From Aequorivita soesokkakensis (GTDB lineage: Bacteria; Bacteroidota; Bacteroidia; Flavobacteriales; Flavobacteriaceae), in NCBI RefSeq assembly GCF_001641085.1, contig NZ_LXIE01000028.1, positions 1 to 60,306 on the forward strand: a DNA stretch of 60,306 bases, written 5' to 3'. Below, piece by piece: positions 1-60,306 of this stretch. Positions within the stretch are counted from its first letter, which is position 1, and each line of letters begins with the position of its first letter. The notes under the pieces are model-generated. The model was not told the DNA's origin and ran no database searches. It saw only the letters and a list, made by a program, of their open reading frames with translations. The position numbers and the translations under genes are program-made.

Positions 1-22
1 CTTCGGGAGGGTTGGGGTGGGG

Positions 23-328
23 CTAAAGTTTTTGGCTCAAACTGAACCAACCGCCGCCATTCATCGCCTCAATACCATTGCTTTTTAAGATTCCTGTTGC
101 ACTTGCACTGCGCATTCCACTGGCACAACACGCAATAACTGGTTTGTCCCATTTTTTTATTTCAGATATTTTTGAAGAAATATTCTGAAGCGGGATATTT
201 TTTGAGCCTGGAATGGCACCACTTTCATATTCGCCTTTACTGCGAACATCAATAATGATAGCTCCCCGGCTTTTAAAATCCTCAATTTTCTTTGTTTTGT
301 TTCCGAATAAAAAATCCAATAGTCCCAT
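23..328 (-). CDS. Rhodanese-like domain protein
   Basis: This 101-residue protein is one small rhodanese domain. An IIDVRS segment at residues 25-30 is followed by the catalytic loop C68-A-S-G-M-R73, which fits the CxxGxR persulfide-carrying loop of single-domain sulfurtransferases. It has no signal peptide, so it is probably cytoplasmic and moves sulfane sulfur, although the physiological acceptor cannot be read from sequence. The N-terminal MGLLDFLFG is weakly hydrophobic and too short for a membrane anchor. It lies downstream of the aromatic amino acid hydroxylase on the same strand, separated by an interspersed palindrome. The family call is secure; the substrate is unknown. Confidence 0.88.
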   Translation of the reverse strand: MGLLDFLFGNKTKKIEDFKSRGAIIIDVRSKGEYESGAIPGSKNIPLQNISSKISEIKKWDKPVIACCASGMRSASATGILKSNGIEAMNGGGWFSLSQKL

Positions 329-341
329 ATAATATATTTTG

Positions 342-385
342 TCACACTGAGCTTCCCTGTCCTGAGCTTGTCGAAGGGTCGAAGT
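342..385. repeat. REP-like interspersed palindrome (CTGAGCTTGTCGAAGG type)
   Basis: The gap between the rhodanese and hydroxylase genes holds CCTGAGCTTGTCGAAGG at 361-377 with a degenerate partner on its left. It is a variant of the GAGCGCAGTCGA repeat seen at 8926, 10703, 19681 and 46231. Such words are common between genes in Bacteroidota. No transposase is nearby. Confidence 0.6.
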
Positions 386-391
386 GTCTTT

Positions 392-2161
392 TTAATTAAT
401 AATTTCTTGTGTTTTCGTTTCCAAAAGGCTCAATCCGCCCTCAATCAAATGCGCCACTTTTGGTCGTTGTTGCTTCAAATTTAATAGATGTTTTAAAACT
501 TCTTCTGAAAATTTGGAATCGCTATTTGAAACCAATTCATAAATTTCCAGCGGAAGTAACCAATCTGTTGAATGATTTTCGGTCAAAATAGTGAAAATTG
601 ATTCCAGTTTTTCTGAATTGATTTCTTTTGAATTCCGTATTTCCCGAACTTTTTTATAAAGTGAGTTCAGTTCTTTTTCTATCTCTGAAAGTTGAGCTCG
701 AATAGTTTCACTTGAAGAAACATGATTCACCAAATTGAACGAATTATAATCAGCAGCCCCCGCAAAAGCTGAAACAATTTCCTTGCCCACGGCCATATCA
801 AAATCGCCCATTTCAGGTGAAAATAATATTTCGTTTTTATATTTTACGGTGCAATCCGTGAATTGTATTAACATTAATTCGCCCCTTAGATTCCGAATTC
901 CGGTAACGTTTAAACCTTGCACCGTAATTCCACTTTCAAACTCAAAAGCAATTTGTTTTCCGTCATAAAAATTATACGCCTGTAAATCACGCGGCCCCAT
1001 ATTTTCAATAGATAAATTGATGCCTTTCAATTTTCCCAAAGGAGAACGAAATCCTTTTTTATGACGAAGTATTCCGTGGCCAATTACTTCTTTTTCGCGG
1101 TAAGAAAGTGCGGTTTCGCCCTCGGTTTCAAAATAGACAACTTCGTTATCGTCGTTTTTGATCATTCGTGAAAAGTGACCGCTTATTTGAAGTCCCGTAC
1201 TGATTTCAATAGTGCCGAGTTGTTTTGATTTTATCAATTTTTTCAATCCACGCCATCCGCCTTTTCGCACGGCCATCGTGTTTGCAAATTCTTCCAAAAC
1301 TTCCTGCAAATAAGCAAAATCTGGAGTTACATAAAGTTGCGGCTGCGGTTTTGTAATGTCAAAATCTTGGTACGCAGCATCGATTGAATATGGGATTTTT
1401 TTCACTTCATCTTTCATACACCAAACACTTTCACCTATGGATGAAAGTAATCCTGCGCCATAAATTTTAGGATTTTCAACCGCACCCACCATTCCATATT
1501 CCACCGTCCACCAATGTAAATTTCGAATCAAGGAAATTTCAGAAGGTTTCACTTTTTTATTTTGAAGTTCTTCAACCCGAGCTTCTGCGGCATTAATCAA
1601 TTCCTGTGAAATGCCTTCGGCTTCCTTTAAAATGGAAAGCTCGCGGACGGCTTCATACATATCAATATCGTGAGCGCTGGAAATTGCTTTTGCGCCCACT
1701 TCCCCAAAACGGCGCAGATATTCCGCATAATCCGGACTGGCAATAATAGGTGCGTGCCCGGCGCCTTCGTGAATAATATCGGGGGCTGGCGTGTATTCTA
1801 TGTTTTCAAGTTGGCGAATATCGCTGGCAATTACAAGCACTCTATAAGCCTGAAATTCCATAAAAGCATTCGGCGGAATAAAGCCATCAACCGCAACTGC
1901 AGCCCAACCAATTTCCTTCAAAATACGGTTCATCCCGTACATAGATGGAATTTCGTTTATGGAAATTCCGGTTTTTTTAAGACCGCCCAAATAACTTTCG
2001 TGGGCAACCTTTGCCAGATAATCCACATTTTTTCGCATCACATAGCGCCACACAGCTTGGTTTATGGGCGTGTATTGCTCATAATTCTGTGGTTTTATGT
2101 ACTGTTTTAAATGTGGCGGCAACCGGTCCAACAATTCGTTGGTTTCAATTTTAATTTCCAT
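392..2161 (-). CDS. Aromatic amino acid hydroxylase (phenylalanine 4-monooxygenase type), long form
   Basis: A pterin-dependent, non-haem-iron hydroxylase, probably converting phenylalanine to tyrosine in the cytoplasm. The iron ligands are visible as H131 and H136 in HEGAGHAP and E221 in WWTVEYGMVG. The catalytic domain takes up roughly residues 20-310. About 270 further residues follow without a recognised motif, so the protein is about twice the length of the usual compact bacterial enzyme (near 290 residues). Similar long forms are, from memory, usual in Bacteroidota. The ATG at 2161 is preceded on the minus strand by TACTTTTG (2173-2166), a good -7 box, suggesting a very short leader. 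It is divergent from the TetR gene and next to the phenylacetate operon, which fits phenylalanine catabolism. Tryptophan or tyrosine as substrate cannot be excluded. Confidence 0.88.
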   Translation of the reverse strand: MEIKIETNELLDRLPPHLKQYIKPQNYEQYTPINQAVWRYVMRKNVDYLAKVAHESYLGGLKKTGISINEIPSMYGMNRILKEIGWAAVAVDGFIPPNAFMEFQAYRVLVIASDIRQLENIEYTPAPDIIHEGAGHAPIIASPDYAEYLRRFGEVGAKAISSAHDIDMYEAVRELSILKEAEGISQELINAAEARVEELQNKKVKPSEISLIRNLHWWTVEYGMVGAVENPKIYGAGLLSSIGESVWCMKDEVKKIPYSIDAAYQDFDITKPQPQLYVTPDFAYLQEVLEEFANTMAVRKGGWRGLKKLIKSKQLGTIEISTGLQISGHFSRMIKNDDNEVVYFETEGETALSYREKEVIGHGILRHKKGFRSPLGKLKGINLSIENMGPRDLQAYNFYDGKQIAFEFESGITVQGLNVTGIRNLRGELMLIQFTDCTVKYKNEILFSPEMGDFDMAVGKEIVSAFAGAADYNSFNLVNHVSSSETIRAQLSEIEKELNSLYKKVREIRNSKEINSEKLESIFTILTENHSTDWLLPLEIYELVSNSDSKFSEEVLKHLLNLKQQRPKVAHLIEGGLSLLETKTQEIIN

Positions 2162-2292
2162 AGCTCAAAAGTAATTGGTTTTGCTTTGAAAACATATTGC
2201 TACTTCCCCTTTTTAAGGCGAAGGTGGATTTTTTGCTTTTGGAAAAAATTCGGAAGGGGTAATTGATACTTGTTTTGTAAATTGCAGCAACA

Positions 2293-2862
2293 ATGAAAAC
2301 AATTTCCCGAAAAGAAGAAATAATACAAGTTGCTTCTCGCCTTTTTTATGAAAAAGGATACAAAACAGTTTCCATGCGAGATATCGCCACGGCAATGGAT
2401 ATAAAGGCTGCAAGTCTTTACAATCATATTAATAGTAAACAGGAAATCCTTTCGGAAATTATTTTGAAAGTTGCTGAAGAGTTCACAGTTGGAATGGAAA
2501 AAGTGGTTTCTGAAAACAGTTCTGCAATCAAAAAAGTGGAAAAAGTTATCGAAATGCATGTTGATATTACCGTGAATTATTCCGAAGCGCTCGCTTCTTT
2601 GAATAATGATTGGATGCATTTGGAGAAGGAAGATTTATTGGCTTTTGTAAAAATGCGCGAAGATTACGAAGAAAATTTTCGAAAAATTATAAAACAAGGA
2701 ATTGATTCGGGAGAAATAAAATCCTATCATCCCGAAGTTATACTGTTTTCCATCTTTTCCACATTACGAACGCTCTATTTGTGGTATCAAAAACGTGGAA
2801 AAGTGGATGTAAATATTTTGAAAAAGGATATGGTTTCTGTATTGATAAAAGGGATTGTGTGA
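2293..2862 (+). CDS. TetR/AcrR family regulator, probably PaaR-like repressor of the paa operon
   Basis: This 189-residue protein has an N-terminal TetR helix-turn-helix (about residues 8-54, including SMRDIATAMDIKAASLYNHI). A helical ligand domain follows that matches no specific ligand by eye. It is the only dedicated transcription factor next to the paa genes. TetR-type PaaR of Thermus thermophilus binds CNAACGNNCGTTNG and releases it on phenylacetyl-CoA. A 13-of-14 match to that site overlaps the promoter in front of paaE (4354-4367). I infer that this protein is the phenylacetyl-CoA-responsive repressor. Two unrelated AT-rich genes now separate it from paaE. The family is certain; the target is inferred. 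Confidence 0.85.
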   Translation: MKTISRKEEIIQVASRLFYEKGYKTVSMRDIATAMDIKAASLYNHINSKQEILSEIILKVAEEFTVGMEKVVSENSSAIKKVEKVIEMHVDITVNYSEALASLNNDWMHLEKEDLLAFVKMREDYEENFRKIIKQGIDSGEIKSYHPEVILFSIFSTLRTLYLWYQKRGKVDVNILKKDMVSVLIKGIV

Positions 2863-3070
2863 ATTTCATTCAGAATACAAACAAGTTGTGCGCAAGTCAA
2901 AAACATTTTAAAAAAAAGCAGGTTAAAAAAGCCGATTTATCTTTCGAGGCGGATTATCGGGATTAAAACCCCTACAAGTTTTATAAAATTTAAATTATTG
3001 ATTTTTAGGCATTTATAATTTTTTTATTCAAACTTTTGTTTTAAAATTGTAGAAATTTAAAATAGAAATT

Positions 3071-3772
3071 ATGCAAAATGAAAGATTTAAAAATTGGGAA
3101 AAAGATGTGCTAAAAGGTCTTGAAGCACAAAAGAAAATTATAGACCAAAATGAACAAGCACAACATCTTTATGGTGGATTTTATATCTGGGATAGTAAAT
3201 ATATTCTAAATCCAGAAATTATGTTTATTGGAATAAATCCTGGAAATGGAAATCCAAGTAATAATGGTTCATTAAATTATAAACCAGAATCCCAAATGTC
3301 ATATTTAGAATTTTTAGATACTGAGGAGCCAAATTTAACTTATACATTGGCAAGAGAGACAATCGATGTATTTAAAAAATCAGGTTATAATCTTGAACAA
3401 ATTATAGATATTCTTAATAATAAATCGGTTAAAACAAATTTTCACTATATCATTACAAGAAATGAAACCGACATTAAAAAATGTTTCAATCTTGTCGAAC
3501 AAAATGGATTTAATAATTACTGGCTTCAATCCTATAAATGGACGGGAGATTTAATAAATATTATTCGACCTAAAGTAATTATTTGCGAAGGAAAAGGTGT
3601 TTTTGATGTCATAAAAGATTATGAGGACTATACGGATTTGGAATGGGAAGACAATTGTGGTTTTTTAAAACGTGAGGATGGAATAGTTGTATTAGGTTAT
3701 AGTCGTACTTTCAGCAATATAAAAAACAAAACTAGACTTGCTGAACTAATCAAAAAACATATCATAATATAA
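3071..3772 (+). CDS. Uracil-DNA-glycosylase-like fold protein (uncharacterised)
   Basis: This 233-residue protein has a MFIGINPGNG stretch (residues 51-60) resembling motif 1 of the uracil-DNA glycosylase superfamily. Further on, IIRPKVIICEG resembles the hydrophobic strand after the core, and GYSRTFSNIKNK near 207-218 could stand at the motif-2 position, though the usual HPS is absent. DNA-repair activity is therefore not assured; a related nucleotide-binding role is possible. The base composition is clearly more AT-rich than the flanking genes and the codon use differs, which suggests acquisition. It overlaps the next gene by one base (TAATG), so the two are probably co-translated. Its neighbours give no functional clue. 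Confidence 0.55.
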   Translation: MQNERFKNWEKDVLKGLEAQKKIIDQNEQAQHLYGGFYIWDSKYILNPEIMFIGINPGNGNPSNNGSLNYKPESQMSYLEFLDTEEPNLTYTLARETIDVFKKSGYNLEQIIDILNNKSVKTNFHYIITRNETDIKKCFNLVEQNGFNNYWLQSYKWTGDLINIIRPKVIICEGKGVFDVIKDYEDYTDLEWEDNCGFLKREDGIVVLGYSRTFSNIKNKTRLAELIKKHIII

Positions 3773-4200
3773 TGAAAAGTTTTGTAGACGGATTTATTGA
3801 AAAGAGAATTTCGATAGAAACTCTTCAAAGCTTATTAAATGTCAATTATCAGAGAAATATTTTTTTAGAAATGATTATCGATAATGGTAATAAAAATAAC
3901 TTCGAAATACAAGAGGGCAACAAATTTTATTTGAAATTGAAAAATGATAAAAATTGTATTTTTGTTTTATTGACCACAGAAAAAAAGACTTTAGAACAAA
4001 TTAAACAAGAGGTTGATTATTTGAAAAATGAGAAAATTGTTTACTCTGTAATTTTTGACCCAGATAAAATTAGTGAAAACCTTGTTAATCCAATTTACAT
4101 CGACACAAAAGAATGGATGAATAGAATAATAAGTCACGGCATTAATAAACAGATTTTACATCTCCAATTTTTGAGAGATTTAGATTTTAGTTATGAATAA
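3772..4200 (+). CDS. Hypothetical protein, partner of the upstream UDG-like gene
   Basis: I do not recognise this 142-residue protein. It is soluble, rich in Lys, Asn and Ile, has no signal peptide or membrane segment, and looks like an alpha/beta fold (predicted strands around KFYLKLKNDKNCIFVLLT and IVYSVIFDP). Its start codon overlaps the stop codon of the UDG-like gene by one base, so the pair is one transcription unit. Both share the same AT-rich composition, distinct from the paa genes. They interrupt the interval between the TetR regulator and paaE and look like an inserted accessory module. Confidence 0.6.
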   Translation: MKSFVDGFIEKRISIETLQSLLNVNYQRNIFLEMIIDNGNKNNFEIQEGNKFYLKLKNDKNCIFVLLTTEKKTLEQIKQEVDYLKNEKIVYSVIFDPDKISENLVNPIYIDTKEWMNRIISHGINKQILHLQFLRDLDFSYE

Positions 4201-4340
4201 AAGCCTTCCCAACAGGTTATATAGCTAATAACCGAGTTTTTCAATTCTAATAATCTTTGGGCTTATGAATTTTTCATCGGAAATTTTATCAAACCTTTTT
4301 CAAGTAATACACATACATGTGGATTGACAAAAGTTAATAA

Positions 4341-4372
4341 TTTGCAAGTTAAACTAACAAGCGTTAGTTTTG
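4341..4372 (+). promoter_or_regulatory. Promoter of the paa operon with PaaR-like operator
   Basis: TTTG at 4341-4344 and TAGTTTTG at 4365-4372 are separated by 20 bases and fit the Bacteroidota -33/-7 consensus (TTTG, 19-21, TAnnTTTG). Between them lies a perfect 8-bp inverted repeat AAACTAAC (4351-4358) / GTTAGTTT (4363-4370). Its core CTAACAAGCGTTAG (4354-4367) matches 13 of 14 positions of the published Thermus PaaR site CNAACGNNCGTTNG. A repressor bound here would cover the spacer and the -7 box. The start codon of paaE is 25 bases further on. Confidence 0.7.
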
Positions 4373-4397
4373 TTAACCTAATTCGACAAAAAAACAG

Positions 4398-5471
4398 GTG
4401 GCGAAATTTCATAAAATAAAAGTAAAGGACGTTTACAAAGAAACCGACGACTGCTCGGTAATAACCTTTGACGTTCCCGAAAAATTGGCTGAAGAATTCA
4501 ACTTCCGCCAAGGCCAGCATTTAACTTTGAAAGCCGACATTAATGGCGAAGATACCCGCCGTTCCTACAGTTTGTGCTCCAGTCCGGTTGACAAGCAATG
4601 GCAAGTCGCGGTAAAAACAATTCCCGGAGGGGTGTTTTCAACTTATGTAAATACTACATTGAAGTCTGGAGACACTCTGGAAATTATGGAGCCCAGCGGA
4701 ATGTTTGGTGTTGAAATTGAACCAAATAAAGCCAAAAACTATCTTTTTTTCGCCGCCGGAAGTGGAATTACGCCGGTGCTATCGATGATAAAAACACATT
4801 TGGCATTGGAACCGAACGCAACTTGCAAACTGTTTTATGCCAATAGAACCGCGAAATCCATTATCTTTAAAGAAGCTTTGGAACAGCTTCGGAATGAATA
4901 CTTTGGAAGACTGGAAATTTATTATTTTCTAACAAAGGAACGCCGTGATATTGAACTTTTCAATGGGCGTTTTGACGATGAAAAGATGAAAGTGCTGACC
5001 AAAAACTTTATTGATATTCCAGATACAAACGAAGTGTTTCTGTGCGGTCCCGAAGAAATGGTGCATTACGTTAGCAATTATTTAATTGAAGCAGGTTTGC
5101 CAAAGGAATTGATTCATTTTGAATTGTTCGTAACAGGGTTGACCGAAGAAGATAAAAAACGCGCCGAACGTTTGGCGCAACAAAACGTGGAGGGCGTTGA
5201 GGTTACAATTGTGGATGGTGGAAAAGAATTCCAATTCACGATGACAAAAGATTTTGACAATATTCTCGATGCTGCTTTGGCGGCTGGTGCAGATTTGCCA
5301 TTTGCCTGCAAAGGTGGGGTTTGCAGCACTTGCAAATGCCAAATTTTGGAAGGCAGTGTAGAGATGAAAATAAATTACGCTTTGGAAGAAAAAGAAGTGG
5401 CGCAAAACTTTGTATTGAGTTGCCAAGCAGTTCCAACTTCCGAAAAAGTGAAAGTAGATTTTGATGTATAA
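4398..5471 (+). CDS. paaE: Phenylacetyl-CoA epoxidase subunit PaaE (reductase)
   Basis: The NAD(P)H-dependent electron-transfer subunit of the ring 1,2-phenylacetyl-CoA epoxidase. The 357 residues are ordered as an FAD domain (RRSYS at 54-58), an NAD(P) domain with the CGPEEMV loop, and a C-terminal plant-type 2Fe-2S ferredoxin domain. The cluster ligands are C304, C309, C312 and C342. The start is GTG at 4398; no in-frame ATG precedes the conserved MAKFHKIKV-like beginning. It is the first gene of the operon, unlike the E. coli order in which paaE follows paaABCD; this E-first order is, as far as I recall, common in Bacteroidota. It directly follows the predicted PaaR-controlled promoter. 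Confidence 0.95.
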   Translation: MAKFHKIKVKDVYKETDDCSVITFDVPEKLAEEFNFRQGQHLTLKADINGEDTRRSYSLCSSPVDKQWQVAVKTIPGGVFSTYVNTTLKSGDTLEIMEPSGMFGVEIEPNKAKNYLFFAAGSGITPVLSMIKTHLALEPNATCKLFYANRTAKSIIFKEALEQLRNEYFGRLEIYYFLTKERRDIELFNGRFDDEKMKVLTKNFIDIPDTNEVFLCGPEEMVHYVSNYLIEAGLPKELIHFELFVTGLTEEDKKRAERLAQQNVEGVEVTIVDGGKEFQFTMTKDFDNILDAALAAGADLPFACKGGVCSTCKCQILEGSVEMKINYALEEKEVAQNFVLSCQAVPTSEKVKVDFDV

Positions 5472-5512
5472 CTAGCTTACGGCATAGCGCCTAAAGCTTA
5501 AAGCATATAGTG

Positions 5513-6469
5513 ATGAGTGAAAAAGAAGTAAAAAACTTAGAAGAAATTTTCGAAGCCCGAATTGCGCGTGACGAAAAAATAGAGCCAAAAGATTGGATGC
5601 CGGAAAAATACCGTCAAACCCACATTCGGCAGATGAGCCAGCACGCACATTCTGAAATTATTGGGATGCTTCCCGAAGGAAATTGGATTACCCGTGCACC
5701 TTCTTTACGAAGAAAAGCCGCGCTGCTTGCAAAAGTTCAGGACGAAGCTGGACATGGATTATATCTGTATTCCGCTTGCGAAACCCTGGGAATTTCCCGC
5801 GATGAATTGTACGAACAATTGCATTCCGGAAAGGCAAAATATTCTTCAATTTTCAATTATCCAACAATTACTTGGGCCGATATGGGCGCGATTGGTTGGT
5901 TGGTTGATGGAGCTGCGATTATAAATCAGGTGCCGCTTTGCAATACATCTTTTGGTCCGTATGCCCGTGCTATGGTTCGTGTTTGTAAGGAAGAAAGTTT
6001 TCATCAGCGACAAGGCTTTGAAATTATGTTAACACTTTGCCGCGGAACCGAAGAGCAAAAAGCAATGGCGCAGGATGCTCTAAACCGTTGGTGGTGGCCA
6101 GCTTTAATGATGCTCGGACCCACCGATGCGGAATCCATTCACACAGAGCAATCGATGAAATGGAAACTGAAGCGCAAAAGTAATGACGAATTACGCCAGC
6201 AGTTTATAGATCAAACCGTACCGCAAGCAGATCTTTTGGGAATCACGGTTCCAGATCCAGATTTAAAATGGAACGAGGAAAAAGGAAGTTACGATTTCGG
6301 CGAAATTGATTGGAATGAATTTTGGCAGGTAGTAAAAGGCCACGGCCCGTGCAACAAAGAGCGGATGAATGCCCGTGTGAATGCTTGGAATAATGGCGAA
6401 TGGGTTCGTGATGCTGCAATGGCACACGCTGAAAAGAACGAAAAAAGAAAAGTAGCAAAAGCAAGTTAA
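5513..6469 (+). CDS. paaA: Phenylacetyl-CoA epoxidase catalytic subunit PaaA
   Basis: The di-iron catalytic subunit of the multicomponent epoxidase, which inserts oxygen into the aromatic ring of phenylacetyl-CoA. Carboxylate and histidine ligand motifs are recognisable in [17 protein letters not shown] and [15 protein letters not shown], with the typical [11 protein letters not shown] segment. The length of 318 residues fits the family. I chose ATG 5513 rather than the preceding in-frame GTG at 5510. The 41-base gap from paaE holds repetitive words (AAAGCTTAAAGC). The paaB start follows after one base. Confidence 0.96.
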
Positions 6470-6470
6470 A

Positions 6471-6764
6471 ATGGAAAATACTAAGAAAAACTGGCCGCTT
6501 TGGGAAATATTTGTCCGCAGTAAAAACGGATTGGAACATCGTCACTTCGGAAGCCTTCACGCTGCCGACGCTGAAATGGCAATGGAAAATGCTCGTGATG
6601 TTTACACAAGGAGAAACGAAGGCGTAAGCATTTGGGTGGTGGAAAGTAAAAATATTACTGCTTCAAATCCGCAGGAAAATGGCGAAATGTTTGAGCCTGC
6701 GCAGGATAAAGTATATCGTCACCCCACTTTTTACGATTTGCCTGATGAGGTGAAGCATATGTAA
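6471..6764 (+). CDS. paaB: Phenylacetyl-CoA epoxidase subunit PaaB
   Basis: A 97-residue subunit required for a functional PaaABCE epoxidase, thought to be structural or involved in assembly. The WPLWEIFVRSKNGLEHRHFG start, the ENARDVYTRR segment and the DKVYRHPTFYDLP end are hallmark PaaB sequences. It begins one base after the paaA stop, so translation is probably coupled. The first four-helix-bundle cassette follows, separating paaB from paaC by about 450 bases; in most genomes the two are contiguous. Confidence 0.96.
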   Translation: MENTKKNWPLWEIFVRSKNGLEHRHFGSLHAADAEMAMENARDVYTRRNEGVSIWVVESKNITASNPQENGEMFEPAQDKVYRHPTFYDLPDEVKHM

Positions 6765-6778
6765 AATAAAGTTGAAGG

Positions 6779-6795
6779 TGAAGTTCAAGATGAAG
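6779..6795. repeat. Left inverted repeat of four-helix-bundle cassette 1
   Basis: TGAAGTTCAAGATGAAG at 6779-6795 is perfectly inverted at 7186-7202 on the other side of the small gene. The surrounding text (6770-6800) continues in the same degenerate vocabulary of GTTGAAG / GATGAAG words. It lies 15 bases after the paaB stop. Confidence 0.85.
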
Positions 6796-6828
6796 ATGAA
6801 AAAGTATCAATAATTAATAAGTTGGCTG

Positions 6829-7173
6829 TTGAAAAAATATGATTTAGATTCGAGATTAGAAAATTTTGCGGCCTCAATTATAATTATTTACAATAAGCCA
6901 CCCAAAACTTTTGCATCTAATTATTTAGCAAAACAGTTGATACGTTCTACTTGTTCTGCGGCATTAAATTTTGGAGAGGCGATGGGTGCTGGAACCGATA
7001 AGGATAAAGCTAATAAATTGAGAATTTGTTTGAAAGAATTACGAGAAAGCATCAGAAACCTAAATATACAAACTAAGGCTAAACTATATAGTGATGAAAT
7101 TATGAATCCTTTAAAAAAGGAAAATGACGAATTGATAAGAATAATTGTAACCTTAATAAAAAATATAAATTAG
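6829..7173 (+). CDS. Four-helix bundle protein (S23/IVP family), cassette 1
   Basis: A 114-residue all-helical protein of the family named after the 23S rRNA intervening-sequence protein. The conserved block LAKQLIRSTCSAALNFGEAMGA and the following LKELRES are shared with cassettes 2 and 3. The biochemical role of the family is unknown; family structures are four-helix bundles related to the Avd accessory protein of diversity-generating retroelements. The start is a TTG at 6829; no ATG gives a longer conserved N-terminus. The gene sits between paaB and paaC on the operon strand. The pair of 17-bp inverted repeats around it suggests a cassette inserted as a unit. No reverse transcriptase is nearby. 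Confidence 0.85.
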   Translation: MKKYDLDSRLENFAASIIIIYNKPPKTFASNYLAKQLIRSTCSAALNFGEAMGAGTDKDKANKLRICLKELRESIRNLNIQTKAKLYSDEIMNPLKKENDELIRIIVTLIKNIN

Positions 7174-7185
7174 TTGTAAAATCGA

Positions 7186-7202
7186 CTTCATCTTGAACTT
7201 CA
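7186..7202. repeat. Right inverted repeat of four-helix-bundle cassette 1
   Basis: CTTCATCTTGAACTTCA is the exact reverse complement of 6779-6795. It ends 17 bases before the paaC ATG, so the cassette end supplies the paaC translation-initiation region. Confidence 0.85.
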
Positions 7203-7219
7203 ACTTCATCCTCAAAGAA

Positions 7220-7975
7220 ATGAAAAATCAACAACTCTATAATTATATCCTCACAATCGCCGACAATTCCCTAATTCTCGCACAGCGATTGGGCGAATTG
7301 TGTGGCCACGGCCCAAATTTGGAAACAGATATTGCGCTGACTAATATTTCTTTGGATTTGCTCGGGCAAACGCGCAGTTACTATCAATACGCCGCAAAAA
7401 TTTCTGGAGAAAACAAAACCGAAGATGACATCGCTTTCCTAAGAATTGAACGGGAATACAAAAATTGTTTGTTGGTTGAGCAACCGAATACGCATTTCGG
7501 ATATACCATTGCGCGTCAGTTTCTGTTTGATGTTTATCATTTAATGTTGATGGAAAAATTGCAGAACAGCCCTGATGAAACTTTGGCCGCAATTGCAAAA
7601 AAAGGAATAAAGGAAGTAAGTTATCACAAACGTTTTTCTTCCGATTGGGTAAAAAGATTGGGAGATGGAACCGAGGAAAGCAAAGCAAAAATGCAGGAAG
7701 CAATTGACGATCTCTGGCGATATACAGATGAGCTTTTCTTTATGACGGAAGCTGAAAAGGAAATGACAAAAGAAGGAATCGGAATTAATATTTCTGCTTT
7801 CAAAGAGAAATATTACGAAGAAGTTTCCGAAATTTTAAAAGAAGCAACGCTCACAATTCCCGAAAATAAATATTTCACAAAAGGTGGAAAAGAAGGAGTT
7901 CACAGCGAACATATGGGCTATTTGTTGGCTGATTTGCAATACATGCAACGCACATATCCAAATATGACTTGGTAA
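7220..7975 (+). CDS. paaC: Phenylacetyl-CoA epoxidase structural subunit PaaC
   Basis: PaaC is the non-catalytic ferritin-like partner that forms the heteromeric core with PaaA. The 251 residues contain the typical LAQRLGELCGHGPNLETDIA N-terminus and the C-terminal GKEGVHSEHMGYLLADLQYMQR. I chose ATG 7220 over the upstream TTG at 7193 because the extension (NFNFILKE) is encoded by the cassette inverted repeat and not by family sequence. It is flanked by cassettes on both sides. Confidence 0.95.
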   Translation: MKNQQLYNYILTIADNSLILAQRLGELCGHGPNLETDIALTNISLDLLGQTRSYYQYAAKISGENKTEDDIAFLRIEREYKNCLLVEQPNTHFGYTIARQFLFDVYHLMLMEKLQNSPDETLAAIAKKGIKEVSYHKRFSSDWVKRLGDGTEESKAKMQEAIDDLWRYTDELFFMTEAEKEMTKEGIGINISAFKEKYYEEVSEILKEATLTIPENKYFTKGGKEGVHSEHMGYLLADLQYMQRTYPNMTW

Positions 7976-7979
7976 TAAA

Positions 7980-8011
7980 TGCTCAATACTCAATTAACAA
8001 TTTTCAATTTT
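7980..8011. repeat. Left inverted repeat of four-helix-bundle cassette 2
   Basis: TGCTCAAT (7980-7987) and CAATTTTCAATT (7998-8009) begin immediately after the paaC stop. Both words recur inverted after the small gene, at 8393-8400 and 8385-8396. The vocabulary differs from that of cassette 1. Confidence 0.75.
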
Positions 8012-8026
8012 CACTAAAAAAATATT

Positions 8027-8386
8027 ATGGAAAGAAAATTTGATTTGGAAGATAGGTTAATTGATTTTGCAATTCTTTGTATTAATCTTTTTAAGAAAAT
8101 TGAATATAATTATGCTTTGGACCATTTGTCAAAACAGCTAATAAGATCTGCTACTGGTGCAGCTTTAAATTATGGAGAGGTTCAAGGTGCAGAATCTGCG
8201 AAGGATTTTATTCATAAAATGGGAATTGTTTTAAAAGAACTAAAAGAATCGAGAGTAAATCTTAAAATTCAAAATGGCGCCAATCTTTTAAATGATATTG
8301 ATAGTGCAGAAAAAAGTTTAAAAGAATGCGAAGAACTAATCGCCATTTTCTCAAAAAGTATTCAGACAGCGAGATCAAAAAAATAA
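8027..8386 (+). CDS. Four-helix bundle protein (S23/IVP family), cassette 2
   Basis: A 119-residue protein of the same subfamily as cassettes 1 and 3, with the shared LSKQLIRSATGAALNYGEVQGAESAKDF block at about residues 41-68 and a VLKELKES motif. It is predicted all-helical and soluble. The start is ATG 8027. It separates paaC from paaD and is framed by the short inverted repeats at 7980-8011 and 8385-8404. Its function is unknown. The three paralogues in one operon differ at many positions, so they look like independent insertions of diverged members and not recent copies of one another. Confidence 0.85.
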   Translation: MERKFDLEDRLIDFAILCINLFKKIEYNYALDHLSKQLIRSATGAALNYGEVQGAESAKDFIHKMGIVLKELKESRVNLKIQNGANLLNDIDSAEKSLKECEELIAIFSKSIQTARSKK

Positions 8387-8404
8387 TTGAAAATTGAGCA
8401 TTGA
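8385..8404. repeat. Right inverted repeat of four-helix-bundle cassette 2
   Basis: AATTGAAAATTG (8385-8396) and ATTGAGCA (8393-8400) are reverse complements of words in the left repeat. The repeat overlaps the stop codon of the small gene, and the paaD TTG start lies just past it. Confidence 0.7.
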
Positions 8405-8407
8405 TAA

Positions 8408-8908
8408 TTGTTAGTTGAAAATTTAAATATCGAAACACATTTAATCCCAGTTCTGAAAACCGTTTCAGACCCTGAGATTCCTGTGCTTTCGGTTTTGGAT
8501 CTCGGTGTAATTCGCGAAGCTGTTGAAGAAAATGGAATCGTTCATATAAAATTAACGCCAACCTATTCCGGTTGCCCAGCGATGGATGTTATTGGTGATG
8601 ATTTGAAAAAAGCCTTTTCTGAAATAGGAAAAAAAGCGGAAGTTGAATTAATCCTTTCCCCAGCTTGGAGCACCGATTGGATTTCAGAAGAAGGACTTCA
8701 GAAAATGGAGAAATACGGAATTGCTCGTCCTCTTTCAGAATCGAATGATAAAGACGTTTTGCTCGGCGACAAAAAGTTAGTAAAATGCCCGCAATGTGGA
8801 AGTACAAATACACATCTAGTTAGTCAGTTTGGTTCAACGGCGTGTAAAGCGATTTTTAAATGCGACGATTGCCAAGAACCATTTGATTACTTTAAATGTT
8901 TGAAATAA
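8408..8908 (+). CDS. paaD: Phenylacetate-CoA oxygenase maturation protein PaaD
   Basis: PaaD-type SUF-associated (DUF59) proteins help to assemble the iron centres of the epoxidase. Residues 10-100 form the DUF59 domain (DPEIPVLSVLDLGVIREA, PTYSGCPAMDVI). The C-terminus carries a metal-binding segment with CPQCGS and CDDCQEP. The length of 166 residues is normal. The likely start is TTG 8408, just past the end of the cassette-2 repeat; no good ATG exists, so the insertion may have replaced the original initiation region. Confidence 0.93.
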   Translation: MLVENLNIETHLIPVLKTVSDPEIPVLSVLDLGVIREAVEENGIVHIKLTPTYSGCPAMDVIGDDLKKAFSEIGKKAEVELILSPAWSTDWISEEGLQKMEKYGIARPLSESNDKDVLLGDKKLVKCPQCGSTNTHLVSQFGSTACKAIFKCDDCQEPFDYFKCLK

Positions 8909-8915
8909 ATATGAA

Positions 8916-8943
8916 ATGTCACCCTGAGCGCAGTCGAAGGGTC
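8916..8943. repeat. REP-like palindrome, intergenic copy (paaD-paaG)
   Basis: CCCTGAGCGCAGTCGAAGGG (8922-8941) with core GAGCGCAGTCGA at 8926-8937 lies between paaD and paaG. The same core occurs at 10703, 19681 and 46231. Confidence 0.8.
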
Positions 8944-8960
8944 TTTAAAAGATATAAAAA

Positions 8961-9743
8961 TTGAACAAATCTATAATAGTCTCAATAGAAAATAAAGTAG
9001 CAATCTTAACCTTAAACAGGCCAGAGGTTTTTAACAGTTTCAACCGTGAAATGGCACTCTTGCTTCAAAACGAATTGGATGCCTGCGAAAAAAATCCTGA
9101 AGTTCGGGCAATCGTAATCACCGGAAACGGAAAGGCTTTCTGCGCCGGGCAGGATTTAAAGGAAGTAACTTCGCCAGAGTTAAACCCCGGTTTCAAAAAA
9201 ATTCTTGAGGAACATTACAACCCTATTATTTCGCGAATTCGAAATATTGAAAAACCAATTATTGGAGCAATCAATGGAGTTGCCGCAGGAGCTGGAGCAA
9301 ATATTGCTTTAGCTTGCGATATTGTAATTGCTTCGGAAAATGCCAGTTTTATTCAAGCTTTCAGTAAAATTGGATTGGTTCCGGACAGTGCTGGTACTTT
9401 CTTTTTGCCACGATTGATTGGTTTTCAAAAAGCTTCCGCTTTAATGATGATCGGCGATAAAGTTTCTGCACAAGAGGCTGAAAAATTAGGAATGGTTTAC
9501 AAAGTTGTTTCTTCAGAAAACTTTTCGGAAGAGGTGAATAATATTGCAAACACACTTGCAAATATGCCGACGAAAGCATTGGGATTGACGAAGCGTTTAC
9601 TAAACAATTCCTTAGAAAATTCTTTGGAAGAACAATTGAATTTGGAAAGCAAACTTCAAATAGAATCCGCCCAAAGTGAAGATTATGCAGAAGGCGTTGA
9701 TGCATTTGTAAATAAAAGAAAACCGAATTTTAAAGGGAAATAA
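8961..9743 (+). CDS. paaG: Ring 1,2-epoxyphenylacetyl-CoA isomerase PaaG
   Basis: A crotonase-fold enzyme, 260 residues, that isomerises the ring epoxide to oxepin-CoA. The oxyanion-hole segments are GKAFCAGQDLKEV (about 55-67) and INGVAAGAGANIALACD (about 98-114). GLVPDSAGTFFLPRLIG places Asp at the PaaG-type catalytic position where hydratases have Glu. The start is TTG 8961; there is no upstream ATG in frame. It follows paaD after a REP-like palindrome and precedes a solo repeat element in front of paaH. The substrate assignment is supported by both motif and context. Confidence 0.9.
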   Translation: MNKSIIVSIENKVAILTLNRPEVFNSFNREMALLLQNELDACEKNPEVRAIVITGNGKAFCAGQDLKEVTSPELNPGFKKILEEHYNPIISRIRNIEKPIIGAINGVAAGAGANIALACDIVIASENASFIQAFSKIGLVPDSAGTFFLPRLIGFQKASALMMIGDKVSAQEAEKLGMVYKVVSSENFSEEVNNIANTLANMPTKALGLTKRLLNNSLENSLEEQLNLESKLQIESAQSEDYAEGVDAFVNKRKPNFKGK

Positions 9744-9744
9744 A

Positions 9745-9831
9745 AAACCGAAAAATGTAAAACCGAAAAATGTAAAATATTAAAATGTTTTTAATGGCGC
9801 TTTTAACTTTTGCATTTATCATTTAAAAATT
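9745..9831. repeat. Solo repeat element without a gene (paaG-paaH)
   Basis: This gap holds AAACCGAAAAATGTAAAA words and ends in TTTATCATTTAAAAATT directly before the paaH ATG. The same vocabulary and the same right end occur after cassette 3 (12711-12785). The TTTATCATTTAAAA end also precedes paaY (17767-17783). I read it as a cassette end or remnant lacking the four-helix-bundle gene. Confidence 0.65.
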
Positions 9832-11010
9832 ATGATTAAAAACGTTGGAATTATAGGGAGCGGAACCATGGGTGCTGGTATTGCACAAGTAGCCGCCAAG
9901 GCTGGATGTTTCGTAAAACTATACGATACCAAAACCGAAGCTTTGGAAAATGCCAAAACTGATTTGGAAAAAATAATGGACCGTTTGGTTGAAAAAGGAA
10001 AAATCGATTCCGAAGAAAAAGAGCGTGTCCAAAACAACATAAAATACGTCAATTCACTAAAAGAATTGAAAGATTCAGATTTGACGATTGAAGCTATAGT
10101 TGAAAATCTCGACATCAAGAAAAACGTGTTTTCAACACTTGAAAAATTTGTGAGCGATGATTGTATTATTGCCTCAAATACTTCGTCGTTGTCAATAGCT
10201 TCCATTGCTTCTTCATTACAAAAACCAGAGCGTTGTATTGGTATTCACTTTTTCAACCCCGCACCGTTAATGAAATTGGTTGAGGTTATTCCCGCAATTC
10301 AGACTTCCGAAGAAACTTTAAATACATCCGTAAAAACAATTAAAGATTGGGGAAAAACGGTTGCCGTTGCAAAAGATACGCCCGGATTTATAGTGAATCG
10401 TGTTGCACGCCCTTTTTACGGTGAAGCGCTGCGAATTTATGAAGAAGGTATGGCTTCGTTTTCAGAAATAGATTCGGCAATGAAAGAAATTGGAGGTTTC
10501 AGAATGGGCCCTTTCGAACTGATGGATTTTATAGGGAACGATGTAAATTACACCGTTACCGAAACCGTTTTTGAAGCATTTTATTTCGATCCGCGCTACA
10601 AACCTTCCTTCACCCAAAAGCGTTTTGCCGAAGCAGGTTATTTGGGAAGAAAAAGTGGAAAAGGTTATTATGATTATTCTGAAAACGGAGAATTGTCAGT
10701 TCGAGCGCAGTCGAGAACGTCTTCGAAAGAAAATGTTGCTGCTGAAAATATTTTCGAAAGAATACTCGTAACGCTAATAAACGAAGCTGCCGACGCACTT
10801 TTTTGGAACATAGCTTCCGCAGAAGATATAGACAACGCAATGACCAAAGGCGTAAATTATCCAAAAGGTCTTTTGACTTGGGCTGATGAAAAAAGAATAA
10901 ATTGGTGTGTTTCAAAAATGGACGAACTTTACGATGAATATCACGAAGACCGTTACCGTTGTTCTCCTTTATTAAGAAAGATGAATCGAGAAAATAAAAC
11001 TTTCTTTTAA
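9832..11010 (+). CDS. paaH: 3-hydroxyadipyl-CoA / 3-hydroxyacyl-CoA dehydrogenase PaaH
   Basis: An NAD-dependent enzyme that oxidises the 3-hydroxyadipyl-CoA intermediate of phenylacetate breakdown. The N-terminal Rossmann motif IIGSGTMGAG lies at residues 7-16 and the catalytic HFFNPAP near 138-144. The helical C-terminal domain includes DTPGFIVNRVARP and GPFELMDFIGNDV. Residues 290-295 (V-R-A-Q-S-R) and their surroundings are encoded by an interspersed palindrome (core 10703-10714) that sits in frame in the linker between the two halves of the helical region; this appears to be an expressed repeat insertion. The next gene, paaI, starts on the base after the stop. The family is certain, and the substrate comes from context. 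Confidence 0.92.
   Translation: MIKNVGIIGSGTMGAGIAQVAAKAGCFVKLYDTKTEALENAKTDLEKIMDRLVEKGKIDSEEKERVQNNIKYVNSLKELKDSDLTIEAIVENLDIKKNVFSTLEKFVSDDCIIASNTSSLSIASIASSLQKPERCIGIHFFNPAPLMKLVEVIPAIQTSEETLNTSVKTIKDWGKTVAVAKDTPGFIVNRVARPFYGEALRIYEEGMASFSEIDSAMKEIGGFRMGPFELMDFIGNDVNYTVTETVFEAFYFDPRYKPSFTQKRFAEAGYLGRKSGKGYYDYSENGELSVRAQSRTSSKENVAAENIFERILVTLINEAADALFWNIASAEDIDNAMTKGVNYPKGLLTWADEKRINWCVSKMDELYDEYHEDRYRCSPLLRKMNRENKTFF
10698..10718. repeat. REP-like repeat inside the paaH coding sequence
   Basis: The core GAGCGCAGTCGA at 10703-10714 is flanked by TTC and GA as in the intergenic copies. It is read in the frame that gives R-A-Q-S-R (residues 291-295 of PaaH) without a stop. Confidence 0.8.
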
Positions 11011-11418
11011 ATGCTGGAAGCTAAAAAAATACCAGTAAAAATGCTCAGCCAGGACGCTTTCAGTTCTTGGCTCGGTATCGAAATATTGGAAGTTGAAAAA
11101 GGAAGGTGCAAGGTAGCAATGACCGTCCGCAAAGAGATGCTTAACAGTATGAACAAAGCCCACGGAGGGATAAGTTATAGTTTGGCAGATACCGCTTTCG
11201 GCTTTGCAGCGAATACCCACGGAAAGTATGCGGTTTCTATTGAAACTTCAATAAATCATATTGAAGCGTTGAACGAGGGTGATTATTTAACAGCAGAATC
11301 TGTAATTGAAAAAGTAAATAACAAACTCGGTTTTAATATCGTTGAAGTAAAACGCGGCGATGAATTGGTCGCGCTTTTTAAAGGTGTTGTTTATAGAACC
11401 AGCAAGGATTGGGAATAA
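11011..11418 (+). CDS. paaI: Hydroxyphenylacetyl-CoA thioesterase PaaI
   Basis: A hot-dog-fold thioesterase of 135 residues that releases CoA from dead-end phenylacetyl-CoA derivatives. The segment NSMNKAHGGISYSLADTAFGFAAN carries the conserved HGG and the catalytic Asp of the PaaI family. The ATG follows the paaH stop codon with no spacing, which indicates translational coupling. It is cytoplasmic. E. coli PaaI is of similar length. Confidence 0.93.
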   Translation: MLEAKKIPVKMLSQDAFSSWLGIEILEVEKGRCKVAMTVRKEMLNSMNKAHGGISYSLADTAFGFAANTHGKYAVSIETSINHIEALNEGDYLTAESVIEKVNNKLGFNIVEVKRGDELVALFKGVVYRTSKDWE

Positions 11419-11456
11419 TTTGAATTAATATAAATCTAACGAATACAGGATAAATT

Positions 11457-12317
11457 ATGAAATGGCAAGGCAGAAGACAAAGCGGCAACTTAGACGACCG
11501 ACGTGGAATGAGTAAAGGCAAATTGGCCGCAGGTGGCGGAATTGTGGTAACATTGATAGTGCTAGCGCTAAATTTTTTCGGAGGAGAAACAGGACAACAA
11601 CTTGCGCCAATTGTAGAACAATTGGGCAACAGTCAAGGGACTCAGCAAACAGAGCAAAGAGAACTTACTGCCCAAGAAAAGGAAATGGGGAATTTCATGG
11701 CTACCGTTTTAGCTGATACCGAAGATGTTTGGAGCCAAATTTTTAGGCAAAACAATATTGGTGAATACGAAAAACCTACAATGGTTTTGTTTACTGATGC
11801 AGTAAGTACTGGGTGTGGAAATGCAACTTCAGCCTCCGGACCTTTTTATTGTCCCGCAGACCATAAATTGTACATGGATTTAGCATTTTTTGATGAATTG
11901 AAAACCCGTTTTGGAGCAAAAGGAGGTGATTTTGCAATTGCGTATGTTACGGCCCACGAAATTGGCCACCACGTTCAAACCTTATTGGGCACTTCCCAAA
12001 AAGTAACACAGTTACAGCGCCAAAGCAATAAAACTGAAGGGAATAGGCTTTCTGTAGCTTTGGAACTTCAAGCCGATTTTTATGCAGGGCTTTGGGCGCA
12101 TTATAACCAAGAATATTTAGAAGAAGGCGATATTGAAGAAGCTTTGAGTGCCGCCAACGCTGTTGGTGATGATGCCATTCAGAAAAGAATGCAAGGTAGT
12201 GTTGTGCCTGATAGTTTTACACACGGAAGCTCCGAGCAACGAATGAAATGGTTTATGAGAGGCTATAAAACTGGCGATATTAAGCAAGGCGATACCTTTT
12301 CGGAAATTTTAAATTAG
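11457..12317 (+). CDS. ypfJ: Neutral zinc metallopeptidase (YpfJ family)
   Basis: A 286-residue protein with the family N-terminus (MKWQGRRQSGNLDDRRG), a single membrane segment around residues 27-42, and a zinc-peptidase motif HEIGHH at 167-172. A downstream ELQADFYAG is expected to hold the third zinc ligand region. It is predicted to be anchored in the cytoplasmic membrane with the peptidase domain outside. It has no known link to phenylacetate metabolism, yet it lies inside the paa operon on the same strand with a 38-base gap. Its presence there may reflect insertion together with the following cassette. The substrate is unknown. Confidence 0.9.
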   Translation: MKWQGRRQSGNLDDRRGMSKGKLAAGGGIVVTLIVLALNFFGGETGQQLAPIVEQLGNSQGTQQTEQRELTAQEKEMGNFMATVLADTEDVWSQIFRQNNIGEYEKPTMVLFTDAVSTGCGNATSASGPFYCPADHKLYMDLAFFDELKTRFGAKGGDFAIAYVTAHEIGHHVQTLLGTSQKVTQLQRQSNKTEGNRLSVALELQADFYAGLWAHYNQEYLEEGDIEEALSAANAVGDDAIQKRMQGSVVPDSFTHGSSEQRMKWFMRGYKTGDIKQGDTFSEILN

Positions 12318-12321
12318 ATAT

Positions 12322-12357
12322 AAAATGTAAAACTGAAAAATTTAAAATTCTAAAGTG
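12322..12357. repeat. Left repeat of four-helix-bundle cassette 3
   Basis: The stretch AAAATGTAAAACTGAAAAAT onward recurs as a direct repeat of about 40 bp at 12711-12750, right after the small gene. The GTG start of that gene lies at the end of this left copy. Confidence 0.65.
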
Positions 12358-12720
12358 AAAAGTGAAAATAAATATAATTTACAAGACCGGTTGGTTAAGT
12401 TTTCAGCCAATATAATTTTGAATATTGGGATGCTTAAGAAAAATTTTGCAACTGAGCATTTAACCAAACAATTGATTCGTTCTGTAACATCAGCTGCACT
12501 TAATTATGGTGAGGCGCAAGGCGCAGAATCAAAAAAAGATTTTGTTCATAAAATGAAATTGGTCTTAAAAGAATTGCGAGAATCACAAGTTAACTTACAG
12601 ATTTTAAAAGAAGCAGATTTAATAAATCAAAGGGAAGAATTTATTTTTATAGAAAACGAATGCAAAGAACTTGTTGCAATATTCACAGCAAGTATTAAAA
12701 CTACAAAACAGAAAATGTAA
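12355..12720 (+). CDS. Four-helix bundle protein (S23/IVP family), cassette 3
   Basis: A 121-residue helical protein of the same subfamily as cassettes 1 and 2: LTKQLIRSVTSAALNYGEAQGAESKKDF near residues 41-68, then VLKELRESQVNLQIL. The GTG at 12355 opens the reading frame, and the last codons lie at the beginning of the right-hand repeat. It separates the peptidase gene from paaJ. The two sides carry a direct repeat of about 40 bp, and the right side adds an inverted arm (12728-12738 against 12762-12772). Its function is unknown. Confidence 0.85.
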   Translation: MKSENKYNLQDRLVKFSANIILNIGMLKKNFATEHLTKQLIRSVTSAALNYGEAQGAESKKDFVHKMKLVLKELRESQVNLQILKEADLINQREEFIFIENECKELVAIFTASIKTTKQKM

Positions 12721-12785
12721 AACCGATAAATGTAAAATTTTAAAGTTAAAGGCACTTTTACATTTTACATTTATCATTTAAAATT
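12711..12785. repeat. Right repeat of four-helix-bundle cassette 3, with internal palindrome
   Basis: It holds AAATGTAAAAT (12728-12738) and its exact reverse complement ATTTTACATTT (12762-12772). It then ends in TTTATCATTTAAAATTT, running into the paaJ TTG. It resembles the solo element at 9745-9831 along most of its length. Confidence 0.75.
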
Positions 12786-13997
12786 TTGACTTTGAAAAAC
12801 GCATACATAATTGACGGAATAAGAACACCCATAGGAAGCTATCAAGGAACGTTAAGCGCTGTAAGAACAGACGATTTGGCTGCTTTGGTAATTGCTGAAA
12901 TAGTAAAAAGAAATCCAAACATCCCTAAAGAAGCCTATGATGATGTAATCCTTGGTTGCGCAAACCAAGCTGGGGAAGACAATAGAAACGTTGCGCGAAT
13001 GGCTTCCCTGTTGGCAGGTTTGCCAGTAACCGTTCCAGGAGAAACTGTAAACAGACTTTGCAGCAGCGGACTTTCGGCAATAATCCACGCAAATCGCGCG
13101 ATTAAAGCTGGCGATGGTGATTTATTTATTTCTGGAGGAGTTGAAAATATGACGCGCGGGCCATACGTAATTGCAAAACCATCTTCCGCTTTTGGAACCG
13201 ATGCTAAAATGTACGATTCCAGTTTTGGTTGGCGTTTTGTAAACCCAAAAATGGCCGAAATGTACGGCACTGATGGAATGGGAAATACGGCTGAAAATCT
13301 AGTTGAAAAGCATAAAATAAATCGTGAAGACCAAGATGCATTTGCGTATCATTCGCAAATGAAAGCTGCTAAAGCGCAAGAAAATGGTCGTTTGTCAAAA
13401 GAAATCGTTGCCGTAGAAATTCCACAGCGGAAAAAAGATCCGATTATTTTTAAAGATGACGAATTTATTCGTCCTGAAACCACCAAAGAAGTGTTGGCAA
13501 AATTACGCCCAGCTTTCAAAAAGGATGGCAGCGTAACCGCCGGAAATTCCTCGGGATTGAATGACGGTGCCGCCGCAACAATTATCGCTTCGGAAGATGC
13601 AGTAAAGAAGTACAATTTAAAACCGATTGCAAAAATTGTTTCTTCCGCAGTAGTAGGTGTAGAGCCTCGAATTATGGGCATCGGTCCCGTTGCGGCTTCA
13701 AATAAAGCTTTGGAAAAAGCAGGTTTGAAAATGGAAGATATGGACGTGATTGAATTGAACGAAGCCTTCGCTTCGCAAGCGTTAGCGTGCATTCGCGAAT
13801 GGGGATTGAAAGATGACGATCCACGCATCAATCCAAACGGCGGTTCTATTGCCATTGGGCATCCGCTCGGGGTTACCGGGACGCGAATCGCTTATTCCGC
13901 AGCTTTGGAACTTCAACTTCAAAATAAAAAATACGCTTTAATCACCATGTGTGTGGGCGTTGGCCAAGGATATGCCGCTATCATTGAGCGAGTTTAA
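12786..13997 (+). CDS. paaJ: 3-oxoadipyl-CoA thiolase PaaJ
   Basis: A thiolase of 403 residues that cleaves 3-oxoadipyl-CoA to succinyl-CoA and acetyl-CoA; in PaaJ-type enzymes it also acts on the first ring-cleavage product. The nucleophile is C92 in NRLCSSGLSAI. The second active-site blocks NPNGGSIAIGHPLG and CVGVGQG lie near the C-terminus. The start is TTG 12786 (or TTG 12792), directly joined to the cassette-3 right repeat. A plain acetyl-CoA acetyltransferase could not be told apart by motif, but position between paaI and paaZ supports PaaJ. Confidence 0.9.
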   Translation: MTLKNAYIIDGIRTPIGSYQGTLSAVRTDDLAALVIAEIVKRNPNIPKEAYDDVILGCANQAGEDNRNVARMASLLAGLPVTVPGETVNRLCSSGLSAIIHANRAIKAGDGDLFISGGVENMTRGPYVIAKPSSAFGTDAKMYDSSFGWRFVNPKMAEMYGTDGMGNTAENLVEKHKINREDQDAFAYHSQMKAAKAQENGRLSKEIVAVEIPQRKKDPIIFKDDEFIRPETTKEVLAKLRPAFKKDGSVTAGNSSGLNDGAAATIIASEDAVKKYNLKPIAKIVSSAVVGVEPRIMGIGPVAASNKALEKAGLKMEDMDVIELNEAFASQALACIREWGLKDDDPRINPNGGSIAIGHPLGVTGTRIAYSAALELQLQNKKYALITMCVGVGQGYAAIIERV

Positions 13998-14041
13998 AAA
14001 ATTGTTTTCCGCTTCATTGCGGATTGCTTAAAAATTTAAAA

Positions 14042-16540
14042 ATGAAAAAATTACATAATTACGTCACGGGACAATGGCTTGAAGGAAACGGCGAAGGCGT
14101 GCCAATGCACGACGCCATTACTGGTGAAATCATTGCCCTTTCAGATACAGAAGGACTTGATTTTGCTGAAATCCTGCAATACGGAAGAACCAAAGGAGGC
14201 GAAGTACTTAGAAAGATGACCTTTCAGGAACGCGGAAATATGCTAAAATCCCTGGCCCTGCATTTGGTTAAAAAGAAAGCCGATTTTTATGAAATAAGTT
14301 ACCGCACTGGCGCAACAAAAGTGGATAGCTGGATTGATATTGAAGGTGGTTTCGGAAATCTTTTTGCCAATGCTTCCCTCAGAAAATTATTCCCAAACCA
14401 ATCCTATCATGTTGAAGGCGAACCTATAGATCTTTCGCGTGGCGGACGGTTTATGGCACATCACATTATGGTACCAAAACGCGGGGTTGGAATTCATATA
14501 AATGCATTCAATTTCCCAGTATGGGGAATGCTTGAAAAATGTGCAGTAAATTGGATGGCGGGCGTTCCCGCCGTTGTAAAACCGGCAACAAACACTTCCT
14601 TTTTGACCGAAGCCGTAGTTCGTGAAATTATTGCTTCAAAAATTTTACCTGAAGGTGCTTTGCAATTGATTACAGGCTCGGCCAGAACTATTCTCGATAG
14701 CGTGGAATCACAGGATGTGGTTACGTTTACGGGTTCTGCAACTACGGGCCAAATGCTTAAAGCGCATAAAAGAATTATTGAAGAAGCAGTTCCATTTACA
14801 ATGGAAGCAGACAGTTTGAACGCCTCCGTTTTAGGCGAAGATGCCGTTCCCGGAACGCCTGAATTTGACCTTTTCATAAAAGAAGTAAGAAATGAAATGA
14901 CGGTGAAGTGCGGACAGAAATGTACCGCAATTCGTCGCGTTATAGTTCCCCAAAATTTAGTTGAAGACGTGCAAATTGCACTTGGAAATGCCCTTTCAAA
15001 AGTGACTATTGGTGACCCCCGTTTAAAGGAAGTGCGAATGGGCTCTTTGGTGAGTTTGGATCAAGTGAAGGAAGTTCGGGAACGCGTTCAAGAATTATCC
15101 AAAACCGCAAGTATTGTTTTCGGCGATTTGGATAAAATAGACGTGATTGGCGCTGATGCCAAAAAAGGTGCTTTCTTGGCTCCAATTTTACTTCGCGAAG
15201 ACAATCCGTTTAAAAATTTATCCGTTCACGAAACCGAAGCTTTTGGTCCTGTCAGTACTATTATGCCTTATAAAAATTTGGACGAAGCAATCACTTTAGC
15301 CCAAATGGGCAAAGGCTCCTTGGTTTCTTCAATTGCGACAAACGATGATAAAATTGCCAAAGAATACGTAATAAATGCCGCTTCCCACCACGGAAGGATT
15401 TTAGTTCTAAACCGTGAAAGCGCTGAAGAAAGTACAGGTCACGGTTCACCTTTACCAAGTTTGGTCCATGGAGGTCCGGGCCGCGCCGGCGGAGGCGAGG
15501 AAATGGGCGGTGTGCGTGGTATTAAACATTATATGCAGCGAACAGCCATTCAAGGTTCACCGACAACTTTAACGGAAATCACAGGAATTTATCAAGCGAA
15601 TGCAAAATATAAAGAGGCAGAACAGCATCCATTTAAATACCATTGGGAAGACATCGAGCCTGGAATGTCGTTAAAAACGCATAATCGCACGCTTACCGAT
15701 ACCGATATAATCAATTTTGCCAATCTAACTTGGGACCATTTTTATGCCCACACAGACATCACTTCTCTGGACGGCAGTATTTTTGAAAAGCGAACCGCCC
15801 ACGGATATTTTATAATCGCCGCAGCGGCCGGGCTTTTCGTTTATCCGAACAAAGGTCCGGTAGCGGCGAATTACGGTTTGGAAGACTGCCGATTTTTACG
15901 TCCGTTGTATCACAACGACACTATTTATGTGCGATTGACGTGCAAACAAAAAGTGGATCGCGATGTGGCTTCCGCAGAACATCCAAGTGGAATTGTAAAA
16001 TGGTTTGTTGAGGTTTTTGATACTGATGATGAATTGGTTGCCTTGGCTACAATTCTCACAATGGTTCAAAAGAAACAGGAAACTTTTGTTGAAATAACCG
16101 ATGAAAAAATCGAGGAATGCTTGAACAAACTAACCGAAGATACCAAGCCAAAATGGGGCATCATGACGCCCCAGCATATGTTGGAGCACTTGGAGTACAC
16201 CTATAAAATAGCTTCGGGAAAAATTCAGGATTTTGAGGTTGCAACGCCCGAAAAGATTTTGGAAAAAGTCCATGCGAGTCTTTATAACTATGACAAATTT
16301 CCTCGGAACACAAACTTCCCAATGCTCGAAAAGGATACTTTGGATACATTAAAACATCCCGATTTAGCAACCGCTAAAGAGAAATTTCTTGAAGAACGAG
16401 AAGCTTATAAAACCTATTTCAAAGAAAATCCGGACGCCAAATTAAACAATTTGGTTTTTGGTGAAATGAATCGATATGAGTGGTATTTGTTGGAGCGGAA
16501 GCATTTGAACCACCATTTCGAACAATTCGGATTAATATAA
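14042..16540 (+). CDS. paaZ: Oxepin-CoA hydrolase / 3-oxo-5,6-dehydrosuberyl-CoA semialdehyde dehydrogenase PaaZ with extra C-terminal domain
   Basis: A bifunctional ring-opening enzyme of 832 residues. Residues 1 to about 520 form the aldehyde dehydrogenase domain, with the nucleophile C294 in KCGQKCTAIRR. Residues ~545-680 form the MaoC-type hydratase domain (NFANLTWDHFYAHTD, then RTAHGYFIIAAAAGLF). E. coli PaaZ ends there at 681. Here about 150 more residues follow, with MTPQHMLEHLEYTY and a terminal ERKHLNHHFEQFGL. These look like the spaced histidines of a DinB/DUF1569-type helical bundle. I use ATG 14042; the upstream start at 14024 adds six unconserved residues. The enzyme call is secure; the role of the C-terminal domain is unknown. 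Confidence 0.94.
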   Translation: MKKLHNYVTGQWLEGNGEGVPMHDAITGEIIALSDTEGLDFAEILQYGRTKGGEVLRKMTFQERGNMLKSLALHLVKKKADFYEISYRTGATKVDSWIDIEGGFGNLFANASLRKLFPNQSYHVEGEPIDLSRGGRFMAHHIMVPKRGVGIHINAFNFPVWGMLEKCAVNWMAGVPAVVKPATNTSFLTEAVVREIIASKILPEGALQLITGSARTILDSVESQDVVTFTGSATTGQMLKAHKRIIEEAVPFTMEADSLNASVLGEDAVPGTPEFDLFIKEVRNEMTVKCGQKCTAIRRVIVPQNLVEDVQIALGNALSKVTIGDPRLKEVRMGSLVSLDQVKEVRERVQELSKTASIVFGDLDKIDVIGADAKKGAFLAPILLREDNPFKNLSVHETEAFGPVSTIMPYKNLDEAITLAQMGKGSLVSSIATNDDKIAKEYVINAASHHGRILVLNRESAEESTGHGSPLPSLVHGGPGRAGGGEEMGGVRGIKHYMQRTAIQGSPTTLTEITGIYQANAKYKEAEQHPFKYHWEDIEPGMSLKTHNRTLTDTDIINFANLTWDHFYAHTDITSLDGSIFEKRTAHGYFIIAAAAGLFVYPNKGPVAANYGLEDCRFLRPLYHNDTIYVRLTCKQKVDRDVASAEHPSGIVKWFVEVFDTDDELVALATILTMVQKKQETFVEITDEKIEECLNKLTEDTKPKWGIMTPQHMLEHLEYTYKIASGKIQDFEVATPEKILEKVHASLYNYDKFPRNTNFPMLEKDTLDTLKHPDLATAKEKFLEEREAYKTYFKENPDAKLNNLVFGEMNRYEWYLLERKHLNHHFEQFGLI

Positions 16541-16557
16541 ATTTTAAAAACAAAGAA

Positions 16558-17310
16558 ATGTCTGAACCATACGTTCACATAAAAACTGAAAATGGAATTG
16601 CAACAATAGAGTTCTTTCATCCAGCGCACAATAGCCTGCCGGGAGATTTGTTGGCAAAACTTGCAAATACAATCACCGAAGCTGGAAATAACGATGAGGT
16701 GAAAGTAATTATTCTGAAAAGTGGCGGCGACAGAACGTTCTGTGCAGGCGCAAGTTTCACCGAACTCATAAATATAAACGATGCCGAAACTGGAAAAATA
16801 TTTTTCAGCGGATTTGCAAACGTTATCAACGCCATGCGGAAATGCCCAAAGTTTATAATTGGTAGGATTCAGGGAAAAACTGTTGGCGGAGGCGTAGGCG
16901 TTGCTTCGGCGACGGATTTTTGTATGGCCACAAAATTTGCAGCAATTAAGTTAAGTGAATTAAATGTGGGAATCGGCCCGTTTGTGGTTGGTCCCGCCGT
17001 GGAAAGAAAACTTGGTTTGAGCGGGATGAGTCAAATAGCAATTGACGCGAATTCCTTTTACGAAGCTGAATGGGCGCGCCAAAAAGGCTTGTACAATCAG
17101 GTTTTTGATTCTTTGGAAGCATTGGACGAAGCCGTTCAGAAATTCGCTGAAAATTTGTGCAATTACAATCCCGAAGCAATGAAAGAAATGAAAAAAGTAT
17201 TTTGGAGCGGCACGGAAGATTGGGATAAATTATTGGCTGAAAGGGCTATAATTTCAGGCAGATTGGTTTTGAGTGATTTTACGAAGGAAAAATTGAAAAG
17301 TTTTAGTTGA
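16558..17310 (+). CDS. paaF: Enoyl-CoA hydratase/isomerase, probable 2,3-dehydroadipyl-CoA hydratase PaaF
   Basis: A crotonase-fold protein of 250 residues. DRTFCAGASFTEL and IQGKTVGGGVGVASATDFCMAT form the oxyanion hole, and GPFVVGPAVERKLG follows at the active-site position. Next to paaZ and together with PaaG, PaaH and PaaJ, it most likely hydrates 2,3-dehydroadipyl-CoA. The sequence is not a close PaaF by eye (HPAHNSLPGDLL at the start), so another enoyl-CoA hydratase or isomerase activity is possible. ATG 16558 is preferred over the extension from 16480, which overlaps the end of paaZ. Confidence 0.82.
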   Translation: MSEPYVHIKTENGIATIEFFHPAHNSLPGDLLAKLANTITEAGNNDEVKVIILKSGGDRTFCAGASFTELININDAETGKIFFSGFANVINAMRKCPKFIIGRIQGKTVGGGVGVASATDFCMATKFAAIKLSELNVGIGPFVVGPAVERKLGLSGMSQIAIDANSFYEAEWARQKGLYNQVFDSLEALDEAVQKFAENLCNYNPEAMKEMKKVFWSGTEDWDKLLAERAIISGRLVLSDFTKEKLKSFS

Positions 17311-17315
17311 ATTGA

Positions 17316-17365
17316 CAAAGGGATAAAAGGACAAAAGGACAAAAGGACGAAGGGACAAAAGGATT
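17316..17365. repeat. Left repeat of four-helix-bundle cassette 4
   Basis: Tandem AAAAGGAC words follow GGATAAAAGGA (17321-17331). That 11-mer recurs inverted as TCCTTTTATCC at 17747-17757 after the small gene. The vocabulary differs from cassettes 1-3. Confidence 0.8.
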
Positions 17366-17373
17366 GAAGTGAT

Positions 17374-17733
17374 ATGTCGTTGAAGCATAATTTTAGAAAA
17401 TTAGCAATTTGGCAGGAGGCGAGAAAGCTCGTTAATGAAACTTATTTAATAACTTCGAAATTTCCAAAATCTGAAATGTACGGACTTTCAAATCAGTTGC
17501 AACGATGTGCGGTTTCCATTGCCTCAAATATTGCGGAAGGTTCTGCAAGGAATTCTGATAAGCATTTTGTCCAATATTTGGAAACAGCATTGGGTTCTTC
17601 ATTTGAGTGGGAAACCCAATTAATTTGCGCAAAGGATTTGGAATACATGGATGATGTTATATTTGAGAAAAATCTCAAAGCAATACAAAAATTGCAAGCA
17701 ATGATATCAAACTTCAAAAAAACGCTAAACTGA
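17374..17733 (+). CDS. Four-helix bundle protein (classical S23/IVP type), cassette 4
   Basis: A 119-residue protein with the classical family signature: FRKLAIWQEARKLVNETY near the N-terminus and LQRCAVSIASNIAEGSAR near residues 42-59. It belongs to a different subfamily from the other three copies in the operon, which read LIRS-AALN-GE there. It is helical and soluble, and its function is unknown. ATG 17374. Inverted repeats in AAAGGA/TCCTTT vocabulary lie on both sides, and the right one ends at the paaY start codon. Confidence 0.88.
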   Translation: MSLKHNFRKLAIWQEARKLVNETYLITSKFPKSEMYGLSNQLQRCAVSIASNIAEGSARNSDKHFVQYLETALGSSFEWETQLICAKDLEYMDDVIFEKNLKAIQKLQAMISNFKKTLN

Positions 17734-17737
17734 AAAT

Positions 17738-17783
17738 GTCTTTTAATCCTTTTATCCGTTAATCCTTTTATCATTTAAAATTT
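17738..17783. repeat. Right repeat of four-helix-bundle cassette 4
   Basis: CTTTTAATCCTTTTATCC is followed by a second ATCCTTTTATC and then by TTTATCATTTAAAATTT, which adjoins the paaY ATG. The terminal word is shared with 9815-9831 and 12770-12785 although the rest of the vocabulary differs. Confidence 0.8.
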
Positions 17784-18389
17784 ATGATTTATTCCTTTAA
17801 AGGCCATATCCCAGTAATCCACGAAAGCAGTTTCGTCCACCCTTTGGCGGCCGTTACTGGCAATGTAATTATTGGAAAAAACTGCTACATCGGTCCTGGA
17901 GCTGCAATTCGAGGCGATTGGGGCGAGATTATTCTCGAAGATGGCGTGAATGTGCAGGAAAATTGCACCGTTCATATGTTTCCGGGGAAAAGCATTGTTT
18001 TGAAGGAAAGTGCACATGTGGGTCACGGAGCAATAATTCACGGCGCCAATTTGGGAAGAAATTGTTTGATTGGAATGAACAGCGTAATAATGGACGATGC
18101 CGAAATTGGTGATGAATGTATCGTTGGCGCAATGAGTTTTGTAAAAGCCGAGGAAAAATTCCCGAAGCGTAAATTGATTGTCGGCAATCCCGCAAAAGCA
18201 ATAAAAGATATTTCAGATGAAATGATCGCGTGGAAAACCGCTGGAACCCGATTGTACCAGCAATTACCAACAGATTGCCACGAAAGTTTAAGAGAAGTGG
18301 AGCCGTTGAGGACAATTCCAGCAAATCGTCCAAAACAAGAAGATTTTTATAAAACTTTGGAAGAATTCAGAAAAGAGAAAAAAGAATAA
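17784..18389 (+). CDS. paaY: PaaY-type hexapeptide-repeat thioesterase
   Basis: A left-handed beta-helix protein of the gamma-carbonic anhydrase family, 201 residues, with many hexapeptide turns (VIIGKNCYIGPGAAIRG, NCLIGMNSVIMDDAEIG). Histidines in the metal-binding style are present (CTVHMFPG, AHVGHGAIIHGA). The C-terminal extension DCHESLREVEPLRTIPANRP is characteristic of PaaY and not of plain gamma-carbonic anhydrases. E. coli PaaY is a thioesterase that relieves toxic CoA-ester accumulation. ATG 17784 abuts the cassette-4 repeat. It is the last paa gene; the 2-oxoacid dehydrogenase genes follow after eight bases. Confidence 0.9.
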   Translation: MIYSFKGHIPVIHESSFVHPLAAVTGNVIIGKNCYIGPGAAIRGDWGEIILEDGVNVQENCTVHMFPGKSIVLKESAHVGHGAIIHGANLGRNCLIGMNSVIMDDAEIGDECIVGAMSFVKAEEKFPKRKLIVGNPAKAIKDISDEMIAWKTAGTRLYQQLPTDCHESLREVEPLRTIPANRPKQEDFYKTLEEFRKEKKE

Positions 18390-18397
18390 AGACAACT

Positions 18398-19669
18398 ATG
18401 TCGAAAACAGAATTCAAAATGCCCAAAATGGGCGAAAGCATTACCGAAGGAACGATTATCAATTGGTTGGTAAACGAAGGCGATTCTTTTGAAGAAGGCG
18501 ATATTTTGCTGGAAGTTGCAACCGATAAAGTTGACAATGAAGTTCCCGCACCAAGTTCTGGAAAAATGCTGGAACATAAATTTAAGCCCCAAGATGTTGT
18601 TCCCGTTGGTGAAGTGATTGCTGTTTTAGAACTTTCAGAAAACAGCAGTTCTGAAAAACCCGCTTCAAAAACTTCAGAGAAGAAAGCAACAACAAAAGTT
18701 TCACCTTCTTCTTCAACTTCAACCTCAAAGTCATTTAAAGTAAATGAAAACGTTTTTATTTCCCCTTTAGTTGATGCCATTGCTCGTAAAAACCACATCA
18801 GTTACGAAGAACTCGCTCGAATTTCCGGAACTGGAAAAGATGGACGTTTGCGAAAGAGTGATGTTTCAGAATATTTGGAAAATGGACGTCCGTTTCAATT
18901 TGCGCAAGCAGTTTCAGAACCTTCGGGTTTTAAAATCCCCGATTTAAAATTCGATAAAGGAAAAGGCAAAATAGTTGAAATGGACCGAATGCGCCAAATG
19001 ATTGCGGACCATATGGTTTTCAGCAAGCATACTTCGCCACACGTAACCGCTTATGTGGAAGCAGATTTGACCGAAATGGTAAATTGGCGGAACAAAAGCA
19101 AAGAAGCTTTTCAGAAAAAATTTAATGAAAAACTGACGTTCACGCCTTTGTTCATTGAATGTGTGGCGAAAGCGATTACTGATTTTCCAATGATAAATTC
19201 CACGCTGGATGGAACCAATATTATAGTAAAAGACGAAATAAATATCGGGATGGCAACGGCGCTTCCTTCAGGAAATTTAATTGTTCCCGTCGTGAAAAAT
19301 GCTGATAAAAAAGATTTAAAAGAATTAGCTGAAAGCACTAATGAACTCGTTGGAAAATCACGAGACAATAAGCTAAAAGCTGATGATACCAAAGGAAGTA
19401 CTTTCACAATAAGCAATGTTGGGACTTTCGGAAGTTTGATGGGAACGCCAATAATTAACCAACCCGAAGCAGCAATTCTCGCAACGGGAATCATTAAAAA
19501 ACGTGCCGAAGTTATTGAAAGAAAAGATGGCGATACCATTGAAATAAGACAGATGATGTATTTATCACTTTCCTTCGATCATAGAATTGTAGATGGTTAT
19601 TTGGCGGGTTCGTTTTTAAGAAGAATTGCAGATTACATGGAGAAATTTGATTCCAAAAGAAAAATTTAA
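18398..19669 (+). CDS. Dihydrolipoamide acyltransferase (E2) of a branched-chain-type 2-oxoacid dehydrogenase
   Basis: The E2 component, 423 residues. An N-terminal lipoyl domain has its lipoylated lysine in ATDKVDNEVPAP (about residue 43). A Ser/Thr/Lys-rich linker is followed by the peripheral-subunit-binding domain (ISPLVDAIARKNHISYEELA, about 121-160). The catalytic domain ends in LSFDHRIVDGYLAG, where the HRxxDG motif resides. The fused E1 gene follows after 44 bases that contain a REP-like repeat. The complex feeds branched-chain 2-oxoacids into acyl-CoA metabolism; pyruvate or 2-oxoglutarate as substrate is less likely given the fused E1. Confidence 0.92.
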   Translation: MSKTEFKMPKMGESITEGTIINWLVNEGDSFEEGDILLEVATDKVDNEVPAPSSGKMLEHKFKPQDVVPVGEVIAVLELSENSSSEKPASKTSEKKATTKVSPSSSTSTSKSFKVNENVFISPLVDAIARKNHISYEELARISGTGKDGRLRKSDVSEYLENGRPFQFAQAVSEPSGFKIPDLKFDKGKGKIVEMDRMRQMIADHMVFSKHTSPHVTAYVEADLTEMVNWRNKSKEAFQKKFNEKLTFTPLFIECVAKAITDFPMINSTLDGTNIIVKDEINIGMATALPSGNLIVPVVKNADKKDLKELAESTNELVGKSRDNKLKADDTKGSTFTISNVGTFGSLMGTPIINQPEAAILATGIIKKRAEVIERKDGDTIEIRQMMYLSLSFDHRIVDGYLAGSFLRRIADYMEKFDSKRKI

Positions 19670-19675
19670 AATGTC

Positions 19676-19700
19676 CGGTCGAGCGCAGTCGAGACCTCAC
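19676..19700. repeat. REP-like repeat between E2 and E1 genes
   Basis: The core GAGCGCAGTCGA at 19681-19692 with flanking TC and GACC is identical to the cores at 8926, 10703 and 46231. Confidence 0.8.
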
Positions 19701-19713
19701 AAACAATAAATAA

Positions 19714-21774
19714 GTGAATATTTCAAAAGATATATTAAAAAAAGCCTTCAAAAACCTCGTCACAGCAAAAGCGATGACCGAGATTTATGAAGAAAATTTT
19801 AAAACCGTTTCAAAATACGTCCACGCAACTTCGCGCGGACACGAAGTAATCCAAACTGCTGTGGGAATGCAGCTTTTACCACAGGATTATGCTTTTCCGT
19901 ATTATCGCGATGATTCTATGTTGCTGTCTATTGGGATGAAACCGTACGAATTGATGCTTCAGGTTTTGGCGAAAAAAGACGATCCATTTTCTGGGGGAAG
20001 AACTTATTATTCACACCCCAGTTTAAAGGATGATGACAAACCGAAAATCCCACACCAAAGTTCCGCAACGGGAATGCAGGCTATTCCCGCAACGGGAGTG
20101 GCAATGGGATTTTGGTATAAAGAATCGTTTAAGGCAGAATTTAAAAATGAAACTTCTGAATCTCCAATTGTAGTTTGCAGTTTAGGGGATGCTTCCGTAA
20201 CCGAAGGTGAAATAGCCGAAGCCTTTCAAATGGCGGCTTTAAAGCAATTGCCAATTCTATATTTAGTGCAGGATAACGGGTGGGATATTTCAGCCAATGC
20301 CGCAGAAACCCGCGCGCAGAATGCTTTTGAATATGCAGCAGGTTTTCACGGTTTGGAAGCGGTTTCAATTGACGGAACCGATTTTGAGGAAAGTTACAAT
20401 ACAATTCAAGATGTAATTTCAAAAATTAGGGAAGAACGCAGACCGTTTTTGGTACACGCCAAAGTACCGCTTTTGAACCATCATACTTCTGGAGTAAGGA
20501 TGGAATTTTACCGCGATGATTTGGAGGAAGCACGAACTCGGGATCCGTATCCAAAATTGAAGAAATTGTTATTGGAAAATGATTTTTCTGAAAAGGAACT
20601 TGAGGAATTCGAAACCGAAATCAAGACCGAAGTCAAAGAATCTCTCGAAAAAGCTTTAAAAGCCGAAGACCCAAAATCCGAAGATTTGTTTACCCACGAT
20701 TTCGCACCAACGGAAATTACTGAAGAAGTTGGCGAACGTTCCCCAAAAGGTGGCGAAAAAGTTGTGATGGTAGATTGCGCGCTTTTTGCGATTGAGGAAT
20801 TGATGGCGAAGCACCAAGAATGTCTGCTTTATGGACAGGATGTGGGCGGACGTTTGGGCGGCGTATTTCGCGAAGCAGCAACTTTGGCACAAAAATTTGG
20901 CGACAATCGTGTTTTTAATACGCCAATTCAAGAAGCGTTTATTGTTGGAAGTACTGTCGGGATGAGCGCTGTGGGTTTAAAACCAATCGTAGAAGTTCAA
21001 TTTGCAGATTATATTTGGCCGGGATTAAATCAACTTTTTACTGAAGTTTCCCGAAGCTGTTATCTTTCGAACGGAAAATGGCCGGTTTCAATGGTTTTGC
21101 GTGTTCCCATTGGCGCTTACGGCAGCGGCGGGCCGTATCATTCTTCTTCCGTGGAAAGTGTGGTTACAAATATTCGTGGGTTGAAAATTGCGTATCCGAG
21201 CAATGGAGCCGATTTAAAAGGCTTGCTGAAAGCGGCTTATTATGACCCAAATCCGGTTGTGATTTTTGAACACAAAGGTTTGTACTGGAGCAAAGTGAAG
21301 GGTACAAAAGGTGCAACTTCACTGATGCCCGATGAAGATTATATTTTGCCTTTCGGAAAAGCTTGGGTTTTACAGGAAATCTGGAAACAGGAAGAAGAGG
21401 AGACACTTTCAATTATCACTTACGGAATGGGCGTGCATTGGGCTATGAACGCTTCCGAGGAATTGGGAATGCAGGACAAAATTGAAGTTGTGGATTTAAG
21501 AACGCTTCATCCTTTGGATTATGAAACCGTTTTCAAAAGCGTAAAGAAATGCGGAAAATGCTTGGTCGTAACGGAAGAACCTTCAGAAAATGGGTTTTCA
21601 CGCGGCTTGCAGGGAAGAATCCAAGAGGAATGTTTCCAGCAATTGGATGCGCCCGTTATGTTGATTGGTTCCGAAAATATGCCTGCAATTCCGCTTAACT
21701 CTGTTTTGGAAGAAACGATGATTCCTTCAACCGAAAAAGTGAAGCAAAAGATTTTGGAAGTTTTGAACTACTGA
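19714..21774 (+). CDS. 2-oxoacid dehydrogenase E1, fused alpha and beta subunits
   Basis: A thiamine-diphosphate-dependent dehydrogenase of 686 residues in which both E1 subunits form one chain. The alpha part (1 to about 335) carries the ThDP motif CSLGDASVTEGE through QDNGW. The beta part (about 345-686) begins at VMVDCALFAIEELMAKHQE and contains GQDVGGRLGGVFREA and IPIGAYGSGGPYHSSS-type segments. It decarboxylates branched-chain 2-oxoacids together with the preceding E2. The fused arrangement is common in Bacteroidota. The start is GTG 19714. The stop overlaps the next ATG by one base. Confidence 0.92.
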   Translation: MNISKDILKKAFKNLVTAKAMTEIYEENFKTVSKYVHATSRGHEVIQTAVGMQLLPQDYAFPYYRDDSMLLSIGMKPYELMLQVLAKKDDPFSGGRTYYSHPSLKDDDKPKIPHQSSATGMQAIPATGVAMGFWYKESFKAEFKNETSESPIVVCSLGDASVTEGEIAEAFQMAALKQLPILYLVQDNGWDISANAAETRAQNAFEYAAGFHGLEAVSIDGTDFEESYNTIQDVISKIREERRPFLVHAKVPLLNHHTSGVRMEFYRDDLEEARTRDPYPKLKKLLLENDFSEKELEEFETEIKTEVKESLEKALKAEDPKSEDLFTHDFAPTEITEEVGERSPKGGEKVVMVDCALFAIEELMAKHQECLLYGQDVGGRLGGVFREAATLAQKFGDNRVFNTPIQEAFIVGSTVGMSAVGLKPIVEVQFADYIWPGLNQLFTEVSRSCYLSNGKWPVSMVLRVPIGAYGSGGPYHSSSVESVVTNIRGLKIAYPSNGADLKGLLKAAYYDPNPVVIFEHKGLYWSKVKGTKGATSLMPDEDYILPFGKAWVLQEIWKQEEEETLSIITYGMGVHWAMNASEELGMQDKIEVVDLRTLHPLDYETVFKSVKKCGKCLVVTEEPSENGFSRGLQGRIQEECFQQLDAPVMLIGSENMPAIPLNSVLEETMIPSTEKVKQKILEVLNY

Positions 21775-22823
21775 TGAAAAAAATTGCAGTAGCCACTTTG
21801 TGTTTTCTCGTTTTATTTTGCTTTCAAGCCTGTAAAGAAAATGAAGCAAAAAGCGTTTCGTTTTATCATTGGAAAACAAAATATTCCATTTCAGAAAACG
21901 AAAAGCAATTATTGAAAAAAGCGAATTCCAAAAAACTGTACTTACGTTTTTTTGATTTGAGTTATAACCAACAGGAAAATCAAGTTTTACCTACCGCAAC
22001 GCTTCAAATGCCAGCTAAAGATTCAACTTTGGGCTTGCAAATAATTCCTGTAATTTACATAACAAATGAGGTTTTTGAGAAAACGACGAAACCTTCACAA
22101 TTGAAATATATTGCTGGGCAAACTTTGGAGAAAATACTTCGGTTAAAGTCTCAGCATTTCAATGGAAATATTATTTTTCCACAGATTCAAATTGATTGCG
22201 ATTGGACTGTAAGCACAAAAGAATCGTATTTTACTTTTTTGGAGGAATTGCAAAAAAGTGATTTATTGAGCCAATTCGGCGAAAATTCTATTAAATTTTC
22301 CGCTACCGTCAGGCTCCATCAAGTAAAATTTCCAGAAAAAACAGGAGTTCCGCCGGTTGATGAAGCTACCATTATGTTTTATAATGTTGGCGATTTGGGC
22401 TCGATGGAAGAGACTAACTCAATTTTAAATATTGAAAAAACCTCTTTATACCTTTCCAGACTTCACGAATATCCATTACCATTTAATGTTGCCTTGCCCA
22501 TTTTTAGTTGGGGAGTTTTGTACCGCGAGGGGCAATTGGTTGGTATTTTATCGGATATTGAGGAACAGCAGCTCACCGAAAACTTTACGGTTTCAGAAAG
22601 TGAAAATTGGTTTATTGCTACAGACGATGCCTTTATAAACGGAAACTTTGTTTATAAAGGTGATAAACTAAGAATGGAAGACGTAACCTTTTCAGAATTT
22701 AAAAAACTTCAGAAAATGATTTCGGAAGCTGCGGGTCGGGATTATTCTGTAATTTTATATCATATAAATTCCTCCACGCTTCAAAATTTAAATGTAAATG
22801 AACTCTTGGAAACTGTACGTTAG
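21774..22823 (+). CDS. Predicted lipoprotein, uncharacterised
   Basis: A 349-residue protein with a lipoprotein signal peptide; the lipobox ends at C20 (FCFQAC). The mature part has no motif I can name with confidence. LYLRFFDLSYN and the repeated strand-loop pattern (QIQIDCDW, ATVRLHQVKFP, VALPIFSWGVLYR) suggest a TIM-barrel-like fold resembling glycoside-hydrolase-type lipoproteins. It starts on the last base of the E1 stop codon and its own end overlaps the next gene by 26 bases, so it is co-translated with that gene. It is probably anchored in the outer or inner membrane facing the periplasm. Confidence 0.75.
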   Translation: MKKIAVATLCFLVLFCFQACKENEAKSVSFYHWKTKYSISENEKQLLKKANSKKLYLRFFDLSYNQQENQVLPTATLQMPAKDSTLGLQIIPVIYITNEVFEKTTKPSQLKYIAGQTLEKILRLKSQHFNGNIIFPQIQIDCDWTVSTKESYFTFLEELQKSDLLSQFGENSIKFSATVRLHQVKFPEKTGVPPVDEATIMFYNVGDLGSMEETNSILNIEKTSLYLSRLHEYPLPFNVALPIFSWGVLYREGQLVGILSDIEEQQLTENFTVSESENWFIATDDAFINGNFVYKGDKLRMEDVTFSEFKKLQKMISEAAGRDYSVILYHINSSTLQNLNVNELLETVR

Positions 22824-25170
22824 TGTCATTTTATTTGCCTCAGCAATTTCATTTGCAGCAGAAAAGCCGAATAATTTTTGTGGCTATGCCCCGGAATATG
22901 AAGAACTTTATTATCCCGTAATAGACCAAAAAATTGTTGGCGATGCCTCTCTTTACCCTTTTTTAAACTGCCCGTGGAGCACGTTTTGCGAATTTCCAGA
23001 GACCTTGACTGCTACGCAGGAAAACTTGGAGGATTGGCGCAAATTCTTCGGAAAAAATTTGAGCGAAGAAGTTCTTTATCAGCTAATTTATTCCGAAACT
23101 TCAGATTGGTATCAAAAACTTGAAGACAATAATTCCAATGTTGTTAATGGAATTATGGCGAATAAAATAAATAAAAACCTTCAAAAACCATTCGCTAAAT
23201 ATATGTTGCTGGCAAAGCAATGCGAAGGAATTAGCAGCAATAAAAACGGCGGCAACGGTTGGTATCAGGGAGAGAAAAGCGATGATTATGACCAGAAGCC
23301 TGAGTTGTTGGAACTCGCTATGAAAAATTATAAGGCCGAAACCAATTCCTTTTTAAAGAATAGGTATGCCTATCAAATTGTGCGTTTGGCGCATTATCTT
23401 CAAGAGAACGAAGCTGCTTTGCAATATTTCGATAATTTTCTGAAGTTGGATTCCGAAGCGCCCTATATTTATTATCTCGCTTTAGAACAACGTTCCGGGG
23501 CGGCCTATAATCTTCAAAAATTTCAGGAAGCTTCCAAGGGATTTTTAGAAGTTTATTCAAAAGTCCCTTCGCGCCGAAGAAGTTGCGCCCTAAGTTTAAA
23601 ATATTTTGATTGGTCCAATCCCCAACTCAATGACGATTTTTTTACAGATAACGGTTATGCGGAAATTCAATCTTTTTTCAAATCATATTATTACAACGGC
23701 AGCATTTCCAAAGAGATGCAGAAATTGCAGGAGAAAAACCCGAATTCTCCTTATTTGGAAGTGCTTGCTATCCGTGAGGTTGATAAACTTCAGAATAAAA
23801 TATTCGCCAATAATTACAACAAATGGTATGAAAATTTTGACACTGAAAGAGCACTTGATTTTGAACCTTTACAAACCCTTCAAGAAATAGCAAAAAACCA
23901 ACTTGAAAATAAGGCTGTTTTGAGAAAGGATTTTTGGAGAATCGTTCTTTCGGCAAGCTATTTAAAAAACGATGATTTCAAAAATGCAGCACTATCAGTC
24001 TCTAAAGTTGAAAAAAATAGTGAGCTGTATCCGCAAGCCAAACGCCTGTCTTTTTCCATTGAAATATTGCAACTAAAAACCTTGGACAGAAAACAAATTG
24101 GGTGGCTTTTTTCAAAATTGAAGTCGGACACACAACTTAATGAATCCCGACCGTTAACCGCATTTTTCTTTAATTCCATTTCAGATTTATATAAAAAAGA
24201 TGGCAATGTAATTGTTTCACTTTTGGGAAGTATGGATTATAGTGGGGAAAATGCCCAATATTCTTTTGAAAGGTCTGAAGCAGATTTGGGAAATCATTGG
24301 AAACTGCATTATAAAAATGAATTTGTTGCGGATGAGGTTATTCAAAAGATCCAAAATTTTATAAATCTTCCCGCAAAGACTGATTATGAAAAATTGATTG
24401 TGTCAAAACTGAAAAGCAATCCGCAAGATTATGTAAATGAACTGAAAGGCACGTGGTATTTTCAGCAAAACCAGTTGGATGAAGCGATTTCCTATTTCAA
24501 AAAAATAGAAAATCCATCTGTTTTTTACGGAAAAAATATAAGGACTGAATTATTTTCCGGCGCTATCCGGGAGTATTTTGACACTCCATTTTCCGAAAAG
24601 TCAGATAAAATTCATTTAAAATATAAAAAGTTTTTTGGTGATGATGCTCCAAAAATCGAACTTGAAGAAACCTATGCAGACAATAAACTGAAGTTGGCCC
24701 AGACCTTTAAAAAACTTGAGGAATTGGCAAAAAATGATCCCGAAAATGCTGCCGACTATTATTATATGTTGGGAAACGCGTGGTACAATACAAGTGCACG
24801 CGGATGGTTTTTGAACACCCTTCAATATATTGGCAATAATGACCGGAACTCTATTTTGGGATATGATTATGATTCCGATGGCCAACAAAAATGCACGAAT
24901 TCCGAATTTTTAAAGAACGCCACCAAATATTTTAAAAAAGCGACAGAGGCGAAGGGGAGCAAAGAAACCAAAGCAAAAGCTATTTTTATGCTCGCCAAAA
25001 CAAATTATTGCTATACAACAGAGCGGAATGCAAATTACAGATACAGGATTGAGGTTTGTGGCGATCATAGAGATTATTTCCAAATCCTGAAAAATGATTA
25101 TTCTGATACTGCTTTTGAGGCAGAAGTAATTAAAGATTGCAGTTGGTATAGGGTTTTTTTAGGTATGTAG
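22798..25170 (+). CDS. Secreted TPR-like helical repeat protein, uncharacterised
   Basis: A 790-residue protein with a signal peptide (LYVSVILFASAISFAAEK, cleavage near residue 22). Long helical stretches read as degenerate tetratricopeptide repeats (for example AYQIVRLAHYLQENEAALQYF and GTWYFQQNQLDEAISYFKKI). No enzymatic motif was found. The first 26 bases overlap the end of the preceding lipoprotein gene in another frame. I keep this start because it supplies the signal peptide. The pair probably works together at the periplasmic face of the envelope; the purpose is unknown. Confidence 0.75.
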   Translation: MNSWKLYVSVILFASAISFAAEKPNNFCGYAPEYEELYYPVIDQKIVGDASLYPFLNCPWSTFCEFPETLTATQENLEDWRKFFGKNLSEEVLYQLIYSETSDWYQKLEDNNSNVVNGIMANKINKNLQKPFAKYMLLAKQCEGISSNKNGGNGWYQGEKSDDYDQKPELLELAMKNYKAETNSFLKNRYAYQIVRLAHYLQENEAALQYFDNFLKLDSEAPYIYYLALEQRSGAAYNLQKFQEASKGFLEVYSKVPSRRRSCALSLKYFDWSNPQLNDDFFTDNGYAEIQSFFKSYYYNGSISKEMQKLQEKNPNSPYLEVLAIREVDKLQNKIFANNYNKWYENFDTERALDFEPLQTLQEIAKNQLENKAVLRKDFWRIVLSASYLKNDDFKNAALSVSKVEKNSELYPQAKRLSFSIEILQLKTLDRKQIGWLFSKLKSDTQLNESRPLTAFFFNSISDLYKKDGNVIVSLLGSMDYSGENAQYSFERSEADLGNHWKLHYKNEFVADEVIQKIQNFINLPAKTDYEKLIVSKLKSNPQDYVNELKGTWYFQQNQLDEAISYFKKIENPSVFYGKNIRTELFSGAIREYFDTPFSEKSDKIHLKYKKFFGDDAPKIELEETYADNKLKLAQTFKKLEELAKNDPENAADYYYMLGNAWYNTSARGWFLNTLQYIGNNDRNSILGYDYDSDGQQKCTNSEFLKNATKYFKKATEAKGSKETKAKAIFMLAKTNYCYTTERNANYRYRIEVCGDHRDYFQILKNDYSDTAFEAEVIKDCSWYRVFLGM

Positions 25171-25214
25171 CGGATCACTATTTGGGATAAGTAATATTTT
25201 GATAGTTTTAAATT

Positions 25215-26822
25215 ATGCTTTTTCGTTTCCTTTTATTTCTATTCCTTGTTCACTCCGCGGTTGCCCAAGAAGGCGTTTCCGTTTTGATGGACAGTTTGGC
25301 GCAAACTTCTTCTGAAAGTGAAAAAGCCAGATTGAGCATCAAAATTGCTTCAAAACTGGCGAATGATGATTGGGATAGGGCGTTAAGCTATATGGATATT
25401 GCAAAGGAGAGCGCCCTAAAATCTAATTCGCAGAAAACAGTTGCACATTTTTACAAAGCGCTTGGGGACATTTATTTTGATAAGGATGCACTGGATATTG
25501 CATTGGAACATTTTCTAAAAGCGTACAGTTTTTATGAAACGCAGCCAGCTTCGGAACGTTTCAAATTGGAAAATGGCCTTGCAATAATTTATGCCCGAAC
25601 CGATAACGAAGAAAAAGCGCTGCAATTCTTCAAAAAAGTTTACAATTATCAAAAGCAGAAGAACGATACCATAAATCTTGCGCGAATCCTCAACAATATG
25701 GGGAGTTTTTATTTGGAAAAAAATGTAGATTCTTCAGTGGCTTATTTCAAGGAGTCGCTTCACCTTTCAAAAAATATTTCAGACCCAAATTTGAAAATGT
25801 TCCTGCACACCAATCTCGCGCGTTGTTATGTAATTAAAGATGAGCCAGATTTGGCTAAAAGTTATTTCAACAAAGCGCTAGTGGATGTTGAAAAAGGTGC
25901 TAGTTCCCGAAATGCGGCTTGGTTTTACAACGAATTTTCAGAATTCTATCAAAATATAGATATGCCGGACTCATCGGTGTATTTTGCGCAAAAAGCCGTA
26001 AAAAATTTGGATAGCGTTGCGCCCTTCGGCTTTGAACAGCAGCGTGCCATTGGGCTTTTGTATAAAGGTTACATTGCAAAAGGGGAATTTGAAAATGCAT
26101 CCAATTATTTTGAAAAATATTCTGCAATTGGCGATACCTTAAATTTAGAGGATAAACGCGTAAACCTTGAAAAGCTTTTGATTGGTGAAGAATACCGAAA
26201 CAAGGAAAAAATACACGCGCTGGAAGAAAGTAAAAGACAATCTAGAAACTATATTATTCTTTTGGGTTTGCTTGCCATTTTGTTGGTTTTGGGGATGTTG
26301 TTATATCGTTTTCGAAACAAATTGAAAAGGGCAGAACTTGAAAAACAACTTGCTACGGCAAAACAGAAAGAGTTAAATACAAATCTGGAATTAAAAAATA
26401 AAGAATTGATAGGGAAAGCGATGATAGAAATGCATCGCACCGAAATAATAGAGGATATTTTAAACGATTTAAAGGAAATAAAACTGAAAGCGGCCAAAAA
26501 AGAGACCCAAAACGCAATTGATTATATTGTAAAAAGATTGAAGCGCGACACTTCAAGCAATGTTTGGGAAGAATTTGAACTGCGTTTTGAGCAAGTCCAC
26601 GAATCGTTTTATAACAACTTGACCGAAAAGCACCCAGATTTAACTTCTCGAGACAAGCGACTTTGCGCGCTTTTAAAATTGAACCTTACTTCAAAAGAGA
26701 TTTCGCAAATTACCGGACAGTCTTCAAAATCGGTTGAAAATGCACGAACACGGCTTCGAAAAAAGCTGGACATTACTAATTCAAATACAGATTTGTCTGC
26801 ATATTTGTCCAGCTTTGGGTAA
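25215..26822 (+). CDS. TPR-containing membrane protein with C-terminal LuxR-type helix-turn-helix
   Basis: A 535-residue one-component regulator. It has a signal-like N-terminus (MLFRFLLFLFLVHSAVAQ), about five tetratricopeptide repeats (residues ~40-300), and a membrane segment near 345-365 (YIILLGLLAILLVLGMLLY). A coiled coil follows (KLKRAELEKQLATAKQKEL), and then a DNA-binding domain with LTSRDKRLCALLKLNLTSKE. In that segment, SQITGQSSKSVENARTRLRK is the recognition part. The layout implies sensing outside and DNA binding inside the cell. Such proteins are widespread in Flavobacteriaceae, where their targets are mostly unknown. Confidence 0.85.
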   Translation: MLFRFLLFLFLVHSAVAQEGVSVLMDSLAQTSSESEKARLSIKIASKLANDDWDRALSYMDIAKESALKSNSQKTVAHFYKALGDIYFDKDALDIALEHFLKAYSFYETQPASERFKLENGLAIIYARTDNEEKALQFFKKVYNYQKQKNDTINLARILNNMGSFYLEKNVDSSVAYFKESLHLSKNISDPNLKMFLHTNLARCYVIKDEPDLAKSYFNKALVDVEKGASSRNAAWFYNEFSEFYQNIDMPDSSVYFAQKAVKNLDSVAPFGFEQQRAIGLLYKGYIAKGEFENASNYFEKYSAIGDTLNLEDKRVNLEKLLIGEEYRNKEKIHALEESKRQSRNYIILLGLLAILLVLGMLLYRFRNKLKRAELEKQLATAKQKELNTNLELKNKELIGKAMIEMHRTEIIEDILNDLKEIKLKAAKKETQNAIDYIVKRLKRDTSSNVWEEFELRFEQVHESFYNNLTEKHPDLTSRDKRLCALLKLNLTSKEISQITGQSSKSVENARTRLRKKLDITNSNTDLSAYLSSFG

Positions 26823-26971
26823 AATTTCCATATTTTTTTAAATTTTAAATCAAGATTTAGATAATTGAAAATCAATATTTTATAAATAATTGAGTAGTAA
26901 TGCTATGGTTGTTTTTCGGGCTTGAGTGTTTTTGATAGGGTGAAAAATTATGCACAACTAAAATCCGGATA

Positions 26972-26979
26972 TACTTTTG
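26972..26979 (+). promoter_or_regulatory. Candidate -7 box upstream of the 43-aa ORF and T9SS gene
   Basis: TACTTTTG matches TAnnTTTG and lies 29 bases upstream of the small ORF. No convincing -33 TTG is present at the expected distance. Confidence 0.4.
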
Positions 26980-27007
26980 GAAAAGTTTTACAATCAAAAC
27001 CATTGCA

Positions 27008-27139
27008 ATGAAAAAAACACCAAATGAAAAAACCAATTTGGAAAAACTGTTGGAAAACAATTCAGACAAAAAAAATGCTTTAAAAAAAATAATCCAAGAG
27101 CTGGACAAAAAGCAAACTACAATTAAAAAGTCAAACTGA
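27008..27139 (+). CDS. Small 43-residue Lys-rich coiled-coil ORF
   Basis: ATG 27008 opens 43 codons ending in TGA at 27137-27139. The peptide is strongly charged, with leucines spaced as in a short coiled coil (NLEKLLENNSDKKNALKKII). A good -7 box lies upstream and the T9SS cargo gene starts 17 bases after its stop, which supports a real cotranscribed gene. I do not recognise a family. Confidence 0.5.
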   Translation: MKKTPNEKTNLEKLLENNSDKKNALKKIIQELDKKQTTIKKSN

Positions 27140-27155
27140 AATTAAAACGAATATC

Positions 27156-28757
27156 ATGAAAACTATTTTTACTATTAGCTGTTTTTTATCAATGTTTATT
27201 GCCACGGCGCAATGGACGACAGACACAGATGTGAATACATTGGTCGCCGAATCTGGCGAGCTGGACATGCAAGCTCGCGGCACCTCTGACGGACAAACCT
27301 ATGTTGTTTATTGGAAAAACGTTGGCGCGCCAACCAATATAGAATTGCGTTTGCAAGTAATGGATGCTGATGGCAACCGAACTTTGGGCAATGACGGGAT
27401 ATTGGTAAGTGATCAATTGCCAATGAGCACGTTTACGGTTATAATGAATTCTGTGGTTGATGCGGACGATAATCTTTATATAGGCGTTACAGGCACGGAA
27501 GATTTTTCCGCTTATGCTTTTAAAATGGATATTGATGGAAACCAACTTTGGGGAGCCAATGGCATTAGTCTGGGCACAGGTGTTCCGGTAACTATATTAC
27601 CGCTATCTTCGGGAGAAGCCATTGTTTCATGGCATGATTCCGGTGCTGCCGTTATGCAAAAATATGATGCTAGCGGAACAGCTGTTTGGCCAACTACAAA
27701 AACTATTGGTTCAGGAAATACTGTGGCAGGTAATTTATTTGAACTTGCAGGCGGCGATTTTGAAATAGTTTATCACTCTGTCTTAAGCGGGATAAACTCA
27801 AATTTATATGCCCAAAGATATGATACGGACGGAAATCCAGTATGGGCAAGCGCAATACAGATTGCCGATAGAGCTACAGCTTTTAACCGTTCATATACAG
27901 GGGTGCAGGATGGTGATGTTGTTTATATGGGCTATTTTGCTTCCGCTGGAACGCGTTTTGATTCCTATTTACAACGAATAGATTCTGACGGAACATTGCC
28001 TTGGGGAATCAATGGTTCCGATTTTGACACTAATGAAACGGATTATGAAATGGATACTGAAATCGCTTTTCAAACTGGGTCGCAATATGTATGGGCCGTT
28101 GCAACTTATACAAATCCTACCCAAAGTGAACGAGGTGAATATGTTCAAAAATTCGACAAAGTTTCAGGTGCTCGTGAATTGACAGACAATGCAAAAGTTG
28201 TATTTCCTATAGGAAATGATAAATCACATGCGGGTTCACTTCGTTTAAGAAATGGCAACCCTCTTTTCTTGATGGAAGAAGGTGAAAACAATGGAGTCTC
28301 TCCTACCACATTGAACGTTGTTTATTTAGATGAAAACGGAAACTTTTTTTGGAACGAAGAAACACGTCCTGTAGCTACTTTTGCAGCAGATAAGAGCAGG
28401 GTTAATTTTACAAAAGAAGCAAATATGCAGAATGTGGCAGTTTTTTTAGAAGATAAAGGAAATGGCTCTAAAATTTATGCGCAAAATGTGGTTGACGAAA
28501 CTGCAGGGACAGAGGAGTTTTCAAATGTTTCAATATTTTTCGCAAACCCGGTGAATGATGAAATGATAATTAAAAGTAACTCTACCATTGAATCAATTTC
28601 AGTATTTAATGTTTTGGGACAGCAATTGTTCAGTGCAGAATACAATGGAGAAACAACCATTAATATCAATACCGGAAGCTGGAAATCTGGTATTTATTTT
28701 ATGAATGTTTCCACAAACGAAGGATTTAAAAAAGGAATAAAATTGGTTAAACAGTAA
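27156..28757 (+). CDS. Secreted protein with T9SS type A C-terminal sorting domain
   Basis: A 533-residue protein with a signal peptide (TIFTISCFLSMFIATAQW). A beta-propeller-like region follows, with repeated DADGN, DIDGNQLWG, DTDGNPVWA and DSDGTLPWG turns at roughly regular spacing. At the end is a Por-type sorting domain of about 75 residues (ANPVNDEMIIKS through SGIYFMNVSTNEG). It should cross the outer membrane by the type IX system and be released or anchored at the surface. The ligand or activity is not evident. A terminator follows. Confidence 0.9.
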   Translation: MKTIFTISCFLSMFIATAQWTTDTDVNTLVAESGELDMQARGTSDGQTYVVYWKNVGAPTNIELRLQVMDADGNRTLGNDGILVSDQLPMSTFTVIMNSVVDADDNLYIGVTGTEDFSAYAFKMDIDGNQLWGANGISLGTGVPVTILPLSSGEAIVSWHDSGAAVMQKYDASGTAVWPTTKTIGSGNTVAGNLFELAGGDFEIVYHSVLSGINSNLYAQRYDTDGNPVWASAIQIADRATAFNRSYTGVQDGDVVYMGYFASAGTRFDSYLQRIDSDGTLPWGINGSDFDTNETDYEMDTEIAFQTGSQYVWAVATYTNPTQSERGEYVQKFDKVSGARELTDNAKVVFPIGNDKSHAGSLRLRNGNPLFLMEEGENNGVSPTTLNVVYLDENGNFFWNEETRPVATFAADKSRVNFTKEANMQNVAVFLEDKGNGSKIYAQNVVDETAGTEEFSNVSIFFANPVNDEMIIKSNSTIESISVFNVLGQQLFSAEYNGETTININTGSWKSGIYFMNVSTNEGFKKGIKLVKQ

Positions 28758-28782
28758 GCATATATATCCCCAATTTTTGAAG

Positions 28783-28816
28783 GCCTTTCCAAGAATTTTT
28801 TTGGGGAGGCTTTTTT
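28783..28816 (+). terminator. Intrinsic terminator after the T9SS gene
   Basis: GCCTTTCC (28783-28790) pairs with GGGGAGGC (28803-28810), including G-U pairs, and is followed by six T. Confidence 0.7.
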
Positions 28817-29354
28817 ATTCCTTATTTTCATCCTCTTCCTGAAAAACCAAGGGATGATCTTTTTCTCCCAACCCCACAATTTTTATCATATTTATTACGG
28901 TATTGTAGAGCATTAAAATAACTGAAACCATTCCACCACTTAGTAGCGATGATAGAAATAATGTTGCCCAATAAATATTGGAGTACCAATTGGTTTTTAA
29001 TTCTTCAGATTCCGTAATAGGAATATTGAATACTTGAAAAAGAATAATTGCCACAACAAATAGTATAGTATCTAGCTTTGCAATGGCCATCACTTGCACA
29101 TAGTGTTCTTTTTTTAATTTTGATTTTGAACCCGAACTAATTCCTAAAAGTGTGAGTAAAAGTGCTAAAATTGTAGCCGAGGCAAGCACAATGGTATTAC
29201 AAAGCATATTTATGCCCGGAAGGGAAGAGGTTATCAATTTTTTTGCTTCGTAACCTGAAATATTTCCCAAGAGAAAAACGCCAGTTCCGGTAATAATTGC
29301 AGCAATTAATCCACCATAAAGCGACCGTTGGTTGTATTTTGAAAGTTTTATCAT
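28815..29354 (-). CDS. Four-helix membrane protein, uncharacterised
   Basis: A 179-residue protein with four predicted membrane segments: LIAAIITGTGVFLLGN, TIVLASATILALLLTLLGI, TILFVVAIILFQVFNI and WATLFLSSLLSGGMVSVILML. The short C-terminal tail is acidic (VFQEEDENKE). I recognise no family. The next gene upstream on the same strand ends at 29413, and a strong hairpin lies between them, so this gene probably has its own promoter or is expressed by readthrough. Confidence 0.7.
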   Translation of the reverse strand: MIKLSKYNQRSLYGGLIAAIITGTGVFLLGNISGYEAKKLITSSLPGINMLCNTIVLASATILALLLTLLGISSGSKSKLKKEHYVQVMAIAKLDTILFVVAIILFQVFNIPITESEELKTNWYSNIYWATLFLSSLLSGGMVSVILMLYNTVINMIKIVGLGEKDHPLVFQEEDENKE

Positions 29355-29373
29355 GTTCCCTACATTTTAAAAT

Positions 29374-29412
29374 CTTTATAGGAAGTATTAATCGTTAATA
29401 CTTCCTATAAAG
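29374..29412 (-). terminator. Perfect 18-bp hairpin, terminator-like
   Basis: The arm at 29374-29391 (CTTTATAGGAAGTATTAA) and its perfect complement at 29395-29412 leave a 3-nt loop. It starts at the base after the stop of the minus-strand 29413-30324 gene and is symmetrical, so it could work in both directions. The T-tract after it on the minus strand is weak. Confidence 0.6.
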
Positions 29413-30324
29413 TTAAAAGTAAAGATACAAACCTGCATTTATATAATGCGTATCAACAATCAAAGGAATTATATCGTCTTCCGTTCTGAAAGAAAGATCA
29501 TTTTCATATTCAGGAATGTAGCTTAAAATTACACCCAGCGATTTTTTCTCATCCAAAGAAAACAAAACGCCCAATTTGGGAATGGCAAAGGCACTACCAT
29601 CTCTCTCGTTTAATTTGTAACCATTATAGTTCCCTTTATAATGGTCGCTTGAAAGACCAATCCCAATACCAATTAAAGGTCTAATTGAACCATTTTTATT
29701 GAAGTGGTATTCTAAACCTAAATTTGCTTTTTGTGAATCCTTCCGAAAATTTGTTTCGAAAGGAGAGTTTCCAAAATCCTTATCGCCAGAAAATGCAGCA
29801 TTCACTTCCAAAGTAACATATAGATTGCCTTGTAGGGAACCAATAAAACCAGGAGTTGCGGCAATACCAAAACTTGCTTGCCCTTGTGTTAAATTTTCGT
29901 AATCGTCAAAATTGAAAAAACTGATGCGGTTTAAAGAACCACCAATGCTCACGAAAAATTTATATTCATCCCCTTGAAAATTCGCGGCCTGTTTAATCTC
30001 CTTTTCTGTTGGCTCAAAAGGTGTGTATTCGCAATTGTTATAAGTTTCAACTACTTGTATCAATTGTCCTTCCGTAACTAGATGTGAATCGAAAACAGAT
30101 TGCCTCAATTTTTCACAATCCCTAAAAAGCACTGCAAGTGTGCCTTGCACGTGATTGTCTTCATTTGGCCGAATGTTTATTTTTTTAGTTGTGCCGTCTT
30201 CTTTTTTGATTTCATAAATACCCGTGGCCACGCGAGTTAAAACAGCCTTTCCGGTAACCAATTCCTGTGCTTGCATTCCAAAACTTGCAAGCAGTAGGAA
30301 CAATAATAATTTAATTGATTTCAT
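29413..30324 (-). CDS. Outer membrane beta-barrel protein, uncharacterised
   Basis: A 303-residue protein with a signal peptide (SIKLLLFLLLASFGMQAQ). After residue ~110 an alternating aromatic/hydrophobic pattern of beta strands ends in YINAGLYLYF, whose terminal Phe is typical of outer-membrane barrels. The N-terminal part (residues 20-105) looks like a separate small domain (KAVLTRVATGIYEIKKEDGT). A 7-bp inverted repeat (30349-30355 / 30362-30368) lies in its leader. No function can be assigned. Confidence 0.75.
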   Translation of the reverse strand: MKSIKLLLFLLLASFGMQAQELVTGKAVLTRVATGIYEIKKEDGTTKKINIRPNEDNHVQGTLAVLFRDCEKLRQSVFDSHLVTEGQLIQVVETYNNCEYTPFEPTEKEIKQAANFQGDEYKFFVSIGGSLNRISFFNFDDYENLTQGQASFGIAATPGFIGSLQGNLYVTLEVNAAFSGDKDFGNSPFETNFRKDSQKANLGLEYHFNKNGSIRPLIGIGIGLSSDHYKGNYNGYKLNERDGSAFAIPKLGVLFSLDEKKSLGVILSYIPEYENDLSFRTEDDIIPLIVDTHYINAGLYLYF

Positions 30325-30444
30325 ACCTTTTCTTTTTTTTAAATTTTTAAATCGAATGAGGTCGATTTTACTATAGTTTCAAGAAATTATTTCTTAAAAC
30401 AATTTTTTCAGAATAAGGTTTTGTTAGTTGAGGGTTTTTTAAAC

Positions 30445-30984
30445 TTACTTTTTCATAGCTCCCGGAGGATATTCCGCTAAAATTTTCATCACAATTTCAC
30501 GAATACGCTCTTCCTTTTTTTCCATATTGCTCGTTACTAAATCTGCGCTTCCCATTCCTTGCCAAACAAGATTGTTAGTTTTGGCATCAATCAAATCGAT
30601 ATAAAGGGTGCCTTCGGTTGAGCGGGAAACGTTGCTTCCGCCATAATAACCTCCATAATACCAAGGGCTCCAGCCCCAACCCATACCAAAATTATTATTG
30701 TAAACGTCAATGCGCTCACGCTCTTTGGTGAAAATGCTAACGAGCAAATCTGGAGTTTCAGATTTTGACATTCCTTTTACGGTAAGATTTTCTTCTATAG
30801 CGCGAAGTATGCGTTTTTTGTCAAGATCGCTGATTTCAGCCTTGTCTATTCCCGGCTTAAAAAAAGCAAAGGAATTGTACTGATTAAAATTTGCTTCTTT
30901 ATCGAAATCTGTCGCCACGCGAACGGTGGAGCAGGAAGCGAAAACAAAAAGCAAGAGCAGTGGTAAGAATTTAAGTGCTTTCAT
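30445..30984 (-). CDS. DUF4136-type lipoprotein
   Basis: A 179-residue protein with a lipobox at C18 (LLLLFVFASCS). The segment VRVATDFDKEANFNQYNSFAF fits DUF4136, as do SDLDKKRILRAIEENLTVKGM and VWQGMGSADL. Between them lies a Gly/Tyr/Trp-rich stretch (GWGWSPWYYGGYYGGSN). It is periplasmic and membrane-anchored, and its role is unknown. It follows hutU on the same strand after 12 bases and so may be cotranscribed. Confidence 0.85.
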   Translation of the reverse strand: MKALKFLPLLLLFVFASCSTVRVATDFDKEANFNQYNSFAFFKPGIDKAEISDLDKKRILRAIEENLTVKGMSKSETPDLLVSIFTKERERIDVYNNNFGMGWGWSPWYYGGYYGGSNVSRSTEGTLYIDLIDAKTNNLVWQGMGSADLVTSNMEKKEERIREIVMKILAEYPPGAMKK

Positions 30985-30996
30985 AGGAGTAATTTT

Positions 30997-32979
30997 TTAT
31001 TTGAATAATTTATCGTCAACAAAATTTGGAAGCGTAACCTTTAATTGCGGATTGTTTTGCATCGCGCGTTTTATTGCGAAGACAGCTTCGTCATTCCGTG
31101 CCCAACTGCGTCTGGCTATTCCGTTATTCACATCCCAGAAAAGCATATTTTCAAGTCGCCGTTGTGCATCGGTACTACCATCAAGAACCATTCCGAAACC
31201 ACCGTTTATCACTTCGCCCCAACCTACGCCGCCACCGTTGTGGATGCTCACCCAAGTTGCGCCACGAAAGCTATCGCCAATTACATTTTGGATGGCCATA
31301 TCGGCCGTAAACCTGCTACCATCGTATATATTTGAAGTTTCGCGATAGGGCGAATCGGTCCCCGAAACATCGTGATGGTCACGCCCCAAAACTACCGGGC
31401 CAATTTTTCCTTCCGAAATAGCTTTGTTGAAAGCCGAAGCAATCTGCACACGCCCGTCTGAATCTGCATAAAGTATGCGCGCTTGCGAACCAACGACCAA
31501 TTTGTTTTCCTGCGCGCCTTTAATCCAAGTGATGTTATCCTGCATTTGTTGCTGGATTTCCTTTGGTGAATTTTTCATCAATTCCTCCAAAACAATACAA
31601 GCTATTTCATCGGTCTTTTGAAGATCTTCGGGTTTTCCCGAAGCGCATACCCAACGGAACGGTCCAAAACCGTAATCGAAACACATTGGGCCCATAATAT
31701 CCTGCACATAGGAAGGATATTTGAATTCCTTATTTATTTCTGAGGAAAGCACATCGGCACCTGCGCGCGAGGCTTCCAAAAGAAAAGCATTTCCGTAATC
31801 GAAGAAATATGTGCCTTTTGCAGTGTGCTTGTTGATGGCTTCCACTTGGCGGCGCAAACTTTTTTGCACTTCTTTTTTGAATTGTTCGGGATTGTTTGCC
31901 ATCATTTCGTTGGCTTCCTCATAACTCAACCCAACTGGGTAATACCCTCCAGCCCAGGGATTGTGAAGTGAAGTTTGGTCACTTCCCAAATCGATATGTA
32001 TATTTTCCTCAGCAAATTTTTCCCAAACTTCCACCACATTTCCGTCGTAGGCTATGGAAACGGTTTCCTTATTCGCCAATGCTTCTTTTACTCGTTTTGA
32101 GAGTTTATCCAAATCTGAAATCACTTCATCCACCCAGCCTTGGCTGTGCCTTGTTTCCGTAGCTTTTTTGTTTACTTCGGCGCAGACCGTTACACAGCCT
32201 GCAATATTTCCGGCTTTGGGTTGCGCGCCGCTCATACCGCCGAGACCGGAAGTTACGAACAAGCCGCCCTTTGGCTCTTTTTTAATTTTTCTGAAACCAT
32301 TCAAAACGGTAATTGTGGTTCCGTGTACAATTCCCTGCGGACCGATGTACATATAGCTTCCCGCGGTCATTTGACCGTACTGTGTTACGCCCAAAGCATT
32401 GAATTTTTCCCAATCGTCTGGTTTTGAATAATTTGGAATCATCATTCCATTTGTAACAACCACTCGCGGTGCATCTTTATGAGAAGGAAATAAACCCATT
32501 GGATGCCCAGAATAAACAGCTAAGGTTTGCTCGTCGGTCATTTCAGAAAGGTATTTCATCACCAAAAGGTACTGCGCCCAGTTTTGAAATACCGCGCCAT
32601 TTCCGCCATAGGTAATCAACTCATGCGGATGTTGCGCCACGGCATAATCCAAGTTATTTTGAATCATTAGCATAATCGCCTTTGCCTGCTCACATTTTCC
32701 GGGATATTCCGCAATTGGCCGCGCGTACATTTTATAATCGGGACGGAAACGGTACATATAAATGCGCCCGTATTTTTCCAGCTCCTCGCGAAATTCGGGT
32801 AGGAGCGTGGCGTGGTGTTTCGGCTCAAAATAGCGAAGGGCGTTGCGTAGCGCGAGTTCCTTTTCTTCCTTTGAAAGGATTTCCTTTCGTTTTGGTGCGT
32901 GGTTTATGGATGGGTCGTAAGGTTTCTTTTCGGGTAAAACTGAAGGAATGCCTTGTTGTATTTGTTCTTTAAAAGTCAT
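30997..32979 (-). CDS. hutU: Urocanate hydratase
   Basis: It hydrates urocanate to imidazolonepropionate, the second step of histidine breakdown, using tightly bound NAD. The 660 residues include the NAD-binding TSGLGGMSGAQPKAG and the active-site block MGPMCFDYGFGPFRWVCASG with its conserved Cys. Canonical proteobacterial HutU has about 560 residues; the longer form is, I believe, usual in Bacteroidota. No other hut gene lies in the window. ATG 32979 is close to a palindromic repeat at 32995. Confidence 0.95.
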   Translation of the reverse strand: MTFKEQIQQGIPSVLPEKKPYDPSINHAPKRKEILSKEEKELALRNALRYFEPKHHATLLPEFREELEKYGRIYMYRFRPDYKMYARPIAEYPGKCEQAKAIMLMIQNNLDYAVAQHPHELITYGGNGAVFQNWAQYLLVMKYLSEMTDEQTLAVYSGHPMGLFPSHKDAPRVVVTNGMMIPNYSKPDDWEKFNALGVTQYGQMTAGSYMYIGPQGIVHGTTITVLNGFRKIKKEPKGGLFVTSGLGGMSGAQPKAGNIAGCVTVCAEVNKKATETRHSQGWVDEVISDLDKLSKRVKEALANKETVSIAYDGNVVEVWEKFAEENIHIDLGSDQTSLHNPWAGGYYPVGLSYEEANEMMANNPEQFKKEVQKSLRRQVEAINKHTAKGTYFFDYGNAFLLEASRAGADVLSSEINKEFKYPSYVQDIMGPMCFDYGFGPFRWVCASGKPEDLQKTDEIACIVLEELMKNSPKEIQQQMQDNITWIKGAQENKLVVGSQARILYADSDGRVQIASAFNKAISEGKIGPVVLGRDHHDVSGTDSPYRETSNIYDGSRFTADMAIQNVIGDSFRGATWVSIHNGGGVGWGEVINGGFGMVLDGSTDAQRRLENMLFWDVNNGIARRSWARNDEAVFAIKRAMQNNPQLKVTLPNFVDDKLFK

Positions 32980-32994
32980 TTTTTTTATATTTTT

Positions 32995-33057
32995 CTTTGC
33001 GTTCTCTGCGCCTTCGCGGTGGAGGAAATTAACCGCAGAGACGCAGAGGGCGCAGAG
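32995..33057. repeat. GCGTTCTCTGCGCC palindrome, copy 1 (downstream of GxxExxY gene)
   Basis: Two 26-bp arms (32995-33020 and 33032-33057) pair in 20 of 26 positions with an 11-base loop. Copies 2 (33448-33510) and 3 (45508-45568) share the same structure. Copy 1 ends directly at the stop codon of the GxxExxY gene. Confidence 0.85.
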
Positions 33058-33435
33058 TTATAAATTGTTTACGATTCTTTTGAGTCCATCAATTAATTTT
33101 ACAGAATTGAAATTTATTAAAAGTCCAAGTTTTACTTCTTTTAACTTTAAATAAGTCAATATTTGGGCAGTATGTATCGGGGCCAATGCGTCAACAGATT
33201 TAATTTCGACAATAACTTTATTTTCCACAATCATATCAATTCTATACCCAGCATTCAGTTTAATTTCTTTATAAATAATTGGCAACGGAACCTGTTGCTT
33301 CACTTCCAACCCCATCAATTTTAACTCATGCGCTAAACAAACTTCATAGGTGCTTTCCAATAACCCAGGTCCAAGTTGTTTGTGGACTTCAATACCCGCA
33401 CCGATTATTTTTGAAGATATTTCGTTCTCAGTCAT
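33058..33435 (-). CDS. GxxExxY protein
   Basis: A 125-residue protein of the GxxExxY family. The diagnostic motif is G-P-G-L-L-E-S-T-Y near residues 21-29, followed by EVCLAHEL. An RIDMIVENKVIVEIKSVDAL segment then resembles the D-ExK core of PD-(D/E)XK nucleases. The molecular function is unproven. I use ATG 33435; the open frame continues upstream to 33573, but those codons are palindrome copy 2 and the antisense of the next gene. The gene fits between two copies of one palindrome in the same orientation, which suggests a mobile unit. Confidence 0.88.
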   Translation of the reverse strand: MTENEISSKIIGAGIEVHKQLGPGLLESTYEVCLAHELKLMGLEVKQQVPLPIIYKEIKLNAGYRIDMIVENKVIVEIKSVDALAPIHTAQILTYLKLKEVKLGLLINFNSVKLIDGLKRIVNNL

Positions 33436-33447
33436 TTTGAATATTTT

Positions 33448-33510
33448 CTTTGCGTTCTCTGCGCCTTCGCGATGGAGAAAATTAACCGCAAAGGCACAGA
33501 GCACACAGAG
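33448..33510. repeat. GCGTTCTCTGCGCC palindrome, copy 2 (upstream of GxxExxY gene)
   Basis: Arms at 33448-33473 and 33485-33510, in the same orientation as copy 1. The pair therefore encloses the GxxExxY gene as direct repeats of palindromes. Confidence 0.85.
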
Positions 33511-33514
33511 TTTA

Positions 33515-33682
33515 TTAATGCTTCCCAGTTTTTTTGTCAAAGCCGTACGGACAATGACGGCAGCCACTTTCACAGCAATATCCGCGTTTTAAGTGGTACT
33601 GTTCCGTAAAACATTTGTAGCCTTCGGGCGTTAGGTAATAATCGCCTTCTTCGAGTTCTATTTTTTTCTTTGGAAAAAGCAT
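33515..33682 (-). CDS. DUF5522 small zinc-binding-like protein
   Basis: A 55-residue protein starting at ATG 33682. The core reads GYKCFTEQYHLKRGYCCESG followed by CRHCPYGFDKK, matching the DUF5522 signature with its closely spaced cysteines (C36, C37, C41, C44). These suggest a metal site; the function is unknown. The stop is five bases from palindrome copy 2. The gene is divergent from era with about 100 bases between them. It is well conserved as a family, so I consider it real despite its size. Confidence 0.85.
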   Translation of the reverse strand: MLFPKKKIELEEGDYYLTPEGYKCFTEQYHLKRGYCCESGCRHCPYGFDKKTGKH

Positions 33683-33782
33683 TTCACAAAAGTAAGGATT
33701 TCAAGGCTGAAAGTTTTAAAATTGAACCAAATCCATTGTTTCGGGATTTAAGCCTTAAATTTGCAATATCAATTCCAAAGAA

Positions 33783-34667
33783 ATGACAAAACACAAGGCC
33801 GGATTCGTAAATATTATTGGAAACCCAAACGTGGGCAAAAGCACGTTGATGAACGCTTTTGTGGGCGAGCGCCTTTCCATCATCACTTCCAAAGCGCAGA
33901 CCACGCGCCATAGAATTTTGGGAATTGTGAACGGCGATGACTTTCAAGTGCTTTTGAGCGATACACCCGGAATCATAAAACCTGCCTACCAACTGCAGGA
34001 AAGTATGATGGATTTTGTGAAATCTGCCTTTGAGGATGCCGATATTCTTTTGTATTTGGTTGAATTGGGCGAAAAGGAGCTGAAAGATGAAGCGTTTTTC
34101 AAAAAAATAACCAATTCAAAAATTCCAGTTTTATTGCTGATAAATAAAATTGACAAAGGCAACGAGGAGCTGCTTTCCGAAGCCTTAAAGCTTTGGCAGG
34201 AAAAAGTTCCGAATGCTGAAATTTTCGCCATTTCGGCACTTCAGAATTTTGGGGTTTCCGAAGTTTTTAATCGAATTATTGAATTACTTCCCGAGTCGCC
34301 GCCATTTTATCCAAAAGACCAGCTCACCGATAAACCCGAGCGGTTTTTCGTAAACGAAGCCATACGCGAAAAAATATTGATGCACTATAAAAAGGAAATT
34401 CCCTATTCCGTTGAAATTGATACCGAGGAATTTTTTGAGGACGAAAATATCATCCGAATCCGCAGTATAATTATGGTTGAGCGCGAAACGCAAAAGGGGA
34501 TTATCATTGGCCACAAAGGTTCAGCTTTAAAGCGTGTGGGCACCGAAGCCCGAAAGGATTTGGAAAAATTCTTTGGAAAACAAATTCATTTAGAACTTTA
34601 TGTGAAGGTGAATAAAGATTGGCGAAGTAACGAAAGGCAGCTACGAAGATTCGGCTACAATCAATAA
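33783..34667 (+). CDS. era: GTPase Era
   Basis: A 294-residue GTPase that assists 30S subunit maturation at the 16S rRNA 3' end. The G1 motif GNPNVGKST lies near residues 13-21, DTPG near 61-64 and NKID near 121-124. The C-terminal KH domain carries KGIIIGHKGSALKRVG. The protein is complete and of normal length. It is cytoplasmic and may associate with the membrane. It is followed by a convergent gene five bases on. Confidence 0.97.
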   Translation: MTKHKAGFVNIIGNPNVGKSTLMNAFVGERLSIITSKAQTTRHRILGIVNGDDFQVLLSDTPGIIKPAYQLQESMMDFVKSAFEDADILLYLVELGEKELKDEAFFKKITNSKIPVLLLINKIDKGNEELLSEALKLWQEKVPNAEIFAISALQNFGVSEVFNRIIELLPESPPFYPKDQLTDKPERFFVNEAIREKILMHYKKEIPYSVEIDTEEFFEDENIIRIRSIIMVERETQKGIIIGHKGSALKRVGTEARKDLEKFFGKQIHLELYVKVNKDWRSNERQLRRFGYNQ

Positions 34668-34671
34668 CGAA

Positions 34672-35163
34672 TTATGATTGAATTGTTTTCAGCATAAAAT
34701 CATAAAGCTCGCGCATTCCGGGTTTTCCTTTTTTCTTTCCCATGGCTCCGGCGAAATACAGTAAAATCCAAGCCAATACCAAAATTGCTGCAATTACAAT
34801 TTGAATGGTTATTGAATTCCCTAATTTATAATTGGAGTATAGCCAAGTTAAATCAACCATAAATAGAATACCCACTGCAACATGCAGAAACATAAACATG
34901 GTCCAAATTGTTGGATTTGGTCCAAAAAATCCGTGCAAACTACACGAATTTTCATCTTTTTCAGAAATTTCCAAATGCAGTTGCGGCGACCAAAAATGCT
35001 GTTCCTTATTTGGAAGTTTTATAAAAATATGATCGTCCACGCAGGAAATCACAAATTTAGTTTGCGATTTTTTTGCTTCCGAAAATTTTACAACCAATTG
35101 TGAACAAGGTTTTTCAAGTTCCATTTGGAAACGTGGGCGCAATACAATTTCATTGGAAAGCAT
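34672..35163 (-). CDS. Hypothetical membrane protein
   Basis: A 163-residue protein. The N-terminal ~95 residues are soluble beta-rich sequence, followed by two membrane segments (TMFMFLHVAVGILFMVDLTWLY trimmed at both ends, and IQIVIAAILVLAWILLYFAGA) and a short basic tail (GKKKGKPGM). No family is recognised. It lies between era and der on the opposite strand; the same arrangement exists, as far as I recall, in other Flavobacteriaceae. Confidence 0.7.
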   Translation of the reverse strand: MLSNEIVLRPRFQMELEKPCSQLVVKFSEAKKSQTKFVISCVDDHIFIKLPNKEQHFWSPQLHLEISEKDENSCSLHGFFGPNPTIWTMFMFLHVAVGILFMVDLTWLYSNYKLGNSITIQIVIAAILVLAWILLYFAGAMGKKKGKPGMRELYDFMLKTIQS

Positions 35164-35247
35164 TCTTTAATTATTTATTTTTAAAGCCGTTAAAATAGTA
35201 TTTTTTCTGCCAACTAAAAGCTATTTTTGCACCCTAAAATTAAGATT

Positions 35248-36552
35248 ATGAGCATTGTTGCTGTAGTAGGAAGACCAAATGTAGGGAAATCCACTTTTTT
35301 CAATAGATTGATTCAGCGTCGTGAAGCCATTGTTGATGCAGTGAGTGGGGTTACGCGCGACCGTCACTACGGAAAAAGCGATTGGAACGGAAAGGAATTT
35401 TCGTTAATTGACACTGGAGGTTATGTAAAGGGAAGCGACGATATTTTTGAAGCTGAAATTGACAAGCAAGTGGAACTAGCCATTGATGAAGCAGATGCAA
35501 TAATCTTTATGGTTGACGTGGAAAGTGGCGTTACAGGAATGGACCAGGAAGTTGCAAAACTACTTCGCCGTTCAAAAAAACCAATCTTTTTGGCAATCAA
35601 TAAAGTTGATGGAGCTTCACGGGTAAATGATGCTTTGGAATTTTATTCTTTAGGTTTCGAAAATCAATACAACCTATCGAGCATTAACGGAAGTGGAACA
35701 GGTGAATTGCTCGATGATTTAGTGAAAGCATTGCCGGATAGAGAAGAACCGGATGATAGTGAGTTGCCAAGATTCGCAGTTGTGGGTCGTCCAAACGCTG
35801 GGAAATCCTCATTCATAAATGCCTTGATTGGTAAAGATCGTTATATCGTTACTGATATTGCAGGAACAACGCGTGATAGTATAGATACAAAATACGATCG
35901 TTTCGGTTTTGAATTCAATTTGGTTGATACGGCTGGAATTCGTAAAAAAAGTAAGGTAAAGGAAGACTTGGAATTCTATTCCGTAATGCGAAGCGTTCGC
36001 GCCATTGAACATTGCGATGTAATTATTTTGGTTTTTGACGCCACCCGTGGTTTTGACGGACAGGTTGAAAACATTTTCTGGCTTGCCCAGCGCAATAACA
36101 AAGGTATTGTGATACTTGCCAATAAGTGGGATTTAGTGGAAGACAAGGAAAGCAGCAGTGTGAAGGATTATGAAAAATATATCCGTCAGCAGTGTGAGCC
36201 TTTTGTGGACGTACCGATTGTTTTTGTTTCTGTTCTTACCAAACAACGTATTTATAAAGCCATTGAAACTGCGGTTGAAGTATACCAAAACCGAAGCAAA
36301 AAAGTGAAGACAAGTGAGTTGAATGAAGTTATGCTTCCCATAATTCAAAATTATCCTCCTCCGGCTTACAAGGCGAAATATGTAAAAATAAAATTCTGTA
36401 CGCAGTTACCAACGCCTTACCCAAGTTTTGCATTTTTCTGTAATCTGCCGCAGTATGTGAAGGATCCATATAAACGTTTCATTGAGAATAAACTACGGGA
36501 AAACTTTGATTTTTCTGGGGTTCCCATTACTGTTTATTTCAGAAAAAAATAA
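35248..36552 (+). CDS. der: GTPase Der (EngA)
   Basis: A double GTPase required for 50S ribosomal subunit assembly. The 434 residues hold two G domains: the first with [10 protein letters not shown] near 7-16 and DTGG, the second with [10 protein letters not shown] near 180-189 and [18 protein letters not shown]-terminal KH-like domain follows ([15 protein letters not shown]). I use ATG 35248; the upstream TTG at 35227 adds seven unconserved residues. A short hairpin (36561-36574) follows the stop. Confidence 0.97.
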
Positions 36553-36645
36553 GGGCCTTTCCTTTTTTAAAAGGTAAATCTTTTATATTTAAACTTTATT
36601 TTCTCCCCAGTAAAATAAAATTTAAAAAGATTGAATCTACCATTT

Positions 36646-39414
36646 ATGCAGAAATACTTCTACTTGCTGATTTTCAGCATGCTTTCTTCATTGCTTTATG
36701 CTCAAAATTTTGAAATTACTGGGAAACTTGTTGACGAAAATGAAGAAATTCCTTTGGAATCAGCTACTGTCTTTGCAGAAAAAGTAGCCGATAGTTCATT
36801 AATAACTTATACAATTACCGGAAAACAGGGGGATTTTGAATTGGCCGGAAAATCTTCTTCCGAAGAGATAAACGTGAATATAAGTTATAATGGTTACACC
36901 CCATTCCGAAAAAAAGTAACACTTAACGGACAACCCATAGATTTAGGGACCATAAAAATGGCGGTTCTGGCCGAAGAGTTGGAAGGCGTTGTTGTTACTG
37001 CGAATCGGGCGCCCATTACCATTAAAAAAGATACGTTGGAATTTAATGCAGCTTCATTCAACACTAAAGCAAATGCAACGGTTGAAGATTTGCTGAAAGA
37101 ACTTCCGGGGGTTGAAGTAGATGCCCAAGGAAATATAACCGTAAATGGAAAACCTGTAAATAAAATATTGGTAAACGGAAAACCATTCTTCGGCGACGAC
37201 CCCACCATTGCAACCCGAAATCTTACAAAAGAAATCGTCGAAAAAATTCAGGTAACCGATACCAAAACAGATTCACAAGCTTTCACTGGCGAAAAAGGCG
37301 ACGAGAACAACAAAACCATAAACATCAAAATCGACGAAGAAAAAAACAAAGGAATTTTTGGTAGAGTAGCAGCTGGTGGCGGAACGGATAAACGTTTCGA
37401 GTATGCGGGACTTATAAATTATTTTGACAACGATTTTCGGGTGAGTGCGCTTGCTGGTGGAAATAATATCAATTCGCCAGGTTTTAGTTTTGGCGAAATT
37501 GAAAAAATGTTTGGCAGTGCCCGCTATATAAATATGAATAGCAATGGTTCCTTTAATTATAACGGAAGATCTTTTGGAGGAGGAGATGGAATTACAAATT
37601 CAAGAACTGCAGGCGCCAATTTTGCCGACGATTTTGGAAAAGGCTCAGACATATCTGCAGATTACTTTTATTCTTCCTCAAATTCTTTTAATGAAGAGTT
37701 GCGGAGCAGGGAAAATATTCTGCCCGAGAACAGATATTTCTCAACTTCCAGCTCCAATTCAGAAAATGATAATGACAGTCATTCTGCAAATCTTCGTTTT
37801 AAAACCCAAATAGATTCTACGTTTTTAATTGAGGTGCGCCCACAATTAACCTTTAATAAATCCATTACAGATTTAAACAAAAGTGAAGAAAGTAGAAATT
37901 TAGACCAAGAATTAATAAACCAATCACAAAACGATAACCACAGCGAGCGGGAAGGGAGAAATTTTGAAAGTGAATTAATTGTGACCAAAAAATACGGAAC
38001 TAAAGGTGGTTATTTCAGGATTAGGACGAACAATAAAATCAACGATGTAGATAACGAGGATTTTACGAATTCTTCCACACAAATTTTTGGCGATGAACCC
38101 AATTCTATCAATAGAAATCAACTAACTGAGGGTAAAACTAGTTCAGCGGATTTTAAAATCACACCGTCTTGGAGATTCCCAATTATTGCAGATACCCTTT
38201 TTCTTTATTTGGGATATAACTTTGAAAAGGATAAACGAAAAGACCGAAAAAGCGTTTTCGATTTTGATAACCAATCACAGCAATACGAAATCTTCAATAC
38301 AGCGCAAAGTACAGACTTTACAAATACAGATCAATCCTCCAAGCCTCAAGTAAGCCTAACATATACTTCAGAAAAATTACATACGGGTATCACTGTTGGC
38401 TATATTTTTAGAACCTTGGAAAGTAATGATGCCCTGCGAGCCATTAATTTTAAAAATGATTTTGACGCGTTGGAGTTGAGTTTTAATTTCAGATATCAAT
38501 TCAGTAAAAAATTCAGCACCTATATGGGTTATTATCTGCAAAATAATGCACCCTCCGTTGAGCAATTATCTCCTTTTGTGGATGTTTCAAATCCGTTGGA
38601 CATTACCCGAGGAAATCCAGATTTAAAACCTTCAAATTCGCATAATTTATATTTCGGAGCCAATAACTATGATTTTAAAACCCAATCAGGAATATATAGT
38701 TATATCAGGGCTGCAATGACCAATGATCGTGTGGCGCCAAATACTATTGTGGATGAAAATTTAGTGAGAAACACAACTTACGCAAACGTAAATGGCAATT
38801 ATGAACTATCCGGAAGTCTGGGTTACAGTAAAAATATAAAAATTGATACCTTGCGCAGTTTCAAGTATGGGGTGCAAATGTATGCCACTTTAAATAGAAA
38901 TATAAACTTTAATAACAACGTGCAATACGCCAGTAAAACGGTAAGTTATTTTCCATCGGTGAATTTAAGTTTTAAATGGAATGATTATTTTGAAATAAAC
39001 CCTGAATATTCATTAAACTTCAATACGAATACTTTCAATATCGATTCTTTTGAGGATAGAAAATATACACGGCACGAATTCAATTTGAAAACAACTACTT
39101 TTTTTCCTAAAAACCTGGAATGGAACAACGATGTTTCCTATATATACAATCCAGATGTTGCCAATGGATTTGAAAAAAATTATGTTTTTTGGAACAGTAC
39201 GGTATCTTATTCTTTCTTGGATGATAAGGCAAGTGCAAGTTTAAAAATTTATGATTTGCTCAATCAGAATAACAATGTAAAAAGAACTTCAAGCGAAGAC
39301 TATATTCAAGATATTGAAAGCACTGTTTTGAAGCAATATTTTATGCTTACGCTAAGTTACAAATTCAATACGCTTGGGAAGAAAGGAGAAATAGATGACA
39401 ATCCGTGGGATTGA
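36646..39414 (+). CDS. TonB-dependent-receptor-like outer membrane beta-barrel protein
   Basis: A 922-residue outer-membrane protein. After the signal peptide (YFYLLIFSMLSSLLYAQN) come a carboxypeptidase-regulatory-like domain (ITGKLVDENEEIPLESATVF) and a plug-like domain (VEDLLKELPGVEVDAQGNI, VNGKPFFGDDP). A large C-terminal barrel of the OMP_b-brl_3 type follows. No TonB box could be assigned. It probably binds and transports or senses a large substrate; no SusD partner is adjacent. ATG 36646 is chosen over TTG 36631. Confidence 0.88.
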   Translation: MQKYFYLLIFSMLSSLLYAQNFEITGKLVDENEEIPLESATVFAEKVADSSLITYTITGKQGDFELAGKSSSEEINVNISYNGYTPFRKKVTLNGQPIDLGTIKMAVLAEELEGVVVTANRAPITIKKDTLEFNAASFNTKANATVEDLLKELPGVEVDAQGNITVNGKPVNKILVNGKPFFGDDPTIATRNLTKEIVEKIQVTDTKTDSQAFTGEKGDENNKTINIKIDEEKNKGIFGRVAAGGGTDKRFEYAGLINYFDNDFRVSALAGGNNINSPGFSFGEIEKMFGSARYINMNSNGSFNYNGRSFGGGDGITNSRTAGANFADDFGKGSDISADYFYSSSNSFNEELRSRENILPENRYFSTSSSNSENDNDSHSANLRFKTQIDSTFLIEVRPQLTFNKSITDLNKSEESRNLDQELINQSQNDNHSEREGRNFESELIVTKKYGTKGGYFRIRTNNKINDVDNEDFTNSSTQIFGDEPNSINRNQLTEGKTSSADFKITPSWRFPIIADTLFLYLGYNFEKDKRKDRKSVFDFDNQSQQYEIFNTAQSTDFTNTDQSSKPQVSLTYTSEKLHTGITVGYIFRTLESNDALRAINFKNDFDALELSFNFRYQFSKKFSTYMGYYLQNNAPSVEQLSPFVDVSNPLDITRGNPDLKPSNSHNLYFGANNYDFKTQSGIYSYIRAAMTNDRVAPNTIVDENLVRNTTYANVNGNYELSGSLGYSKNIKIDTLRSFKYGVQMYATLNRNINFNNNVQYASKTVSYFPSVNLSFKWNDYFEINPEYSLNFNTNTFNIDSFEDRKYTRHEFNLKTTTFFPKNLEWNNDVSYIYNPDVANGFEKNYVFWNSTVSYSFLDDKASASLKIYDLLNQNNNVKRTSSEDYIQDIESTVLKQYFMLTLSYKFNTLGKKGEIDDNPWD

Positions 39415-39483
39415 TATTTTATAAGTTTCAGCTATAAAGGAAAATATAAAGAAGCGCTTTTCAGAAATTTACTGAATACTGAA

Positions 39484-40281
39484 CTACCAGCCACCACTAG
39501 CACCACCGCCGCCAAAGCCACCGCCTCCGAAACCGCCGCCAAAGCCGCCTCCGCCACCGAAACTTCCGCCACCGCCAAAGCTGCCTCCTCCGCCGCCAAA
39601 ACCGCCACGACCAAGGCTACTGAGCACAATAATATCAAGCAAACTTCCTCCGCCGCCACCTTTACCACCGCGACCGCCTTTACGTATAAGAGCTAAAATA
39701 ATAATGATAAATACGAAGATTATAAAAAAGGGGATGGGGGTTCCGTTTTTCTTCCCAAAATCACGATCTTCCTTAAACTCCCCTTTCAGCGCTGCAAAAA
39801 TTGCATCGCTACCTTTATCAAGACCTTCGTAATAATTTTCTGCTTTAAATTCAGGAATCATAATTCGGTTTATGATACGTTCAGACATTAAATCGGTGAT
39901 TCGGTATTCAATGCCGTAACCTGTATTTATATCAACTTTGCGGTCGTCTTTTGCAAGCGTGATTACAATTCCGTTGTCTTCCCCTTTTTGCCCGATTCCC
40001 CATTTTTGGCCCCATTCGGCACCGAGCATGGAAATGTCTTCGCCGTTTGTAGAACCAATAATGATGCAAACAATTTGCGTGCTAGTAGAATCTGCATAGC
40101 GAATCAGCTTATTTTCTAATGCAGTTTTTTGTGACGGTGTAAGCAGATTTATATAATCGTAAAGTGAAGTCTGAACGGAAGGTTTTGGAGGAATTTCATA
40201 TTGTGCCAAAACATTTTCAGATAAAAATGCAATGGCAATTAAAACAAATAGAATTTTATATTTCTGAAGAAAATGTTTCAT
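39484..40281 (-). CDS. TPM domain protein with Gly-rich tail (YgcG family)
   Basis: A 265-residue protein: signal peptide (residues 1-27, ending VLAQ), TPM domain (about 40-165, YDYINLLTPSQKTALENKLI and GWGQKWGIGQKGEDNGIVI-like features), one membrane segment (FFIIFVFIIIILALIRK), and a Gly/Phe-rich tail after residue ~205. The Gly repeats are natural low complexity for this family, not an assembly problem. With the next two genes it forms the common TPM-TPM-LemA group, probably envelope-associated. Its activity is unproven, although some TPM proteins were described as phosphatases in plants. Confidence 0.88.
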   Translation of the reverse strand: MKHFLQKYKILFVLIAIAFLSENVLAQYEIPPKPSVQTSLYDYINLLTPSQKTALENKLIRYADSTSTQIVCIIIGSTNGEDISMLGAEWGQKWGIGQKGEDNGIVITLAKDDRKVDINTGYGIEYRITDLMSERIINRIMIPEFKAENYYEGLDKGSDAIFAALKGEFKEDRDFGKKNGTPIPFFIIFVFIIIILALIRKGGRGGKGGGGGSLLDIIVLSSLGRGGFGGGGGSFGGGGSFGGGGGFGGGFGGGGFGGGGASGGW

Positions 40282-40327
40282 TGAAGGTGTTTACTGCCAA
40301 CTGATTTGCCGACTGAAATATTAAAAA

Positions 40328-40789
40328 TTATCCCACCGAAATATCATCCGGCAATTCATTTTTGTCATCTTTTTGATGAGGAAAATGTTTTTTCAACTGT
40401 TCGCCTGCCTTTAAGATTCCTTCCACCAAACCTTGTTTCATATCCCCATTTTTAAAATTGTTTATGATGATGTCTTTGGTGCTTTCCCAAAAATTCTGCC
40501 CTACAATATCGTTGATACCTTTGTCACCCATAATTACAAGGGTGCGATCGTTAACGGCAACATAGATAAGAACGCCGTTACGCTCTGCCGTGTTGTCCAT
40601 ATTCAGCATATCAAATACTTCCGCGGCACGGTCAAAGGCGTCAATGTGTTCGTTGGGTTCTTCCGCAGAAATTGAACTAGGTTCCAAATGAACCCGGATC
40701 TCTCCCGAGGTGTTTTTTTCAGCAATGCGAATGGCTTCAACAATAGCGGCTTCTTCTTCCGAAGTAAGAAAATCTTCAACTTTAGACAT
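40328..40789 (-). CDS. TPM domain protein, cytoplasmic form
   Basis: A 153-residue TPM domain without signal peptide: EEEAAIVEAIRIAEKNTSGEIRVHL at the start and ERNGVLIYVAVNDRTLVIMGDKGI in the centre. It begins one base after the LemA stop and so is cotranscribed with lemA and the larger TPM gene. The family is certain; the role is unknown. Confidence 0.88.
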   Translation of the reverse strand: MSKVEDFLTSEEEAAIVEAIRIAEKNTSGEIRVHLEPSSISAEEPNEHIDAFDRAAEVFDMLNMDNTAERNGVLIYVAVNDRTLVIMGDKGINDIVGQNFWESTKDIIINNFKNGDMKQGLVEGILKAGEQLKKHFPHQKDDKNELPDDISVG

Positions 40790-40790
40790 T

Positions 40791-41399
40791 CTAGTTATCT
40801 TTTCCTAAGTCATCAAAATTCACTTGTGGCGCTTTTTCAGTTCCTGCATCTGCTTTGAAATAAGCTTTTTCATGGAAGCCCAATATGCCAGCAAAAAGTT
40901 TTGTTGGGAATTGATTTACTTTAGTATTGAACTCACGAGCAGTGTCATTAAATCTATTGCGCTCCACGTTGATGCGGTTTTCGGTACGTTCCAGTTCGTT
41001 TATCAATTCCTTGAAATTTTCATTCGCCTTTAAATCTGGGTATCTTTCAAAAACTGCCAATAAACGTGAAAGGGCAGAGGTAACGCCTGCTTGCGCTTCT
41101 TGATACTGTGCAAGTTGCTCCGGAGTAATGTTTGAAGGGTCAATAGTTACAGATGTTGCTTTACTTCTGGCCTCGGTAACGGCAATTAATGTTGATTGTT
41201 CAAATTCAGCATATCCTTTTGCGGTGCTGACGATATTAGGAATAAGATCTGCACGACGTTGGTAGGAGCTTTCAACATTTGCCCATTGTGCCGTTGCGTT
41301 TTGGTCCAGTACTACAAGTTTATTGTTTAAACTCGCCATATAGGCGCCAATAAGGAGAATAATGCCAAGAATAATAATAATGGGTAACCATTTTTTCAT
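40791..41399 (-). CDS. LemA family protein
   Basis: A 202-residue LemA protein with one N-terminal membrane segment (LPIIIILGIILLIGAYMA) and the family signature KLVVLDQNATAQWANVESSYQRRADLIPN. It is helical outside the membrane. Its function is unknown, although it recurs with TPM-domain proteins as here. The order MerR - LemA - TPM - TPM on one strand with gaps of 13, 1 and 46 bases points to an operon. Confidence 0.92.
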   Translation of the reverse strand: MKKWLPIIIILGIILLIGAYMASLNNKLVVLDQNATAQWANVESSYQRRADLIPNIVSTAKGYAEFEQSTLIAVTEARSKATSVTIDPSNITPEQLAQYQEAQAGVTSALSRLLAVFERYPDLKANENFKELINELERTENRINVERNRFNDTAREFNTKVNQFPTKLFAGILGFHEKAYFKADAGTEKAPQVNFDDLGKDN

Positions 41400-41412
41400 G
41401 ATGAGGTTGTTT

Positions 41413-41742
41413 TTAGAGTTGTTCTTTAATTTTTATAAGTTCTGCTTTTACTGATTCCAATTTGCGGATAATCTCAAATTGGTCAAGTGTTTTTTGTTTG
41501 TTTTCCTTTAAATGGATTTTTGCGCCTTCCAATGTAAATCCGCGTTCTTTCACCAAATGATAGATGAGTTCAAGATTTTTTATATCCTGCGGCGTGAATT
41601 TTCTGTTGCCTTTTGCGTTTTTTTTCGGTTTTAATGCATCAAATTCCTTTTCCCAAAAACGTATAAGTGAAGTGTTCACACCGAAAGCTTCGGCTACTTC
41701 GCCAATGTTGTAATATAATCTTTCGGGTAGGTCTATGTGCAT
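41413..41742 (-). CDS. MerR family transcriptional regulator
   Basis: A 109-residue regulator with an N-terminal MerR winged helix (LYYNIGEVAEAFGVNTSLIR, FWEKEFDALKPKKNAKGNRK) and a short coiled coil (residues ~75-109). It has no obvious C-terminal effector domain, so it probably senses nothing small-molecule itself. It precedes lemA by 13 bases and may control that operon or act more globally; the target is unknown. Confidence 0.88.
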   Translation of the reverse strand: MHIDLPERLYYNIGEVAEAFGVNTSLIRFWEKEFDALKPKKNAKGNRKFTPQDIKNLELIYHLVKERGFTLEGAKIHLKENKQKTLDQFEIIRKLESVKAELIKIKEQL

Positions 41743-41790
41743 TAATTTTAGTTATGAGTTATGAGTTTTCTTTTCTTTGGAATTTGGAAT
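41743..41790. repeat. Solo simple-word repeat between MerR and M23 genes
   Basis: GTTATGAGTTATGAGTT and TTGGAATTTGGAATTTT words lie here (roughly 41753-41790). The style matches the other solo elements and cassette arms, with a local vocabulary shared partly with 53242-53310. Confidence 0.5.
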
Positions 41791-41791
41791 T

Positions 41792-42769
41792 TTAGTCTAA
41801 AGATTGGTTCTCTTCCTGTGCTTTTCTCAAAATATCAGCAAATTCTTCAGCCGTTAAACTTCCGTAATAGAAATTTATCGGGTTTATGCGTTCGCCATCC
41901 TTAAAAACTTCGTAGTGGCAATGCGGAGCTTCACTTCTTCCTGTGCTTCCAACAAAACCTATAATATCACCACGTTTTACTTTTTGTCCAGCCCGCACAT
42001 TGTATTTATACAAATGCCCGTAAAGACTTTCATAGCCATAACCGTGATCAATTACAACGTGGTTTCCGTAGCCTGTTGCGGTATTATCGGCACGAGTAAC
42101 TTTGCCGTCTCCTGTTGCATAAACTGGCGTTCCGCGTGGTGCGGTAAAATCCATTCCGTAGTGAAATTTCCGAGCTTTTGTAAATGGATCTGTGCGGTAA
42201 CCATAACCCGATGCCATTCGCGTTAAATCTTCGTTTTTTACTGGCTGGATTGCAGGAATGGCTTCCAAAAGTTTCTCTTTTTCCTCTGCAAGTTTCGCTA
42301 TTTCGTCCAGAGATTTTGACTGTACAACAATCTGTTTCGTCAAAATATCCAAATTGCGGGTTGTGTTTATAATTAATTTTGAATTGTCAAAACCTTCCAA
42401 ATCCTTGTAACGGTTTATACCTCCAAAACCTGCTTTTCGCTGTTCGTCTGGAATTGGGTTGCTTTCAAAATATACACGGTACAGGTTGTTGTCCCTATCC
42501 TCAACTTCAGCAAGTACTGCCTGTGCTTGCTCTATTTTTTTGTTCAGAAGCTCAAACTGAAGCTGCATATTGTTCAATTCACGCTGTAATGACAATTCCT
42601 TAGGGGTTTGAACTGATGGTAGGTTTATATAGACCAAAAGCAACAGAAAGCCACTAAGAAACATGCCTAAAAGACTTAAAGCGAAAATCTTTATTTTTCG
42701 GCCTTTTTTCTTTTCTATTTTTCGGTACGAAAGCGTTTCGCTATCGTAGTAATATTTAACCTTAGACAT
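41792..42769 (-). CDS. M23 family peptidoglycan endopeptidase, membrane-anchored
   Basis: A 325-residue protein with an N-terminal membrane segment (IFALSLLGMFLSGFLLLLVYI, near 28-49) and a periplasmic coiled coil (residues ~60-95). A C-terminal LytM domain follows, with KFHYGMDFTAPRGTPVYATG and the HCHYE motif holding zinc-binding histidines. It probably trims cell-wall cross-links or activates amidases. It is divergent from alaS, as is common in Bacteroidota. Confidence 0.92.
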   Translation of the reverse strand: MSKVKYYYDSETLSYRKIEKKKGRKIKIFALSLLGMFLSGFLLLLVYINLPSVQTPKELSLQRELNNMQLQFELLNKKIEQAQAVLAEVEDRDNNLYRVYFESNPIPDEQRKAGFGGINRYKDLEGFDNSKLIINTTRNLDILTKQIVVQSKSLDEIAKLAEEKEKLLEAIPAIQPVKNEDLTRMASGYGYRTDPFTKARKFHYGMDFTAPRGTPVYATGDGKVTRADNTATGYGNHVVIDHGYGYESLYGHLYKYNVRAGQKVKRGDIIGFVGSTGRSEAPHCHYEVFKDGERINPINFYYGSLTAEEFADILRKAQEENQSLD

Positions 42770-42843
42770 GCGTTAAAAAATTGCTATTTTTGCGCGTTGC
42801 TTGTTCGCGCGAAGTAAAGGTAACGTTTTTACAAATATATAAA

Positions 42844-42875
42844 TTGTTTATCACTGCGCCCAACCCTTAATTTTA
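42844..42875 (+). promoter_or_regulatory. Promoter of alaS
   Basis: TTG at 42844-42846 and TAATTTTA at 42868-42875 are separated by 21 bases. The ATG follows 17 bases on. Confidence 0.5.
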
Positions 42876-42892
42876 GCATAATTTTATAAGAA

Positions 42893-45505
42893 ATGAACTC
42901 GAAGGAAACCCGTTCCAAATTTTTAGAATTTTTCAAGTCCAAACAGCACCTCATTGTTCCATCTGCGCCAATGGTTGTAAAAAACGATCCAACGCTGATG
43001 TTTACCAATAGCGGGATGGCTCCGTTTAAGGAATATTTCCTAGGAAATGGGAAACCAAAAAGCAACCGAATCGCCGATACCCAAAAATGTCTTCGCGTAA
43101 GCGGAAAACACAATGATCTTGAAGAAGTGGGAATGGATACTTATCACCACACCATGTTCGAAATGTTGGGGAATTGGAGTTTTGGAGATTATTTCAAAAA
43201 AGAAGCAATTGAATGGGCGTGGGAACTTTTGACCGAAGTTTATAAAATTGATAAAGATATACTGTACGTAACCATTTTTGAAGGCGATGAAAGTGAAGGT
43301 TTGGAGCGCGATACCGAAGCCTACGATCTTTGGAAACAATTTGTTCCCGAAGACCGAATTCTGAATGGAAACAAAAAAGACAATTTTTGGGAAATGGGCG
43401 ACCAAGGTCCCTGCGGGCCGTGTAGCGAAATACACGTAGATATTCGTTCTGCGGAAGAAAAGGAGAAAATTCCAGGAAAGGATTTGGTGAATAACGACCA
43501 TCCGCAAGTAGTGGAAATCTGGAACTTGGTTTTTATGCAGTTCAACCGAAAAGCCAACGGCAGTCTTGAAAAATTACCTGCGCAGCACGTTGATACGGGA
43601 ATGGGTTTTGAGCGTTTGTGTATGGTTTTGCAGAACAAACAGAGCAATTATGACACCGATGTTTTCACGCCGTTAATTCGTGAAATTGGAGCGATTACAA
43701 ATACGAACTACGGAAAAGACGAAAAGAAGGACATAGCAACGCGAGTAATTGCAGACCACGTTCGTGCGGTTGCGTTTTCAATTGCAGATGGACAACTTCC
43801 GAGCAATACGGGAGCTGGTTACGTGATCCGAAGAATATTGAGAAGGGCAATCCGCTACGGATTTACGTTTTTGGACAAAAAAGAACCTTTTATTTATAAA
43901 TTGATTGAAACGTTGAGCGCGCAAATGGGCGATGCCTTTCCAGAGCTTATTACTGAAAAGAACTTAATTACAAACGTTATCCGCGAAGAGGAAAATTCTT
44001 TTTTACGAACGCTGGACCAAGGTTTGGTGTTGCTTGAAAACGTTATTGAAACTGCTGATTCCAAAGAAATTTCTGGTAAAAAAGCATTTGAATTGTACGA
44101 TACTTTCGGTTTCCCGATAGATTTAACGGCATTGATTCTTCGCGAACGCGGTTATTCCTTAAATGAAAAGGAATTTGATGCAGAACTTCAGCAGCAAAAA
44201 GATCGTTCCCGCGCCGCAACAAAAGTGGAAACGGGCGATTGGGTTGTTTTGGAAAAAGATGATGTAGAGGAATTTGTAGGTTATGATACCTTGGAAACCC
44301 AAGTAAAAATTACACGTTATCGAAAAGTGGACAGCAAAAAGGAAGGCGAAATGTACCAACTCGTTTTCAACCTAACCCCTTTTTATCCCGAAGGTGGAGG
44401 CCAAGTGGGCGATAAAGGCTATTTGGAAGCAGCCGATGGCGGCGTTACTTATATTGTTGACACCAAAAAGGAGAACAATTTAATAATCCATTTTACAAAG
44501 ACACTTCCGCGAAATCCTGAAACTACTTTTAAAGCGGTGGTTGATGAAAAACAACGAAGCAGAACAGCTTCAAATCACACAGCAACGCATTTGCTCCACC
44601 AAGGTTTGCGCAATATTCTTGGCGAACACGTGGCGCAAAAAGGAAGTATGGTTCACAGCAGAAATTTGCGTTTTGACTTTTCACATTTCGCAAAAGTGAG
44701 TGATGAGGAGTTGAAACAAGTTGAAGATTTTGTGAATGCAAGAATCCGCGAAGGAATCGCTTTGGAAGAGCGAAGAAATATTCCCTATCAACAAGCCATA
44801 GACGAGGGCGCCATTGCGCTTTTCGGTGAAAAATATGGCGATGCCGTTCGCGCGATAAAATTTGGAAAATCGATGGAGCTTTGCGGCGGAACGCACGTGC
44901 CGAATACGAATGATATTTGGCATTTTATAATCACTTCCGAAGGGGCGGTTGCATCTGGAATTAGAAGGATTGAAGCAATTACTGGAGATGCTGCAAAACA
45001 GTATTTTATTGATAGAAGTGAATCGTTCGCATCGCTTCAAAAAGCATTGAACAATGCACAAGACCCCGTAAAAGCTGTGGAAAGTTTGCAGGAAGAAAAC
45101 AGTGCCTTGCAAAAACAAATTCAGCAATTGTTAAAGGATAAAGCGAAGAATCTAAAAGGCGAATTAAAAGCTGAAATTGCGCAAATAAACGGGGTGAATT
45201 TCCTTGCTAAAAAAATAGATTTAGATGCAGGCGGAATGAAGGATTTGGCTTTTGAAATGGGCGGCGAAACTGAAAATCTCTTTGTGGTTTTTGGTGCTGA
45301 ACACGACGGAAAAGTGTTGCTTGCTTGCTATATTTCAAAAGAATTGGCCAGTGAAAAAAACCTTGATGCAGGAAAGATTATTCGCGAACTTGGAAAATAC
45401 ATTCAAGGCGGTGGCGGCGGACAGTCTTTCTTTGCAACTGCGGGAGGAAAGAATGCTGCCGGAATTGACGAAGCTTTGGAAAAAGCAAAAGAATTTTTAA
45501 AGTAA
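42893..45505 (+). CDS. alaS: Alanine-tRNA ligase
   Basis: It charges tRNA-Ala and edits mischarged tRNA. The 870 residues show the class II catalytic domain ([35 protein letters not shown]), the editing domain zinc motif HTATHLL and its partner CGGTH, and the C-terminal coiled coil and Gly-rich DHHA1 domain ([17 protein letters not shown]). The length is normal and the gene complete. Palindrome copy 3 follows the stop. Confidence 0.98.
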
Positions 45506-45507
45506 TG

Positions 45508-45568
45508 CTTCGCGTTCTCTGCGCCTCTGCGGTGTAAATTTTACCGCAAAGACGCAAAGTTCGCAGAG
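45508..45568. repeat. GCGTTCTCTGCGCC palindrome, copy 3 (alaS-GSCFA)
   Basis: Arms at 45508-45533 and 45543-45568 are close to perfect complements. It is a solo copy with no GxxExxY gene, two bases after the alaS stop. Confidence 0.85.
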
Positions 45569-45584
45569 GTTTTCGCCGATAATA

Positions 45585-46541
45585 ATGAAACTCCAAACCG
45601 AAATACCGCTAAAACCCGAAGAAAATCAAATAGATTATTCCTCAAAAATACTTTTGTTGGGAAGTTGTTTTTCGGAAAATATTGGGGCGAAGTTTGAATA
45701 CTTTAAATTTCAGAATTTACAGAATCCGTTTGGGGTTATTTTCAATCCAGTTTCAATTGAAAGATTAGTTGTACGGGCGATTGAAAACAACCCTTTTTCA
45801 GAAGAAAACATCTTTGAGCATAATGGAATTTGGAAATGTTTTGAAGTACATTCCGAGCTTTCAGCTCCGAATAAAAGTGAATTTTTAAGAAATCTAAATT
45901 CAGCACTTCAAAATTTACGGGAAGCTTTATTTTCTTCAACACATATCATTATCACTTTTGGCACTTCGTGGGTTTATAGAAAAACTGAAACCAATGAAAT
46001 TGTAGCCAATTGCCATAAACTTCCGCAGCAAAATTTTCAAAAGGAATTGCTTTCCATTGAAACCATTTCGAAAAGCCTTCAAAATATTTTTAGTCGAATT
46101 TCAGAAATAAACCCAGCCGCGACAATTATAAACACCGTTTCGCCCGTGCGGCATATTAAAGATGGTTTTGTAGAAAATTCGCTCAGTAAAGCTTATTTAC
46201 TTTCGGCAATTCACCAATCTTTGTCACTTCGAGCGCAGTCGAGAAGTTATTATTATTTTCCGTCGTTTGAAATATTGATGGACGAACTTCGTGATTACCG
46301 CTTTTACGCCGAGGATTTACTTCACCCAAACAAAACCGCTATCGAAATTATTTGGCAGAAATTTTCTGAAGTGTGGATTGGTTCGGAAACAGAAACGCTA
46401 CAGAAAGAAATTGTGTCCATTCAAAATGGTTTGCTTCACAGACCTTTCAACCCGCAAAGCAAGGAACATCTACAATTTTCTGAAAAACTCCAGCAAAAAA
46501 TAACTTCGCTTAAACAACATTACCCACACATTATATTTTAA
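45585..46541 (+). CDS. GSCFA domain protein
   Basis: A 318-residue protein of the GSCFA family, named for the motif visible here as LLLGSCFSENIGAKF (residues 23-37). A conserved TFGTSWVYRKTE follows near 124. It resembles SGNH-hydrolase-like proteins, but its substrate is unknown. Residues 216-220 (R-A-Q-S-R) are encoded by an interspersed repeat (core 46231-46242), in the same frame as the copy in paaH. There is no signal peptide. Confidence 0.88.
   Translation: MKLQTEIPLKPEENQIDYSSKILLLGSCFSENIGAKFEYFKFQNLQNPFGVIFNPVSIERLVVRAIENNPFSEENIFEHNGIWKCFEVHSELSAPNKSEFLRNLNSALQNLREALFSSTHIIITFGTSWVYRKTETNEIVANCHKLPQQNFQKELLSIETISKSLQNIFSRISEINPAATIINTVSPVRHIKDGFVENSLSKAYLLSAIHQSLSLRAQSRSYYYFPSFEILMDELRDYRFYAEDLLHPNKTAIEIIWQKFSEVWIGSETETLQKEIVSIQNGLLHRPFNPQSKEHLQFSEKLQQKITSLKQHYPHIIF
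46226..46246. repeat. REP-like repeat inside the GSCFA coding sequence
   Basis: CACTTCGAGCGCAGTCGAGA with core GAGCGCAGTCGA at 46231-46242 is read in frame as L-R-A-Q-S-R. Confidence 0.8.
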
Positions 46542-46561
46542 GATTGTTGCCGAAACTTAAA

Positions 46562-46649
46562 TTGGTGCGCATCAATTTGTTGATTGGTACGCACTAAATT
46601 GATAGTTGGTACGCATCAAACCCTTAATTGTTGCGCACCAAAATAAATT
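46562..46649. repeat. Four 22-bp phased TTGGTACGCATCAA repeats
   Basis: Units start at 46562, 46584, 46606 and 46628, exactly 22 bp apart: TTGGTGCGCATCAA, TTGGTACGCACTAA, TTGGTACGCATCAA and TTGTTGCGCACCAA. The last is nearly the reverse complement of the first. Two helical turns per unit put all sites on one DNA face, as for an operator array. The array lies upstream of the response-regulator-type dyad of the DUF6252 gene. Confidence 0.8.
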
Positions 46650-46659
46650 TTCAGAAAAG

Positions 46660-46708
46660 AATACGTCAATTGCCGTATTGTCTGCCTTTTGGTTTTAGGG
46701 CAATTTTG
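46660..46708 (+). promoter_or_regulatory. Dyad A and promoter of the DUF6252-type lipoprotein gene
   Basis: The dyad AATACGTCAATTGCCGTATT at 46660-46679 has one mismatched pair. A -7-like box CAATTTTG lies at 46701-46708, and the box starts 31.5 bp after the dyad centre. The same spacing is found at sites B, C and D. Confidence 0.65.
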
Positions 46709-46761
46709 CTTCAACAATTAATCACGTATTCGCCAAGAGCGGAACACTAAACCCAAATAGT

Positions 46762-47280
46762 ATGAAAACTTTTAAAAAATCAATTTTAGTATTAATGGCA
46801 GTTGTTGCCGTAAGTTTAACTTCTTGTAAAAAAGATGATGATGGCGGCGGAGGCGGAAGTGCTGGTTCTGGAACTGTTGTTGCCAAAGTGAACGGTAATA
46901 ATTTTACCTCACTTGATATAGCTTCAACTGCTAGCCAGTCTACAGGTGGCGGAAGTACTACAATTACACTTCAAGGTTCTGATGCTTCTGGAAAAGGAAT
47001 CTTTATTATCATCAATAATTATGATGGTACAGGTACTTATGAGTTCAGCGATTCAAATGTATTTGTAACCGCTACTTATGTAGAGGCAAATGTGAACAAT
47101 CCACAAAATTCACAAACTTGGTCTGCTCCTTATCAAGGTAGTGGGGTAGTTGGGGAAGTAAAAATTTCTGAAAAAACAGATACTAAAATCAAAGGTACAT
47201 TCAACTTTATGGCTAAAAACGTAAACGGGGATCAGTCAATAAAAAATATTACGGACGGTTCTTTCGATTTAAATTTTTAA
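46762..47280 (+). CDS. DUF6252-like lipoprotein
   Basis: A 172-residue protein with a lipobox at C22 (VAVSLTSCKK) and an acidic Gly-rich linker. A beta-sandwich-like domain follows (VVAKVNGNNFTSLDIAST, TITLQGSDASGKGIFIIINN, GEVKISEKTDTKIKGTFNF). It is probably exported to the outer membrane. It is preceded by the 22-bp repeat array and dyad A and may be a highly regulated surface protein. I am fairly confident about the family and not about the function. Confidence 0.7.
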   Translation: MKTFKKSILVLMAVVAVSLTSCKKDDDGGGGGSAGSGTVVAKVNGNNFTSLDIASTASQSTGGGSTTITLQGSDASGKGIFIIINNYDGTGTYEFSDSNVFVTATYVEANVNNPQNSQTWSAPYQGSGVVGEVKISEKTDTKIKGTFNFMAKNVNGDQSIKNITDGSFDLNF

Positions 47281-47370
47281 TAGCCACACGCACTTAAGAA
47301 AATCTCTATGTTGAGGTTTTTACGTGGGCCGGGGGTGAAACGCAAGTTTTTCTTCCGGTTTTTTTTATGA

Positions 47371-47402
47371 AGTCGATGAGTTGAGAAGTCGATGGGTTGA
47401 GA
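47371..47402. repeat. 16-bp tandem repeat AGTCGATGAGTTGAGA
   Basis: Two copies (47371-47386, 47387-47402) differ at one base. It is another simple-word stretch comparable to the cassette arms. Confidence 0.7.
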
Positions 47403-47449
47403 AGTTTTGGCATCACTTTAGTTTTAGAATTTGAAACCTGAAATTTCAA

Positions 47450-47499
47450 CAATACGGCAATTGCCGTATTGTTTGCACCTTTGTTAAAAAGCATCTTTG
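47450..47499 (+). promoter_or_regulatory. Dyad B, perfect 22-bp palindrome, and promoter
   Basis: The palindrome CAATACGGCAATTGCCGTATTG (trimmed core AATACGGCAATTGCCGTATT, 47451-47470) is perfect and can be extended to 47448-47473. A -7-like box CATCTTTG lies at 47492-47499, again 31.5 bp after the dyad centre. Confidence 0.7.
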
Positions 47500-47505
47500 T
47501 ATAGG

Positions 47506-47609
47506 AAATTTAAAGTGATCTACTAACCAGATTATTTTTCAAATGCAAACGAGTTGAGGGGCGTTTGCAGTTCTGAAACCCCATGTTCAACTATGGGGTT
47601 TTTATTTTT
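47506..47609 (+). ncRNA. Putative small RNA or attenuated leader upstream of the DUF6498 gene
   Basis: Downstream of promoter B the transcript would contain a hairpin (TGCAAAC 47544-47550 / GTTTGCA 47563-47569). A terminator follows (AACCCCAT 47577-47584 / ATGGGGTT 47593-47600 and a T-run to 47609). The terminator ends 32 bases before the DUF6498 start. GTTGAGGGG (47553-47561) could pair with CCCC and TCAAC of the terminator, offering an alternative fold. The 5' end is inferred from the -7 box. Confidence 0.45.
47577..47609 (+). terminator. Terminator-like hairpin in the leader of the DUF6498 gene
   Basis: A perfect 8-bp stem AACCCCAT / ATGGGGTT with an 8-base loop is followed by TTTATTTTT. 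Confidence 0.7.
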
Positions 47610-47641
47610 AAGCCTCCAACTACTGAAATAAAATATAGACT

Positions 47642-48367
47642 ATGTGGAATGCAATCCTGATGCCAACCAAAAGCAATGCTATTTTATGGGCTAACGCGCT
47701 TTTTCTTTTCTTGCTTTTGGCATTGCATATGGCAGACCCACTTACCATTGTGTTTGCCTATTTTTTGGAAACTATCATTATTGGTGTAATTCATTTATTG
47801 AAATTATGGTTGGTAGGTAAATACGGAAATAAATCCACAGATCCCAAGAAACAGCTTACGGGCATTCCGTTGATGATTTTCTTTTGCTTCCATTATGGAA
47901 TGTTTGTGGCCATTCAATCTGTTTTTGCTTTTTCGCTTTTTGAAAGCAGTATTCCTGGTTTAGAAGATGGGTTCCACTTAATTCATAATTACACATTTAT
48001 TCTTGGTAGTGCAGGGATGCCGATTATTTTGGCTTCTATAATTGTAAATAATCTGACTTATTTCTACACCAATTTTTGGCGAAACGAAAAATATAGGGAA
48101 TATACGCCGGACGGTATTTTAATGAAACCCTATGTGCGTATTTTCATTCAGCAGTTTGTGGTTATTCTGGCTTTTTTCTTTTACATGCTTTTTAATAGCG
48201 GAATGATAGCAGCGGTGCTTTTGATACTCTTTAGGCTTTTTGTGGATTTAATAATGTTCTCTATAAAAAAGGACAGTGCAACCTTGGAAATTCTTTCGAA
48301 AAAACTTGCAAAGACTCCCGAACAATATCCAGAAATTAAAAAGCAACTACAGGAATATAGTGAGTGA
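47642..48367 (+). CDS. DUF6498-type integral membrane protein
   Basis: A 241-residue membrane protein with about six predicted segments, including NALFLFLLLALHMADPLTIV and PLMIFFCFHYGMFVAIQSVF. The IFAYFLETIIIGVIHLLKL-like segment after the first helix and the HYGMF motif fit DUF6498. Its function is unknown. It lies behind the perfect dyad B and the terminator-like leader. The next small membrane-protein gene follows after 21 bases. Confidence 0.75.
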   Translation: MWNAILMPTKSNAILWANALFLFLLLALHMADPLTIVFAYFLETIIIGVIHLLKLWLVGKYGNKSTDPKKQLTGIPLMIFFCFHYGMFVAIQSVFAFSLFESSIPGLEDGFHLIHNYTFILGSAGMPIILASIIVNNLTYFYTNFWRNEKYREYTPDGILMKPYVRIFIQQFVVILAFFFYMLFNSGMIAAVLLILFRLFVDLIMFSIKKDSATLEILSKKLAKTPEQYPEIKKQLQEYSE

Positions 48368-48388
48368 TTTTATGAAAAATAAATCTCT

Positions 48389-48649
48389 ATGAAAAATCAA
48401 ACAAAAGCACTTTTGTATAATTCCTTAGCATTGTTTTTTGGAATAATTGCACTTTTAACATCTTGGCTTTGGGCGTATTATGTCAACCTTTTTATTGCTT
48501 TCCCAAGCCTTATCGCAGCTTTTTTTCTTTGTAAGTCTGCCAATAAAGCTATGCCGGGCAACTTGTTTTCAAAAGTAAATTACGTTTTGATAGCCACATC
48601 GGTGGTAGTGGCATTTGTAACATTAATTATTTTATTGTTGAAGAATTAA
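48389..48649 (+). CDS. Small membrane protein, uncharacterised
   Basis: An 86-residue protein with three hydrophobic stretches (LALFFGIIALLTSWLWAYYV, NLFIAFPSLIAAFFLC and VLIATSVVVAFVTLIILLL). No family is recognised. It is cotranscribed with the DUF6498 gene by spacing (21 bases). Confidence 0.65.
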   Translation: MKNQTKALLYNSLALFFGIIALLTSWLWAYYVNLFIAFPSLIAAFFLCKSANKAMPGNLFSKVNYVLIATSVVVAFVTLIILLLKN

Positions 48650-48722
48650 TTTTTTTGCAAACAATAAAACAACTGTCTTATAGGCTTACATTTTTTTTAA
48701 AAATACAAATATCACCCAATCA

Positions 48723-48771
48723 AATAGGGCATTTGCCCTATATTAAAAATTTAGAAAGAAACCTATCTTTA
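48723..48771 (+). promoter_or_regulatory. Dyad C and promoter of the histidine kinase operon
   Basis: AATAGGGCATTTGCCCTATA at 48723-48742 fits the dyad consensus in 16 of 20 positions. The box TATCTTTA lies at 48764-48771, exactly 31.5 bp after the dyad centre. Confidence 0.65.
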
Positions 48772-48794
48772 AAGTTTAAATCTAGCATACCTTT

Positions 48795-49037
48795 ATGTAT
48801 TTGCCATTAATCATACTTTTAATAGTACTTGCCATTATTTTTGTGCTAATATTTTATTTTTATACTAAAAATAGAGCCATTAAGAATGCACATTCGTCAA
48901 AAATTGATAGATTGGAGCACGCTATTTTTTTAAATGGCAATCAAATAAAATTTAGAAATTCTGGATTGCAGGAGTATAGTTTTTTAAAGCACAATTTAAC
49001 AGAAGTGCTTGTAGTGCAACCAGAAATTATTCTGTAA
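48795..49037 (+). CDS. Small single-pass membrane protein upstream of the kinase
   Basis: An 80-residue protein with one N-terminal membrane helix (LPLIILLIVLAIIFVLIFYF) and a short cytoplasmic tail. The stop lies three bases before the histidine kinase ATG, so the two are cotranslated. It may be a kinase accessory protein; I recognise no family. Confidence 0.6.
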   Translation: MYLPLIILLIVLAIIFVLIFYFYTKNRAIKNAHSSKIDRLEHAIFLNGNQIKFRNSGLQEYSFLKHNLTEVLVVQPEIIL

Positions 49038-49040
49038 AAT

Positions 49041-50816
49041 ATGGTGAGATTTTTACTTCTTTTTTGTGTTTTGCTGGGCTCGGCCACTATTTATTCGCAG
49101 AATAAGCAACAAATAGATTCCATAAATAAACTTTATGTTCAAGGGCTCAATATTCCGCAAGACTCCATTGTTGCACTCTTTCAGAAAAATATAAAAGCAG
49201 CCGAAAAGATTTCTTATGAACTGGGAGTTGCGGATGGGTATTCGCAATTGGGATTGGTTTATAGTTATCAGGGCAAATATGAAGAAAGCACAAAAAGCAC
49301 AATTGAGGCTATAACTATTTATGAAAAGCTGAAGCAGACGGACAAAATTGCAGGCTATTATGCAGGTTTGGGCTATAGCATGAAATATCGCGATTTAAAG
49401 AATGCACTTTATTATATGCAAAAGGGAAAAGCAGTTGCAGAAGCCAATAAACTTGAAGAGCTGCTTAAAGATATTTACAACAATTACGGGGTTTTAAAAG
49501 AAATAAACAATGAGTTGGACAGTGCGCTATATTATTTTAATAGAGGGTTGGAAATTAAAATAAAAATTAACGACACTATAGGCATTCCCTACAGTTGGAG
49601 TAATATGGCAGGAGCTTATGGCTTGCAGGAAAATTTTTCAAAATCGAGGGAATATTTCAATAAATCACTTCAGCAACGATTGGTTTGGGCAGATTCTTTG
49701 GGAATTGCTGAGAATTACACACAATTGGGCGAGGTTTTTATGGCCGAAAAAAAATGGAACGACGCAATTCCATTTATGCATAAATCATTGCCCATTTCGC
49801 TTAAAAAGCAATATCGAAATCTTACGCAGTACAACTATAAAATGCTTTCAGATATATTCAAAAAACTGAACAATACAGATTCAGCATTGTATTATTTTGA
49901 GCAATATTCAGCAATTAAAGACAGCGTTCACAGTATAAAAGTGCAGGAAAGTATTGCTGCGCTCAATATTGAGTTTGAAACCGAAAAGAAGCAAAACGAA
50001 ATTCTGGAACAACGCGCCCAACTTGCGGAAAAGGATTTGGAAGTCCGCCGAAAAAACACTTTTATTTTTGGTAGTTTGGGTCTTGCTTTGATTTTGGGAC
50101 TATTGGGTTACTTGCTTTACAATCAGCAAAAAATGAAGAATCGACAACTTCAAAAAGAAACCGAATTGACCTCTGCTTTGGCAAAAATTGAAACCCAAAA
50201 CAAATTACAGGAACAACGTTTAAGAATTTCACGGGATTTGCACGACAACATTGGTGCGCAGCTTACTTTCATTATTTCCAGTATCGATAATTTAAAGTAT
50301 GGTTTTACGGATATAAGCGAAAAATTGGGTAATAAACTTATCGGTATCAGTAGCTTTACGCAACAGACAATCTATGAATTGCGCGATACCATTTGGGCGA
50401 TGAACAAGGAAAATATAACCTTTGAAGATCTGCAATCCCGTATTGCAAACTTTATTGAACACGCAAAAAACGCTTCCGAAAAAACTGATTTTTCGTTTAA
50501 CATTGATGAAAATGTTGATGAAACACATATTTTTTCTTCGGTGGAAGGAATGAATATTTACAGGATTATTCAAGAGGCCGTAAACAACGCTTTAAAATAT
50601 GCGTCAGCAGATGAAATTGAAGTAAATATTTCAGAAAAAGAAAACAAATACACAGTTGAAATCACAGATACCGGAATCGGCTTTGACCAAGACAGCACGG
50701 AACTTGGCAATGGATTGAACAATATGAAAAAGCGTTCCAGAGAGATTGGAGGAAACATTAAATTTGTTTCAAAAATGGGTAAGGGGACAAAAGTGGTTTT
50801 AAATTTTCCAAAATAG
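49041..50816 (+). CDS. TPR-containing sensor histidine kinase (HisKA_3 type)
   Basis: A 591-residue kinase. It has a signal peptide (FLLLFCVLLGSATIYSQN), about six tetratricopeptide repeats in the periplasm (residues ~50-300), a membrane helix near 345-366 (FIFGSLGLALILGLLGYLLY) and a coiled coil. The phosphoacceptor H401 lies in SRDLHDNIGAQLTFIISSID, and an HATPase domain follows (EAVNNALKYAS, DTGIGFDQ, GNGLNNMKKRSREIGG). It phosphorylates a NarL-type partner, surely the gene at 50929. The external signal is unknown. A terminator begins at its last base. Confidence 0.93.
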   Translation: MVRFLLLFCVLLGSATIYSQNKQQIDSINKLYVQGLNIPQDSIVALFQKNIKAAEKISYELGVADGYSQLGLVYSYQGKYEESTKSTIEAITIYEKLKQTDKIAGYYAGLGYSMKYRDLKNALYYMQKGKAVAEANKLEELLKDIYNNYGVLKEINNELDSALYYFNRGLEIKIKINDTIGIPYSWSNMAGAYGLQENFSKSREYFNKSLQQRLVWADSLGIAENYTQLGEVFMAEKKWNDAIPFMHKSLPISLKKQYRNLTQYNYKMLSDIFKKLNNTDSALYYFEQYSAIKDSVHSIKVQESIAALNIEFETEKKQNEILEQRAQLAEKDLEVRRKNTFIFGSLGLALILGLLGYLLYNQQKMKNRQLQKETELTSALAKIETQNKLQEQRLRISRDLHDNIGAQLTFIISSIDNLKYGFTDISEKLGNKLIGISSFTQQTIYELRDTIWAMNKENITFEDLQSRIANFIEHAKNASEKTDFSFNIDENVDETHIFSSVEGMNIYRIIQEAVNNALKYASADEIEVNISEKENKYTVEITDTGIGFDQDSTELGNGLNNMKKRSREIGGNIKFVSKMGKGTKVVLNFPK

Positions 50817-50848
50817 TGAGGACAAGCATACTGTCTTCACTTTTTTAT
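50816..50848 (+). terminator. Intrinsic terminator after the kinase gene
   Basis: GTGAGGACA (50816-50824) pairs with TGTCTTCAC (50832-50840) with one G-U pair and is followed by TTTTTTATTT. It separates kinase and regulator into two units. Confidence 0.8.
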
Positions 50849-50849
50849 T

Positions 50850-50898
50850 TATACGTCAATTGCCCTATTTTTTCAATAATTCATAAAAGGTATTTTTA
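50850..50898 (+). promoter_or_regulatory. Dyad D and promoter of the response regulator gene
   Basis: TATACGTCAATTGCCCTATT at 50850-50869 fits the dyad in 17 of 20 positions. The box TATTTTTA at 50891-50898 begins exactly 31.5 bp after the dyad centre; TATCTTTA at 50900 is an alternative. The start codon is at 50929. Confidence 0.6.
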
Positions 50899-50928
50899 GT
50901 ATCTTTAAAACAACTAACCGTACCAAAG

Positions 50929-51576
50929 ATGCTTAAAATTGCAATTGTTGACGACAACACTTTTCTTATAAACGCCATAAAGGAAAAACTTTCCTTTTTT
51001 GAAGATGTTTCCGTAAAGCATACTTCCTTGAACGGGAGCGAACTTCTCACAAAACTGCAAGAAAATCACAACCTCGATTTAATTTTGATGGATATTGAAA
51101 TGCCAGTTTTAAACGGTATTGAAACAACCCAAATAGTTAAGCAGAAATACCCGCACATCAAAATAATTATGCTCACCGCTTTTGACAATGACGAGCATAT
51201 TTTCAATGCGATAAAAGCTGGTGCTGACGGTTATTTGCTGAAAGAAATCAATCCAAAAGATTTATACGAAGGGATTTTGGAAACCTTGAATGGCGGTGCG
51301 GCGATGAATCCTTCCATTGCGATGAAAACCTTGAAATTGCTCAGAAATCCTATAGATATCCAAAACCCGCGCGATCAAGAAGAAATATCACTTTCCACAC
51401 GGGAAGTTGAGGTTTTGGAACAGCTAAGCAAAGGTTTGAGCTATACAGTAATTGCAGATCATCTTTTCCTTTCGCCCAGCACCGTTAGAAAACACATTGA
51501 AAACATCTACAAAAAATTGCAGGTGCACAGCAAGATTGAAGCCGTTCAAAAGGCAAGGAATCACAATATTATTTAA
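50929..51576 (+). CDS. NarL/LuxR-type response regulator
   Basis: A 215-residue regulator. The receiver domain has VDDN at 7-10, phosphoacceptor D55 in LILMDIEMP, and an IMLTAFDND block. A C-terminal LuxR-type helix-turn-helix (LSTREVEVLEQLSKGLSYTV, IADHLFLSPSTVRKHIENIY) follows. It is the partner of the preceding kinase. NarL-type regulators bind two-fold symmetric DNA, and four near-identical dyads lie upstream of this gene, the kinase operon and two neighbouring units. I infer autoregulation and local activation, as yet untested. Confidence 0.93.
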   Translation: MLKIAIVDDNTFLINAIKEKLSFFEDVSVKHTSLNGSELLTKLQENHNLDLILMDIEMPVLNGIETTQIVKQKYPHIKIIMLTAFDNDEHIFNAIKAGADGYLLKEINPKDLYEGILETLNGGAAMNPSIAMKTLKLLRNPIDIQNPRDQEEISLSTREVEVLEQLSKGLSYTVIADHLFLSPSTVRKHIENIYKKLQVHSKIEAVQKARNHNII

Positions 51577-51654
51577 GATTTTTCCTTTCTGAAAATAGTT
51601 GTAGTTTTATGTTTTTTATTTCTGAAAAATACTTCAGAAGATTAACCTATTACT

Positions 51655-53205
51655 ATGAAAAAACTATTCTTCTTTACACTATCCCTTTTTTTATTTTCAA
51701 CCTTTTCAGTGTTTTCGCAGGAAAAAAACCCTGTAATTGAGAACATTCAAAAAGAGGCTTATGAAAATTCACAACTCGAAATTCTCGGCCACGAATTGCT
51801 GGACGATATTGGTCCGCGATTGGTTGGAACTCCACAAATGCAACAAGCTCACGATTGGGCTGTAGCAAAATACAAGTCTTGGGGTATTTCCGCTGAGAAC
51901 CAACAATGGGGCGAATGGAAAGGCTGGGAGCGCGGCATAACGCATATTGATATGGTTTATCCACGGGTGCAGACTTTAGATGGAACCCAATTAGCGTGGA
52001 ATCCCGGAACTTCATCAAAAGGTGTAACTGCGGAATTGATTGTACTTCCTGAAATAAAAGATTCAATTTCATTCAAAAAATGGTTGCCGAATGTGAAAGG
52101 GAAATTTGTAATGGTAGCAATGAAGCAACCTACGGGCCGTCCCGACGAAAACTGGAAAGAATTTGCAACACCCGAATCTTTTGAAAAGATGAAAACTGAA
52201 AGAGAAGAACAGACGAAAGCGTGGGACGAAAACATAAAGCGAAGCGGTTATGATAGACGAAGCATTATACCTGCGTTGGAAAAAGCTGGCGCAATTGGAA
52301 TTGTCGATTCCTATTGGTCCAAAGGTTTTGGAGTGAATAAAATTTTTGGAGCCCGTACTAAAAAAATCCCTTCCGTAGATATTGAACTGGAAGATTACAC
52401 TATGCTTTACAGAATGGTAGAACACGGCGATAAACCGAAAATCCACGTAGTTGCAGAGTCGAAAGATTTGGGAAGAGTGCCAACTTTCAACACCATCGCA
52501 GAAATAAAAGGAACTGAAAAACCCGAGGAATATGTTATACTTTCCGCACATTTTGATTCGTGGGACGGCGGAACAGGCGCAACCGATAACGGAACCGGAA
52601 CTTTGGTTATGATGGAAGCCATGCGAATTCTGAAAAAAGTATATCCCAATCCAAAACGAACCATTTTGGTAGGCCATTGGGGAAGCGAGGAGCAGGGTTT
52701 AAATGGTTCTTCATCATTTGTTGCAGATCATCCCGAAATTGTCAGTAATATTCAAGCAGTTTTCAACCAAGATAATGGAACTGGAAGAGTCACAAGTATT
52801 AACGGTGCAGGTTTTTTACAATCGTATGATTATATGTCGCGCTGGTTACGTGCAGTTCCCGACACTATTCGCAAAAATATTGAAACCACTTTTCCAGGTT
52901 GGCCAGCACGGGGCGGTTCGGACAATGCAAGCTTTGTTGCGGCAGGAGCTCCGGCTTTCAGTTTAAGTTCGCTTAGCTGGAATTACTGGAATTACACTTG
53001 GCACACAAACCGGGACACCTACGATAAAATTGTTTTTGACGATGTGCAAAGCAATGTGATTCTAACAGCAATTTTAGCCTATATGGCTTCTGAAGATGAT
53101 TCAAAAACTTCGCGAGAGCAAGTTATTTTGCCTATTGATGATAAAACAGGAGAACGTCAAACCTGGCCCACGCCAAGAGTTCCCGAAAGAAAAGGAGGAA
53201 TGTAA
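51655..53205 (+). CDS. M28 family metallopeptidase, secreted
   Basis: A 516-residue peptidase with a signal peptide (FFFTLSLFLFSTFSVFSQ). The zinc-site blocks are SAHFDSWDGGTGATDNGTG (with the first His/Asp), HWGSEEQGLNG (with the EE catalytic pair) and FNQDNGTGR. A PA-like insert precedes the catalytic domain. It is probably periplasmic or extracellular and acts as an aminopeptidase or carboxypeptidase; the substrate is unknown. The 122-base gap to metK (minus) consists of nested inverted repeats. Confidence 0.92.
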   Translation: MKKLFFFTLSLFLFSTFSVFSQEKNPVIENIQKEAYENSQLEILGHELLDDIGPRLVGTPQMQQAHDWAVAKYKSWGISAENQQWGEWKGWERGITHIDMVYPRVQTLDGTQLAWNPGTSSKGVTAELIVLPEIKDSISFKKWLPNVKGKFVMVAMKQPTGRPDENWKEFATPESFEKMKTEREEQTKAWDENIKRSGYDRRSIIPALEKAGAIGIVDSYWSKGFGVNKIFGARTKKIPSVDIELEDYTMLYRMVEHGDKPKIHVVAESKDLGRVPTFNTIAEIKGTEKPEEYVILSAHFDSWDGGTGATDNGTGTLVMMEAMRILKKVYPNPKRTILVGHWGSEEQGLNGSSSFVADHPEIVSNIQAVFNQDNGTGRVTSINGAGFLQSYDYMSRWLRAVPDTIRKNIETTFPGWPARGGSDNASFVAAGAPAFSLSSLSWNYWNYTWHTNRDTYDKIVFDDVQSNVILTAILAYMASEDDSKTSREQVILPIDDKTGERQTWPTPRVPERKGGM

Positions 53206-53212
53206 ACCGTAA

Positions 53213-53327
53213 AAGCAACAAATCTCAAAAGCACCAAATAACAAATCCCAAATTCCAAGTGTATTCTTTGGAATTTGGGATTTGAATTTTGGGATTTATT
53301 TGGAATTTGGTGCTTGTAATTTGTGTT
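53213..53327. repeat. Solo nested inverted repeat between M28 and metK
   Basis: CAAATCCCAAATTCCAA (53242-53258) is perfectly inverted at 53268-53284 with a 9-base loop. GCACCAAAT (53231-53239) is inverted at 53305-53313. It lies between convergent genes, could act as a bidirectional terminator, and resembles the arms of the four-helix cassettes without a gene. Confidence 0.75.
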
Positions 53328-54581
53328 TTACAAGTTGAATGCTTCCTTCACCTTATCAACATAGTCCAATTTTTCCCAAGTGAAAAGTTCAACTTCTTTT
53401 GTAATTTGTCCATTATAAGGACTTTCAAAAGTTTTGGTAATGGTTTTTGGCTCACGGCCCATATGCCCGTAAGAAGCGGTTTCGGAATAAATTGGGTTTC
53501 TCAATTTCAACCTTTTTTCAATAGCAGCAGGGCGCATATTGAATATTTCTGAAACCTTTTTTGCTATGTCGCCATCGGAAATTTTTACGTTTGATGAGTT
53601 GTAAGTATTCACCAAAATAGAAGTTGGTTCCACAACTCCAATTGCATAGCTAACCTGAATTAAAACTTCATCGGCAACACCAGCAGCAACAAGGTTTTTC
53701 GCAATATGTCGCGATGCATATGCAGCACTTCTATCAACTTTACTCGGGTCTTTTCCACTGAAAGCACCACCGCCGTGGGCGCCTTTTCCGCCGTAAGTGT
53801 CAACGATAATTTTTCTTCCCGTTAATCCAGTATCGCCGTGAGGCCCACCGATTACAAATTTTCCGGTTGGATTTATATGATAAACGATATCATCATTAAA
53901 CAATTTTTGAACATATTCTGGAAGCAATTTTTTCACTCTTGGAATCAAAATTTCCGTGATATCCTTTTTGATTTTCGAAAGCATTTTTTCGTCTTCGTCA
54001 AAGTCATCGTGCTGTGTGGATACAACAATTGCAACAATTTTCTGTGGAACATTATCGTCGCTATATTCAATAGTTACCTGGCTTTTCGCATCGGGGCGCA
54101 AATATTTTATTTCGTTTTCTTCACGGCGAAGCGCAGCCAATTCAATCAAAATTTTATGTGAAATATCCAATGCCAATGGCATATAGTTTTCGGTTTCTTT
54201 GGTAGCATAACCGAACATCATCCCTTGGTCACCAGCGCCTTGTTCTTCTTTGTTTTCACGGTCCACACCTTGGTTGATATCTTGCGACTGTTCGTGAATT
54301 AAAGAGATAACCCCGCAGCTATCTCCGCTAAATTTATAAGCGCCTTTGGTGTAACCAATTTTGTTTATCACATCGCGAGCAATAGTTTGTACATCAAGGT
54401 AAGTATTGCTCTTCACTTCGCCAGCCAAAACAACTTGTCCGGTGGTAACTAAAGTTTCGCAAGCCACTTTTGACTCTGGGTCAAAAGCTAAAAAATTATC
54501 TAAAAGCGCATCGCTGATTTGATCCGCAACTTTGTCTGGGTGTCCTTCGGAAACACTTTCCGAAGTAAATAAATAGGCCAT
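53328..54581 (-). CDS. metK: S-adenosylmethionine synthetase
   Basis: It makes SAM from methionine and ATP. The 417 residues show the start LFTSESVSEGHPDKVADQIS, the ATP/active-site loop GAGDQGMMFGYA near 117-128, and GGGAFSGKDPSKVDRSAAY near 270. It is complete and of normal length. A SAM-II-like riboswitch lies in its 5' leader, so SAM should repress its own synthesis. It is divergent from the S-box-controlled cystathionine gamma-synthase-type gene. Confidence 0.98.
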   Translation of the reverse strand: MAYLFTSESVSEGHPDKVADQISDALLDNFLAFDPESKVACETLVTTGQVVLAGEVKSNTYLDVQTIARDVINKIGYTKGAYKFSGDSCGVISLIHEQSQDINQGVDRENKEEQGAGDQGMMFGYATKETENYMPLALDISHKILIELAALRREENEIKYLRPDAKSQVTIEYSDDNVPQKIVAIVVSTQHDDFDEDEKMLSKIKKDITEILIPRVKKLLPEYVQKLFNDDIVYHINPTGKFVIGGPHGDTGLTGRKIIVDTYGGKGAHGGGAFSGKDPSKVDRSAAYASRHIAKNLVAAGVADEVLIQVSYAIGVVEPTSILVNTYNSSNVKISDGDIAKKVSEIFNMRPAAIEKRLKLRNPIYSETASYGHMGREPKTITKTFESPYNGQITKEVELFTWEKLDYVDKVKEAFNL

Positions 54582-54612
54582 AAAATGGTTTTAAAAATTA
54601 TATTTTTCAGAA

Positions 54613-54693
54613 GATTTGACGAGAGCGCCGAAGGGAAGTTTTCACTGCCTTTAGCATTTTTTATTGAGGTTGCAATCAGTCAAATCTTTCCTC
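54613..54693 (-). promoter_or_regulatory. metK: SAM-II-like riboswitch (long-loop type) in front of metK
   Basis: On the minus strand the order is GAGG, then GATTTGACTGATTGCAA, then CCTC, a spacer AATAAAAAATGCTAAAGG, and finally GTCAAATC. GAGG/CCTC form P1 (54690-54693 with 54666-54669). The P1-loop sequence GATTTGAC (54686-54679) pairs perfectly with GTCAAATC (54620-54613) as a pseudoknot. ATTGCAA and ATGCTAAAGG match the conserved SAM-II ligand site. The long loop between them fits the Bacteroidota variant described from metagenomes. Confidence 0.75.
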
Positions 54694-54827
54694 TTAATTT
54701 GTCTTGCGCAAAAGTAAAAAAATTAAATGAACCGCAATTTTATTTAAAGTTTTTTGGCGAAAAATTTGGTTATTAAATTTTTCTGACGCTATATTTGCCC
54801 TCACAAAGTTCAAAACTTTATTGAAAT

Positions 54828-54942
54828 GTTATCAAGAAAGGCCGAGGGAATAGACCCTATGACGCCTTAGCAACCCTTTCTCCGGAAAGAAGGTGCTACA
54901 TTCTACAACGATTCTGAATTTTAAGAATTGACGATAGATAAC
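54828..54942 (+). promoter_or_regulatory. SAM-I (S-box) riboswitch in front of the cystathionine gamma-synthase-type gene
   Basis: GTTATCAAGAAAGGCCGAGG opens the motif. GACCC-TATGACGCC-TTAGCAACCC and AAGGTGCTACATTCTAC follow, the typical S-box core. P1 is GTTATC (54828-54833) with GATAAC (54937-54942). About 130 bases of leader separate it from the start codon; I saw no clear terminator there, so regulation may be translational. Confidence 0.9.
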
Positions 54943-55071
54943 GACAAGACAATTTTTTCGATTCTGAAAAATTTGCTTTCATTCTTTTTAACATTTTTCT
55001 ATTGAAGTACGTCGCAAGGCGCATTTTGACTTTTGGTTTAATCTATTTATTAACTCAAAAAAATTAGAAAA

Positions 55072-56241
55072 ATGAGTGCAACAAAAATTATCCATTCCAT
55101 TCCAAGTGATCCGTTAACTGGGGCTATTTCCGTTCCGGTTTACCAAACTTCAACCTTTATCCAAGAAGCGCCGGGCGTTAACAAAGGTTTTGATTACGCC
55201 CGAAGCAACAACCCAACCCGCAAAGTGTTGGAAGACGTAGTTGCTCAACTTGAAAATGGACATTCCGGTTTTGCCTTCGCCACAGGTTTGGCAGCGATTG
55301 ATTCAGTTTTGAAATTGCTTTCTGTAGGAGACGAAATAGTCGCGGTTGACGATATTTACGGCGGAGCGTACAGACTTTTTACCCATGTTTACGAAAAACT
55401 TGGCATAAAAATAAACTACGTTGATGCCACAGAAGTTGAAAACATTGCAAACGCAGTTTCAAAAAAAACAAAACTGGTTTGGATTGAATCGCCAACCAAC
55501 CCAACTTTGAAAATTTCAGATATCGAAGCCATTTCAAAAGTTGCGAAAAGTGTAAATGCGCTATTGGTTGTCGACAACACTTTTGCGTCACCAATTGCCC
55601 AAAAACCAATTGATTTGGGTGCAGATATTGTAATTCACAGCGGTACCAAATACATCGGCGGCCATTCTGATTTGGTTGCAGGTTTGGTGATTACAAACAC
55701 GCAGGAACTTTCAGAAAAAATAAAATTTGTTCAAAATGCTTCCGGCGGAATTTTAGGTCCGTGGGATTGTTTTTTAACCATTCGCGGAATTGAAACACTT
55801 GATATTCGTTATAAAAAGCAATGCGAAAACGCGCTGAAAGTTGCGTTGTTTTTGGAAAACCAAGATGCGGTTGAAAAAGTACATTACCCAGGTTTAAAAA
55901 CCCATAAAAACCACGAAATCGCCAAAAAGCAGCAAAATGGTTTGTTTGGAGGGATTGTTTCCTTCAGTTTAAAAAATGACACACAGGAAGCTGCCGTAAA
56001 ATTCGTAACCAACACAGAATATTTCAAATTGGCGGAAAGCCTTGGTGGCGTTAAAAGTTTGCTTTGCCATCCCGCGCAAATGACGCACGCTTCCATTCCG
56101 CGTGAAATTCGTTTGAATGCTGGAATTAACGATTCACTCATTCGACTTTCCTGCGGAATTGAAGATGCTGACGATTTGTTAAACGATCTTTCCAAGGCAT
56201 TTAAAACCATTGAAAAATCTAAAGAAATTTTAACCTATTAA
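55072..56241 (+). CDS. Cystathionine gamma-synthase / O-acylhomoserine sulfhydrylase type PLP enzyme
   Basis: A Cys/Met metabolism PLP-dependent enzyme, 389 residues. The PLP lysine is K193 in HSGTKYIGGHSD; YARSNNPTR (42-50) and SPTNPTLK (140-147) are family blocks. The riboswitch in front and homoserine dehydrogenase behind place it in methionine synthesis, either making cystathionine or homocysteine directly. The family cannot be resolved further by motifs; a gamma-lyase role is less likely under SAM repression. Confidence 0.88.
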   Translation: MSATKIIHSIPSDPLTGAISVPVYQTSTFIQEAPGVNKGFDYARSNNPTRKVLEDVVAQLENGHSGFAFATGLAAIDSVLKLLSVGDEIVAVDDIYGGAYRLFTHVYEKLGIKINYVDATEVENIANAVSKKTKLVWIESPTNPTLKISDIEAISKVAKSVNALLVVDNTFASPIAQKPIDLGADIVIHSGTKYIGGHSDLVAGLVITNTQELSEKIKFVQNASGGILGPWDCFLTIRGIETLDIRYKKQCENALKVALFLENQDAVEKVHYPGLKTHKNHEIAKKQQNGLFGGIVSFSLKNDTQEAAVKFVTNTEYFKLAESLGGVKSLLCHPAQMTHASIPREIRLNAGINDSLIRLSCGIEDADDLLNDLSKAFKTIEKSKEILTY

Positions 56242-56252
56242 ACAAAAAAAAG

Positions 56253-57395
56253 ATGAGCGCAGCAACAGTTGAAATTCCTTTGGAACAATTGATAAATCTG
56301 GAAAAGATTAAAAAGAAAAAGATAAACATCGCCATTTTCGGCCACGGAAATGTGGGAAGCCATTTGGTGGATCAAATCATTTCATCAAAAGAAGAAATCT
56401 CCCGAAGACGCGATTTAGACCTAAATATTTTTGCAATCGCAAATTCAAAAACGGTCTTACTTCGGCAAAATGGATTGAACAAAAACTGGATTGAAGAAAA
56501 AATTGAATCGGGAAAAAGTTATAATCCCGAAGAGGTAATTTCCTTCGCAAAAACCAACAACCTACAAAACCTGATTTTAGTTGATAATACAGCAGATTCA
56601 AACTTCGTTCAAAATTATTCGGCTTTTGTGGAAAACGGTTTCCATTTGGTTTCCTCAAACAAAATCGCCAATACGTTGGATTTGAATTTTTACAAAGAAC
56701 TTCGCCAAAAACTGACTTCCAAAAAACGTCAGTATTTATATGAAACGAATGTGGGCGCTGGATTACCGTTGATTGATACAATCAAGCTTTTGCATCTTTC
56801 GGGCGAAAATATTACACGAATTCGCGGCGTGTTTTCTGGTTCGTTGAGTTATATTTTCAATACTTTTTCGGAAGAAGATAGAACGTTCAGTTCAGTTTTA
56901 AAATCGGCAATTGACAAAGGTTTTACAGAACCCGACCCACGCGAAGACCTTTGCGGAAACGACGTTGGACGGAAATTGCTTATCTTGGCCCGTGAATTGG
57001 ATTTGCACAACGAATTTGAAGATATTTCAATTCAAAATTTAATTCCAAAGGATTTACGCAACGTTTCAAAAGGAGAATTTTTAGACCGTTTGCAGGAATT
57101 GGACGTACCGTTTCAAATCAAAAAGAAAAACCGACCGAAAGATTGTGTTTTTCGTTACGTAGCAGATTTACACGGCGATTTGTCAAAAGAAACGGGTGCA
57201 ATTTTAACCGTAAATTTAACTTCAGTTCCCAAGAATAGTATGTTGGGCGCTCTTAAAGGAAGTGATTCCATTTTTGAAATTTACACCGAAAGTTATGGCG
57301 ACAACCCGATCGTTATTCAAGGCGCGGGGGCGGGAGCCGCAGTTACGGCTCGTGGGGTTTTTGGGGATATTTTGCGGATAAGCGATAAAGATTGA
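56253..57395 (+). CDS. hom: Homoserine dehydrogenase, monofunctional
   Basis: It reduces aspartate semialdehyde to homoserine. The 380 residues have an N-terminal NAD(P) domain (IAIFGHGNVGSHLVDQI, near 26-42) and the catalytic domain signature TNVGAGLPLIDTIK and GSLSYIFNTF. DKGFTEPDPREDLCGNDVGRK is a strong family block. It has no ACT domain and no fused aspartokinase. It starts 11 bases after the preceding gene and shares its S-box control. Confidence 0.93.
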   Translation: MSAATVEIPLEQLINLEKIKKKKINIAIFGHGNVGSHLVDQIISSKEEISRRRDLDLNIFAIANSKTVLLRQNGLNKNWIEEKIESGKSYNPEEVISFAKTNNLQNLILVDNTADSNFVQNYSAFVENGFHLVSSNKIANTLDLNFYKELRQKLTSKKRQYLYETNVGAGLPLIDTIKLLHLSGENITRIRGVFSGSLSYIFNTFSEEDRTFSSVLKSAIDKGFTEPDPREDLCGNDVGRKLLILARELDLHNEFEDISIQNLIPKDLRNVSKGEFLDRLQELDVPFQIKKKNRPKDCVFRYVADLHGDLSKETGAILTVNLTSVPKNSMLGALKGSDSIFEIYTESYGDNPIVIQGAGAGAAVTARGVFGDILRISDKD

Positions 57396-57418
57396 AAAGG
57401 ACACAAGACTCAAGACTC

Positions 57419-57432
57419 AAGACCGCTTCGCT
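57419..57432. repeat. Left inverted repeat bracketing osmC
   Basis: AAGACCGCTTCGCT is perfectly inverted at 57965-57978 (AGCGAAGCGGTCTT), 83 bases after the osmC stop. The adjacent ACTCAAGACTCAAGAC words (57406-57424) are simple-word text like that of the cassettes. Confidence 0.75.
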
Positions 57433-57459
57433 GAAAGATAAAAGACTAAAATTAATTTA

Positions 57460-57882
57460 ATGAAAGTTTCACTAAACAGAATAAACGACAACTATCTTTT
57501 TGAAGCAAAAAGCGCTTCGGGAGTTCCAGTTTTAATCGACAATAAAACCGACGAACCTTCAAAAGGCGCAAGTCCGATGGAACTTTTGTTGATGGGCGTT
57601 GGCGGTTGCAGCGCGATAGATGTGGTGATGATTCTAAAAAAACAGCGGCAGGAAATCACTTCCTATAAAATGGAAGTGGAAGGCCAGCGAAAGGAAGTGC
57701 GCGACGCAAAACCCTTTGAATCAATGCACGTAACGCTGTATTTGGGAGGCAAAATTGACGAAGCAAAAGCCATCCGCGCAGCGCAACTTAGTTTTGAAAA
57801 ATATTGTTCGGTTTCTATAACGCTGGAAGCTTCGGTGAAAATCACTTACAGCATTGTACTTAATGGAAAAGAGATAAAATGA
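57460..57882 (+). CDS. OsmC/Ohr family protein
   Basis: A 140-residue OsmC-like protein, a family that reduces organic hydroperoxides through two cysteines. Candidate cysteines lie in GVGGCSAIDVVMIL (near residue 50) and SFEKYCSVSITL (near 113). It is a small cytoplasmic dimer-type protein. It follows hom with a 64-base gap filled with repeat words and is bracketed by a 14-bp inverted repeat, so it may have been moved into this operon. Confidence 0.9.
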   Translation: MKVSLNRINDNYLFEAKSASGVPVLIDNKTDEPSKGASPMELLLMGVGGCSAIDVVMILKKQRQEITSYKMEVEGQRKEVRDAKPFESMHVTLYLGGKIDEAKAIRAAQLSFEKYCSVSITLEASVKITYSIVLNGKEIK

Positions 57883-57891
57883 GGTATGTTT

Positions 57892-57985
57892 GAAAAGACA
57901 AAAGGACGAAAAGACAAAATGACAAAAAGACAAGGATCAATTCCTTTTCGTTCTTTCGTCATTTAGCGAAGCGGTCTTTTGTCAT
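57892..57985. repeat. Right repeat region after osmC
   Basis: AAAAGACAAAAGGACGAAAAGAC words face CCTTTTCGTTCTTTCGTC and GTCTTTTGTCATT, giving an imperfect inverted repeat. The exact 14-mer at 57965-57978 pairs with 57419-57432. Confidence 0.7.
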
Positions 57986-58061
57986 TCAGTATAGCCAAAA
58001 GAAATTTTGTATTCCCAACTTTATGATGTTACTTTGTATCAGTTCATATTCATAGTTAAAA

Positions 58062-58173
58062 GTTATCAAGAAAGGCCGAGGGAATAGACCCTTTGACGCC
58101 TTAGCAACCCTTTCGCCAGAATGAAGGTGCTACATTCTATCCGTCCCGAGACTTCGGGAGCGGAATAGATAAC
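58062..58173 (+). promoter_or_regulatory. SAM-I (S-box) riboswitch in front of the metH-type gene
   Basis: GTTATCAAGAAAGGCCGAGG opens the same core as at 54828, and ACGCCTTAGCAACCC and AAGGTGCTACATTCTA follow. P1 is GTTATC (58062-58067) with GATAAC (58168-58173). The last hairpin contains CCCGAGACTTCGGG. About 160 bases of leader follow. Confidence 0.9.
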
Positions 58174-58225
58174 AACAAATAGGTTTTTCCTTCACCTTTT
58201 CTTGATATAATTTTTTTATGGCGTG

Positions 58226-58300
58226 CCCCTTCGGGTCGGCCTTTCCGCTGCAATCTTTTTTTCGTGCCTCAAAAAAAGGATTTCCGCTACAATCCCTCAC
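58226..58300. repeat. Flavobacterial intergenic repeat with TTTCCGCTRCAATC direct repeats
   Basis: TTTCCGCTGCAATC (58242-58255) and TTTCCGCTACAATC (58281-58294) flank a T-run/A-run hairpin. CCCCTTCGGG-type words precede it. It sits between the S-box and the metH start and could also serve as terminator or antiterminator for the riboswitch. Confidence 0.55.
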
Positions 58301-58331
58301 GCAAATTTGAACTTCAATTAAAAATTAGGAA

Positions 58332-59345
58332 ATGAATAAAATACAACAAGCATTACAAAACCGAATCCTTATCCTTGACGGTGCAATGGGCACAATGCTG
58401 CAGCGCTATAAATTTTCGGAAGAAGGTTTCCGTGGCGAACGGTTTAAGGATTTTCATAAATCGGTACAAGGGAATAACGATTTACTTTCTATAACCCAAC
58501 CACAAGCCATTGCTGAAATCCATTCAAAATATTTCGCCGCGGGAGCAGATATTGTTGAAACCAACACCTTTTCCAGCACTACCATAGCAATGGCCGATTA
58601 CGACATGCAGGATTTGGTTTATGAATTGAATTACGAATCCGCAAAAATTGCTAAAAAAGTAGCAGATGAATTCACCGCAAAAGAGTCAAACAAACCCCGT
58701 TTTGTAGCAGGAGCTATTGGTCCGACAAACAAAACCGCAAGCATGAGTCCGGACGTAAACGATCCCGGTTTTCGGGCAATTTCTTTTGAAGAATTGCGCG
58801 TTGCCTACAAGCAACAATGCGAAGCCTTAATTGATGGCGGCGTGGATTTGCTTTTGGTCGAAACCATTTTTGATACGTTGAATGCAAAAGCAGCACTTTT
58901 CGCAATCGATGAAATTAAAGAAGAACGGAATCTCGACATTCCAATAATGATTAGCGGCACAATTACTGACGCTTCCGGAAGAACGCTTTCCGGTCAAACG
59001 GCAGAGGCATTCTTGATTTCAATTTCGCACATTCCACTGTTGAGCGTAGGTTTCAATTGTGCTTTGGGCGCCAAACAACTCACTCCCCATCTTGAAGTGA
59101 TTGCAAGCCGTACCAATCTTGCCGTGAGCGCCTATCCAAATGCAGGGTTGCCAAATGCGTTCGGCAAATACGATGAAAGTCCGCAGCAAATGGCTTCGCA
59201 GATAAAAGAATATCTCGATAAACAATTGGTAAACATCATCGGGGGCTGTTGCGGGACAACGCCAGAGCACATTAAAGCCATTGCTGAAATTGCTTCAAAA
59301 TATAAACCGCGACCCATTTTTCAATCTGAAAACCTTGCTGTATGA
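58332..59345 (+). CDS. Homocysteine S-methyltransferase domain of split MetH
   Basis: A 337-residue protein equivalent to the N-terminal homocysteine-binding module of cobalamin-dependent methionine synthase: ILDGAMGTMLQ at 15-25, VETNTFSSTTIAM, and the zinc cysteines in VGFNCALGAK and IIGGCCGTTPEHI. The folate, cobalamin and reactivation modules are absent from this chain, as in the split form common in Flavobacteriaceae. S-box controlled. Its end overlaps the next gene by four bases (ATGA). Confidence 0.93.
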   Translation: MNKIQQALQNRILILDGAMGTMLQRYKFSEEGFRGERFKDFHKSVQGNNDLLSITQPQAIAEIHSKYFAAGADIVETNTFSSTTIAMADYDMQDLVYELNYESAKIAKKVADEFTAKESNKPRFVAGAIGPTNKTASMSPDVNDPGFRAISFEELRVAYKQQCEALIDGGVDLLLVETIFDTLNAKAALFAIDEIKEERNLDIPIMISGTITDASGRTLSGQTAEAFLISISHIPLLSVGFNCALGAKQLTPHLEVIASRTNLAVSAYPNAGLPNAFGKYDESPQQMASQIKEYLDKQLVNIIGGCCGTTPEHIKAIAEIASKYKPRPIFQSENLAV

Positions 59346-60283
59346 TTCCAACGAAACAAGAAGTTGAAGAAGCGTGTAGGCGAGTAAAACCGTATGTTCA
59401 CAACACACCAGTTTTAAAATCTTCCTATTTAAATGAACTTTCCGGTGCTGAGATTTTCTTCAAATGTGAGAATTTTCAAAAAATGGGCGCTTTCAAAATG
59501 CGGGGTGCAACAAATGCAATTCTGCAACTTTCCGAAGCTCAGAAAAAAGAGGGAGTAGTAACGCATTCCTCTGGAAATTTTGCGCAGGCACTTTCATTGG
59601 CGGCGAAGAATCTGGGCGTAAAAGCGTACATCGTTATGCCAGAAAATGCACCGCAAGTTAAAAAGGAAGCAGTAAAAGGTTATGGCGGAATTATAACAGA
59701 ATCAGAATCAACGCCAATTGCTCGTGAAGCTGAAGCGGAACGGATTCAAAAAGAAACCGGCGCCACATTTATCCATCCTTCAAACGACAGAAATGTAATT
59801 CTTGGCAATGCGACTTCCGCAGCGGAATTACTGCAAACGCATCCCGATCTCGAATATGTTTTTACACCCGTTGGTGGCGGCGGATTAATTGCCGGCACTT
59901 CACTTTCGGTAAAATATTTCGGTGAAAATTGCAAAACAATCGGCGGCGAACCTTTTGAAGTTGACGATGCTTTTCGAAGTCTGAAAAGCGGAAAAATAGA
60001 ATTCAATGAAACCACAAATACAATTGCGGACGGATTGAAAACATTCCTCGGCGATGTCAATTTTCCAATAATAAAAGAATTGGTTTCAGAAATAATTCGT
60101 GTTGAAGAAACCGAAATCATTTCAGCAATGAAACTCATTTGGGAACGAATGAAAATTGTTGTGGAGCCTAGCAGCGCAGTTGCTTTTGCAGCTTTGCTTC
60201 GCGAAAAAGAACGGTTTATAAATAAAAAAGTTGGAATTATTATTTCTGGGGGAAACGTTGATCTGAAAAATCTTCAGTTCTAA
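59342..60283 (+). CDS. Threonine/serine dehydratase-like PLP enzyme
   Basis: A 313-residue fold-type II PLP enzyme. The PLP lysine is K52 in GAFKMRGATNA and the Gly-rich phosphate loop is VGGGGLIAGTSL near 178. It has no ACT domain, so it is closer to catabolic threonine dehydratase or serine racemase than to biosynthetic IlvA. It overlaps the metH-type gene by four bases and is therefore under the same SAM control, which is unexpected for this enzyme. The exact reaction is not resolved. Confidence 0.88.
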   Translation: MIPTKQEVEEACRRVKPYVHNTPVLKSSYLNELSGAEIFFKCENFQKMGAFKMRGATNAILQLSEAQKKEGVVTHSSGNFAQALSLAAKNLGVKAYIVMPENAPQVKKEAVKGYGGIITESESTPIAREAEAERIQKETGATFIHPSNDRNVILGNATSAAELLQTHPDLEYVFTPVGGGGLIAGTSLSVKYFGENCKTIGGEPFEVDDAFRSLKSGKIEFNETTNTIADGLKTFLGDVNFPIIKELVSEIIRVEETEIISAMKLIWERMKIVVEPSSAVAFAALLREKERFINKKVGIIISGGNVDLKNLQF

Positions 60284-60286
60284 AAA

Positions 60287-60306
60287 CTCTGCGTTCTCTG
60301 CGCCTT
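60287..60306. repeat. GCGTTCTCTGCGCC palindrome, copy 4 (cut by window end)
   Basis: CTCTGCGTTCTCTGCGCCTT matches the left arm of copies 1-3. The right arm would lie outside the window. Confidence 0.7.

Follow-up and report, generated by a model that had tools for sequence, protein, structure and literature searches.

The window analysed here, that is, the whole 60,306-nt stretch of contig NZ_LXIE01000028.1 of Aequorivita soesokkakensis, contains a group of forward-strand genes that includes a two-component system. A gene for a DUF6252 lipoprotein of 172 aa (46762-47280; PF19765, E = 1.1e-07; lipobox LTSC recognised by eye) is followed on the same strand by a predicted small RNA of about 105 nt (47504-47610) with three hairpins, the last of which is the terminator (47575-47602), by a gene for a DUF6498 membrane protein (47642-48367; PF20108, E = 6.8e-45) and by a gene for an 86-aa protein (48389-48649). 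The kinase operon begins with the gene for an 80-aa protein, orf80 (48795-49037), which is kept upstream of the kinase in relatives; both this protein and the 86-aa one appeared membrane-like by eye and matched no Pfam family. The sensor kinase (49041-50816) combines TPR repeats, HisKA_3 and HATPase_c in one protein, and the NarL/LuxR-type response regulator (50929-51576) carries a receiver domain (PF00072, E = 6.8e-25) and a GerE domain (PF00196, E = 5.6e-18), both above the cut-off, with the recognition helix SPSTVRKH. The pair thus has the receiver, GerE and HisKA_3 domains of other NarL/LuxR (GerE)-type regulators with HisKA_3 kinases, here with TPR repeats in the kinase; FimS/FimR of Porphyromonas is an example of a system with a TPR kinase.

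Four dyads on the forward strand precede these transcription units as predicted operators: A (46660-46679) for the DUF6252 lipoprotein gene, B (47451-47470) for the small RNA, C (48723-48742) for the orf80-kinase operon and D (50850-50869) for the regulator gene. When scored by the number of positions matching the 20-mer AATACGGCAATTGCCGTATT, they reached 19, 20, 16 and 17 of 20, respectively, in agreement with the fits given in an earlier note on this DNA (17-20, and 16 for C). Each dyad is accompanied by a -7-like box, CAATTTTG at A (46701-46708), CATCTTTG at B (47492-47499), TATCTTTA at C (48764-48771) and TATTTTTA at D (50891-50898), with predicted start sites near 46713, 47504, 48776 and 50903. 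Recomputation gave the constant distance that the note had described: the gap between dyad and box was exactly 21 nt at all four sites, i.e., 31.5 bp from the dyad centre to the box start. With up to three mismatches the 20-mer was found three times in the window (A, B, and D) vs. 0.01 expected from shuffles; C, with four mismatches, fails this strict pattern. Besides the four dyads, just four places in the window scored at least 14 of 20, each of them exactly 14. Words of the form YAWYTTTR occurred 12 times in 46501-51000, the four boxes included, so that four boxes sharing one offset can hardly be due to chance. A scan for sigma-70-type promoters yielded no excess (17 matches vs. 18.8 in shuffles).

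The earlier note had placed the lipoprotein, a DUF6498 gene, the kinase operon and the regulator behind these sites. This held for A, C and D, but DUF6498 does not directly follow B, since the structured RNA and the terminator-like hairpin at 47575-47602 lie in between. The predicted first product of B is the RNA, and DUF6498 would be reached from B solely by read-through of the terminator.

Searches in the genome of the window's strain and in its relatives, both proposed in the note as checks, bore out the arrangement. In the own genome, dyad plus box with up to three mismatches gave 11 matches vs. one for the reversed control; seven places were accepted, and three further sites precede genes for a 298-aa protein, for a protein with Peptidase_C1 and DUF4384 domains and for one more large protein. 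Among 80 loci of relatives, picked by presence of the regulator, 51 had a dyad scoring at least 16 of 20 and 29 had none, and the spacing was kept, with a box at the 21-nt gap for 95 of 116 dyads (six at the runner-up offset). Downstream of 114 dyad-plus-box sites in relatives there were DUF6252 homologues in 29 cases and the regulator gene in 26; some other sites stand before orf80 or the kinase. Across 100 family genomes the pattern occurred in 19, all of them among the 28 with the regulator and none among the 72 without it (Fisher, 5e-14), whereas the reversed control occurred in none of the 100; nine of the 28 regulator-bearing genomes lacked the strict pattern. In Flavobacterium, with regulator presence judged at E <= 1e-35, the pattern was present in 14 of 26 genomes with the regulator vs. 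two of 95 without it.

The operator sequence followed the recognition helix across loci, with seven exceptions. Regulators with an S/A-type helix had the canonical operator at 46 loci (five of them with the alternative one in addition), the alternative operator alone at none and neither at eight, and those with a G-type helix had the canonical operator at seven loci, the alternative one at 36 and neither at nine. A test on the tree, which was underpowered, counted one independent helix-operator pair on supported branches and seven on all branches. The link between regulator and dyad is thus supported by a co-variation that is weakly independent on the tree. Three comparative features, namely the fixed gap, the co-occurrence of operator and regulator and the co-variation of helix and operator, support the note's proposal of dyad binding by the regulator at 50929, which would control its own gene and its kinase. 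That the dyads belong to a different regulator, whether paralogous or unrelated, with the local pair as a mere target, seems very improbable to us: the own genome does contain more NarL-type paralogues (the closest 40% identical) and the pattern occurs in two Flavobacterium genomes that lack the regulator, but none of the 72 regulator-free family genomes carries it and the operator class tracks the helix of the local regulator.

As for the sense of the regulation, the accessible part of a study of F. psychrophilum places the promoter box of that species at -12 to -5 (PMC9723704); assuming that this position applies here, the dyad centre is predicted at -43.5. Class II-like activator sites are expected to be centred near -41.5 to -43.5, at a fixed distance from the promoter; the gap between dyad and box is fixed here. 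The box in relatives began with C in 56 and with T in 46 of 114 sites, and departed from the consensus TAnnTTTG at this first base in 68 of 114. The fixed gap and the off-consensus first base fit an activator better than a repressor. A repressor covering the -33 region with the dyad and blocking polymerase would agree with the dyad ending about where a -33 element would begin and with the presence of TTG in the first 8 nt behind the dyad at 35 of 114 sites, as compared to 16% of other 8-nt gap windows, so some promoters may retain a -33-like TTG; a TTG at -33 is nevertheless not general, being found within these first 8 nt in those 35 sites only. Given the single gap in 95 of 116 dyads and the weak boxes, we regard repression as unlikely and activation as the better reading. 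The 20-bp dyad, with a predicted centre near -42, resembles in this the lux box, centred at -42.5.

The RNA behind dyad B was found in 21 of 28 genomes of the genus. In 11 of the 21 a PQQ-repeat gene has the RNA as its 3' end and its frame stops there (in L044, with the stop codon at the beginning of the matched RNA), and in 10, the window's genome included, there is no PQQ gene beside it and the dyad promoter stands directly on the RNA; in L045 it is preceded by neither dyad nor reading frame. Sequence and terminator are common with the 3' end of the mRNA, as in a 3' UTR-derived RNA, and the RNA of the window appears to be the 3' remnant of a gene since lost. The ten stand-alone copies all measured 98-102 nt from start to terminator, with a mean identity of 0.81 in the RNA vs. 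0.62 in the promoter gap and 0.39 in the 60 nt downstream. Some changes on both sides of hairpin 2 preserve pairing. In the ten stand-alone copies four pairs were changed on both sides; as many were seen in 125 of 500 shuffles, and as many further pair types in 494 of 500; with 20 copies the corresponding figures were 19 and 212 of 500. The cells with changes on both sides exceeded those in all 500 shuffles. The outer pairs of hairpin 2 were disrupted in up to 13 of 20 copies. The window had suggested kissing loops between hairpin 2 and the terminator; since L188 and L189 have a different terminator loop, this idea was abandoned. A terminator scan alone showed no excess (four found vs. 3.5 in shuffles). 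No Rfam family reached its gathering threshold with the window RNA, the matches staying far short of it (24.4 bits for a threshold of 54, 14.1 bits for one of 100), and a second Rfam search gave nothing over it at E <= 1.

In favour of an inert scar without function, consisting of a promoter and an old 3' UTR, the RNA clearly derives from the 3' end of the PQQ transcription unit, and the structural support is partly no better than in shuffles; in addition, the mean identity is inflated by four nearly identical sequences among the ten stand-alone copies. The drop in identity from the RNA to the sequence immediately downstream, the conserved dyad and box, the constant length and the excess of cells changed on both sides over all 500 shuffles speak against a scar, to which we give a small but appreciable chance. 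A 5' leader (attenuator) of DUF6498, in place of a small RNA of its own, would accord with the DUF6498 start some 40 nt past the terminator stem in the window and with the absence, by eye, of a box between the two. We consider it improbable, as DUF6498 lies behind the RNA in the window's genome only (ten stand-alone genomes, about 1.5 kb of flank) and elsewhere the same RNA serves as a 3' end.

A model in which the kinase-regulator pair activates itself, the DUF6252 lipoprotein and the RNA of the former PQQ gene is, in our judgement, highly likely as a whole. To judge by their domains, the TPR-type kinase (49041) would phosphorylate the NarL/LuxR-type regulator (50929), which, probably as a dimer, would bind the dyad TANGNCA-NN-TGNCNTA, centred some 43.5 bp upstream of the start site and beside weak -7 boxes, presumably as an activator. 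It would control its own gene, the kinase operon, the lipoprotein and the ~105-nt RNA, and also the three other sites in the same genome. The RNA would be the remnant of a regulated PQQ-repeat gene whose reading frame is gone, so that the old 3' UTR, now a small RNA standing alone, would be transcribed straight from the operator-promoter; the RNA's putative action would most likely be in trans by pairing, or else by protein binding through the hairpin loops.

The operator and the target set differ from those of NarL/LuxR-type systems, and they do not appear in titles or abstract openings among the literature matches listed; the same holds for the regulon. DUF6252 had no mention in the literature searched, and the titles and abstract openings on Aequorivita small RNAs were unrelated to the RNA of the window. 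According to the accessible part of the report, RsaG is a 3' UTR-derived small RNA whose parental uhpT mRNA depends on HptRS and which is produced by trimming of the full-length RNA (PMC9438474). The RNA described here would likewise come from an mRNA 3' end under (predicted) two-component control; unlike what that part reports for RsaG, 10 of 21 genomes lack the frame, with the operator-promoter placed directly before the RNA.

A different RNA follows the same kind of promoter at ten Flavobacterium loci. It is similar to the 3' ends of genes for DUF6252-type lipoproteins, matched strongly in four of the 121 Flavobacterium genomes, including three that had supplied model sequences, and stayed far short of any Rfam gathering threshold (28.4 of 56 bits). 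Rfp18 of Flavobacterium psychrophilum is described, in the accessible part of the source, as a structured small RNA widely conserved in the genus (PMC9723704), and is thus like the (predicted) RNAs of Flavobacteriaceae treated here in being structured; compared by description and not by sequence, its wide conservation differs from the four of 121 genomes with the Flavobacterium RNA.

For this locus the operator, the promoter geometry and the regulator are predicted to the single-base level, and natural variants of helix and operator are at hand for testing; to our knowledge, the operator has been defined for few regulons of Flavobacteriaceae. One genus holds the same 3' end either as an mRNA tail or alone behind a promoter, and the origin of a small-RNA gene is therefore directly testable. 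We tentatively suggest that small RNAs have arisen at this locus more than once, the regulator's promoter having captured the 3' UTR of one of its target mRNAs when the reading frame was lost in Aequorivita, and possibly again in Flavobacterium. If this were true, the two-component system of each lineage would have gained an RNA arm derived from a target gene.

Four dyads, A (46660-46679), B (47451-47470), C (48723-48742) and D (50850-50869), each followed after 21 nt by a -7-like box, had been predicted in an earlier note to form the regulon of a NarL-type response regulator (50929), and their positions, fit and spacing were all reproduced. Three of the four dyads were recovered at up to three mismatches in the window (contig C28 of a 3.19 Mb genome), as against 0.01 expected. 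The genes around the sites encode a DUF6252 lipoprotein, a DUF6498 protein, small proteins of 86 and 80 amino acids (the latter from orf80, ahead of the kinase), a TPR/HisKA_3 kinase and the receiver-GerE regulator, which shares 97% identity with its Aequorivita antarctica counterpart. The box consensus, TAnnTTTG, and its placement at -12 to -5 are taken from PMC9723704. Just upstream of site A (46562-46642), a 37-nt repeat occurs in three overlapping copies with a 22-bp period, a stretch with four TTGGTRCGCA-like words; it is possibly another operator array. Further along, a SAM-II riboswitch, two SAM riboswitches and a Flavo-1 RNA (54640-54699 and 58230-58307, minus strand; 54826-54944 and 58060-58175, plus strand) all lie inside 4 kb.

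At up to three mismatches the dyad alone was noisy (80 genome matches vs. 48 with the reversed control). At no more than one mismatch it occurred at seven places, six of them ahead of genes with the box in register (one mismatch allowed in the combined pattern; at two sites on contig C30 the box lacked A at its second place) and the remaining one, on C10, within a reading frame and with no box in register. In the genome search for dyad and box at fixed distance, proposed as a check, the combined dyad-gap-box pattern at up to three mismatches gave 11 matches vs. 1 in the control. Seven places were accepted, namely A to D and three outside the window; site C itself stands at three mismatches, as do all four non-accepted matches, one of which is an accepted dyad found again on the opposite strand. 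Of the outside sites, one precedes a 298-aa protein and one a Peptidase_C1/DUF4384 protein; the third precedes another protein, which, like the Peptidase_C1/DUF4384 one, is truncated at about 480 aa where the locus ends. Two closely similar operator-promoter regions lie 2 kb apart on C30 (6029-6075 and 8011-8057), ahead of the Peptidase_C1/DUF4384 protein and of one with no Pfam family.

Conservation was also seen beside relatives of the regulator. Among the best 80 of 553 loci encoding a relative of the regulator, 51 contained 116 dyads (at least 16/20 positions), and 95 of these kept the box exactly 21 nt past the dyad; other offsets after the dyad had at most six boxes each, and those on the upstream side at most three each. 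Another selection (15/20 or core, plus box) gave 114 sites, behind which lay genes for DUF6252 (29), the regulator (26), orf80 (13, including L042_3599 and L043_3649, which are actually RNA promoters), the kinase (5) and other frames (41); many of these other frames look exported, as judged by eye from their N termini. Compared with the window's kinase (49041-50816), those of two relatives (L044:4018-5901 and L046:3896-5578) showed 26 and 28% identity in the sensor half vs. 76 and 58% in the kinase half, and 94 and 88% for the regulator; since the sensor half is far less identical than the rest, it may, from these comparisons, have been exchanged.

In 100 genomes from 99 genera of the family, the regulator (E <= 1e-55) was present in 28 and the strict operator pattern, with 38 matches overall, in 19, all among these 28 (Fisher 5e-14, relatedness uncorrected; the pattern was itself drawn from loci picked by the regulator). 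Nine genomes had the regulator and no strict match, none of the 72 without the regulator had the pattern, and the reversed control gave no match in the 100 genomes. In 121 Flavobacterium genomes, the regulator (E <= 1e-75) was present in 26 and the pattern in 16, 14 of which also had the regulator; G152 and G202 had the pattern and no regulator at E <= 1e-35.

Where the canonical dyad (TANGNCA-NN-TGNCNTA) was missing, many loci carried an alternative 20-mer, likewise 21 nt ahead of the box, that retains the outer TACG...CGTA and differs at the inner bases. Regulators whose recognition-helix T follows S or A (SPST, SPAT) were found at 46 canonical loci (five also with the alternative), no alternative-only locus and eight with neither; those whose T follows G, at 7 canonical and 36 alternative loci and 9 with neither (Fisher 3e-18, kinship uncorrected). 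This count left out nine regulators, eight from two-regulator loci and one repeating L094. The seven G-type exceptions were L072, L104, L112, L115, L226, L223 and L238; the genomes of L115, L104 and L072 had one or two canonical sites, and those of L103 and L119, also G-type, had none at all. In Flavobacterium G143, G154 and G198, with two or three regulator copies, the operator classes beside the copies differed. On the receiver-domain tree the helix needed eight changes and the operator nine, and on supported branches the operator changed the same way in 0.8 of draws; seven independent pairs were found on all branches. Correlation between helix and operator is thus strong and its phylogenetic independence weak, because only one independent pair falls on well-supported branches.

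Site B had been assigned to the DUF6498 gene (47642). The order holds, yet the site does not precede this gene directly: a terminator-like hairpin and an RNA fold (z -3.09, equalled in 2/200 shuffles) lie between, after the box at 47492. This predicted RNA of about 105 nt (47504-47610) was found in 21 of 28 genus genomes (nucleotide search, E <= 0.01; in G110 the match covers the terminator only), flanked, where neighbours were found, by DUF6252 on one side and DUF6498 or orf80-kinase on the other. Its locus has two states. In 11 of the 21 genomes a PQQ_2 frame with 76-100% identity to the L044 frame terminates at the RNA, the stop codon in L044 lying at the RNA's start; in the remaining 10, among them the window's genome, the flanks gave no PQQ match and the RNA is directly preceded by dyad and box (promoters were read at 20 of the 21 loci). 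A PQQ search of the window's genome gave no match, with the flank search of relatives as positive control in part. A. capsosiphonis (L045) keeps the RNA with neither dyad nor PQQ frame before it, a misfit with a strictly needed promoter.

With a covariance model the RNA was also located after the PQQ gene at L046, L054 and L055, weakly at L058 (E 0.0018) and L059 (0.078), and there was a match at L051. Four of the 10 stand-alone copies are near-identical; mean pairwise identity over all ten was 0.89 for the dyad, 0.62 for the gap, 0.93 for the box, 0.81 for the RNA and 0.39 downstream. In hairpin 2, five pairs (20-sequence alignment) or three (10-sequence) had changed on both sides without loss of pairing, and the outer pairs were often broken; there was little variation in hairpin 1 or the terminator among stand-alone copies. 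Cells with both-side changes and the covariation score stood out in shuffle tests; the shuffles were hardly or not exceeded in pair number (reached by 19/500 and 125/500 for the 20- and 10-sequence alignments), and pair types were reached by 212/500 and 494/500, respectively. The hairpin loop UUGAGGAG is preserved downstream of the PQQ gene in further genera (L046:3324-3432, L054:3644-3760, L058:3836-3931), on a stem of different sequence.

In 10 of the 26 Flavobacterium-type loci given (L100:5829-5938, L094:4078-4189 and eight more), a dyad-and-box promoter is followed by a different RNA, 89-115 nt long, with kinase or regulator next; one copy has a fold z of -5.52. Its model strongly matched 4 of 121 Flavobacterium genomes (E <= 4e-12), G126, G213 and G250 holding model members and only G226 being new, and three more weakly (E 0.001-0.006). 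G226 has an altered dyad before the RNA, no regulator at E <= 1e-75 and no strict operator. Of the fetched loci, ten matched strongly, all of them members of the model; the weaker matches (L082, L120, L223, L224; E 0.0006-0.04) each sat at the 3' end of a lipoprotein gene, identified as DUF6252 by BLAST (L082, L120) or by eye (L223, L224). In a Dokdonia (L064), a third, unrelated-looking RNA with terminator lies behind such a promoter.

The dyads, their fixed gap, the co-occurrence of operator and regulator, the conservation of the RNA and the two states of its locus are all evident at the level of genome sequence. From these, the regulator, when phosphorylated, would bind the dyads and activate transcription, activation being the preferred mode because the gap is fixed and the boxes are weak; the RNA, probably the remnant of a regulated PQQ-repeat gene that lost its reading frame, would be expressed and have a function of its own. 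The Aequorivita RNA and the Flavobacterium one can be read jointly, the latter because its weaker matches sit at lipoprotein-gene 3' ends; we hold this joint reading to be rather doubtful, its odds being set lower because three of the four genome matches hold model members by construction. If it is right, the promoter would have captured the 3' UTR of a target by frame loss in Aequorivita, and possibly again, from DUF6252-type genes, in Flavobacterium.
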